Of a stretch of 42,189 nt of DNA, positions 1 to 42,189 are shown piece by piece; position 1 is the first letter of the stretch; every line of letters begins with the position of its first letter. Where the stretch lies: NCBI RefSeq assembly GCF_000420525.1, contig NZ_ATVC01000017.1, forward strand, positions 1 through 42,189, in the 5' to 3' direction. Source of the DNA: Aquaspirillum serpens DSM 68. GTDB lineage: Bacteria; Pseudomonadota; Gammaproteobacteria; Burkholderiales; Aquaspirillaceae. The notes under the pieces are model-generated. The model saw only the letters and a program-made list of their open reading frames with translations, was not told the origin of the DNA and did not search any database. Made by a program: the position numbers and the translations under genes.

Positions 1-120
1 GTAGGGTGGATAAACGCAGTGCATCCACCCAAAACAATCATTGAGCAACCAAATTAAAAATGGTGGGCACAAAACCAGTGCTCACACTACCGGCGGATGC
101 TCTACACTTATCCTCCCTAC
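1..120 (-). repeat. 120-bp palindromic repeat element, copy R1 (inverted orientation)
   Basis: The segment begins GTAGGGTGGATAA and ends with a diverged inverted copy (TTATCCTCCCTAC), giving imperfect terminal inverted repeats of about 26 bp. Reverse-complemented, it aligns without gaps to the copies at 41680-41799 and 41876-41995, with few differences. An inner hairpin pairs GTGGGCAC with GTGCTCAC around positions 64-88. No coding capacity is seen. It lies downstream of the midA gene. Related palindromic repeats beginning GTAGGGTGGAT are, as I recall, dispersed in many proteobacterial genomes; the exact family name is not known to me. Confidence 0.85.
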
Positions 121-142
121 ATTGGCTGAGTCAGATACGTCA

Positions 143-163
143 GGTTGCCAAATACTGGCAACC
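143..163. other. stem-loop downstream of midA
   Basis: GGTTGCCA (143-150) and TGGCAACC (156-163) form a perfect 8-bp stem with a 5-nt loop, 17 nt beyond the midA stop codon. No T-run follows on the minus strand, so it is a weak candidate for a terminator or an mRNA 3' end structure. Confidence 0.45.
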
Positions 164-179
164 CAACACCGGTGAGTTG

Positions 180-1334
180 TTAGAGATACCGACAACGATC
201 ACCGCGTAAAAACCCCTGCCATTCCAAAGGTAGGCCGCGAGAGAAGCCAATCACCTTAAACAACTCACCCATTTCTGCCGTTGACAGCAGTTTTTGCACC
301 GCGTTGGCGTGGGGTAAATAATGGGTAATGTCCTCGGGATTGAACTGCGCCAGCTGGTCGAGAATGCCCGCGTTGATCAAATACTGTGCTTGCGTGGTAT
401 AGCCTTGCAAATCCAGCCCATGTTGCAAACCAATCTCGGCTACCGTGGTGAAGTCAATATGCGTGGTGATGTCCTGCAACCCCGGCCATAAAAAAGGATC
501 AGCATGGGCGTGATGGCGATAGTGGCACATCAATGTGCCTTGCCGCCGTTGTGGGTGGTAATACTCATCACGGGGAAAGCCATAATCAAACAACAAAATC
601 GCGCCACATTGCAAACGCTCGGCCAAGGTATGCATAAAACCTGCCGCCGCCAGTTGAACTTCACTCAAATAATCCGGCCCGGGTTCCAATAAGGCCACAG
701 CAGCCTGTAAGCGTGGGTCTTGAATTGGTCGATCAGCCCAGACAAAACCATCTTCTGACCACGCCACCCCACGCTGCCAAGGCTGTTGGGTTGGGTCCCA
801 ATACACCAACTCACAGGGTATGGCATCAAGCACTTCATTCCCGATCACCACGGCTTCAATCTGTTCTGGCAACGAACTGAGCCAAACCACCCGAGATAAT
901 AATTCTGGGCATTGTTGCGTTAAATAATCACGCTGTCGGGCGGCCAGATCGGCGGACACCTCGACAATGTAATAGTGAGTGGGTAGCGCCTGTTGTTGTG
1001 CCAATGCTTTTAATAAATCTGCTGCCAAACGGCCACTGCCTGCGCCAAATTCAATCACTGTATTACCACTCAACGGCAACAACGGGGCAATGTCGGCAGC
1101 GATGGTAGCGGCAAAGAGAGGGGTAATTTCTGGTGCGGTCACAAAATCACCGCTGCTGCCAAATTTATAGCTGTGACCACTGTAATAACCGAGTTGTGGG
1201 GTATAGAGCGCGGCTTGCATATAGTCGGCAAACGAGATCCAACCACCCCGCTCGGCAATGAGTTGTTGGATCTGTTGCATTAAACGTTGGGAACTTAACA
1301 GCGCATCGTGGTCAGGAATAGGTAAAGCACTCAC
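180..1334 (-). CDS. MidA/NDUFAF7-family SAM-dependent methyltransferase
   Basis: A 384-aa protein of the DUF185/MidA family, the bacterial relatives of mitochondrial NDUFAF7, which methylates an arginine of the complex I subunit NDUFS2. The bacterial substrate is not established. The SAM-binding motif VIEFGAGSGRLAADLL is visible at about residues 92-107. The family-typical N-terminus (ISFADYMQAALYTPQLGYY) and the later ILLFDYGFP and GTLMCHYRHH blocks are present, and the length is normal for the family. The start is GTG at 1334, with a weak purine stretch (GAAAGA) just upstream. It is divergent from folM across a 110-bp gap with no clear promoter. Family assignment is firm; the biological role is inferred. 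Confidence 0.9.
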   Translation of the reverse strand: MSALPIPDHDALLSSQRLMQQIQQLIAERGGWISFADYMQAALYTPQLGYYSGHSYKFGSSGDFVTAPEITPLFAATIAADIAPLLPLSGNTVIEFGAGSGRLAADLLKALAQQQALPTHYYIVEVSADLAARQRDYLTQQCPELLSRVVWLSSLPEQIEAVVIGNEVLDAIPCELVYWDPTQQPWQRGVAWSEDGFVWADRPIQDPRLQAAVALLEPGPDYLSEVQLAAAGFMHTLAERLQCGAILLFDYGFPRDEYYHPQRRQGTLMCHYRHHAHADPFLWPGLQDITTHIDFTTVAEIGLQHGLDLQGYTTQAQYLINAGILDQLAQFNPEDITHYLPHANAVQKLLSTAEMGELFKVIGFSRGLPLEWQGFLRGDRCRYL

Positions 1335-1444
1335 AGCAATCTTTCTGTTAGCAATTGGGCAAAGGGTGCATTATTACATTGTTTTTCGCGCCTTTTCGCA
1401 GGCACAATCTGCCGACAATTTTTTCATGGTGATAGGGATTTCAG

Positions 1445-2206
1445 ATGACAGTGATGCCACAGGAAACAGCCCCTGTTGTTCTCATCACAGGTGGAGCAAA
1501 ACGGGTGGGCGCGGCGATTGCGCGTCAACTGCATCAAGTCGGTGCGCGGGTGATGTTGCACTATCGCGCTTCAGCAACCGCAGCAGAAGCCCTCGCGGCT
1601 GAACTGAATCAACAGCGTCCACACTCGGCAGCCTGTGTGCAGGCCGATTTATTAGAGACTGCGCGCTTGCCCGATATGATCCATCACACCCTCAATTGTT
1701 TTGGGCGTTTAGATGGTTTGGTGAATAACGCTTCCAGCTTTTTTCCAACCGCACTGGGCAATATTACCGAGGCCGATTGGCATGATTTGATTGGTAGCAA
1801 CCTCAAAGCACCGCTGTTTTTATCACAAGCCGCTGCGCCCTATTTACGGGCAGCAGGTGGAGCAATTGTTGGCCTGATTGATATTCACGCAGAACGCCCG
1901 ATGCCGGGGCATGTGGTGTATAACTTGGCCAAAGCAGGGCATGCACAGTTAATTCGTACCCTTGCGATTGAGCTGGCGCCACAGGTACGAGTCAATGGTG
2001 TGGCCCCCGGTGCCAATGTGTGGCCTGAGGGAGAGTCGGTATTTTCTGACCCTGTGCGGCAACGAATCGAAGACAGCATTCCTCTACAACGAGTGGGAAC
2101 GCCAGAGGATTTAGCAAAAACGGTGGCGTTTTTGCTGTTTGATGCGCCGTATATTACGGGGCAGATTATTGCGGTCGATGGTGGAAGAAGCATTTATTTA
2201 CCCTAA
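1445..2206 (+). CDS. folM: pteridine reductase / dihydromonapterin reductase (FolM-like SDR)
   Basis: A 253-aa short-chain dehydrogenase/reductase. The nucleotide-binding motif is TGGAKRVG near the N-terminus. This TGxxxRxG form is characteristic of pteridine reductases (FolM, PTR1), unlike the classical TGxxxGxG. The catalytic YxxxK is seen in VYNLAKAG, and the substrate-loop region VAPGANVWPEG is present. Members reduce dihydromonapterin or dihydrofolate with NADPH in the cytosol. The start ATG 1445 has AGGGA about 6 nt upstream. The gene is divergent from midA and followed at once by a small hairpin. A generic SDR is the only alternative; the TGxxxRxG motif argues against it. Confidence 0.85.
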   Translation: MTVMPQETAPVVLITGGAKRVGAAIARQLHQVGARVMLHYRASATAAEALAAELNQQRPHSAACVQADLLETARLPDMIHHTLNCFGRLDGLVNNASSFFPTALGNITEADWHDLIGSNLKAPLFLSQAAAPYLRAAGGAIVGLIDIHAERPMPGHVVYNLAKAGHAQLIRTLAIELAPQVRVNGVAPGANVWPEGESVFSDPVRQRIEDSIPLQRVGTPEDLAKTVAFLLFDAPYITGQIIAVDGGRSIYLP

Positions 2207-2207
2207 T

Positions 2208-2228
2208 AAAACGGCATGAAACCGTTTT
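2208..2228 (+). terminator. weak hairpin terminator after folM
   Basis: AAAACGG (2208-2214) and CCGTTTT (2222-2228) form a perfect 7-bp stem with a 7-nt loop. It begins 2 nt after the folM stop codon and ends in four T residues. The small stem and short T-run make it a modest terminator. Confidence 0.5.
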
Positions 2229-2366
2229 ATATGCAGCAAATAGGCCATTTTCGATCATATCCTGTCATAATGACAAAATGCCGTCACGGGTAGTCAAATG
2301 ACAAGCGGCATCTCCAGCCCTGCCAACGGGGTGAATTTATGCTCTAAATTGGTGCATTGCAGCATC

Positions 2367-2395
2367 TTGAATTGGCATGGGCTTCCCGTTATATT
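2367..2395 (+). promoter_or_regulatory. predicted sigma70 promoter of gltBD
   Basis: A -35 TTGAAT (2367-2372) and a -10 TATATT (2390-2395) are separated by exactly 17 nt. Transcription would start near 2402, about 110 nt before the gltB start codon. The open frame of gltB extends upstream to 2357, inside this promoter, which is one reason to place the true start downstream at 2513. Confidence 0.6.
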
Positions 2396-2429
2396 CGATG
2401 GTTGCCTCTTAAATTTTCTTTTCGTACAG

Positions 2430-2462
2430 GCCGAAGCGTCGAGAACGACACTCGGCTTTTTT
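2430..2462 (+). promoter_or_regulatory. terminator-like hairpin in the gltB 5' leader (possible attenuator)
   Basis: GCCGA (2430-2434) pairs with TCGGC (2452-2456). An inner GTCG/CGAC stem (2438-2441 with 2446-2449) is capped by an AGAA loop, and six T residues follow (2457-2462). This is a rho-independent terminator shape lying between the predicted promoter and the gltB start. No leader peptide with an ATG is visible between 2402 and 2503. Transcripts stopping here would be about 60 nt long. The role is inferred. Confidence 0.55.
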
Positions 2463-2512
2463 CGTCACTGGTCGTGAAACACAGGCCAGGCAATTTTGAA
2501 GGAATGCGTGTG

Positions 2513-5500
2513 ATGGAACCGGCAGTACCAGAACGGCAGGGGTTGTACGACCCCGCCAACGAGCACGACGCTTGCGGCGTGGGCTTTGTGGCCCATGTCA
2601 AGGGTCAAAAGTCCCATAATATCGTCGAACAGGGTTTGTTAATCCTGAAAAACCTCGATCACCGTGGCGCCGTGGGTGCCGATCCACTGCAAGGTGACGG
2701 TGCCGGTATCCTGATCCAAATTCCGGATCAGTTCTATCGCGAGGACATGGCGAAACAAGGTGTGGAGTTGCCTCCAGTTGGCGAATATGGCGTGGGGATG
2801 GTGTTCTTGCCCCAAGAAGCCGCTTCTCGCCACGCCTGTATGGAAGAGATTGAGCGTTCTATCGCTGCCGAAGGTCAACGGTTGTTGGGCTGGCGCGATG
2901 TGCCGGTCAATCGTGATATGCCGATGTCGCCCACGGTGCGCGCTAAAGAGCCAGTGATTAAACAGGTGTTTGTCGGACGCGGTCCAGATGTCTTTGTGAC
3001 CGATGCCCTAGAACGCAAGCTATATATCATCCGTCGCCGTGCCGCGAATGCGATTAAAACGCTCAACTTAAAACACGGCCAAGAGTTTTATGTGCCTTCG
3101 TTCTCGGCTCGTACCGTGAACTACAAAGGCTTGTTATTAGCCGATCAGGTCGGTGTGTACTACCTCGACCTGCAAGACAAGCGCACTGTCTCGGCTTTGG
3201 CCTTGGTGCATCAACGCTTCTCGACCAATACGTTCCCGACTTGGGATTTGGCGCACCCCTTCCGTTACATTGCCCACAACGGTGAAATCAACACCGTACG
3301 CGGCAACGTCAACTGGTTTAAGGCGCGTGAACAAGCCATTTCTTCACCGATTCTCGGCGAAGATCTGAAGAAAATTTGGCCATTACACTACCCTGGTCAA
3401 TCCGATTCCGCTTCGTTTGATAACGCACTGGAATTGTTGGTGATGGGCGGCGGCTATTCATTAGCCCATGCGGTGATGTTGATGATTCCAGAAGCGTGGG
3501 AAAAACACGCGCTGATGGACGAAAATCGCCGTGCTTTCTATGAATATCACGCTGCGATGATGGAACCGTGGGATGGCCCTGCGGCGGTGGCCTTTACCGA
3601 TGGTCGTCAAATCGGTGCTACCCTCGACCGCAATGGCTTGCGTCCAGCCCGTTATTTGGTCACCGATGATGATTTAGTGGTGATGGCGTCGGAATCCGGT
3701 GTGTTGCCGATTCCCGAGAAGAAAATCGTCAAAAAATGGCGTTTGCAGCCCGGCAAAATGTTCCTGATCGACATGGAACAAGGCCGCATTATTGATGATA
3801 AAGAGCTGAAAGATTCGCTGGCGAATTCCAAGCCTTATCGTGAGTGGATCGAAAAAATCCGCATCAAACTCGATGAAGTGCCGGCGCCAGCAGAAAAAGC
3901 CCCGACCCCACAAGCCTCGTTACTCGACCGTCAGCAAGCTTTTGGCTACACCCAAGAAGACATCAAAGTGATCTTGGAGCCGATGCTGCAAAATGGTGAA
4001 GAAGCCACCGGTTCGATGGGTACCGACTCGGCGCTGCCGGTGTTGTCGAAGAAAAACAAAACCCTTTACACCTACTTCAAGCAACTGTTTGCCCAAGTGA
4101 CCAACCCACCTATCGACCCGATTCGTGAAGAATTGGTGATGTCGTTGGTGTCGTTTATTGGCCCGAAACCCAACTTGCTGAATACCGCTGATATCAACCC
4201 ACCGATCCGCTTAGAAGTGGCACAACCGGTGTTGTCGTTCGGCGATATGGAAAAACTGCGTAATATCGAGCAGTACACCTCCGGCAAATTCCGTTCCTTT
4301 GAACTTGATATTTGCTATCCGGTGGCATGGGGCAAAGAAGGGATTGAAGCACGTTTGGCCTCGCTGGCAGCAGATGCTGAAGACGCGGTGCGTTCTGGTG
4401 CCAATATCCTGATTGTGTCCGACCGTAAGGTGGATGCTGACAATGTGGCGATTCCAGCCCTGTTGGCTACCTCGGCCATCCATCAGCATTTGGTGAAAAA
4501 AGGCTTGCGTACTTCGGCGGGCTTGGTGGTGGAAACTGGCTCGGCGCGTGAAGTGCATCACTTTGCCTTGCTGGGTGGCTATGGTGCAGAAGCGGTGCAT
4601 CCGTTCTTGGCGTTAGAAACCATCGAGAGCTTGGCCAAGGGCGATGCAGAAAAAGCCGAGAAATACACGAAAAACTTCATCAAAGCCGTGGGTAAAGGGC
4701 TGTGTAAAGTGATGTCCAAAATGGGCATCTCGACTTATATGTCCTACACCGGCGCGCAAATTTTTGAAGCGATTGGTCTGCAAAAAGACTTCGTTGAAAA
4801 ATACTTCACCGGCACGCCCTCGAACATCGAGGGGATTGGTGTGTTTGAAGTGGCAGAAGAAGCGATTCGTCTGCACAGCGACGCTTTCTCGCCCGATCCT
4901 GTGTTAGCCAATATGTTGGATGCTGGTGGTGAATACGCCTTCCGTATTCGCGGCGAAGAACATATGTGGACGCCCGATTCTATTGCGAAGCTGCAGCACT
5001 CCACCCGTTCTGGTAAGTACGAAACTTACAAAGAATACGCCAAGCTGATTAACGACCAGACCAAGCGTCATCTGACCTTGCGCGGCTTGTTCGATTTCAA
5101 ATTTGCTGCTGAGTCGATTCCGTTAGAGGAAGTCGAACCCGCAAAAGAAATCGTAAAACGCTTTGCGACGGGGGCGATGTCCTTAGGTTCGATCTCGACC
5201 GAAGCCCATACCACCTTGGCGATTGCGATGAACCGCATTGGCGGTAAGTCCAACACCGGTGAGGGTGGCGAAGATGCAAAACGCTTCTTGCCATTAAAAG
5301 CCGGTCAAAAATTGTCGGAAGTGGTCGGGGTGTCCCGTATTGAGCGCGATTATGTGTTCAAAGAAGGCGATTCCCTGCGTTCGGCGATTAAACAAGTGGC
5401 ATCGGGTCGCTTTGGTGTGACCACGGAATATCTGGTCAATGCTGACCAAATTCAGATCAAGATGGCGCAAGGGGCAAAACCGGGCGAAGGCGGTCAATTG

Positions 5501-7150
5501 CCGGGGCATAAAGTCTCGGAATACATCGGCTTCTTGCGTCACTCGGTGCCGGGCGTCGGTTTGATTTCGCCACCTCCACACCACGATATCTATTCCATCG
5601 AAGACTTGGCACAGCTGATTCACGATTTGAAAAACGCCAACGACCGCGCTTCTATCTCGGTCAAACTGGTGTCTGAAGTCGGTGTCGGTACGGTGGCTGC
5701 CGGTGTAGCAAAAGCGAAAGCTGACCATGTAGTGATTGCTGGTTTTGACGGGGGGACGGGCGCTTCGCCAGTGTCGTCGATCAAACATGCTGGGACACCG
5801 TGGGAACTGGGTTTGGCTGAAACGCAACAGACCTTGGTGCTTAACCGTCTGCGTTCGCGGATCCGTGTGCAAGTTGATGGCCAAATGAAAACCGGCCGCG
5901 ATGTGGTAATTGGTGCATTGTTAGGGGCGGATGAGTTTGGCTTTGCCACTGCGCCGTTGGTGGTCGAAGGCTGCATCATGATGCGTAAATGTCACCTCAA
6001 CACCTGCCCAGTCGGCGTTGCGACACAAGACCCTGAATTGCGTAAGCGTTTCACCGGTCAGCCTGAGCATGTGGTGAACTACTTCTTCTTTGTGGCTGAA
6101 GAAGTGCGCGAATTGATGGCACAACTGGGGATTCGTAAGTTTGATGATCTGGTGGGCCGTGTCGATCTGCTGGAAACCCGTGCTGGTATTGAACATTGGA
6201 AAGCCAAAGGCTTAGATTTCTCGAAAATCTTCCATCAGCCTGCAGTGCCTGCCGATGTCTCGCGCCGTCATACCGAAGTGCAAGACCACGGTTTGGACAA
6301 AGCGTTGGATCACAAGCTGATTGAACAAGCGAAACCTGCGCTGGAAAAAGGCCAAAAAGTTCAAATCGAAACCGCTATTACCAACGTCAACCGCACCTGC
6401 GGCACGATGTTGTCGGGCGAGGTGGCACGTCGTTATGGCCATGCAGGTCTGCCAGATGACACCATCCACGTCAAATTGACTGGTACAGCAGGGCAAGCGT
6501 TTGGGGCTTTCTTGGCCAAAGGCGTGACCTTGGAACTGACCGGCGAGGGTAACGATTACGTCGGTAAAGGGTTGTCCGGTGGTCGCATCGTGATCAAACC
6601 TCACCCTGATTTCCGTGGTGACACGCAACAAAACATCATTGTGGGTAACACGGTGATGTATGGCGCGACTGAGGGCGAAGCTTTCTTGTCGGGCGTGGGT
6701 GGCGAACGTTTCTGCGTGCGTAACTCTGGCGCGACGGCGATTGTCGAAGGTGTGGGCGATCACGGTTGTGAATACATGACCGGTGGCACCGTGGTGGTGT
6801 TGGGCATGACTGGCCGTAACTTTGCGGCGGGGATGTCGGGCGGTATTGCCTATGTGTTGGATGAAGAAGGCACTTTCAAACACCGTTGCAATATGGCGCA
6901 AGTGGCATTGGAAAAAGTCTTGCCAGCCAACCGCCATGCCCCTAACGAGCCATTGCATCGCGGCCAAGCTGATGAGGTGTTGTTGAAAGAGTTAATCACT
7001 CGTCACGTTGAACACACCGGCAGTGCTGTTGCCAAGCGCATTCTGGCGGATTGGGAGCTGTATCGCGAAAAATTCGTCAAAGTGTATCCACATGAATACA
7101 AGCGCGCCCTCACCGAGTTGGCCGCTGCTGCACAGAAGGAGGCCGCATAA
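2513..7150 (+). CDS. gltB: glutamate synthase (NADPH) large subunit
   Basis: The alpha subunit of NADPH glutamate synthase, which transfers glutamine amide nitrogen to 2-oxoglutarate. From ATG 2513 it is 1545 aa. The N-terminal glutamine amidotransferase domain has Cys21 (DACGVGF) as the nucleophile exposed after removal of a short propeptide. The central domain is followed by the FMN-binding synthase domain, with 3Fe-4S cysteines C1154, C1160 and C1165 ([12 protein letters not shown]), and then the C-terminal GXGXG beta-helix (for example [16 protein letters not shown]). The reading frame is open to 2357, but GAAGGA at 2498-2503 lies 9 nt before ATG 2513 and the promoter covers the upstream part, so 2513 is preferred. 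It is followed directly by gltD. Confidence 0.97.
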
Positions 7151-8620
7151 ATGGGCAAGCCGACTGGTTTCATGGAGTTTGAACGCGTTGAAGAGGCCTA
7201 CGAGCCAGTTGAAGCGCGTTTGAAACATTACAAAGAATTTGTGATTACCCTGTCCGACGACGAGGCCAAAACCCAAGGCGCCCGTTGTATGGACTGTGGC
7301 ATTCCGTTCTGTAACAACGGCTGCCCTGTGAACAATATCATTCCAGACTGGAACGATTTGGTTTACAAGGGCAACTGGAAGCAGGCGTTGGATGTGTTGC
7401 ACTCCACCAATAACTTCCCCGACTTTACCGGTCGCATTTGCCCTGCGCCATGCGAAGCCGCTTGTACCCTCGGTATTAACGCTGCACCGGTGGGAATTAA
7501 ATCCATCGAGCACGCGATTATCGACAAGGGTTGGGACATGGGCTGGGTGGTGCCGCAGCCTGCTTCGGTGAAAACTGGTAAGAAAGTGGCGATTGTTGGC
7601 TCTGGCCCTGCTGGTTTGGCTGCAGCGCAGCAGCTGGCGCGTGTCGGCCATGATGTTACCGTGTTCGAGAAATCGAGCCGCCTCGGTGGTTTGTTGGGGT
7701 TTGGGATTCCCGACTTCAAATTAAATAAAACCGTGATTGATCGCCGTGTGTCGCAGATGCAGGCCGAGGGGGTGAATTTCCGTACCAAGGTCATCATCGG
7801 CGATAAGCATGTCCCTGCTGGTATCAATAACGATGCTACGACGGTGATTCCTGCCGAGCAGCTGAAGAAAGATTTTGATGCGGTGATTTTGGCGGCGGGT
7901 TCGGAAGTGCCTCGCGATTTACCTGTTCCGGGTCGTCAGTTGAAGGGCATCTATGCGGCGTTGGAGTTTTTGATTCCGCAAAATAAAGAAGTGCAACAAG
8001 GCCTTACCAATCCAATCAATGTGGAAGGTAAGCATGTGGTGGTGATTGGTGGCGGTGATACGGGTTCTGACTGTGTGGGTACCAGCTATCGTCAAGGTGC
8101 GGCATCGGTGACGCAGTTTGAATTGATGCCGGCGCCGCCCGAGCAGGAAGATAAGCCATTGGTTTGGCCTTATTGGCCGCTGAAAATGCGCACCTCGTCT
8201 TCGCATAAAGAAGGTGAGACCAAACGTGAATTTGCGGTTGCGACCAAAGAATTCATTGATGATGGCGAAGGCAATGTGAAAGCGTTGCGCGCTGTGCGTG
8301 TGGAATGGAAAGACGGCAAGATGATTGAAGTCGCGGGTAGTGAGTTCGAGATTCCTTGTGATGCGGCTTTCTTGGCAATGGGCTTTACCAATCCGGTGGG
8401 CAGTTTGTTGGATGCTTTTGGTGTGGAACGCGATGCGCGGAATAATGCCAAGGCAACAACCGATGGTGAAGGCTGTTATCACACCAACGTCAATGGCGTG
8501 TTTGCTGCTGGCGATGTGCGTCGTGGTCAGTCGTTGGTGGTGTGGGCTATCCGCGAGGGCCGTCAAGCAGCGCGTGAAGTCGATGCGTTCTTGATGGGCG
8601 ACAGCATCCTCCCCCGCTAA
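7151..8620 (+). CDS. gltD: glutamate synthase (NADPH) small subunit
   Basis: The beta subunit (489 aa), which takes electrons from NADPH via FAD and 4Fe-4S clusters and passes them to GltB. N-terminal cysteines C46, C49, C54 and C58 ([13 protein letters not shown]), and C97, C101 and C105 (CPAPCEAAC), are the cluster-ligand regions. An FAD Rossmann motif [10 protein letters not shown] lies near residues 146-155, and an NADPH motif [12 protein letters not shown] near 296-307. It ends with the typical [14 protein letters not shown] block. The start ATG is adjacent to the gltB stop, with AAGGAGG (7136-7142) inside the gltB end and an 8-nt spacer, so the two are translationally linked. Confidence 0.97.
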
Positions 8621-8632
8621 CTTCTAGCACGC

Positions 8633-8671
8633 AAAATCCCCCACTGTGTGATGCGGTGGGGGATTTTTTTT
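8633..8671 (+). terminator. rho-independent terminator of gltBD
   Basis: AAAATCCCCCAC (8633-8644) pairs perfectly with GTGGGGGATTTT (8656-8667) across an 11-nt loop, ending in a run of eight T residues. It lies 12 nt after the gltD stop. Confidence 0.93.
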
Positions 8672-8699
8672 GGGTGGTTGTTTGACCTTCATTCTTGCA

Positions 8700-8766
8700 A
8701 TGTCAATTTGACATACATGGTAAGCATCTTATTTCTAACTTATACTGTACGGAAATAATCCGTACA
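8700..8766 (+). promoter_or_regulatory. promoter/operator region of the toxin-antitoxin pair
   Basis: Two perfect palindromes flank a likely -10. ATGTCAATTTGACAT spans 8700-8714. TGTACGGA-N5-TCCGTACA spans 8746-8766 and ends 13 nt before the antitoxin start. TATACT at 8741-8746 is the best -10 candidate; the matching -35 is poor, whereas a perfect TTGACA (8708-8713) is too far away. Ribbon-helix-helix antitoxins of this class usually bind palindromes over their own promoter, so autoregulation is inferred. Confidence 0.55.
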
Positions 8767-8779
8767 AATGAGGTGTATT

Positions 8780-9049
8780 ATGGCCACTGCTCGTTTAGAT
8801 CTACGCATTGACGAAGAGATCAAAGCCAAAGCTGAAAAAGCATCGGCATTACTTGGCTTGAAAAGCCTGACTGAATACGTTGTCAAATTAATGGATGAAG
8901 ATGCCTCAAAAGTCATTGCAGAACACGAGAGCATGACTGTTAAAGATGATATTTTTGATCAGTTTATGGCTGCTTGCGAACACGCTAAACAACCCAACAG
9001 CTCACTGAAAGCAGCTTTGGATTTCACTCGTGAGCAAGGGGTCAAGTAA
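8780..9049 (+). CDS. DUF1778-family antitoxin (TacA-like)
   Basis: An 89-aa protein starting ATARLDLRIDEEIKAKAE, the ribbon-helix-helix N-terminus typical of DUF1778 antitoxins, followed by a helical C-terminal arm (MAACEHAKQPNSSLKAAL) that in the family wraps and neutralises the toxin. An upstream in-frame ATG at 8768 would add four residues, but GAGG (8770-8773) lies correctly for ATG 8780. The stop overlaps the toxin start by one base (TAATG). It is expected to bind DNA and repress its own operon through the adjacent palindromes. Confidence 0.88.
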   Translation: MATARLDLRIDEEIKAKAEKASALLGLKSLTEYVVKLMDEDASKVIAEHESMTVKDDIFDQFMAACEHAKQPNSSLKAALDFTREQGVK

Positions 9050-9582
9050 TGTGGTCTGAACAGTTTGTTGAGCTTGATAGATCTGTTCACGACCGAGAGG
9101 GTTTTGATTGTGGTGAAGTAGAACTCAACACCTTTATCCGGCAATTCGCTGTAAAACATATGCAAGCTGGTATCAGTCGTACCATGGTCTTGCCGGCAAT
9201 CACGCCTTTACCAAATAACAAATTAGCTATTTGTGCATTCTATACAGTCGCGCCAAGCTCAATCAGTAGAGAAACATTGCCGGCAAATTTAGCAAAAAAA
9301 CTACCACACTACCCTATTCCTATATTTTTATTGGCGCAACTTGCGGTTAATTCTCATCATCAGAAGAGTGGATTAGGAAGAATTTCACTGATTAAAGCGC
9401 TTGAATATTTGTGGCAAATCAGTCGATATCTGTCAGCTTATGCTGTTATTGTTGATTGTTTGAACGAAAAAGCAGAGCTTTTCTACAGAAAATATGGTTT
9501 TGAGTTGTTGTGTGAAAATAATGGTCGAAAATGCATGTTTATACCAATGAAAACTGTTAATCAGCTATTCAGTAATTCGTAG
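9049..9582 (+). CDS. GNAT-family acetyltransferase toxin (TacT-like)
   Basis: A 177-aa GNAT protein. It opens with the family-typical block around HDREGFDCGEVELNTFIRQF and has the acetyl-CoA pyrophosphate-binding loop in HHQKSGLGRISLIKALEY (about residues 103-120), then ELFYRKYGFE near the C-terminus. GNAT toxins paired with DUF1778 antitoxins acetylate the amino group of charged tRNAs and block translation; that activity is known for the family and inferred here. The one-base overlap with the antitoxin indicates coupled translation. Length is normal and no key motif is missing. Confidence 0.87.
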   Translation: MWSEQFVELDRSVHDREGFDCGEVELNTFIRQFAVKHMQAGISRTMVLPAITPLPNNKLAICAFYTVAPSSISRETLPANLAKKLPHYPIPIFLLAQLAVNSHHQKSGLGRISLIKALEYLWQISRYLSAYAVIVDCLNEKAELFYRKYGFELLCENNGRKCMFIPMKTVNQLFSNS

Positions 9583-9626
9583 CCAGCTTAGAGTGCATGA
9601 AGATTGTGCATTTATCCAATCATTAA

Positions 9627-9720
9627 GCCAGTAGCGTGGGCACCGATTTTTTGCCCATCATTTTTAATTTGGTTACTTAATGATTGTTTTGGGTGGATGC
9701 ACTGCGTTTATCCACCCTAC
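9627..9720 (+). repeat. 120-bp repeat element, copy R2, left end lost
   Basis: From GCCAGTAG at about 9627 to CCACCCTAC at 9720 the sequence follows the 120-bp element closely (GTGGGCACCG, ATTTTTAATTTGGTT and GGGTGGATGCACTGCG are all present). The first 26 bp, corresponding to the left terminal inverted repeat, are replaced by unrelated or scrambled sequence. It fills the gap between the toxin gene and thiE. The upstream-extended frame of thiE that starts in this repeat is spurious. Confidence 0.8.
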
Positions 9721-9797
9721 TGTACTATCCATCTCCCCCAGCCACGCCCAACCTAAGCAGCTATGGCACAATCGCTCTCTTTAGCAAAACAAAGGTA

Positions 9798-10448
9798 ATG
9801 ATTGTGAATGCAGTTGACCTCAGCTTGTATTGGGTTGTCGATCCTGACCAATGTGGTGGTGCGCGGGCGACGGTGAATTTACTGCACAAACTCCTGCCGC
9901 ACGGCATCAGCGTGGTTCAACTTCGTGCCCCAACGTGGAAAAAACGCGAACTCTTAGCCCTTGCGCAAGAAATGCGAACCCTGACACGCGAAGCCAATAT
10001 CCCCTTTATTATCAATGATCATCTCGACATTGCCCTCGGTTGCGAAGCCGATGGTTTACATGTCGGACAACAAGATTTACCGCTGGCGGTTGCGCGCCGC
10101 TGGATGGGTGAGAAAGCGATTTTGGGTTTATCCGCTAACCAACCTGCCCATTTCCAAGCCGATGATGTGCTCCTTGCCGATTACCTCGGTGTTGGGCCGG
10201 TGTTTGCCACCAGTACCAAAAGCGACGCCGCGTCACCGCTCGGCGTGGAAGGCTTAAAAAAGTGCCTTGGCCTGACACGGCGGCCAGTGGTGGCGATTGG
10301 TGGGATTACGGTTGAGAATGCCGAACAACTGCGAGACAGTGGGGTGGCAGGGCTGGCAGTGGTGTCAGCGCTATGCCGTGCGGCAGATCCGGTACAGGCC
10401 TGTCATCAACTCAATCGCGCCTTTTTCCCTGAAATCCGTTTGTTCTAA
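9798..10448 (+). CDS. thiE: thiamine phosphate synthase
   Basis: A 216-aa TIM-barrel enzyme that joins hydroxymethylpyrimidine diphosphate and thiazole phosphate into thiamine phosphate. Visible hallmarks are VVQLRA, FIINDHLDIAL, DGLHVGQQD, LGVGPVFATSTKSDA and the phosphate loop VVAIGGIT. The usual Lys two residues after QLR is shifted (QLRAPTWKKRE). Starts: ATG 9798 has its AAAGG only 2 nt away, while in-frame GTG 9804 has it at 8 nt, so initiation at 9804 is quite likely (two codons shorter). thiD follows after 13 nt. No TPP riboswitch core is recognisable upstream; the space is filled by repeat R2. Confidence 0.92.
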   Translation: MIVNAVDLSLYWVVDPDQCGGARATVNLLHKLLPHGISVVQLRAPTWKKRELLALAQEMRTLTREANIPFIINDHLDIALGCEADGLHVGQQDLPLAVARRWMGEKAILGLSANQPAHFQADDVLLADYLGVGPVFATSTKSDAASPLGVEGLKKCLGLTRRPVVAIGGITVENAEQLRDSGVAGLAVVSALCRAADPVQACHQLNRAFFPEIRLF

Positions 10449-10461
10449 TGAGAGATATCCC

Positions 10462-11268
10462 ATGGTCTATCAGGTATTAACCATTGCCGGTTCTGATTCA
10501 AGCGGCGGTGCGGGGATTCAAGCTGATTTAAAAACTTTCTCAGCTTTGGGTGTCTATGGGGCGAGTGTGATTACCGCGCTTACCGCACAAAATACCCAAG
10601 GCGTCAGCGCCATTCATACCCCACCGGCCAGCTTTATTAGCGCACAATGCGATGCTGTGTTCAGCGATCTCAATATCCATGCGGTGAAACTCGGCATGCT
10701 GGCGAATGCAGAAATTATTTACGCCTGCGCCGATGCGCTACAGCGTTGGCAACCGCCGTATGTGGTACTCGATACGGTGATGATTTCTAAAAGCGGCCAT
10801 GATTTGCTTGCACCAGAAGCGGTTTCTGCTTTGCGCGATACGCTGTTGCCCTGCGCCGATTTACTGACACCCAATCTGCCCGAAGCTGCCGCTTTGCTTG
10901 ATACCGCACCCGCGACGACCGTCGATGACATGATGGCACAGGGAAAAGCGCTGTTAGATTTAGGCGCGAAAGCGGTGTTGATGAAAGGGGGACATTTAAC
11001 TGGTTTGGAAAGTCCAGACTATTTAATCCAAGCCGAAGGCATACATTGTTTTACTGGCATGCGCCTACCCACCCACCACACCCACGGTACTGGCTGCACT
11101 TTGTCTGCGGCGTTAGCTGCCTTGCGACCACAGCATGATAATTGGGTGGATACTGTCGCGGTGGCAAAATCCTACCTCAATGGGGCTTTAGCACAAGCCG
11201 ATTGTCTCGCGATTGGTCATGGCATTGGGCCGGTGCACCATTTCCACCGCTGGTGGCCGCTCGGTTAG
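10462..11268 (+). CDS. thiD: hydroxymethylpyrimidine/phosphomethylpyrimidine kinase
   Basis: A 268-aa ribokinase-fold kinase that phosphorylates HMP and HMP-P to give the pyrimidine substrate of ThiE. It starts VLTIAGSDSSGGAGIQADLK and contains LTAQNTQGV, VLDTVMISKSG, LTPNLPEA and the C-terminal anion-hole motif HGTGCTLSAALAA, with the conserved cysteine. The ATG at 10462 is chosen because the protein family begins there; the longer frame to 10297 lies inside thiE. The pair thiE-thiD is probably one transcript. Length and motifs are complete. Confidence 0.94.
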   Translation: MVYQVLTIAGSDSSGGAGIQADLKTFSALGVYGASVITALTAQNTQGVSAIHTPPASFISAQCDAVFSDLNIHAVKLGMLANAEIIYACADALQRWQPPYVVLDTVMISKSGHDLLAPEAVSALRDTLLPCADLLTPNLPEAAALLDTAPATTVDDMMAQGKALLDLGAKAVLMKGGHLTGLESPDYLIQAEGIHCFTGMRLPTHHTHGTGCTLSAALAALRPQHDNWVDTVAVAKSYLNGALAQADCLAIGHGIGPVHHFHRWWPLG

Positions 11269-11286
11269 GGCTTATGGGGGTGATTC

Positions 11287-11329
11287 TGGTAAAATTCTTC
11301 GGTTGTCGTTGCCTTCTCGACACGAGAAG
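11287..11329 (+). promoter_or_regulatory. candidate extended -10 promoter and leader hairpin of fumarase gene
   Basis: TGG followed by TAAAAT (11287-11295) fits an extended -10 element with one mismatch in the hexamer; no -35 is evident. Transcription from about 11302 would include a short hairpin, CTTCTCG-ACA-CGAGAAG (11313-11329), in an 80-nt leader. No T-run follows the hairpin, so it is not a terminator. Confidence 0.4.
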
Positions 11330-11382
11330 CGACTGCCACACCCCGCCCTCACTGGCTTAATAACAATGGAGAACGCTGCGCC

Positions 11383-12909
11383 ATGACCGTGATTCGTCAA
11401 GAAGACTTCATCCAAAGCATTGCGGATGCCTTCCAATACATCAGTTGTTATCACCCCAAAGATTATATTGATGCGCTGTATCAGGCCTATTTGCGTGAAG
11501 AAAGCCCTGCGGCTAAAGACGCCATGGCGCAAATTCTGATCAATAGCCGCATGTGTGCCGAAGGTCGCCGTCCCATCTGTCAAGACACCGGTATTGCCGT
11601 GGTGTTCTTAAAAGTGGGTATGAAGGTGCAATGGGATGCCACCTTAAGCGTACAAGAGATGATCAACGAAGGCGTACGCCGCGCCTATCTGCATCCAGAT
11701 AACACCTTGCGCGCCTCGGTCTTACTCGACCCCGCCGGCAAACGCCAAAACAGCAAAGACAACACCCCCGCCGTCGTGCATTACGAAATTGTTGATGGCG
11801 ATGGTGTGGAAGTGATCTGTGCGGCAAAAGGCGGTGGTTCGGAAAACAAATCCAAATTCTATGCGCTGAACCCGTCCGACAGCATTGTCGATTGGGTGTT
11901 AAAAACTGTTCCAACCATGGGTGCTGGCTGGTGTCCACCCGGCATTTTGGGGATTGGGATTGGTGGTACACCAGAAAAAGCGATGTTGTTGGCAAAAGAA
12001 TCGTTGATGGATCACGTCAATATCCATGAGCTGAAAGACAAAGCCGCCAGCGGCGCCAGCTTAAGCCGTATCGAAGAATTGCGTCTTGAGCTGTACGAAA
12101 AAGTGAACGCCCTCGGTATTGGCGCCCAAGGTCTTGGCGGTTTGACCACCGTGTTGGATGTGAAAATCCTCGATTACCCAACCCACGCCGCCTCGTTACC
12201 TGTGGCGATGATTCCAAACTGTGCCGCTACCCGCCATATTCATTTCCACCTTGATGGTTCTGGCCCTGCGGTGTTGGAAACCCCGAAACTGGAAGACTGG
12301 CCAGAAATCACCTACGACAGCAGCAGCGGCAAACGTGTCAACCTCGACACCATCACGCCAGAAGAAGTTGCCAGTTGGAAACCTGGTGATGTGCTGTTGT
12401 TGAACGGTAAATTATTGACTGGCCGCGATGCAGCGCATAAGCGCATGGTGGATATGCTCAACAAGGGCGAAACCTTGCCGGTCGATTTCACCAATCGCTT
12501 TATCTACTACGTTGGCCCAGTTGATCCAGTGCGTGATGAAGTGGTTGGCCCAGCCGGCCCTACCACTGCGACACGGATGGATAAATTCACCCGTCAAATG
12601 TTAGAACAGACTGGTTTGTTGGGAATGGTAGGTAAAGCCGAGCGCGGCCCAACTGCTATCGAAGCCATCAAAGACAACAAAGCAGTTTACTTAATGGCGG
12701 TGGGTGGTTCGGCCTATTTGGTCTCCAAAGCCATCAAAGCCTCGAAAGTGGTGGCGTTTGGTGATTTGGGCATGGAAGCCATTTATGAATTTGAAGTGGA
12801 AGACATGCCAGTGACTGTCGCTGTCGATTCCTGTGGTACTTCGGTTCACAATACCGGTCCAGCAGAATGGCGTGTCAAAATCGGTAAAATTCCGGTTCAA
12901 ACCGCGTAA
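11383..12909 (+). CDS. fumA: class I fumarate hydratase (4Fe-4S)
   Basis: A single-chain 508-aa class I fumarase that interconverts fumarate and malate in the TCA cycle. The three cluster cysteines are in ICQDTGIA (C66), [11 protein letters not shown] (C184) and [11 protein letters not shown] (C280). The N-terminal Fe-S domain is fused to the C-terminal beta domain ([44 protein letters not shown]). The start ATG 11383 is preceded by GGAGA. It is unrelated to class II FumC and is oxygen-sensitive by family. A strong terminator follows. The symbol is given by similarity to FumA/FumB; related class I hydro-lyases acting on tartrate are usually split into two chains. Confidence 0.92.
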
Positions 12910-12930
12910 TTTTTTACCCTGAGCTGTTGT

Positions 12931-12966
12931 CCCTCGGTGTGACAAACCGCACCGAGGGCATTTTTT
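12931..12966 (+). terminator. rho-independent terminator after fumarase
   Basis: CCCTCGGTG (12931-12939) pairs perfectly with CACCGAGGG (12950-12958) over a 10-nt loop, followed by CA and six T residues (12961-12966). It ends only 14 nt before the dcd start codon, so dcd would need read-through or a promoter inside the fumarase gene. Confidence 0.88.
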
Positions 12967-12980
12967 ATGGAACAACCGCA

Positions 12981-13556
12981 ATGAGCATTAAATCTGACCG
13001 TTGGATTCGCAAAATGGCCGAACAACACGGCATGATCGAACCCTTTGAACCCCAGCAAGTTAAAGAAGTGAATGGCGAAAAAGTCATTTCGTTTGGCACC
13101 TCAAGCTATGGTTATGATATTCGCTGTGCTGATGAATTTAAGGTGTTTACCAATATCAACAGCACCATTGTTGACCCGAAAAATTTTGATCCACAATCGT
13201 TTGTTGAAGTGTCTGGCAAAGGTTTTTGCCTGATTCCGCCTAATTCATTTGCCTTGGCACGGACAGTGGAATATTTCCGCATTCCGCGTAATGTGTTGAC
13301 CGTGTGCTTAGGGAAATCGACTTATGCCCGTTGCGGCATCATCGTCAATGTCACCCCGTTTGAACCTGAGTGGGAAGGTTATGTCACGCTAGAGTTTTCG
13401 AATACCACACCACTGCCAGCCAAAATCTACGCCCATGAAGGGGTGGCACAGGTGTTATTTCTCGAAGCAGATGAAGATGATATCTGCGAGGTATCGTATC
13501 GCGACCGTGGCGGTAAATACCAAGGGCAACGCGGTGTTACGCTACCGCGCCCATAA
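12981..13556 (+). CDS. dcd: dCTP deaminase
   Basis: A 191-aa trimeric enzyme that deaminates dCTP to dUTP for thymidylate synthesis. The conserved [26 protein letters not shown] and [16 protein letters not shown] blocks are present, with the catalytic glutamate at position 138, as in the E. coli family member. The start is ATG 12981 ([13 protein letters not shown]), the family N-terminus; the longer frame to 12927 would run through the upstream terminator. The ribosome-binding site is weak (GGAA at 12969). It functions with nrdAB, further along the window, in dNTP supply. Confidence 0.94.
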
Positions 13557-13709
13557 TCCAAGTTTCAAGCGGCTGTTAACTCGGTTTCATCTCGCTGTAA
13601 ACAGACAACGGCATGATGTCGGCCATCCAAAGCAGGATACCCAGGCGAGGTCGGGTCAATGGCCTCGCACCACATCCCCCTTTCCCCCTGTATCACACTC
13701 ACCACTGGC

Positions 13710-14057
13710 CTAGTACCAACTCGGAAACCACGTGCGCAATTTTTGTGTGGTGTGTTGTTTGATGTCATCAGTAATATAGGCACTCACCGTCGCCAACGCC
13801 GCCACCAACACCCCCACATCATCGGTATACCCCACCGCAGGTAACAGATCGGGCACGCTGTCGAATGGCAAAATAAAGTAGCTCAATGCGCCAACAATCA
13901 CCGTCTTGGCCCATTTCGGGGTTTCTGGTTTTTGCAAAGCAAAATACAGCCACAGCACTTTTTCAATCACTTCCTTACCTGCCGCCGCTGCAAAATGCTT
14001 TACCTTCTCCCATAACTTTTCGTCAGAAAATGTATGTGATTTCATGACAGCTTTCAT
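13710..14057 (-). CDS. DUF1232 (YkvA-family) small membrane protein
   Basis: About 115 aa. The core VGALSYFILPFDSVPDLLPAVGYTDDVGVL (two short hydrophobic stretches around a SPxDxxPD-like turn) identifies the DUF1232/YkvA family, whose function is unknown. The N-terminal half is charged and helical (SDEKLWEKVKHFAAAAGKEVIEKVL). The frame is open to a TTG at 14063; ATG 14057 or ATG 14045 are more natural starts, with GAAAG lying 5 nt before 14045. It is divergent from the PepSY gene across about 65 bp. The 150 bp between it and dcd hold no gene I can recognise. Confidence 0.8.
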   Translation of the reverse strand: MKAVMKSHTFSDEKLWEKVKHFAAAAGKEVIEKVLWLYFALQKPETPKWAKTVIVGALSYFILPFDSVPDLLPAVGYTDDVGVLVAALATVSAYITDDIKQHTTQKLRTWFPSWY

Positions 14058-14121
14058 TTTCAATTAAGGGTTAATCGGTATCCTAGAGACATTAGATGAT
14101 GTTTTTATTTTGGAGGGAATC

Positions 14122-14430
14122 ATGCGAAAGCATATGGTGTTATTAGCAGCAATATCCAGTCTTGGCTTTGCCAGCCAGTTCGCCCATGCCGATGTCGATT
14201 TAACCACGCTTGACTATCGGGCCCTCGGCATTGTCAGTCCAGACAAAGCCAAGCAAGCAGCACTGAAGGCCAAACCGGGCGCGATTACTGAGGCAGATTT
14301 GGAAAAACGGCCTTTGCGCGATGGACTGCAATATGAGTTTGAGATTTTAGATGCCCAAGGCAATCAGTGGGACATTAAGGTCGATGCCAAAAATGGCGAG
14401 GTATTGAGCGTTAAAAAAGAAATTTTGTAG
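14122..14430 (+). CDS. small secreted PepSY-domain protein
   Basis: A 102-aa protein with a clear signal peptide (MRKHMVLLAAISSLGFAS, predicted cleavage after AHA) and a single PepSY-like domain ending YEFEILDAQGNQWDIKVDAKNGEVLSVKKE. PepSY domains are often protease-inhibitory or occur as small periplasmic proteins; the specific role is unknown. ATG 14122 is chosen for GGAGG at 14112-14116 with a 5-nt spacer; a TTG at 14110 is in frame but lacks a site. A perfect stem-loop follows the gene. Confidence 0.82.
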   Translation: MRKHMVLLAAISSLGFASQFAHADVDLTTLDYRALGIVSPDKAKQAALKAKPGAITEADLEKRPLRDGLQYEFEILDAQGNQWDIKVDAKNGEVLSVKKEIL

Positions 14431-14443
14431 TAAATCAGTAAAT

Positions 14444-14468
14444 CCGCCTTCTGAGTCCCAGAAGGCGG
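14444..14468. terminator. hairpin between convergent PepSY and DUF2147 genes
   Basis: CCGCCTTCTG (14444-14453) and CAGAAGGCGG (14459-14468) form a perfect 10-bp stem with loop AGTCC. T-runs are weak on both sides (ATTTACTGATTT on the minus strand). Its position between two convergent stop codons suggests a shared, bidirectional terminator. Confidence 0.65.
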
Positions 14469-14482
14469 CAGGGGAATGGGGC

Positions 14483-14914
14483 TTATTCGGCCCGTTCCCA
14501 CACTTGGGTACGGCCTAACAATGCGACCCCGAGAAAACCACGTACTTCTAACTTTCTCCCACCTTCAATCGGCTTAAACTTGACGCTGTAGGTTTTGCCT
14601 TCTTTCGGGTCAAAGATTTTGCCACCTTCGTAGCTATCACCCGATTTTTTCACGCCCCACAGGATAGTCATGCCCTGAATCGGTTTATTGGCGCGGTCGC
14701 CCTCACATTTGTCGCAGGTGGCTTCGGGGTTTTGAAATAACTTCACCACTTTGCCGCTAAATTCTCCACCTTGTTCGGCAATTTGTACCAACGATTTTGC
14801 CTGACCGGTTTTGTCATCAATGGTTTTCCATGTACCGACTGGCGAAGCATCTGCCCAGACTGCCGCCGACAACAGCGTGGTGGCAAAAACCATAGCTTTC
14901 ATTGCGTGACGCAT
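14483..14914 (-). CDS. secreted DUF2147 protein
   Basis: 143 aa, with an N-terminal signal peptide (hydrophobic AMVFATTLLSAAVWA, cleavage likely after AWA or ADA). The mature part starts SPVGTWKTIDDKTGQAKSLV and ends VRGFLGVALLGRTQVWER, the conserved DUF2147 arrangement of a lipocalin-like beta structure. A CDKC pair in the middle could form a disulfide. Function is unknown for the family. GAGG lies about 9 nt before the ATG. Nested palindromes at 14945-14968 upstream may be an operator. Confidence 0.85.
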   Translation of the reverse strand: MRHAMKAMVFATTLLSAAVWADASPVGTWKTIDDKTGQAKSLVQIAEQGGEFSGKVVKLFQNPEATCDKCEGDRANKPIQGMTILWGVKKSGDSYEGGKIFDPKEGKTYSVKFKPIEGGRKLEVRGFLGVALLGRTQVWERAE

Positions 14915-14944
14915 GATGTGTTCCTCACTCGTTTGTTATTTTCC

Positions 14945-14968
14945 ATTCAAACGATGGTTTGAATTCAA
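14945..14968. promoter_or_regulatory. nested palindromes upstream of the DUF2147 gene
   Basis: ATTCAAAC (14945-14952) and GTTTGAAT (14957-14964) are perfect 8-bp arms around GATG. The right arm is also the left half of a 10-bp palindrome TTGAATTCAA (14959-14968). Three half-sites lie 31-54 bp upstream of the DUF2147 start, a position suited to an operator. No T-run follows, so it is not an obvious wrbA terminator. Confidence 0.4.
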
Positions 14969-15018
14969 CACAGCATGCAGAATTTCGCTATCAGCTGTCA
15001 AGCCACCCGCGTGTTGTT

Positions 15019-15642
<624 letters not shown>

Positions 15643-15645
15643 TCA

Positions 15646-16896
15646 ATGATAACGACAAACCGCTCTTTTCTGCCCTATCCCCTCGCCTTATGGTTGCGAT
15701 GGCTGGAGATGATGGGATTTTTACGCTTTATTGGCCGGCGGTTGTTGGCCGATCGCTGTATTGAAGTCGCCGCTAGCCTGACCTTTACGACCTTGCTGTC
15801 ATTTGTGCCACTGATTACGCTGACGCTGATTGTTGCCTCGGCTTTTCCGGTGTTCTCGGCCTATAGCGACAGCTTTAAGCAATTTTTACTGGAAAATCTA
15901 GTACCCGACTCAGCCACACGGATTATTACCGTCTACATGCGGCAATTTAGCGACAATGCCGGCAAATTAACCGCTGCCGGTTTGGCCATGCTGGCACTCA
16001 CCGCCATCAGTTTAATGTTGACCATTGAACGGACATTTAATGCCATCTGGCGAGTAAAAAAATCACGCCCCCTAGCGCGGCAAATGTTGTTGTATTGGAC
16101 GGTGTTAACCCTTGGGCCATTGCTGTTGGGCTTGGGTTTATCACTCACCAATGGTCTGAGTTCACCATTTACCGGTAAATGGCGTTGGATTGATGAGTGG
16201 TTGAGTTTAGCGGGATCGGCTTCGTTATCTGCGGTGGTGTTGCTGATTGTATATGGCCTGATTCCCAATCGCTTTGTGCCGTGGCCGCATGCGCTGATCG
16301 GGGCCATCACCACCGCCATCTTATTAACCCTCGCCAAACTTGGCTTTGCCCTATATGTCGAGATGGCACGTTCTTACCAACTGATTTACGGTGCGTTTGC
16401 CAGTTTTCCGATTTTGTTATTGTGGCTACAACTGATGTGGCTGTTGGTGCTGTTTGGGGCAGAGCTAACCGCTGGTTTGGGGTATTGGCAACATCGCGCA
16501 TGGCAACGCCCTGGGGGGCACCAGCAACGGTTTCAAGATGCGCTTAATGCGTTGGTCTGTTTAGCTCAAGCACAACAACACGGCCATGAACTGAAACAAG
16601 CCGATTTCCGCGTCCATCTCCACACCGGCTATGATGAAATCGGTCATATTCTTGACTGTTTAGAACAGGCTAAATTGATTACCCGCACCCAAAACGAGGG
16701 CTGGGTTTTGTTGCGGCAACCCGATCATATCCAGCTCGATGCTCTATATGATGTGTTTATGATGCCAACTTTGCATAAAGAATCCTGTGCACACGATCAA
16801 GCTCTGCGGGTCCGTCTCAACCAAGCGCGGGCAGCGTTGGCTGTGTCCCTACAGCACTTTATCAGCGAGAGCTCACAAACCAGCCGCCCGCAATAA
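15646..16896 (+). CDS. YihY/BrkB-family inner-membrane protein
   Basis: A 416-aa membrane protein. The family core ASLTFTTLLSFVPLITLTLIV, later TIERTFNAIWRVKKSRP, and about six hydrophobic segments up to residue 275 match the YihY/BrkB family. The C-terminal 130 residues are soluble and helical (a winged-helix-like tail seen in longer members). It was once misannotated as RNase BN; true function is unknown. The 3' end overlaps the convergent yejF by 24 bp (16873-16896). The start is ATG 15646, with only a weak ribosome-binding site, and the promoter must overlap the wrbA start region. Confidence 0.88.
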   Translation: MITTNRSFLPYPLALWLRWLEMMGFLRFIGRRLLADRCIEVAASLTFTTLLSFVPLITLTLIVASAFPVFSAYSDSFKQFLLENLVPDSATRIITVYMRQFSDNAGKLTAAGLAMLALTAISLMLTIERTFNAIWRVKKSRPLARQMLLYWTVLTLGPLLLGLGLSLTNGLSSPFTGKWRWIDEWLSLAGSASLSAVVLLIVYGLIPNRFVPWPHALIGAITTAILLTLAKLGFALYVEMARSYQLIYGAFASFPILLLWLQLMWLLVLFGAELTAGLGYWQHRAWQRPGGHQQRFQDALNALVCLAQAQQHGHELKQADFRVHLHTGYDEIGHILDCLEQAKLITRTQNEGWVLLRQPDHIQLDALYDVFMMPTLHKESCAHDQALRVRLNQARAALAVSLQHFISESSQTSRPQ

Positions 16897-18450
16897 ACTT
16901 TGGGTATAGGGATGTTGCGGCGTGTGAAATACCTGTTGGGCAGGGCCATATTCGACAATGTGGCCCTGTTTTAACACCAACACATGATGCGCCACTGCCC
17001 GCACCACTGGCAAATCATGGCTGATAAACAAATAGGCCAGTTGGTATTTTTGTTGTAGCTGCCGCAGCAAAGCCAACACTTGCGCCTGAATTGACATATC
17101 CAAGGCCGAAGTCGGTTCGTCTAACAACAGCAATTTAGGTTGTAACACCAAGGCCCGCGCAATCGCCAACCGCTGCCGCTGGCCTCCGGAAAATTCATGC
17201 GGATAACGCGATAACATATCTGCTGTCAGCCCAACATCTTGCAAAATCGCCACAATCCGCGCCAAGCGTTGCGATTCATCCAACTGCGGTTCGTGCAGTT
17301 GCAACCCCTCTTGCAGAATTTCGCTCATCGTCATGCGTGGTGACAGGCTGGAATAGGGATCTTGAAATACAATCTGGGCATGTCGCCTCCATTGTCGTAA
17401 CGCCTGTTTGGACAGCGCAGACACGGTTTGCCCTTGCATCACTACTTCACCTTGTGCTGCTAAGAGCTGCAACACCGCCAAACCCAAAGTGGTTTTGCCC
17501 GAGCCAGATTCGCCAATAATGGCGAGGGTTTCCCCTTGCGGTAACTGAAAATCGACGCCCTGCAAAATCGGTACCGCCTCGCGCCGCCACCACCGCTGCC
17601 GCCGTGATACGGTTACAGTCAGTTGTTTTGCTGTCAATAGAATCGGCGCATTAGCCTGTGGCACGTCGTCCAGCGGTTGCGGTGTGCAGTTCAACAGATT
17701 TTTGGTGTAAGGATGTTGTGGATAGTGAAACAGATGTTCACAAGCTGCACTTTCGATTAACTCGCCCTGCTGCATCACTGCCACTCGATCAGCAAAACGC
17801 TGTACCAGCGAGAGATCGTGGGTAATCAACAACACCGCCATCCGCCGCTCGGCCTGTAGTTCGCTTAATAAGGCCATGATTTCACCGCGCATACTGACAT
17901 CCAGCGCAGTGGTTGGCTCATCGGCAATCAATAATTCCGGCTCACCAGCCAACGCCATCGCAATCATCACCCGCTGCCGTTGACCACCCGATAATTGATG
18001 GGGATAGCGTTGGGCCAAGGTGGTTGGGTCGGGTAATTTCACCCGTTCTAATAATTCAATCGCTTGCGCCCACCCTTGGCGTGGAGATAAGCCGAGATGA
18101 ATCCGTAACACTTCATAGATTTGCTCACCGACAGTATGCAAGGGATTGAGCGCAGTCATCGGCTCTTGAAACACCATCGCCACTCGTCGGCCACGAATTG
18201 TCCGCAATTGCGCTTCGTTGTAGCGCAACAAAGGTTCATCTTTTAAAAAAATCTCGCCTTCGTAACGGGCATCCGGTTGTAGCTTGAGAATCGCTTGTGC
18301 GGTTTGGGTTTTGCCAGATCCCGACTCACCAACCAAGGCCAATTTTTCACCCGCATACACACAAAGATTGACCGCTTTAACCACCTGCTGTTGGCCAAAA
18401 AATACCGATAGGTTGTCAATCCGCAGCAGCGGCAATTCAGCAAAACTCAT
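16873..18450 (-). CDS. yejF: peptide ABC transporter, double ATP-binding subunit
   Basis: A 525-aa protein with two complete ABC ATPase domains. The first has Walker A GESGSGKTQTA, signature LSGGQRQR and Walker B LLIADEPTTALD. The second has GESGSGKTTLG, FSGGQRQR and LLLLDEPTSALD. It powers the YejBE permease, which in enterobacteria takes up peptides including microcin C. The start ATG 18450 overlaps the yejE stop (ATGA). A longer frame to 18558 lies inside yejE. Both nucleotide-binding sites look intact. It overlaps the YihY gene at its 3' end, leaving no room for a terminator. Confidence 0.93.
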   Translation of the reverse strand: MSFAELPLLRIDNLSVFFGQQQVVKAVNLCVYAGEKLALVGESGSGKTQTAQAILKLQPDARYEGEIFLKDEPLLRYNEAQLRTIRGRRVAMVFQEPMTALNPLHTVGEQIYEVLRIHLGLSPRQGWAQAIELLERVKLPDPTTLAQRYPHQLSGGQRQRVMIAMALAGEPELLIADEPTTALDVSMRGEIMALLSELQAERRMAVLLITHDLSLVQRFADRVAVMQQGELIESAACEHLFHYPQHPYTKNLLNCTPQPLDDVPQANAPILLTAKQLTVTVSRRQRWWRREAVPILQGVDFQLPQGETLAIIGESGSGKTTLGLAVLQLLAAQGEVVMQGQTVSALSKQALRQWRRHAQIVFQDPYSSLSPRMTMSEILQEGLQLHEPQLDESQRLARIVAILQDVGLTADMLSRYPHEFSGGQRQRLAIARALVLQPKLLLLDEPTSALDMSIQAQVLALLRQLQQKYQLAYLFISHDLPVVRAVAHHVLVLKQGHIVEYGPAQQVFHTPQHPYTQSLLRAAGL

Positions 18451-19487
18451 CCTGCCGCCTTTCGGGTATCCAGCGCATCGCGCAGTCCTTCGCCAATAAA
18501 AATCAGCAGCAGCAAAGTGAAGGTCAACACCGCAAAAGTCGGCAAGGCAATCCACCACGCATCTAAGTTTTCTTTGCCTTGCGCCAGTAATTCACCCAAG
18601 CTCGGCGTTGAGGGCGGCACGCCCAAGCCTAAAAAGTCCAAGGACGTTAAAGCCAAAATAGCGCCGGAAATCCGAAACGGTAAAAAGGTAATCACTGGCG
18701 TTAATGAATTGGGTAACACATGGCGCCAGATAATTTGACGATGAGACAAACCCAAGGCACGGGCGGCAAGGACATATTCCATTTGGCGATTTTTCAAAAA
18801 CTCTGCCCGCACATAGTCAGCCAAGCCCATCCAGCCAAACAGCGACAACAAGACAAATAACAACCACAGGCTAGGGGTAAACAGAGAGGCAAATAAAATC
18901 AGTAAATACAACTCTGGCAACGAGCCCCAAATCTCAATCAGACGTTGTAACCATAAATCCAAACGCCCAGCAAAATAACCCTGTATTGCGCCTGCCACAA
19001 TGCCTAACAGTGTTCCAACCACAGTTAATGCCAAGGCAAACACCACACTGAGCCGAAAACCATATAACAAGCGCGCTGCAATATCGCGCCCCCGATCATC
19101 TGTCCCTAGCCAATGACGGGCATCGGGCGCGGCAGGGTTAGCGTATTCAGCATAATAATCAAGCGAATCAAAACGGTAGCGATTCGGCGGCCACAGTGCC
19201 CAATTATCGGCTTGCTGCAGCTGTTGTTGCACAAAAGGATCGTGATAGTCGGTGGGCGTGGCAAATTCACTGCCAAAAGTGGTTTCTGGATAGTCTTGCC
19301 ACAGTGGGAAATACCATTGTTGTTGGTAATACACCACTAATGGCCGGTCATTCGACAGCCATTCAGCCCCTAGGCTGACCACAAACAACAGCATGAATAA
19401 CCACAGGCTGTAATAGCCACGTTTATGTTGCCGAAAACGCAGCCAAGCACGGCGAGAAGGGGAAACAGAAAGCGGCAATTCACTCAT
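18447..19487 (-). CDS. yejE: peptide ABC transporter permease
   Basis: A 346-aa inner-membrane permease. The N-terminus (SRRAWLRFRQHKRGYYSLWLF) leads into the first membrane helix, followed by a large periplasmic loop characteristic of YejE (DRPLVVYYQQQWYFPLWQDYPETTFG). GTDDRGRDIAARLLYG precedes the transport core, with EAA motif VLAARALGLSHRQIIWRHVLPNS for contact with the ATPase. It is coupled to yejB upstream and yejF downstream by ATGA overlaps. Confidence 0.94.
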   Translation of the reverse strand: MSELPLSVSPSRRAWLRFRQHKRGYYSLWLFMLLFVVSLGAEWLSNDRPLVVYYQQQWYFPLWQDYPETTFGSEFATPTDYHDPFVQQQLQQADNWALWPPNRYRFDSLDYYAEYANPAAPDARHWLGTDDRGRDIAARLLYGFRLSVVFALALTVVGTLLGIVAGAIQGYFAGRLDLWLQRLIEIWGSLPELYLLILFASLFTPSLWLLFVLLSLFGWMGLADYVRAEFLKNRQMEYVLAARALGLSHRQIIWRHVLPNSLTPVITFLPFRISGAILALTSLDFLGLGVPPSTPSLGELLAQGKENLDAWWIALPTFAVLTFTLLLLIFIGEGLRDALDTRKAAG

Positions 19488-20545
19488 CGGCCATGCCCCA
19501 CCTGTTCAAATTGCACACGCGGATCGACCCAGACATAACAGAGATCAGATAACAACCGCGCCACCAGACCAATCAAGGTAAATAAGTACAGCGACCCCAG
19601 CACGACCGGATAATCACGCCGAATCACCGAGGTATAGGACAACAGCCCCAAACCATCGAGTGAAAACAGGGTTTCAATCAATAAGCTGCCGGTAAAAAAT
19701 GCCCCTAAAAAAGCCGCTGGAAAACCAGTCACCAAGGGAATCATCGCATTGCGAAACACATGGCGATAAAGAATGGCATTTTCGGTCAGTCCTTTGGCGC
19801 GGGCAGTTAACACATATTGGCGGCGGATTTGTTCCTGAAAAGTGTGTTTGGTCAACAAAGTCATCACCGCCAAATTACCTACCACCGAAGCCGTAATCGG
19901 CAACACCATATGCCATAGGTAATCAACAATTTTGCCGCCCCAACTCAATTCTTCCCAATGGTCGGAGACCAAACCGCGCAACGGAAAAATCTGCCAAAAA
20001 CTGCCACCACCAAACAACACCAACAACGCCAACCCCAATACAAACCCAGGGATGGCATAGCCAATCAAAATCACCGTGCTGCTGACCACATCAAACGCCG
20101 AGCCATCGCGTACCGCTTTGCGGATGCCGAGAGGAATGGAAATAAGATAAGTCAGAAAAAACGACCATAACCCCAAACTCATCGACACCGGCAATTTTGA
20201 AACGATCAATTCCCACACCGATTGGTGATGATAAAAGCTGTCGCCAAGGTCGAATTGCAGATACCGCCACACCATATCTAAAAAACGCTGTGGCGCTGGT
20301 TGGTCAAAACCATATAACGCTTTCAACGCCGCCAGTTTTTCTTCATCCAAGCCCCCTCGCGCCGAATATAGGCCGCTGCCGCCACTGTTGGCTTCACCTG
20401 CTGCGGCGCCTTTGAGTTCTTGCGCCAGTTGTTCAACTGGCCCACCCGGGACAAATTGGATAATGGCAAAGCTGAGCAATAAAATCCCCAACAACGTGGG
20501 GATCATCAACAGCAGCCGTTTGGCGATATAACGACCCAAGGACAT
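19484..20545 (-). CDS. yejB: peptide ABC transporter permease
   Basis: A 353-aa permease of the DppB/YejB class. The N-terminal helix YIAKRLLLMIPTLLGILLLS and FVPGGPVEQL are family-typical, with a YejB-like insertion after it. The EAA motif is YVLTARAKGLTENAILYRH. The start is only 6 nt after the aroC stop, so it is probably cotranscribed with aroC. The yejA substrate-binding gene that usually precedes yejB is absent from the window, so the complex would need a binding protein encoded elsewhere. Confidence 0.93.
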   Translation of the reverse strand: MSLGRYIAKRLLLMIPTLLGILLLSFAIIQFVPGGPVEQLAQELKGAAAGEANSGGSGLYSARGGLDEEKLAALKALYGFDQPAPQRFLDMVWRYLQFDLGDSFYHHQSVWELIVSKLPVSMSLGLWSFFLTYLISIPLGIRKAVRDGSAFDVVSSTVILIGYAIPGFVLGLALLVLFGGGSFWQIFPLRGLVSDHWEELSWGGKIVDYLWHMVLPITASVVGNLAVMTLLTKHTFQEQIRRQYVLTARAKGLTENAILYRHVFRNAMIPLVTGFPAAFLGAFFTGSLLIETLFSLDGLGLLSYTSVIRRDYPVVLGSLYLFTLIGLVARLLSDLCYVWVDPRVQFEQVGHGR

Positions 20546-20551
20546 GCGGTG

Positions 20552-21640
20552 TTATCCTGCAATGCGTGGGGTGGAAACCTGCACATCGCCACATTGGGCA
20601 CGATGGCGCAAGGCATGATCGATTAACACCAAGGCCAGCATTGCCTCGGCAATCGGTGTTGCACGCAAACCAACACAAGGATCGTGGCGGCCGTGTGTTT
20701 CCATCAAAATCGGATTGCCTTGTTTATCAATCGAACGGCGAGGTTGAGCAATACTCGAGGTAGGCTTAATCGCCATCGACACTTCAATCGCCTGCCCAGT
20801 GGAAAGGCCACCCAAAATACCGCCGGCGTGGTTACTTAAAAAACCATCGGGGGTCAGTTCGTCGCCATGTTCGCTACCGCGTTGGGTCACCGAGGCAAAC
20901 CCCGCGCCAATTTCCACCCCTTTGACAGCGTTAATGCTCATCATGGCGTAGGCAATATCAGCATCTAAACGATCAAACACTGGCTCACCCCATCCCACCG
21001 GCACCCCTTCCGCCACCACCCGCAAACACGCACCAATAGAATCTTGCGATTTACGGATGCTATCCATATACGCTTCCAGCTCAGGGACTTTGCTTTGGTC
21101 AGCGGCAAAGAAAGGATTATTCACCTCGTCCCACGAGACAAAAGGAATCTCAATGTCGCCGATTTGCGTGATATGACCACGAATCACGATACCGTATTGC
21201 TCGGCTAACCATTTCTTCGCAATCGCCCCCGCCGCCACTCGCACCGCCGTTTCCCGCGCCGAAGACCGCCCACCACCGCGAGGGTCGCGAATGCCGTATT
21301 TGTGCCAGTAGGTGTAATCAGCATGTCCGGGGCGGAAGGTATCAGCGATATTGCCATAGTCTTTGCTGCGTTGGTCGGTGTTACGAATCAGCAGGGCAAT
21401 CGGGGTGCCGGTGGTTTTTCCTTCGTACACGCCGGATAAAATTTCTACGGTATCGGGTTCACGGCGTTGTGTGACATGGCGACTGGTGCCGGGTTTGCGG
21501 CGGTCGAGTTCGTGTTGAATATCCGCTTCGGACAAAGCCATGCCGGGAGGACAACCATCAACAACGCAACCAATCGCAGGGCCATGCGATTCGCCAAAAC
21601 TGGTGACTGTGAACAATAAACCAAAGGTATTACCAGACAT
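20552..21640 (-). CDS. aroC: chorismate synthase
   Basis: A 362-aa FMN-dependent lyase forming chorismate from EPSP, the last common step to aromatic amino acids. Signatures are [11 protein letters not shown] near the N-terminus, [26 protein letters not shown] and [10 protein letters not shown]. The start ATG 21640 has GGAAAG 6 nt upstream; the longer frame to 21757 has no family similarity. It leads the aroC-yejB-yejE-yejF run. The 263 bp upstream (21641-21903) show no gene and no clear promoter. Confidence 0.96.
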
Positions 21641-21979
21641 GGGGCACTTTCCGGAAATCAGAGATAGAAGACCGATTCTAACAAAGCCACCGCGACAACG
21701 GGGCAAAGTCCGGTGTGGATTCGAGTTGGGTTCAGGTGGTGGCTGAAGCAAATGCAAAACAGACTGCCTGTGTTAGGATTTATCGACGAAAAATTTTGGA
21801 GTTGTGAGATGGAGTGGGCAATCAGGGTGGTGTTTTTTTGAGATACAACTATTGTATTAACTATCCAAAACAAAAGTCATAACAAATTTAACTTGTAAAA
21901 TCGGTGATTGTGAGATATCTTCTTTTCGACCGTAAATTACTGTTAAAACATATATTACGAATTAGGGTAAATTGCATAA

Positions 21980-22410
21980 ATGAATCAACTCATTCAATCA
22001 ATGTTGAGCTTCAGTTTCTCCAAATCAGGAAATATAATCTTGGATTCTCAAGAAATACTATATTTCAAGAAATACTATATTTTAATCTCGATCAAAAAAA
22101 AGCAGATCATGGATGGGTTTACATCTGGCTTGAGATAAATAAAGATGAAGTCAAGGTGGTTTACGTAGGTAAAGCTGGAAAAACCCTTCAACAACGTTGT
22201 CAAGAACATCGCAGGGGTTTCAAGAATAGCGTTACTGGCAAAGCTCATGCAGAACGTATTCGTGAAGGTATAAAAATGGGTAAGCATTACGAGCTGTGGT
22301 CGAGGAAAGCTCAGGTTACCACGCTTTTTGAAGAGGAAAATATTTCAATGGTTGAAATAGAGGAAAGAGCTTTCATTCAAAAATTCTGTCCTGCTTGGAA
22401 TAAGATTTAA
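21980..22410 (+). pseudogene. GIY-YIG nuclease-like gene, apparently frameshifted by a 17-bp duplication
   Basis: Downstream of 22083 the frame encodes a GIY-YIG-like domain: WVYIW, then VVYVGKAGKTLQQRCQEHRRG (GIY, YIG and catalytic Arg regions), a later EIEERA glutamate and CPAWNK. Its current frame has no upstream ATG; it is open to GTG codons at 21904 and 21910. A frame starting ATG 21980 runs into a 17-bp tandem duplication (22049-22082) and then into a stop. Removing one copy fuses that start to the nuclease frame (SQEILYF then NLDQKKADHGW), giving a 137-aa protein. So the gene is either inactivated or starts at GTG 21904 to make a 168-aa form. It is AT-rich compared with its neighbours, consistent with transfer. 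Specific function unknown. Confidence 0.6.
22049..22082. repeat. 17-bp perfect tandem duplication
   Basis: CAAGAAATACTATATTT occurs twice head-to-tail (22049-22065 and 22066-22082). The unit length is not a multiple of three, so gain or loss of one copy switches the reading frame of the GIY-YIG gene. Confidence 0.95.
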
Positions 22411-22571
22411 CCAAGTACTGTGGTTGGATTGCTGGTTACTTAGCAACCTAACACCAACCCACAACGATAAAATAAATTTAGGCTTTGTAACCTAATCTAC
22501 AAATTGCCACATATTCTCAATTTTCCGCGAAAAGCCGTTGCCAGCGGGATTTCGCCATATTGGGCATCACG

Positions 22572-22604
22572 AAAAAAAGGATGGTTGCACTTTAGCGACC
22601 ATCC
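22572..22604 (-). terminator. rho-independent terminator of the 22613-22975 gene
   Basis: On the plus strand GGATGGTTGC (22579-22588) and GCGACCATCC (22595-22604) pair over 10 bp with one G-T wobble. On the minus strand the stem is followed by seven T residues (22578-22572). It lies 8 nt beyond the stop codon of the small unknown gene. The rest of the 22411-22571 interval holds imperfect inverted repeats but no gene. Confidence 0.85.
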
Positions 22605-22612
22605 CAGTCAAA

Positions 22613-22975
22613 TCAAGCCTGATTTGCAAACAACTGCTGTCGAATTCGCTCAGTAATTTCCTTTTCTACTTTTTCTCTCTCCTCTGGCGGCAGCGCCGCT
22701 AACTGATCTTCAGTGAGGCCCATTTCCCGCAAAATTTTTTCTCGCAAACGTTGCTCTGGCGATTTTTTTAAAAACTCAAACAACTCATCACGGGCGCTTT
22801 TTGTTGGCGCGGTGGGTGTAGTTGATGTGGTTTTTTGCGATGAGGACGTCGATTGCGTATCGCGCTGTGTTGTCGCCTGTGCCATCGCCTGTTGAAAAGT
22901 CGCTGCACTTTGTGCCGAAGTGGTTCGGCGTGACGCTGCAGCTGAATTCACCACAGATTGATTTTCAATTTTCAT
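22613..22975 (-). CDS. small unknown protein with charged helical C-terminus
   Basis: 120 aa, not assigned to a named family. The N-terminal 60 residues are low-complexity Ser/Thr/Ala/Gln (SQKTTSTTPTAPTKSA) and likely disordered. The C-terminal half (ARDELFEFLKKSPEQRLREK, then MGLTEDQLAALPPEEREKVE) is charged and probably helical. No signal peptide or membrane helix is seen from ATG 22975, which has CAGG just upstream; the frame extends to 23032 without a better start. It has its own terminator. The ordered, charged C-terminus and proper expression signals suggest a real gene. Confidence 0.65.
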   Translation of the reverse strand: MKIENQSVVNSAAASRRTTSAQSAATFQQAMAQATTQRDTQSTSSSQKTTSTTPTAPTKSARDELFEFLKKSPEQRLREKILREMGLTEDQLAALPPEEREKVEKEITERIRQQLFANQA

Positions 22976-23140
22976 AGACCTGATCTCAGACAAAAAAACA
23001 ATCTGTCCATTGCAATCAATATGCCAAGCCATTTAAGGTGTTTTCTTGCATAAAAGCGGCAAAAAATCCCGCAAAACTCCCGAAACGGCGGCATTTTTTG
23101 GCATGGATTGCCGCTACCTCAGCCCTGCTAACACATGATC

Positions 23141-24211
23141 TTAAGCAATCGCCGCTTGCAAACTCTGATTGGTTGCCAACAGACGCTGCGCCAACACCGT
23201 TGCCACCGTCTGATGCAAACAAATCGCCAACTGAGGCTGGTGTTGTTCTAGGGCAGCAATCGCCTGTGGAGATAAACACAACACCGTTAGCGCACTGTCT
23301 GCCACGACTGCGGCACTGGTCGGACGCTGCAAATAGTGGCTCATTTCGCCAATCACCGTTCCTTCGGTAAATCGCCGTAGCCGAATCGGTTTGCCCATCC
23401 GATCATGACTGCGCACCGACACACTGCCGTGTACGATAAAGTACAAACCAGAAGCCGCCTGTCCCTCTGCAATCAACACTGACTCTGCAGCCACCTCGCG
23501 CAATTTGCCATAAGGCAACAACGCTGCCGAAAGGCTAACCACCGGTTGTGGTGTAGTCGTGGGTGTGAATAGGGAGTGCTGTTGAAGATAACCGTCTTCT
23601 GCAGCTTCGAGCGCATGGTCTAAATCAAGGTAGATATGTTCAAAATCGGGCAGCGCACTGGCTAAGGCCTGTTGCACGTCTGGCGATAGACCCGCAAAAA
23701 AGACCGTGCCTTGCTGTTGTTGCACACGGCGAATGATTTTACGAAACACTGCTGCCGCTGACGCATCAATCCCTTGCACCCGTCTAAAATCCAAAATCAG
23801 ATACGAAATATTGGCCTCGTTCTGTAAGGCAGTGATGACTTGTTTATCGACGCGATGTGCCGAGCCAAAAAAGATAAACCCTTCTAACTCCAAGCCCAGC
23901 AACCATTGCGGTTGTTGGGTTAACCGTTCCCGTTCAACTGCAGCACGATCAATACGCGATGGGGCATTCGCAGCATTAAATTGAATCTGTACCACCGGCA
24001 ATAGACTGTAATCACGCAGAAAAATCACCACTGCCAGCACTACCCCGAACAAAGTGCCAACGCTGAAGCCAGCGACATTGATCGTCAAAACTGCGCGCTT
24101 TGCATGGCAAAGAAGAGGGGATAAATCATAGACAAAATTACCGCATATAGCAAGATTCAGAATGGCGGTACAATCCACAACATCGCCCCATTCCACAAGG
24201 TTCTTTGCCAT
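23141..24211 (-). pseudogene. 5'-truncated SulP anion transporter: last helix, STAS and cyclic-nucleotide-binding domains
   Basis: A 356-aa frame. Residues 47-75 (GFSVGTLFGVVLAVVIFLRDY) resemble the last membrane helix of SulP transporters. Residues about 105-200 form a STAS domain (LELEGFIFFGSAHRVDKQV; Ser151 in QGIDASAA). Residues about 228-340 form a cyclic-nucleotide-binding domain with the phosphate cassette GEMSHYLQRPTSAAV (E289, R296). Full-length SulP-STAS-CNB proteins have some ten more helices in front; here only about 45 unrelated residues precede, and the frame ends at yaaA. The ATG at 24211 shares a CATG with the yaaA start. It may be a remnant, or may still make a soluble-plus-one-helix protein from an internal start. 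The STAS and CNB domains show no internal stop. Confidence 0.65.
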
Positions 24212-24968
24212 GTTAATGCTGATTTCCCCCGCTAAAACCCTCGACCTCGATACTCCCTACCAACTGCCCCACCACACCGAGCCCGAGCTATTGCCACAAG
24301 CGGCAGAGCTGGTTGCCGTGTTACGACAAAAAACGCCGGCGGAATTGGCCGAGCTGATGCAGATCAGCGATAAATTAGCCTACCTAAACTTCACCCGCTA
24401 CCACGATTGGCAACTGCCACAACCGCAAGACACCCGTGCCGCGCTGTATACCTTTATGGGTGATGTGTATGAAGGTCTGGATGCTGCCAGTTTAGACAGC
24501 GCAGGACAGTCATTTGCCCAACGCCACTTGCGTATCTTATCGGGCTTGTATGGTGTATTACGTCCGTTTGACCGGATGCAAGCCTATCGCTTGGAAATGG
24601 GCACACGGTTGCTCAATCCACGCGGGAAAAACTTGTATCAATTTTGGGGCGAACGCATCAGCACCACCTTGCACCACACCTTAACCGAGCTGAGCTCGCA
24701 GCAACTGATTAACCTCGCTTCTGAGGAATACTTCAAATCGGTAACACCTAATCCAGCTTTTGATGTCATCACGCCGGTGTTCGAAGAGCAAAAAAATGGG
24801 GGTTATAAAATCGTTGCTATCCACGCGAAACAGGCGCGGGGGCTGATGGTGCGCTTTGCTATTGACCACCGTATTCAAAACCCTGAACAGCTCAAACAAT
24901 TTGACCGCGAAGGCTATCAATTTGCCCCTGATGCGTCTGATACCCGCCGTTGGGTGTTCCGTCGCTAA
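24210..24968 (+). CDS. yaaA: peroxide stress protein YaaA (UPF0246)
   Basis: A 252-aa protein of the YaaA family, which in E. coli lowers intracellular free iron during hydrogen peroxide stress; it is a DNA-binding fold. Conserved blocks are MLISPAKTLD, FTRYHDWQLP, YTFMGDVYEGLDA, RILSGLYGVLRPFDRMQAY, RLEMGTRL and GLMVRFAIDHRI. ATG 24210 has AAGG 9 nt upstream; ATG 24216 is a possible alternative. The gene is divergent from, and nearly touching, the truncated SulP frame. A TACAAT at 24169-24174 is a possible -10 without a good -35. Confidence 0.92.
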   Translation: MLMLISPAKTLDLDTPYQLPHHTEPELLPQAAELVAVLRQKTPAELAELMQISDKLAYLNFTRYHDWQLPQPQDTRAALYTFMGDVYEGLDAASLDSAGQSFAQRHLRILSGLYGVLRPFDRMQAYRLEMGTRLLNPRGKNLYQFWGERISTTLHHTLTELSSQQLINLASEEYFKSVTPNPAFDVITPVFEEQKNGGYKIVAIHAKQARGLMVRFAIDHRIQNPEQLKQFDREGYQFAPDASDTRRWVFRR

Positions 24969-25049
24969 CTTGTGTCTCATCAAGCAGACGAATCTCATTT
25001 ATTGCTTCAGCATTCGTGCGAAAATGGTATGAGTTTCTAGGAGAATGCG

Positions 25050-27725
25050 ATGTCTTATGCCCCTGCTGTCAGCCGTGCCCTTGGTCATAGCCACTACTTA
25101 CGACGCTTGTTCGATTCTGCCCCAGATGTTGCACAAGATATTCTGCGCCATCACGACCAGCCTTTTACCCAAGAGGCAATGTTGGCGCGGTTACAAGACA
25201 TTCCTGCACATGATGAGGACGCCTTAAAGCGCAGTTTGCGTAAATTGCGGCAGGCGGTGATGGCACGCTTGATTGTGCGTGATGTGGGTGGTTTGACTGA
25301 TACCGATGAAGTCTTGACCACCATTAGCCTGCTGGCTGATGTTGCTGTCGATACCGCCCACCGCCATATTGAGGCCACCTTATTAGCGCAATATGGCCAA
25401 CCGATTGGTAGTGACAGCAACACGCCTCAATCGATGATTGTGGTCGGCATGGGTAAGCTAGGTGGGTATGAGCTGAACGTCAGTTCGGATATTGATCTGA
25501 TTTTTCTCTATCCAGAAAACGGCGAAACCAACGGCTCGCGCAGTCTCTCCAATCAAGAATTTTTCACCCGTTTGGGTAAGCGTCTGATTGCTGCGATTGC
25601 TGAACCAACTGGCGATGGCTTTGTGTTCCGTGTCGATATGCGGCTGCGGCCTTATGGCGATTCGGGGCCGTTGGTGATGAATTTCAATGCATTTGAAAAT
25701 TATCTGCTCAGCCAAGGACGGGAATGGGAACGCTACGCTTGGATCAAAGGCCGGATTATCAGCGGTGAAGATCAAGGTCTATCCGATATTGTGCGACCTT
25801 TTGTCTATCGCAAATATCTCGATTACAACGCCTATGGTGCCATGCGTGATTTATATGCCCAAATCCAACGCGAAGTGGCGCGGCGTGATATGGCCGACAA
25901 TATCAAACTCGGGCCCGGTGGTATCCGCGAGGTTGAGTTTATTGCCCAAGTATTTCAGTTGATTCGCGGTGGCCGTGAGCCTCGGTTACAGACACGTTCA
26001 ACTCGCACCGCTTTGCAAGAATTAGCCAATTTGAAATTGTTGGAAACCGATACGGTTGATGAGTTACAACAAGCCTATCGTTTTCTGCGTGATTTAGAGC
26101 ATCGCTTACAGTATTTAGACGATCAGCAAACACAGACCCTACCCACTCAAGCCGAGATGCAAACCCGAATTGCAGAAAGCATGGATTATCCGGGGTGGGA
26201 TGGTTTTATTGCCTCGTTAAATCGCTTGCGTAACCAAGTCCACCGTCACTTTGAACAAGTCTTTGTCCTGCCATCGGATGACCATAGTTCACATCCGCTT
26301 ACCAGCTTGTGGCAGGATGCCGGCGGCGAACCCAGTGATGAACAAGAAAACCGCTTGGCGATCTTGGGCTATCACCATGCGCGTGAAACCGCCCGCCATC
26401 TGACAACGCTGGCAAATAGCCAACGCTATCGTCAGTTGCCAGACACCAACCGCAAGCGTTTTGACAGTTTGATTCCTTCTCTTATTGAAGTGGCAGCAGG
26501 GTTTGCTAACCCCGATGAAACCTTGGTGCGTATTTTAAGTTTGATGGAAACCATCAGCCGGCGGGGGCCATATTTGGCTTTGCTAAATGAATATCCACAA
26601 ACCCTGCGCCGCTTAGCTACCCTTTATTCTGCCAGCCCGTGGGTATCGAACTATCTCAACCGCCACCCGATTTTGCTGGATGAATTGCTCGATGCGCGAG
26701 TGCTATACGCTGAACCAAACTGGGAACAGTTAACTACTGAACTTGACGAAAAACTGACGGCCTGCGGTAAAGATGTGGAGGCGAAGATGGACACCCTGCG
26801 CCATTTCCAACATGCGCAGCAATTTCGTTTAGTGGCGCAGGATTTGGCAGGGATGTGGCCATTAGAGGCGCTGTCAGACCAAATTTCGCTGTTGGCTGAT
26901 ACCGTATTAGCTGCCACGCTGAAACATGCTTGGTTAGATATTTCAAAACGCCATATCGAGGTGCCGAAATTTACGATTGTCGGTTATGGAAAACTCGGCG
27001 GCAAAGAATTGGGCTATGTATCTGATTTAGATATTATTTTTCTGTATGATGATCACCACCCCGATGCAGCAGATTTGTATGCGCGGCTGGCGCGTAAACT
27101 GTCAACTTGGCTGACGGCAACCACCCCTGCCGGTGTGTTATATGACATTGATTTACGGCTGCGTCCAGATGGCGCATCTGGTTTGCTGGTCAGTACGGTA
27201 GAGGCATTCCGCAATTATCAACAGAAAAAAGCATGGCTATGGGAACACCAAGCGCTGACTCGTGCCCGTTTTGTGGCGGGGGATGTGCATATCGGCGATC
27301 AGTTTGAAAAAATCCGCTTTGAAGTCCTCGCCGCGCCACGCAACCGCGAAGTGCTCCGGCAAGAAGTATTGGGGATGCGGGAAAAAATGCGTGATAGCCA
27401 CCCTGCTGTCGATCATGACATCAAACATGCCCACGGCGGCATCATCGATCTTGAATTTTTAGTGCAATATCTGGTGCTGGCGCATTCGCACTATTTCCCC
27501 GAACTAACGGGCAATATTGGCAATATTGCGCTGTTGGGATTGGCGGCGAATGCTGATTTAATCGACCGCGAGTTAGCCGAAGCAGGGCAAGCGGCTTATC
27601 GCCATTATCGCCGCTTACAGCATTCCAAACGCTTGAACGAAGCACCGAAAGTCGAAGTCGATCAGGTGTTACGGCAACACTATGCCGCAGTGCAAAAACT
27701 ATGGGCTGAGGTTTTTGCGGTATGA
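25050..27725 (+). CDS. glnE: bifunctional glutamine synthetase adenylyltransferase/deadenylase
   Basis: An 891-aa regulator that adenylylates and deadenylylates glutamine synthetase in response to PII and glutamine. Two nucleotidyltransferase domains are visible. The N-terminal adenylyl-removing one has GMGKLGGYELNVSSDIDLIF at about residues 133-152. The C-terminal adenylylating one has YGKLGGKELGYVSDLDIIFL at about 647-666. Each is followed by a helical GlnD/PII-uptake-like segment (RMRPYGDSG-type DMRLRPYGDSG and DLRLRPDGASG). It is slightly shorter than E. coli GlnE. ATG 25050 has AGGAG 6 nt upstream. It is a monocistronic gene with its own terminator and functionally partners the gltBD pathway. 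Confidence 0.96.
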   Translation: MSYAPAVSRALGHSHYLRRLFDSAPDVAQDILRHHDQPFTQEAMLARLQDIPAHDEDALKRSLRKLRQAVMARLIVRDVGGLTDTDEVLTTISLLADVAVDTAHRHIEATLLAQYGQPIGSDSNTPQSMIVVGMGKLGGYELNVSSDIDLIFLYPENGETNGSRSLSNQEFFTRLGKRLIAAIAEPTGDGFVFRVDMRLRPYGDSGPLVMNFNAFENYLLSQGREWERYAWIKGRIISGEDQGLSDIVRPFVYRKYLDYNAYGAMRDLYAQIQREVARRDMADNIKLGPGGIREVEFIAQVFQLIRGGREPRLQTRSTRTALQELANLKLLETDTVDELQQAYRFLRDLEHRLQYLDDQQTQTLPTQAEMQTRIAESMDYPGWDGFIASLNRLRNQVHRHFEQVFVLPSDDHSSHPLTSLWQDAGGEPSDEQENRLAILGYHHARETARHLTTLANSQRYRQLPDTNRKRFDSLIPSLIEVAAGFANPDETLVRILSLMETISRRGPYLALLNEYPQTLRRLATLYSASPWVSNYLNRHPILLDELLDARVLYAEPNWEQLTTELDEKLTACGKDVEAKMDTLRHFQHAQQFRLVAQDLAGMWPLEALSDQISLLADTVLAATLKHAWLDISKRHIEVPKFTIVGYGKLGGKELGYVSDLDIIFLYDDHHPDAADLYARLARKLSTWLTATTPAGVLYDIDLRLRPDGASGLLVSTVEAFRNYQQKKAWLWEHQALTRARFVAGDVHIGDQFEKIRFEVLAAPRNREVLRQEVLGMREKMRDSHPAVDHDIKHAHGGIIDLEFLVQYLVLAHSHYFPELTGNIGNIALLGLAANADLIDRELAEAGQAAYRHYRRLQHSKRLNEAPKVEVDQVLRQHYAAVQKLWAEVFAV

Positions 27726-27733
27726 AAATAGCT

Positions 27734-27761
27734 AACGGGCGCATTATCGCGCCCGTTTTTT
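27734..27761 (+). terminator. rho-independent terminator of glnE
   Basis: AACGGGCGC (27734-27742) pairs perfectly with GCGCCCGTT (27749-27757), loop ATTATC, with a run of six T residues reaching 27761. It starts 9 nt after the glnE stop. Confidence 0.93.
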
Positions 27762-27786
27762 ATCAGTTCGACCGCTGGTTGACTTG

Positions 27787-27822
27787 ATAAAAAAGAAAAG
27801 CCCCCCAATTCTGTGGGGCTTT
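27787..27822 (-). terminator. rho-independent terminator of tRNA-Asn
   Basis: AAAGCCCC (27797-27804) and GGGGCTTT (27815-27822) form an 8-bp stem. Read on the minus strand it is followed by TTTTCTTTTTT. It lies 10 nt past the CCA end of the tRNA gene and faces the glnE terminator. Confidence 0.88.
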
Positions 27823-27831
27823 CTTGAATTC

Positions 27832-27907
27832 TGGCTCCTCGACCTGGGCTCGAACCAGGGACCTACGGATTAACAGTCCGGCGCTCTACCGACTGAGCTA
27901 TCGAGGA
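27832..27907 (-). tRNA. tRNA-Asn (anticodon GUU)
   Basis: A 76-nt tRNA with encoded CCA. The acceptor stem is TCCTCGA/TCGAGGA; the D arm is GCTC-AGTCGGTA-GAGC; the anticodon arm is CCGGA-CTGTTAA-TCCGT-type, with anticodon GTT (plus-strand AAC at 27872-27874); the T arm is CCTGG-TTCGAGC-CCAGG. All stems pair. It has its own promoter and terminator, so it is a single-gene transcription unit. Confidence 0.98.
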
Positions 27908-27934
27908 ATCGTTGCAGTGCATCGATAGGTCGGC

Positions 27935-27963
27935 ATAATAGACATCCAATCACCGTTTGTCAA
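27935..27963 (-). promoter_or_regulatory. sigma70 promoter of tRNA-Asn
   Basis: On the minus strand a perfect TTGACA (27963-27958) is followed after exactly 17 nt by TATTAT (27940-27935). Transcription would start near 27928, about 20 nt before the mature tRNA 5' end. Confidence 0.85.
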
Positions 27964-28009
27964 CAGCTTTCGGCTTCTTTTTCTGAAAAAAGCTTAATAA
28001 ATGTTAACG

Positions 28010-28041
28010 GTATAACAGTTTTTTATTGACTACTGTTATAC
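28010..28041. promoter_or_regulatory. 10-bp perfect inverted repeat upstream of the antiporter gene
   Basis: GTATAACAGT (28010-28019) and ACTGTTATAC (28032-28041) are perfect inverted arms separated by 12 nt, so the half-sites are 22 bp apart, about two helical turns. The repeat ends 51 nt before the antiporter start. It could be an operator for the antiporter operon or a cruciform; no terminator T-run follows. Confidence 0.45.
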
Positions 28042-28092
28042 AGATCAGGCAGCCTTAGCGGCTCTCACAAAGAATGAGTGGAGAAATACCGT

Positions 28093-29298
28093 ATGTTCAG
28101 TGAAGAACACTCATGGTGGGCTGGGGCGTTGACCTTGGATTCCTTGGGCGCCTTTGGTTTGGTGTTAGCGCTTGGCGTGCTCGGGGGACAATTGGTACAT
28201 CGAGTGCTCCATCTTCCCGCCTTAACCGGCTATTTACTCACCGGATTATTGCTTGGCCCTGCTGGATTAAACCTATTATCACGAACGGTGTTGGGTGATA
28301 TTCAGCTGTTTGTCGATTTGGCCCTTGGTTTGTTTTTATTCGAGCTAGGACGGCGTTTAGATGTGCGGTGGTTGCTGCATGATCGTGGCTTATTGTGGTC
28401 GAGCCTCCTCACTAGCACATTAGTCTTTGTTGCCCTGCTTGGGCTGATGATGGGATTGGGCTTGCCGTCTGGTTTAGCCAGCTTAGCGGCAGCAATGGGT
28501 AGCGCCAGCTCACCGCCGATTCTGTTACATCTGATTCGCGAGATGCGCGCCGAGGGGCAAGTCAGTGAGCGTACCTTAGTGTTTACGGCGGTCAATAATC
28601 TATTTGCTTTGGTGTTGTTCACCGCCGGCATCTCTGCTTTACAACTGGCTGGCGAATTTGCTATTGCCACCACCGCTTTCACTGATTTTCTACGGTTATT
28701 GGCCGGTTCGTTAGGGCTTGGCGTGGTGATGGCCTTGCTGTCGATTCCATTAAGCCGCTGGTTAGGGCGCGAAGCGATTACACAAAACGCCCTGTTATTG
28801 GCCTTAATCGCCTTAACCGTCGGTTTGTCAGTGAAGTTTTCTTTATCACCTTTGATTGCCGCATTGGCGTTGGGCTGTCTTAGCCGTGTGTTAGATCGCG
28901 GTTACAACATCATCGAGCCCAATTTAGAAGGCTTGGGTCATATTTTATTCTTGGTGTTTTTTGTCTATTCCGGTGCGGTGTTGGTCCCTGAACACTTTAT
29001 TGCCATGTGGCCGGTGGCATTGGCTTTCTTGGGGTTACGGGCGGTGGTGTTGATGGGCAGCGGGGTGGCATTTTCACGTTGGAATGGCCTGTCATGGCGG
29101 CGCGGCGGCTGTTTGGGCTTGACCCTATTTCCGGTTTCCAGCAGTACGTTATTGCTGATGTTGCACATTGGCAGCTTATTCCCAGCGTTTGGTGCGCAAT
29201 TGTCTGGTCTGATGTTGGCCTTGGTTTTGTGTTCAGATTTACTGGGCCCGATTGTGGCGCGGGTCGGTTTAATCGCATCAGGAGAAACCCGTGACTGA
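28093..29298 (+). CDS. CPA2-family cation:proton antiporter (Kef-type membrane domain)
   Basis: A 401-aa integral membrane protein with about 12 hydrophobic segments and the CPA2 signature near the N-terminus (LPALTGYLLTGLLLGPAGL, then DLALGLFLFELGRRLD). It has no C-terminal TrkA-N/RCK domain, unlike full-length KefB and KefC, so it is the transport domain alone. Predicted to exchange Na+ or K+ for H+ across the inner membrane; the ion is not determinable. ATG 28093 is preferred, with GGAG 10 nt upstream, over GTG 28078. The stop overlaps the start of the next gene by 8 nt, so the two are cotranslated. Confidence 0.87.
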   Translation: MFSEEHSWWAGALTLDSLGAFGLVLALGVLGGQLVHRVLHLPALTGYLLTGLLLGPAGLNLLSRTVLGDIQLFVDLALGLFLFELGRRLDVRWLLHDRGLLWSSLLTSTLVFVALLGLMMGLGLPSGLASLAAAMGSASSPPILLHLIREMRAEGQVSERTLVFTAVNNLFALVLFTAGISALQLAGEFAIATTAFTDFLRLLAGSLGLGVVMALLSIPLSRWLGREAITQNALLLALIALTVGLSVKFSLSPLIAALALGCLSRVLDRGYNIIEPNLEGLGHILFLVFFVYSGAVLVPEHFIAMWPVALAFLGLRAVVLMGSGVAFSRWNGLSWRRGGCLGLTLFPVSSSTLLLMLHIGSLFPAFGAQLSGLMLALVLCSDLLGPIVARVGLIASGETRD

Positions 29299-30499
29299 TT
29301 TAACCCATACTGTGGCGATGTTGCCTTCTCTGACCGTTCCCACCGTTGACCCTGAACCGATGCTATTGTTTCAATCTTCATCACCCTTGACCATGGGCGT
29401 GGAATTGGAGCTGATGATTGTCAATGTCCGCGACTTTAATTTGACGCGGGGATCGGATGATTTGCTGCACTTAATTAACCGCAAGCCACATGGCTACGAT
29501 ATTAAGCCAGAGATCACCGAGGGCATGATTGAGATTGGTTCGGCGATTCATACCTCAACCGATGCTTTATTGGCCGAATTACGCGCTATTCGCTCGCTGT
29601 TGGTTGGGGCGGCAGAACGGTTGAATTTGGCGTTGGCCGGTGGCGGCGCACACCCGTTTCAACATTGGGATGACCAACGGATTTACCCAAAAGAGCGTTA
29701 TCGTTTAGTCGGTGAATTGTATGGTTATCTGGCCAAACAATTTACGGTCTATGGTCAACACGTCCACATTGGGTGTCCAAACGGTGATTGGGCGGTGCAT
29801 TTAACCCATTATTTATCGCGCTATATTCCGCACTTTATCGCCTTGAGCGCCTCCTCGCCTTTTTATCAAGGCGTCGATACCCGTTTCCAAACCTCACGCT
29901 TAACCAGCGTCAACGCCTTTCCGCTGTCGGGTTCGATGCCGTGTGTCAACGATTGGGACAGCTTTAATCAATATTTTCAAAACATGGCGAAGCTTGGCAT
30001 TGTTGCCAGCATGAAAGACTTTTACTGGGACATTCGGCCAAAACCGGAATATGGCACAGTGGAAGTGCGGATTTGTGATACGCCACTGAGTATTGAAAAT
30101 GCGGTGTTATTGGCCGGTTATATTCGCTTATTGGCGAAACATTGTTTTGCCCAGCCCATGCAGCCCACCGAGGCCCACAGCTATTTGACCTATACCTATA
30201 ACCGTTTTCAAGCCTGCCGTTTTGGCTTTGAAGGGGTATTGGTCAAGCCATTAGAAGGCACACAAACTTCGGTGTTGGAAGATATTTTGGTCACGCTCGA
30301 CCAACTGCGTGGGGTATCGGAATCGGTAGAAGAAGACTGTATTTTGGCTGCTTTGCGCGAACGCACGCTAGCGCGAGATTCTGATAGCGATTGGTTACGT
30401 CAAGCCTATGCTCGCACCCACTCGCTTAGCGATGTCGTGCGGCGACAGGCAGAACGCTGGATGTATGGTCGAGAGCGTGTTATTGGAAATAGGCGCTAG
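29291..30499 (+). CDS. YbdK-type carboxylate-amine ligase (GCS2 family)
   Basis: A 402-aa member of glutamate-cysteine ligase family 2. The metal/ATP-binding motif MGVELELMI (E38, E40), the central GQHVHIGCP (H157, H159) and the C-terminal EVRICDTPLS are present. E. coli YbdK has weak gamma-glutamylcysteine ligase activity; the real substrate is unknown. The start is GTG 29291 with GGAG 6 nt upstream, overlapping the antiporter gene. It overlaps the convergent lipoprotein gene at its 3' end by 20 bp (30480-30499). The physical coupling to a Kef-like antiporter suggests a thiol or electrophile-stress link, which is only an inference. Confidence 0.88.
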   Translation: MTDLTHTVAMLPSLTVPTVDPEPMLLFQSSSPLTMGVELELMIVNVRDFNLTRGSDDLLHLINRKPHGYDIKPEITEGMIEIGSAIHTSTDALLAELRAIRSLLVGAAERLNLALAGGGAHPFQHWDDQRIYPKERYRLVGELYGYLAKQFTVYGQHVHIGCPNGDWAVHLTHYLSRYIPHFIALSASSPFYQGVDTRFQTSRLTSVNAFPLSGSMPCVNDWDSFNQYFQNMAKLGIVASMKDFYWDIRPKPEYGTVEVRICDTPLSIENAVLLAGYIRLLAKHCFAQPMQPTEAHSYLTYTYNRFQACRFGFEGVLVKPLEGTQTSVLEDILVTLDQLRGVSESVEEDCILAALRERTLARDSDSDWLRQAYARTHSLSDVVRRQAERWMYGRERVIGNRR

Positions 30500-31184
30500 G
30501 ATCAATCGGTTTGCCGCGATAGCGCAGCTCGAAATGCAACAGAGGTTTACCGCCGTGGCTGCCCATTTCGGCGATGGTTTGTCCGGTGCTGATGGTTTGC
30601 CCATCGCGGGCCAATAATTTGCTGTTGTGGGCATACACAGTCAGGTAATCTTTATTATGTTTAATAATCAACATATTACCGTATTGCCGGATGCCGCTGC
30701 CGGCATATACCACCTTGCCAGGGGCCGCCGCTAAAATCGGTGTCCCCACCGCCCCTGCAATATCCACCCCATTGGTTGTCGTATTGAAATTTCCGAGTTT
30801 GCCGCCGCTTACCGGCATGGCTAAGCGGATGCCCGCTTGTGCAGGGGCGGCAACAGGTTCTTTGGGTGTGGGACGTAATACTGGGGCACGGGGAGGAGTT
30901 GAGCTTGCTGCCGCTGTCGGCGGAACTACGCGCAACACCTGCCCCACTTCAATTTGGCTGGCGTCGGCAAGATTGTTCCACTTCACCAACGTGCTGACGC
31001 TCTGCCCCCAACGCCTTGCAATCCGAAATAAAGTATCACCTGCTTGAACGCGATAATAGCCCGGTTCAACCGGTGCGTTGATATCGACACCGGCAGAAGG
31101 CGTGGTTGAAGACGCACACCCATACAGCACAGTTAAGGCTAAGGTGGCAACGGCAAGGGGGCGGAGGAAATCAGCAGCAGTCAT
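30480..31184 (-). CDS. LysM/LytM lipoprotein, degenerate (NlpD/ActS-type amidase activator)
   Basis: A 234-aa lipoprotein: signal peptide with lipobox LYGC (lipidated Cys23), one LysM domain at about residues 43-87 (YYRVQAGDTLFRIARRWG, IEVGQVLRV), a Pro/Ala linker, and an M23/LytM domain at about 122-233. Zn-binding residues are lost: the HxxxD position reads NGVD (N138) and the HxH position reads LLHFE. NlpD and EnvC show the same pattern: they lack hydrolase activity but switch on cell-wall amidases. Its length is nearer to E. coli ActS/YgeR than to NlpD. It starts 9 nt after the methyltransferase stop. Confidence 0.85.
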   Translation of the reverse strand: MTAADFLRPLAVATLALTVLYGCASSTTPSAGVDINAPVEPGYYRVQAGDTLFRIARRWGQSVSTLVKWNNLADASQIEVGQVLRVVPPTAAASSTPPRAPVLRPTPKEPVAAPAQAGIRLAMPVSGGKLGNFNTTTNGVDIAGAVGTPILAAAPGKVVYAGSGIRQYGNMLIIKHNKDYLTVYAHNSKLLARDGQTISTGQTIAEMGSHGGKPLLHFELRYRGKPIDPSAYFQ

Positions 31185-31193
31185 GGCGCCTGA

Positions 31194-32093
31194 TTATACA
31201 GCTTCTTGCTCACCTTGGGCGGCAGCCGGCATTTCGGGTAAAAAGCGCGGGGTGAGTTCTTCTAATCCAAACTCTTGCAAAATGGCTAACAAACGTTGCC
31301 GCGCATTGCCGCGCCGTTGTCCGGTATAGCGGGCAATGATCAGCTCGTTTTTCATCGAGTGTTCCCAACCCACCAATTCGGTGACTGTAACTTGATAGCC
31401 ATAGGCCTCTAATGCCAAACAGCGCAAAACATTGGTGAGATGGCTGCCAAATTCACGCGTGTGGATAGCATGTCGCCACATTTCGGACAATGAAGTTTGT
31501 CCCAACATTTTATTTTTATGTTGGCGTAACACAGCAGCGACCTCGGCCTGACAACACGGCACCAAGACAATAAAACGGGCTTTTTTATGCAAGGCAAAGC
31601 GGATGGCATCGTCAGTTGCCGTATTGCACGCATGTAACGCCGTCACCATGTCGATTTGCGCGGGCAAGTCAGGCGAAGTAATGGACGCTTCCACGCTGAG
31701 ATTGAGAAAGCTCATCCGAGGGAATTGCAAATGCTCGGCTAATTCTTGCGACCGTTGTACTAGCTCTTGCCGTGTCTCAATCCCAAAAATATGGCCGATT
31801 TCACGCTGTTTGAAAAACAAATCGTACAGAATAAAACCGAGATACGACTTCCCTGCGCCGTGATCGGCAAGGGTACAAGGTGTGGCAGCGTCTGCCAGTT
31901 CTTGTAATAACGGCTCGATAAATTGATAGAGATGGTAAACCTGCTTCAGTTTACGGCGGCTGTCTTGGTTGAGCTGGCCGTCACGGGTCAGGATGTGCAA
32001 GGCTTTTAATAATTCAACCGATTGCCCTTCGCGGACTTCCGGCGGTAATACCGCTGGCCGATAGGGGGTATTTTTTTTCTTTTTGTCGCTCAT
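31194..32093 (-). CDS. class I SAM-dependent methyltransferase (Methyltransf_32-like)
   Basis: About 299 aa from ATG 32093 (MSDKKKKNTPYRPAVL). SAM motif I is CTLADHGAGKSYLGFILYDL at about residues 73-92. LHACNTATDDAI and FIVLVPCCQAEV are typical of the family related to the GSTCD methyltransferase domain. The N-terminal helical part precedes the fold. The substrate is unknown; RNA methylation is possible but not shown. The start overlaps the DUF1415 stop (ATGA), so the two are translationally coupled. The frame is open to 32132 without a better start. Confidence 0.82.
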   Translation of the reverse strand: MSDKKKKNTPYRPAVLPPEVREGQSVELLKALHILTRDGQLNQDSRRKLKQVYHLYQFIEPLLQELADAATPCTLADHGAGKSYLGFILYDLFFKQREIGHIFGIETRQELVQRSQELAEHLQFPRMSFLNLSVEASITSPDLPAQIDMVTALHACNTATDDAIRFALHKKARFIVLVPCCQAEVAAVLRQHKNKMLGQTSLSEMWRHAIHTREFGSHLTNVLRCLALEAYGYQVTVTELVGWEHSMKNELIIARYTGQRRGNARQRLLAILQEFGLEELTPRFLPEMPAAAQGEQEAV

Positions 32094-32650
32094 GCCGAGG
32101 GTTTCCCTGTTGGAATGCCGAGTGCTTGCCAACCTGCCAAACCGAGGCTTTCCATGGTGGCGATATTGCGTTCAAAAATAGTATCGGGGTTGTCAATTTG
32201 ACTCACCACCCGCGCAATACTTTCTTCGCGAATTAAATGCAGCGTGGGATAGGGCGAACGATTGGTGTAGTTGCTGATGTCGTCTGGCTCAGTGTCGGCA
32301 AACTGAAAATCGGGATGAAAACTGGCCACTTGAATCACCCCTTCTAAACCCTGATCGGCTGGCGCCGCTTCGGCGATTTGCAGCACATCGTTAAATTCTA
32401 AGAAATCAGGGAATAGCGTCGGGTGAATCAATAAGGTGGTATCGATGTCGCTGGCCGGTGTCGCTGCCAATAACGCTAATTCATCATCCAGCTCTTCTAA
32501 AAACTGGTCGAGATGTTGCGCTTGGCTGACCACAAAGCGAATTTGGTTTTTGACATACACCGCTTTAGCAAATGGGCACAGATTTAACCCAATCACTGCT
32601 TTTTCTAACCAAATTTTGGTTGCGGCAATCACTTCTTCAGGCGTAGACAT
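32090..32650 (-). CDS. DUF1415 protein
   Basis: A 186-aa cytosolic protein of the DUF1415 family, function unknown. Conserved blocks are WLEKAVIGLNLCPFAKAVY near the N-terminus, TLLIHPTLFPDFLEFND, IQVASFHPDFQFA, NYTNRSPYPTLHLIREES and IFERNIATMESLG. ATG 32650 has AGGAA 6 nt upstream; the frame to 32695 is not supported. It is coupled to the methyltransferase by an ATGA overlap and lies 50 nt after the diguanylate cyclase gene. Confidence 0.88.
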   Translation of the reverse strand: MSTPEEVIAATKIWLEKAVIGLNLCPFAKAVYVKNQIRFVVSQAQHLDQFLEELDDELALLAATPASDIDTTLLIHPTLFPDFLEFNDVLQIAEAAPADQGLEGVIQVASFHPDFQFADTEPDDISNYTNRSPYPTLHLIREESIARVVSQIDNPDTIFERNIATMESLGLAGWQALGIPTGKPSA

Positions 32651-32700
32651 GTGCAATTCCTGACAAAAGCACAAGTTTAACGCAACCAGCGGCAAGGGAT

Positions 32701-33624
32701 TTAGCCAATCTCAGTCCGATTACGCCCAGAATGTTTGGCACGATATAAGGCTTGATCGGCGCGTTCTAACAAACTATCAGGGGCCAAGCCACCATCGGGC
32801 ACCAACGAGGCTAAGCCAATGCTGGCGGTAATCATCGGCGCGGTGGGCGAGGTGTGATGCGGTATGGCGATTTCTGCTAAGGCTTGATGAATCTTAGCGG
32901 CAACCACCATCGCGTGTTCGGTATCGGTTTCGGATAACAGGACAGCAAATTCCTCACCACCATAGCGGGCGGCAAGATCACTGCTCCGTTGAATGGTTTG
33001 ACTTAATAAATCACCAAAACGTTGCAATGCCTCGTCACCTGCTTGATGACCGTAATGGTCGTTATACAGCTTGAAATGATCCACATCTATTAGCATTAAA
33101 CTGAGTGAACGTTGATTACGTTGACAACGTCGCCATTCACGTTGGTACTGTTCATCAAAACAGCGCCGGTTACCGATACCAGTTAAGCCGTCCGATAAGG
33201 TAAGTCTTCGTAATAGATCTGTTTGTCGTTTTAAAGTAAGGTGAGTACGTACCCGTGCTTGCACAATCGAGGGATTGACCGGTTTGCTGATGAAATCTAC
33301 TGCACCGATATCCAGCGCACGTGTTTCGTCTTGAACATCAGTCAGTGCAGTAATAAAAATGATCGGAATATCTGCTGTCAAGGGGTCATGCTTAAGTTTA
33401 GTGCAGACAGTATAACCATCCATCTCGGGCATCACCGCATCCAATAAAATCAGGTCGGGGGCTCGAGTTTGCGCTAACTCAATTGCCTTATCTCCTTTCA
33501 GAGCAAACAGCACCTCGTGTTGTTCCTTCAAGATATTGTTCAACACCAGCACGTTTTCCATCATGTCATCCACAATCAGAATACGGCCGCGTAAAGGCAG
33601 GTCTGTCGAAAACGAAGTTGGCAT
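32701..33624 (-). CDS. response regulator with GGDEF diguanylate cyclase output
   Basis: A 307-aa two-domain protein. The receiver domain (about 13-130) has the acidic pair D19/D20, phospho-acceptor D62 (LILLDAVMPEMDG) and K114. The GGDEF domain (about 140-305) has the active motif GGEEF (222-226) preceded by RSSD (213-216), a correctly placed RxxD inhibitory site. It should make c-di-GMP on phosphorylation and be feedback-inhibited. No membrane segment. ATG 33624 is preferred to an upstream TTG. It directly follows the hybrid kinase gene and is its probable partner. Confidence 0.93.
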   Translation of the reverse strand: MPTSFSTDLPLRGRILIVDDMMENVLVLNNILKEQHEVLFALKGDKAIELAQTRAPDLILLDAVMPEMDGYTVCTKLKHDPLTADIPIIFITALTDVQDETRALDIGAVDFISKPVNPSIVQARVRTHLTLKRQTDLLRRLTLSDGLTGIGNRRCFDEQYQREWRRCQRNQRSLSLMLIDVDHFKLYNDHYGHQAGDEALQRFGDLLSQTIQRSSDLAARYGGEEFAVLLSETDTEHAMVVAAKIHQALAEIAIPHHTSPTAPMITASIGLASLVPDGGLAPDSLLERADQALYRAKHSGRNRTEIG

Positions 33625-33665
33625 CAGAAAGGCTCTCGGCAAGTCGGGTTAACAACAGATTACAA

Positions 33666-36600
33666 TCAAGCAGCAGGAAGTTGATTCAGTGCAGTTTCAA
33701 AGTCCAGCGATTCCACCGCACCGAGCAAGGCTGCCGCAGCAGGTTTGCCTAATGTGGCTTCCCAGCGCGCTAAATCGTTGCGAATTATCTCTAGCGCGGC
33801 AAGATTATATTCCAGTAACAAAGCCCGTAAGGCATTTATTTCTGTGTGATTGAAAGTGGCATGAGTCTCATCATTTGCATGAGAGTTATTCTCATTTTTT
33901 AGCTGCTGTTGAATAAAGTGTGCTGATTGTACAACTTCTTCTAATGCCGTTCGCAAGCGGAAACAATCTTGGGCGCGAGGGAAAGGGGCGGCAGCTTTTG
34001 CAGCCGACTCCGCCTGTGCCACACACTCGGCAAGATGCACCGCCCCGAGGTTAGCCGCCGCACCGCGTAGGCGGTGCAAAATCTGTACGGTTTGCTCTTG
34101 GCGGCCGGCTTCCCAATGTTGGAGAGCATCTTCAATACTGTCTTGCTGTGTCTCAGCAAACCGCACCAGTAATTGCGCTAATAAACGGGCATCGCCAACC
34201 CGCGCCAGCGAGGCTGCGACATCAATGCCTGCCAATTTATCTGGTAGATGAAATTCGGTTTTGCTGGCGGTTGTTGCCACTGGCAGCAGGGGTTGTACTT
34301 GAAAGCCGGTGCTGTCCAATAGGGTTTGGAACAGAATATCCGCCTCCACCGGCTTGCTGACGTGAGCATTCATGCCGGCATCCAGTGCCTCTTGCCGATC
34401 GCTGACCATCGCGTTAGCGGTCATAGCAATAATCGGCAGCTCGGTTAAACCCAAACCCTGACGGATGGCGCGGGTGGCGGTGTAGCCATCCATCACCGGC
34501 ATTTGCACATCCATTAACACCGCATCAAATGCGGTCGGTTTGCGTTTCAAACATTGCACTGCTTCACGGCCATTCTCTGCCACTTCCACCACCGCACCAG
34601 CACGGCCTAATAATTGGCAGGCGACCAATTGATTAATTTCGTTATCTTCAACCAATAAGACGTGCATACCTTGTAAGCGGCCTTCGAGCTGGCTGATTTT
34701 GGCTGGGGTATCGGGGCTGCGGAGATGTTGGTCTTGATTGCGCGCCCGAATCACGGCATCGAACACCATCGATGGGGTAACCGGTTTGGATAGCAGTCCG
34801 TTGAGTTCTAAATCGCCGGCGGCTTGTTCTAATTCTTCTAAATTGGCCGCCGTCAGCATCAAAATCACCGGCGGGAGTTGGTTCGGGTGATGATGTTTTG
34901 CATAGCGCATCATCTCGAGGCCATCCATCCCCGGCATCTGCCAATCTAAAAATAATAGGTCATAGCTTTGCTGTGCCTGATTGAGATAAGACAGCCCCTC
35001 TTCTGCCGAGGCTGCTAAATCGGCCAACCAACCAAACGAGCGACAGAGTTGTTGTAACACCATGCGCGAGGTTTCATTGTCATCGACAATCAACACTTTA
35101 AGATCGTGCATTTCATGGCGTGTTGGCGTGGGTTTAAGCGCGGCGCTCTCTGGTAAACGGCGGAATTGGGCGGTAAAGCGGAAAGTGCTGCCCTGACCAA
35201 GCTGGCTCTCTACCAAAATTTCGCCATCCATCATGTGTACCAGCCGTTGGCTAATCACCAACCCCAAACCGGTGCCACCAAAGCGGCGAGTGGTGGAGGC
35301 GTCGGCCTGACTAAAGGCATTAAACAGATTGCGTAATTGTTCGGGACTCATCCCAATACCAGTATCGCGGACGACAAAACCCAATTCGACCTTATTTCCT
35401 TCTTGCCGCAATAATTTGATACTGAGCACCACTTCACCGGCGTGGGTGAATTTAATCGCATTGCCGGTTAAGTTGATTAGCACCTGCTGCAAGCGCAGGG
35501 CATCACCTGCCAATTGTCGAGGCACATCGGGATCGATTTGAAAGATGGTTTCAATGCCTTTATCGCGGGCATTGGTGGACATAATCGCACTTAAATTGCG
35601 TAACAATTCATCCATCGCAAACGGCACATCTTCTAATTCCAAACGCCCCGCTTCGATTTTCGAGAAATCTAAAATATCGTTCAGAATGCCTAACAACGAA
35701 CGAGCCGAGCGTTGAATTTTGTCGAGATAATCGCGCTCGCGTTGGCCTAGTTCGCCATCTTCCATCAACTGCGCCAAGCCCAAAATGGCATTCATCGGTG
35801 TGCGAATTTCATGGCTCATATTGGCTAAAAACTCGCCCTTGGCTTGACTAGCGCGTTCGGCATCTTCTTTAGCACGCAATAGTGCCGCTTCGTTATTACG
35901 CAATGCTCGTTCTTGTTCATCCCGTTGTGAGAGTTGCTTTTGCAGCAAATAGTGGGCAAGCCAAATCGAGATGATAAAAATCATCCAACCAAAACCGACA
36001 ATCCACGCATTGCGCTGCCAGTTCTGCAAAATCACGTCTTTTTCACGGGTAACGTACATAAAGAACGGATAACGCTGGATGCGTTGCATGTGCGCCAACC
36101 GCACTTTGCCATCGAGTCCCTGATCCACTTCAAACTGCACGCTTTGGTGTTGAAACCAACTTTCTGGCCCGATAAGTGGTGTACCAATGCGTGATAACAC
36201 CAGTGGTGTGCGGGTGACTAGGGTGCGATCGTGATGGGCTAATGCGACAGCGGCATCAGGCAAGCCGCGTAACTGATCGAGGCGATAGGCCAATTTAATG
36301 ATGTCAATCGCCGCCACTACCACACCAGCAAACTCACCATCGCTGGTTTCTAAGCGCCGGCTAATGGTGAACACCTTAGCCCCAGGTCGTAAAGCAGAGT
36401 CAAAGACCGGACTGACATAGGGCTTAAACAGCGTATTTTTTTGGTGAAAAACAAAATAAGGGCGTTGCTGTAGATTGAGCTGTTGTTCTGCCAAGGCAGA
36501 GTTGCGAGCAAAACCATCGCGGTCAATCACGACAATATGTTGTAGATAGGGGGTTTGTTGTATCCGCACATCAATCGCGGTGCGAATCGCCTCGGTGACG

Positions 36601-36851
36601 TGCAACACATCTTGATTGCGAACATGGCGCTGGGTGATTTCTAACACGCTGTCGAGGCCATCGAATGATTGTTCGATAAAGGCCTGATAGGTGAGCGAAA
36701 GATTCGTCGCACCGGCATAGGCTTGGGCAATATCACGCTGGCGGCTACTGTAAAGCCACAGCCCATAGAGGACGGTGATAAATAGCGTCAGCACGATGGT
36801 GGCTAATGTAAGCCCACGCCGTAGGGAAAGAGTTCGTAGAGAAACAAGCAT
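33666..36851 (-). CDS. membrane hybrid sensor histidine kinase (Cache, HisKA, HATPase, two REC, HPt)
   Basis: 1061 aa. Membrane helix about 14-35; periplasmic Cache-type sensor about 40-275; second helix about 281-303; a coiled linker; HisKA with H347 (MSHEIRTPMNAI); HATPase with N464, DTGIGM and GGTGLG; REC1 with D636; REC2 with D781 and K833; and an HPt domain with H926 (LHRLRGAAANLG). Signal passes H347 to a REC, to H926 and then to an external regulator. The next gene downstream encodes a GGDEF response regulator 41 nt away, the likely target. The ligand is unknown. All phosphorelay residues are intact. The C-terminal tail after about 990 contains a short unstructured stretch. Confidence 0.93.
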   Translation of the reverse strand: MLVSLRTLSLRRGLTLATIVLTLFITVLYGLWLYSSRQRDIAQAYAGATNLSLTYQAFIEQSFDGLDSVLEITQRHVRNQDVLHVTEAIRTAIDVRIQQTPYLQHIVVIDRDGFARNSALAEQQLNLQQRPYFVFHQKNTLFKPYVSPVFDSALRPGAKVFTISRRLETSDGEFAGVVVAAIDIIKLAYRLDQLRGLPDAAVALAHHDRTLVTRTPLVLSRIGTPLIGPESWFQHQSVQFEVDQGLDGKVRLAHMQRIQRYPFFMYVTREKDVILQNWQRNAWIVGFGWMIFIISIWLAHYLLQKQLSQRDEQERALRNNEAALLRAKEDAERASQAKGEFLANMSHEIRTPMNAILGLAQLMEDGELGQRERDYLDKIQRSARSLLGILNDILDFSKIEAGRLELEDVPFAMDELLRNLSAIMSTNARDKGIETIFQIDPDVPRQLAGDALRLQQVLINLTGNAIKFTHAGEVVLSIKLLRQEGNKVELGFVVRDTGIGMSPEQLRNLFNAFSQADASTTRRFGGTGLGLVISQRLVHMMDGEILVESQLGQGSTFRFTAQFRRLPESAALKPTPTRHEMHDLKVLIVDDNETSRMVLQQLCRSFGWLADLAASAEEGLSYLNQAQQSYDLLFLDWQMPGMDGLEMMRYAKHHHPNQLPPVILMLTAANLEELEQAAGDLELNGLLSKPVTPSMVFDAVIRARNQDQHLRSPDTPAKISQLEGRLQGMHVLLVEDNEINQLVACQLLGRAGAVVEVAENGREAVQCLKRKPTAFDAVLMDVQMPVMDGYTATRAIRQGLGLTELPIIAMTANAMVSDRQEALDAGMNAHVSKPVEADILFQTLLDSTGFQVQPLLPVATTASKTEFHLPDKLAGIDVAASLARVGDARLLAQLLVRFAETQQDSIEDALQHWEAGRQEQTVQILHRLRGAAANLGAVHLAECVAQAESAAKAAAPFPRAQDCFRLRTALEEVVQSAHFIQQQLKNENNSHANDETHATFNHTEINALRALLLEYNLAALEIIRNDLARWEATLGKPAAAALLGAVESLDFETALNQLPAA

Positions 36852-37247
36852 GCTAATACGCTGCTTAAATCGAAAAAGTAGACCGACAATTTACCATTAT
36901 CACGGTGCCTTCTGCCATGCTTTTACAATTTAAGATACCTCCATTATGCCGTTTTATTCTTTTGTTCGATTAAATAAAACTTTTTCTGCAGCGTCATAAC
37001 CCACTTTGCTTAGCGTGTTGGTATCGGTTGTGGCAACTTCAGCACATGGCGAATTTTGAGCTGTCTGTCAAGATTGTGTTGTCCCGCGCAACCCACTACA
37101 ATTTGTGCCATTAAACAACGACACAACTATATGTTGTGTTTTTTTGTTGCGTTCTGCCGTATTAAAAACTGCGCTTGTACCTGAATTTTTGCGGTTTTTT
37201 TCCAGCTTAATTCCCCTTTTTCGCCTTTATTTCAGAGAGATCGCTGC
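36852..37247. other. 396-bp divergent intergenic region between sensor kinase and nrdA
   Basis: No gene is seen here. The half near nrdA holds the paired NrdR boxes (37093-37139) and TATTAA at 37160-37165 as a possible -10. The half near the kinase is AT-rich, with no promoter matching consensus convincingly. A short open frame at 37105-37323 overlaps the nrdA start in another frame and is not supported. Confidence 0.6.
37093..37139. promoter_or_regulatory. paired NrdR boxes (nrd operator)
   Basis: Two sites resemble the 16-bp NrdR box (ACAC-w-ATATAT-w-GTGT type). They are CCACTACAATTTGTGC (37093-37108) and CAACTATATGTTGTGT (37124-37139); the second matches about 13 of 16 positions and sits in a 19-bp palindrome with arms ACACAAC and GTTGTGT (37121-37139). 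The sites begin 31 bp apart, three helical turns, which is the usual NrdR arrangement. NrdR represses ribonucleotide reductase genes when dATP is high. Confidence 0.85.
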
Positions 37248-40076
37248 ATGTCCACGTCTGTTGCCGATTCCGCACGTCAATCGTATGCCAACTACAAAAC
37301 CATTCGTCGCAATGGCGCAGTAGTTGATTTTGAACCTTCGAAAATTTCCGTTGCCATGAGCAAGGCCTTTCTTGCTGTCAGCGGTCAACGTGGGTTGAGC
37401 AGTGCCCGTATACGGGATGAAGTGGCTGTGTTAACCGAGCAGGTGGTCAGTGCACTCTTGCGTCGTAAGCCAGAAGGTGGCGCGATTCACATTGAAGAAA
37501 TTCAAGACCAAGTTGAATTGGCGCTGATGCGTTCAGGAGAACACGAAGTGGCACGCGCCTATGTTTTGTATCGTGAAGAACGCTCACGTCAACGCGCCCA
37601 ACAAAAAGCACAAGCCGCCGAACCCGTCGAGGTGCCGGTGTTGCATGTGGTGGATCGTCACGGGCAGAGCCAGCCATTGGATATGGCACAACTGCGCGCC
37701 CTGATTACGGCGGCGTGTGAAGGCTTAGAAACCGAAACCCAACCTGAACACATTCTCAGCGAAACGCTGAAGAACCTGTATGACGGGGTGTCAGTGGATG
37801 AGGTGAATAAATCCGCCATCTTGGCCGCGCGCGCCATGATTGAGCAAGATCCGGCCTATGACAAAGTCACTGCCCGTTTATTGCTGAACACCATCCGCCT
37901 CGATATTTTGGGTGAAACCATCAGCCCAAGCGACATGGCCGTGCGTTATCCCGATTATTTTGTGTCGTTTATCCGTCGTGGTATTGATGCCGAGCTGTTA
38001 GATGAACGCTTAGCCGAATATGACTTGCCACGCTTGGGCGAGGCATTACAACCAGAACGTGACAACCAATTTGGCTATCTCGGCCTACAAACCCTGTTTG
38101 ATCGCTATTTCTTACACATCGACGGTCAGCGTATCGAAATGCCACAGGCGTTCTTTATGCGGGTGGCGATGGGGCTGGCGCTGAATGAAAGCGACCGGAA
38201 TGCACGCGCAATTGAGTTCTATCAGGTGTTGTCCTCGTTTGACTTTATGTCCTCGACGCCCACCCTCTTTAACTCCGGCACCCGCCGCAGTCAGCTATCT
38301 AGCTGTTATCTGACAACGATTTCGGATGATCTCGATGGCATTTACGAAGGGATTAAAGAAAATGCGCTGTTGTCGAAATTTGCCGGTGGTTTGGGCAATG
38401 ACTGGACAGCGGTACGCGCATTAGGCAGCCATATCAAAGGCACAAATGGTAAATCGCAAGGCGTGGTGCCGTTCTTAAAAGTGGTGAATGACACTGCGGT
38501 AGCGGTGAACCAAGGCGGCAAACGCCGTGGTGCGGTGTGTGCCTATTTAGAGACATGGCACTTAGACATTGAAGAATTCTTAGAGCTGCGTAAAAACACC
38601 GGCGATGACCGCCGCCGCACGCACGATATGAACACCGCCAACTGGATTCCCGACTTGTTTATGAAACGAGTGATGGAAAATGGCGAGTGGACGTTGTTCA
38701 CCCCAAGCGAATGCCCAGATTTACACGACAAATACGGTAATGAATTTGAACAAGCCTATCTTGCCTACGAAGCGAAAGCGGCGCGTGGTGAGATGAAAAT
38801 GTTCAAAAAGCTGCCGGCGGTAACGCTGTGGCGCAAAATGTTGTCGATGTTGTTTGAAACTGGCCACCCTTGGCTGACTTTCAAAGACCCTTGCAACCTG
38901 CGCAGCCCACAACAACACATGGGCGTGGTGCATAGTTCTAACCTGTGTACCGAAATCACACTGAACACCAATGAAGAAGAAATTGCGGTGTGTAATTTGG
39001 GTTCGGTGAACTTGGTCAATCACATGCGTGATGGTGAGCTCGATAGCGAGAAACTCAAACGCACCATCCGTACCGCGATGCGGATGTTGGACAATGTGAT
39101 CGACATCAACTTCTATCCAGTACAAAAAGCCCGCAATGCCAACTTGAAACATCGTCCAGTCGGTTTGGGCATTATGGGTTTCCAAGATTGTCTGCACTTA
39201 AAGCGAGTGCCGTATGCCAGCCATGAAGCGGTTGAATTTGCCGACCGTTCGATGGAGTTGGTGGCCTATCATGCTTATTGGGCATCGACAGAGCTGGCGC
39301 AAGAACGGGGCCGTTATGCGTCCTATCCAAACAGCCTGTGGGATCGTGGCATTTTGCCGCAGGATTCGATTGGCTTATTGGCCGACACCCGTGGCCAATA
39401 TTTGCAAATGGATCGCTCCAGCCACTTAGATTGGACAGAACTGCGGTCGCGGATTGCCGAATATGGAATGCGCAACTCCAATTGTTTGGCGATTGCCCCC
39501 ACCGCCACCATTGCCAACATTATTGGCGTGTCTGCGTCGATTGAACCGACCTATCAAAACCTGTTTGTGAAATCGAACCTGTCCGGTGAATTCACGGTGG
39601 TGAATGAATATCTGGTGCGCGATTTGAAAGCGCGGGGGTTGTGGGATGAGGTGATGGTATCAGATTTGAAATACTTCGATGGCAGCCTTGGCCCGATTGA
39701 CCGCGTTCCGGCCGACTTGCGTGCCGTATATGCCACCGCCTTTGAAATTGACCCACGCTGGTTAGTCGATGCCGCCAGCCGCCGGCAAAAATGGATTGAC
39801 CAAGCACAGTCATTAAACATTTATATGGCCGGTGCCTCTGGTAAGAAATTGGATGAGTTGTATAAACATGCTTGGATTAGCGGTTTGAAAACGACTTATT
39901 ACCTGCGCACGTTGGCGGCAACGGCAGCAGAAAAATCGACTGGGCGCGGTGGTGAGTTGAACGCAGTTCCTGCAGCAGCGTCTTATTCTGCTCCTGCAGT
40001 AGCCGAACCAGAATTGCCAGCAACCGATATGAAATTCTGCTCCATCGATAACCCTGATTGTGAGTCGTGCCAATAA
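37248..40076 (+). CDS. nrdA: class Ia ribonucleotide reductase, alpha (R1) subunit with two ATP-cones
   Basis: A 942-aa catalytic subunit reducing NDPs to dNDPs. Two N-terminal ATP-cone regulatory domains are visible (about 17-110, [17 protein letters not shown]; and about 130-220, [15 protein letters not shown]). This is longer than E. coli NrdA, which has one, and like Pseudomonas-type proteins. Active-site residues: C353 (SSCYL), N565, C567 and E569 (NLCTEI), C582 ([10 protein letters not shown]). The C-terminal shuttle cysteines are C938 and C941 (CESC). [17 protein letters not shown] is present. ATG 37248 has AGAGAG 8 nt upstream. NrdR boxes lie about 110 bp upstream and nrdB follows. 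Confidence 0.96.
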
Positions 40077-40097
40077 ACGCAGCGTAAAAAATCATTT

Positions 40098-40129
40098 GAA
40101 TTTGGCGCGGAGTAATCTGCGCCAAATTC
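40098..40129 (+). other. perfect hairpin in the nrdA-nrdB gap
   Basis: GAATTTGGCGC (40098-40108) pairs perfectly with GCGCCAAATTC (40119-40129) over 11 bp with a 10-nt loop. It lies 21 nt after the nrdA stop and ends 22 nt before the nrdB start. No T-run follows, so it is more likely an mRNA-processing or stability element than a full terminator. Confidence 0.65.
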
Positions 40130-40151
40130 TTAAACAAATTGGAGAGTGATT

Positions 40152-41216
40152 GTGAGTTTAAGTTTTGATGATGTGGCAGTAGCCAGTCCAACAAGTGCCG
40201 AAGGTCGTGTGAATGCGGTTGATAAGCGGATTATCAACGGTAAAACCGACGTCAATCAATTAGTGCCATTTAAATACAAATGGGCATGGGAAAAATATCT
40301 CGCACAGTGTGCTAACCACTGGATGCCGCAAGAAGTCAATATGCAGCGCGATATTGAACAGTGGAAATCCGGCCAACTGTCTGCTGATGAAATGCGCGTG
40401 GTAAAACGCAACCTCGGCTTTTTTGTTACAGCCGATAGCCTTGCGGCAAATAATATTGTGTTGGGCACTTATCGCCAAATTACCGCGCCAGAATGCCGAC
40501 AGTTTTTACTGCGCCAAGCGTTTGACGAAGCCATCCATACCCATGCTTATCAATATATTGTTGAGTCATTGGGTTTGGATGAAGGCGAAGTATTTAACGC
40601 CTATCACGAAATCCCATCGATTCGAAATAAAGATAATTTCTTAATTCCATTTATCGATGCTCTGACCAATCCAGAATTCAAAACCGGTACCTTAGAAAAC
40701 GATCAAACTTTATTAAAATCATTGATTGTCTTTGCCTGCATTATGGAAGGTTTGTTCTTCTATGTGGGTTTTGTGCAAATTTTGGCATTAGGCCGACAAA
40801 ATAAAATGACCGGTGCGGCGGAGCAATATCAATATATTTTGCGTGATGAGTCGATGCACTGCAATTTTGGTATTGATATGATTAACACCATTAAGCTGGA
40901 AAACCCTCATTTGTGGACTGAGGCTTTCCAAAAAGAGATTACTGAGCTATTTGAGCAGGCGGTTGATTTAGAATATGCCTATGCTGAAGACACCATGCCA
41001 CGCGGTATTTTGGGTTTGAATGCGCCGATGTTTAAAGAATACCTACGCTTTATTTGTAACCGCCGGATGGTGCAAATTGGGTTGCCGGAGTTATTCCCAG
41101 GTGCAAACAATCCTTTCCCGTGGATGAGCGAGATGATTGATTTGAAGAAAGAGAAGAATTTCTTTGAAACGCGGGTAACGGAATATCAAACCGGTGGTGC
41201 GTTGAACTGGGATTGA
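40152..41216 (+). CDS. nrdB: class Ia ribonucleotide reductase, beta (R2) subunit
   Basis: A 354-aa ferritin-like radical-generating subunit. Di-iron ligands line up with E. coli NrdB by exact spacing: D95, E126, H129, E199, E233 and H236, with the radical tyrosine Y133 ([10 protein letters not shown]), so it is a classical tyrosyl-radical enzyme. GTG 40152 is preferred as the start (GGAG at 40141-40144 is 7 nt away) over GTG 40146, which overlaps the ribosome-binding site. It is probably cotranscribed with nrdA across a 75-nt gap containing a strong hairpin. The C-terminal tail that docks to NrdA ends [12 protein letters not shown]. Confidence 0.96.
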
Positions 41217-41262
41217 CCGTCGAAATCGACCGAGTGCAGGGTAAGAAATTGCCTGCATAAAA

Positions 41263-41293
41263 ACCAAAGGCCAGCATGATGCTGACCTTTGGT
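41263..41293 (+). terminator. hairpin after nrdB (probable terminator without T-run)
   Basis: ACCAAAGG (41263-41270) pairs with CCTTTGGT (41286-41293). After one C-A mismatch an inner CAGCA/TGCTG stem continues (41272-41276 with 41280-41284). It lies 47 nt after the nrdB stop. No T-run follows, so termination efficiency is uncertain. Confidence 0.55.
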
Positions 41294-41423
41294 GGCAGAA
41301 GGAAAATGTTGGTTACAAATCCCTACTACTCTTCTGGATGGGGATCGAGAAGGTACACTGAGAATAGATTTATCGCAACCGATAGTTTTCTTCTGAAATT
41401 TTTTAATCTTTCAGGAGAGTCTA

Positions 41424-41663
41424 ATGACTACCTCAAAAAAAGTTGCTACCGCAGCTTCAAAAATACTTCGTAGTTCGTCTACTGGCATTCGTTCTAAAGC
41501 GTCTGCGGCAAGTGCCTTGTCTCAAACTAATGCTCCCAATAAACATACATCCAGTGCTGTAGCAAGTGCAGCATCTTCAGTTTTAACAGATGGACGTACA
41601 AGTAAAGCCTCCAAATCGGCTGCTGCTAGTGCGTTATCTCAGGTCAGACGTAAGAAATCTTAA
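41424..41663 (+). CDS. 79-aa Ser/Ala/Lys-rich protein made of two copies of one motif
   Basis: A basic, low-complexity small protein preceded by AGGAGAG, 5-7 nt before the ATG, a good ribosome-binding site. Two 30-residue units align without gaps with about 16 identities: residues about 6-35 (VATAASKIL then ASALSQ) and about 45-74 (VASAASSVL then ASALSQ). It ends in RRKKS. No signal peptide or membrane helix. I recall short proteins with a similar VAS-AS-LR-SALSQ pattern annotated only as hypothetical; function unknown. The composition suggests a nucleic-acid-binding or highly helical protein. It stands alone between nrdB and the tandem repeat array. Confidence 0.75.
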   Translation: MTTSKKVATAASKILRSSSTGIRSKASAASALSQTNAPNKHTSSAVASAASSVLTDGRTSKASKSAAASALSQVRRKKS

Positions 41664-41679
41664 AACTTAAGGCAACCTT

Positions 41680-41799
41680 GTAGGGTGGATAAGCGTAGCG
41701 CATCCGCCAGTAGTGTAGGCACCGGTTTTGTGCCCACCATTTTTAATTTGGTTGCTTAATGATTGTTTTGGGTGGATGCACTACGTTTATCCACCCTAC
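41680..41799 (+). repeat. 120-bp palindromic element, copy R3
   Basis: It starts GTAGGGTGGATAAGCG and ends CGTTTATCCACCCTAC. The terminal inverted repeats pair over about 26 bp with mismatches. The inner GGCACCGGTTTTGTGCC forms a second hairpin. Same length as copy R1 at 1-120, opposite orientation. Confidence 0.93.
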
Positions 41800-41875
41800 A
41801 AAGTAAAAATAATTAAATTCGTTGGATTAGGGTGAATTCATTAGGTTTATTCACCTGATTGTTTAAGGCAACCTT

Positions 41876-41995
41876 GTAGGGCGGATAAGCGTAGCGCATC
41901 CGCCAGTAGTGTGGGCACCGATTTTGTGTCCATCATTTTTAATTTGGTTGCTTAATGATTGTTTTGGGTGGATGCACTCCGTTTATCCACCCTAC
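41876..41995 (+). repeat. 120-bp palindromic element, copy R4
   Basis: Same length and ends as R3 (GTAGGGCGGATAAGCG to CGTTTATCCACCCTAC), with a few base changes such as GTGTCC in place of GTGCCC in the inner hairpin. Confidence 0.93.
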
Positions 41996-42072
41996 AAAGT
42001 AAAAATAATTAAATCCGTTGGTTTAGGGTGAATTCATTAGGTTTATTCACCTGATTGTTTAAGGCAACCTTG

Positions 42073-42189
42073 TAGGGCGGATAAGCGTAGCGCATCCGCC
42101 AGTAGTGTGGGCACCAGTTTTGTGCCCATCATTTTTAATTTGGTTGTTCGATGATTGTTTTGGGTGGATGCACTGCATTTATCCACCCT
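42073..42189 (+). repeat. 120-bp palindromic element, copy R5, cut by window end
   Basis: Begins GTAGGGCGGATAAGCG and follows the element to TTATCCACCCT at the last base; the final three bases would lie beyond the window. Confidence 0.92.

Follow-up and report, generated by a model that had tools for sequence, protein, structure and literature searches.

The assembly of Aquaspirillum serpens DSM 68 contains a small nuclease gene whose reading frame changes within a short exact repeat, which raises the question of whether the break exists in the cell or only in the assembly. The locus was studied within a stretch of 42,189 bp (contig NZ_ATVC01000017.1, positions 1 to 42,189, of assembly GCF_000420525.1), and the whole of this stretch is called the window throughout. 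A preliminary description of the window had seen in the repeat either a recent inactivation or a slippage switch. Part of that view stands, as the duplication splits the gene and the homologues match a one-copy arrangement, but it presumes a real event, yet like duplications recur across the assembly. The second 17-bp copy is probably an artefact of the draft assembly, with the gene really one-copy and intact.

A reading frame that changes within a repeat

The locus is made up of the following features.

21892 to 22410, plus strand: open frame with the GIY-YIG nuclease; its longest start is GTG 21904 (168 aa)
21980 to 22138, plus strand: frame from ATG 21980 (52 aa, stop at 22138); ahead of the repeat it encodes the N-terminus that the nuclease family conserves
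22048 to 22064, plus strand: first copy of the 17-bp unit TCAAGAAATACTATATT (Tandem Repeats Finder and sequence)
22065 to 22082, plus strand: second copy of the unit and one extra matching base (Tandem Repeats Finder; 18 consecutive matches at period 17)
22094 to 22101, plus strand: run of eight A, which with the next G includes A_AAA_AAG (22096-22102) in the ATG-21980 frame
22111 to 22404, plus strand: GIY-YIG nuclease domain (phrog_1111; PF01541 at 24.4 bits, cut-off 22.6)

Tandem Repeats Finder detects adjoining, identical copies of TCAAGAAATACTATATT at 22048-22082 (period 17, 2.1 copies, 100% matches). This confirms the tandem duplication first described at 22049-22082, as the repeat is identical and is only phased one base earlier. 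The other exact tandems in the window with a period of 7-80 bp are of 7, 8 and 9 bp, leaving the 17-bp pair as the only one above 9 bp, and chance alone would not be expected to produce an exact pair of this length within 42 kb. Its length was rightly said to be no multiple of three (17 is 2 modulo 3), and the arithmetic of the proposed one-copy fusion holds as well, since 431 minus 17 leaves 414 bases, that is 137 aa and a stop. The nuclease frame does lack an upstream ATG, and GTG 21904 and GTG 21910 are the only codons of the ATG, GTG or TTG type between 21892 and 22150. A frame-breaking tandem duplication inside an ORF, one of the marks of phase variation through spontaneous sequence duplication, is found here.

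The frame that carries the N-terminus

Seven full-length homologues of the nuclease were aligned, the weak hits L034 and L035 being left out, and these have about 30-50 residues with a common pattern ahead of a VYLW-like strand. In all seven this is the N-terminal pattern of the ATG-21980 frame, as the preliminary description had predicted. With a model of the homologues' N-termini, the 29-residue piece from the ATG-21980 frame scores 7.0 bits, a value equalled by 2 of the 843 shuffles that were scored (1000 made). The leader from GTG 21904 scores -1.3 bits with the same model, which is equalled by 571 of 794 scored shuffles (1000 made); the part of the GTG frame upstream of the repeat does not resemble the homologues, and their N-terminus does not match this frame.

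When the window was divided into its 1606 stop-to-stop segments and these were compared with the full homologue model, the nuclease frame, which is otherwise intact, ranked first with 124.3 bits, and the ATG-21980 frame ranked second with 6.4 bits (E = 0.73, weak alone). The ATG-21980 segment is also second of 1606 with the N-terminal model (6.1 bits), the top segment (6.2 bits) lying elsewhere in the window. In the homologue model, positions 6-33 are covered by the ATG-21980 frame over window 21989-22078, and positions 32-142 by the nuclease frame, beginning at 22069. The passage from one frame to the other thus lies within the repeat. It is the duplication that cuts the nuclease frame off from its conserved N-terminus, and the homologues agree with the one-copy arrangement.

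The AlphaFold model of one of the homologues, L036, has a mean pLDDT of 75.5 and a pTM of 0.73, and its N-terminus consists of a helix (residues 3-12) and a strand (residues 16-24), with block pLDDT values of 92, 90 and 75 over residues 1-30. The pattern of this helix-strand element before the GIY strand is present in the ATG-21980 frame, which counts provided that both frames belong to a single gene. Because the N-terminus is a high-confidence helix and strand in the homologue model, a nuclease deprived of both would be unlikely to fold normally.

Identity and distribution of the nuclease

The gene is predicted to encode a T4 EndoII-like GIY-YIG nuclease. The EndoII-like profile phrog_1111 matches across the nuclease domain (residues 70-167 of the nuclease frame, 37.4 bits, E = 4e-9). 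This profile also gave matches in 34 of 369 class genomes, 29 of the 34 lying in frames of 604-660 aa, which we take for UvrC, and only L002 was used from this search.

Few homologues were found. Queries of 168 aa or 108 aa gave none beyond the gene itself in 60 relatives or 369 class genomes, and none in plasmids, phages, or the first scans of genome contigs and viral contigs. A search of the phylum matched 4 of 398 genomes, namely the genome itself, L033 (52% identity over 100 residues), and the weak hits L034 and L035. An alignment of L033 with the window gene, used in further scans, led to L036 (Alteromonadaceae bacterium M269), L037 (uncultured Burkholderiales) and the viral contigs L038-L040.

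The surroundings of two homologues deserve mention in their own right. The nearest, L033, lies beside an attC-like hairpin (L033:768-826; DNA fold z = -4.89, a stability that none of 200 shuffles reached) and upstream of repeats noticed on visual inspection (L033:1867-2507), which suggests an integron gene cassette. An integron cassette at the window locus was rejected on the fold of 22408-22480 alone (z = -1.14). In L036, the homologue is followed by proteins of 104 aa and 1105 aa (L036:3974-8240), an arrangement reminiscent of defence loci; the larger protein presumably has trypsin-like and NTPase-like stretches.

Genomic setting

The gene next to the nuclease is well conserved in the family.

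20552 to 21640, minus strand: neighbouring gene, presumably aroC; identity of 88-92% in all five family relatives, one of which matches over just half of the gene

The nuclease frame at 21892-22410 has a G+C content of 34.9%, compared to 50.2% in a 400-kb sample in which 6 of 760 stretches of that size are as low. The nuclease query found no counterpart in five family relatives, positions 21641-22612 had no blastn match among the nine loci compared, and none of the ORFs listed upstream of the counterpart of the 20552-21640 gene in four relatives is the window nuclease. As far as seen, the gene appears to be lineage-specific, and it was probably acquired. As it is low in G+C and was not found in five family relatives, it is also probably dispensable. 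Elsewhere in the window, at 41667-42189, a 196-bp unit is repeated 2.7 times (95% matches) and reaches the very end of the contig; this array may be the reason why the contig ends there.

Similar duplications across the assembly

The sample taken from the strain's own assembly (G000) comprised 1,242,189 bp with the window included, and some counts were made on the first 842 kb. Family relatives were used as controls, with 400 kb each of G001, G002 and G005, and 171,739 bp of G003 (17,891 N). Exact tandem duplications with a period of 15-80 bp number 15 in 1.24 Mb of the own assembly, and 12 of these are non-triplet. Against these 12, none was found in about 1.35 Mb of the controls, which differ from the strain in G+C (61-64% in the three measured, against 50%) and also in their assembly history. 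A test for equal rates gives P = 1.4e-4 for 12 against 0, or about 2.5e-4 (calculated by hand) without the window. Triplet duplications of at least 15 bp do occur in the controls: G005 has four (15, 15, 15 and 18 bp), and one more, together with one in G001, is added if internally periodic units are kept. In the own assembly the 15 periods are distributed as 3, 6 and 6 modulo 3, without frame preference.

For periods of 15-50 bp, the first 842 kb of the own assembly contain nine exact non-triplet pairs, none with one or two mismatches, and two with at least three, and the corresponding figures for three controls are 0, 0 and 16. As no non-triplet pair has one or two mismatches, there is no trail of older, decayed duplications. 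Shorter tandems do not share in the excess. Non-triplet tandems of 10-14 bp number 7 in 1.24 Mb, compared to 10 in 1.37 Mb of controls (6, 1 and 3 in the 400 kb each of G005, G001 and G002, and 0 in G003). Similarly, those of 7-9 bp are not commoner (83 in 1.24 Mb compared to 55, 48 and 43 per 400 kb and 12 in 172 kb), and frame-linking tandems of 7-60 bp show no excess (23 in 842 kb compared to 22, 22 and 16 per 400 kb), a count that overlooked the window's own site. A separate array on C2 (L053:204-304) repeats the 7-bp unit AGACACG about 14 times in an open frame of 79 aa, and is a candidate for slippage variation of a more classical kind than the two-copy repeats.

The genes and sites affected elsewhere in the own assembly are as follows.

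cheA: 17-bp duplication, both halves recognised by family models
fliG: 26-bp duplication, both halves recognised by family models
fliF: 31-bp duplication, both halves recognised by family models
siaC: 16-bp duplication, both halves recognised by family models
argD/astC-type gene: 25-bp duplication, gene body recognised by family model
C33:11310-11410: double 25-bp site with Na_H_Exchanger on one side and TrkA_N on the other (Pfam), in a gene that we take to be KefB-like
22-bp duplication: Pyr_redox_2/Thioredoxin_3 domains after the site (Pfam), presumably in an AhpF-like gene
44-bp duplication: in a gene that we read as a transposase
Remaining duplications: 15 and 21 bp, in frame; 24, 20 and 17 bp, without gene assignment
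Aldehyde dehydrogenase gene: split by an 8-bp exact tandem
cheR: split by a 10-bp exact tandem
Coordinates of long-duplication sites outside the window: C4:24557, C11:224, C11:1431, C2:32298, C14:26164 and C33:11310

A homology census of the own assembly found four candidate frameshift junctions, two of which lie on exact tandems (8 and 10 bp). The other two have no tandem within 60 bp; one is an apparent antisense hit, and the other, near position 4305 of L056, lies in a stretch where every frame is interrupted by stops. The same census gave 3, 1 and 2 candidate junctions in G001, G002 and G005; three of these six were read by eye, and a check of all six by script showed no tandem of at least 7 bp within 60 bp.

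Motility genes are prominent among those affected. With 38 flagellar and chemotaxis proteins of E. coli as queries, 18 besides Tar were matched in 842 kb, and 4 of the 18 are split, all at tandem duplications. The long duplications in cheA, fliF and fliG make up 3 of the 12 found in the first 842 kb, where 1.85% of the sequence (15.5 kb) belongs to the 18 motility genes (P = 0.0012; if the adjacent fliF and fliG are treated as a single hit, P = 0.017). No obviously essential gene was seen broken in the sampled assembly. CheB was rejected as a further split gene; its C-terminal half alone was matched, but this reads as an uninterrupted stand-alone domain. On C36 (L171:12619-12641), an 11-bp tandem lies at the edge of a response-regulator frame that lacks its first residues, which is perhaps another split gene.

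Origin of the duplication

An assembly artefact would have arisen if two overlapping pieces were set end to end with their 17-bp overlap left unmerged. In that case the organism would have no frameshift, only a normal, uninterrupted one-copy gene for an EndoII-like GIY-YIG nuclease whose N-terminus is encoded from ATG 21980. Several findings favour such a join. The break in homology lies within the repeat, and the nuclease frame is otherwise undamaged. Decayed copies are lacking, the periods ignore the frame and end homology is close to chance. Two of the four census junctions in the own assembly sit on exact tandems, and none of the six in the controls does. The foremost point is the site at C33:11310-11410 (L168), where a doubled 25-bp unit is followed directly by another 25-bp unit that is doubled as well, giving the order AABB. 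This is the product expected of joining ..A, AB and B.. without merging the overlaps; in the cell it would be hard to get, as either two events that happened to coincide or the repair of several staggered nicks would be needed. The duplications are also in excess near the sampled contig starts, with limits set post hoc: of the 15, three are no more than 300 bp from a start (a zone making up 1.06% of the sample, P = 5e-4) and five no more than 1,500 bp (5.3% of the sample, P = 8e-4). Background tandems of 8-9 bp have no such excess, being near contig starts in 0 of 54 cases within 300 bp (0.57 expected) and in 1 of 54 within 500 bp (0.96 expected).

Recurrence in unrelated genes, together with these features of unmerged overlaps, makes an artefact likelier than a real mutation or a switch, and the join probably arose in assembly and not in the cell. 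Several points speak against an artefact. Overlaps of any length would predict an excess of tandems of 10-14 bp, and there is none. The count of frame-linking tandems did not separate the assemblies, no obviously essential gene was seen broken, the limits at contig starts are post hoc, the controls differ in G+C and assembly history, and the Vibrio fischeri expansions compared below are far longer. Motility genes are split too often for random joins, which fits relaxed selection on real mutations, and owing to this excess the artefact was weighted lower and a real inactivation higher than they would otherwise have been. The duplications in fliF and fliG count on both sides of the question.

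The main rival to an artefact is a real and recent tandem duplication that inactivated a horizontally acquired nuclease, in a strain that has many such duplications in dispensable genes, motility genes above all; we regard this as rather unlikely. The protein from ATG 21980 would stop after 52 residues, and the nuclease domain would be left without a proper start. The excess in motility genes, at either of the P values above, is in line with such a history, as is an AT-rich gene that was not found in five family relatives and is probably dispensable. Duplications are moreover an ordinary class of loss-of-function mutation, and are reported for 8% of 93 spontaneous nfxB mutations in wild-type Pseudomonas aeruginosa PAO1, where deletions and duplications together span 2-302 bp and are mostly below 15 bp (PMC3676378). 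Three tandem duplications of 26-116 bp are likewise reported for Xenorhabdus lrp (PMC6786866). However, single-base indels account for 19% of the nfxB spectrum compared to 8% for duplications (PMC3676378), whereas the verified frameshifts in this assembly all lie on tandem duplications. The lack of decayed non-triplet copies and of any frame preference, the AABB site and the excess at contig starts all argue against real inactivation.

Moreover, the examination of polA and Ku revealed no obvious mutator or end-joining cause. End joining by Ku was rejected at 19.6 bits, under the cut-off of 25, and loss of the polA 5'-exonuclease was rejected, that part being fully matched in an open frame of 985 aa. 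Microhomology and hairpins were rejected as a general cause, as 14 of 16 sites have just 0-2 bp of microhomology at their ends, which is near chance, and the inverted-repeat arms of 3 among 16 units surpass 95% of controls (0.8 expected).

A reversible switch, in which one copy would turn the nuclease on and two copies would turn it off in the manner of pneumococcal capsule phase variation, is quite improbable. A direct repeat of 17 bp is able to drop one copy by slippage, and an undamaged nuclease domain would be expected if the gene were still in use. Yet no sign of switching was seen: the one-copy junction has no match in the own assembly, with up to two mismatches allowed, and nothing distinguishes the window duplication from the other 14. 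In their first 250 bases, moreover, six of the seven homologues have no exact tandem of at least 7 bp, and L037 has one of 9 bp that is in frame. Precedent for a switch of this kind is provided by cap3A, cap8E and tts (Waite et al. 2001, 2003, as cited in PMC4243769 and PMC2995930).

It is very improbable that the gene functions in its two-copy form, be it as a longer protein from GTG 21904, whose leader at -1.3 bits is unlike the homologues, or through a -1 slip on A_AAA_AAG at 22096-22102, which leads from the ATG-21980 frame into the nuclease frame and would give the full domain with six extra residues: the heptamer has the right frame and direction and the eight-A run is unique on the plus strand of the window, but A_AAA_AAG is common there (13 times on the plus strand and 4 on the minus strand), three downstream stretches fold without a clear stimulatory structure (z = -1.44, -0.89 and -1.57), and L033 has no A run at the corresponding place. 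With no clear structure and a heptamer so frequent in the window, programmed frameshifting was rejected as the main reading.

Implications

If the duplications are artefacts, false pseudogenes would stand in cheA, cheR, fliF, fliG, siaC and others, and claims of non-motility could be misled by them. The number of exact non-triplet tandem duplications per megabase would then offer an inexpensive test of draft genomes. Should the duplications be real, they would represent an unusual mutation spectrum biased to motility genes, possibly with duplication-based switching. The furthest-reaching version, in which motility, chemotaxis, the biofilm regulator SiaC and the acquired nuclease would all be reversibly inactivated, amounting to genome-wide phase variation without a fixed tract, is one to which we give very little credence.

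Comparison with known systems

The closest known likeness of the nuclease is to T4 EndoII (PDB 2wsh), which the profile of L036-L040 matches over its full length including the N-terminal motif (E = 5.5e-6). EndoII is also the first fold match of the L036 model (E = 7.5e-5, TM 0.67/0.71, prob 1.00), with a TM of 0.62-0.67 by query length and an identity of 20-22%. EndoII is a phage enzyme, whereas the window gene is bacterial and chromosomal, and its activity is predicted only. Hpy188I (PDB 3or3, 3oqg) shares the GIY-YIG fold and comes second after EndoII in the comparison with the L036 model, although weakly (E about 1e-2), and Eco29kI (PF09517) gives a weak Pfam match of 21.3 bits, under the curated cut-off of 30.8 bits. 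Both of these are restriction enzymes, but no methyltransferase partner was spotted by eye among the ORFs of the window.

The pneumococcal capsule genes resemble the locus in that a tandem duplication within an ORF inactivates the gene and could revert by loss of a copy (PMC4243769, PMC2995930). For the capsule, reversible variation is reported in these sources, whereas in the assembly studied here a single state is seen and many unrelated genes are affected.

The likeness to Vibrio fischeri ES114 concerns the assembly itself. In version 1.0 of that genome, 14 artefactual expansions are reported and ascribed to imperfect contig ends that were placed in tandem when they should have been overlapped (Mandel et al. 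2008, PMC2330054), so that there, too, tandem duplication within an assembly is blamed on contig ends. The expansions in V. fischeri are of 318-1264 bp and were confirmed by resequencing (PMC2330054), whereas those described here are of 8-44 bp and are seen in the assembly alone. Interrupted orthologues of essential E. coli genes are proposed by that study as a measure of quality (PMC2330054). Errors were present in 75 of 82 suspect loci, and most of the erroneous loci were frameshifts whose correction fused ORFs (PMC2330054).
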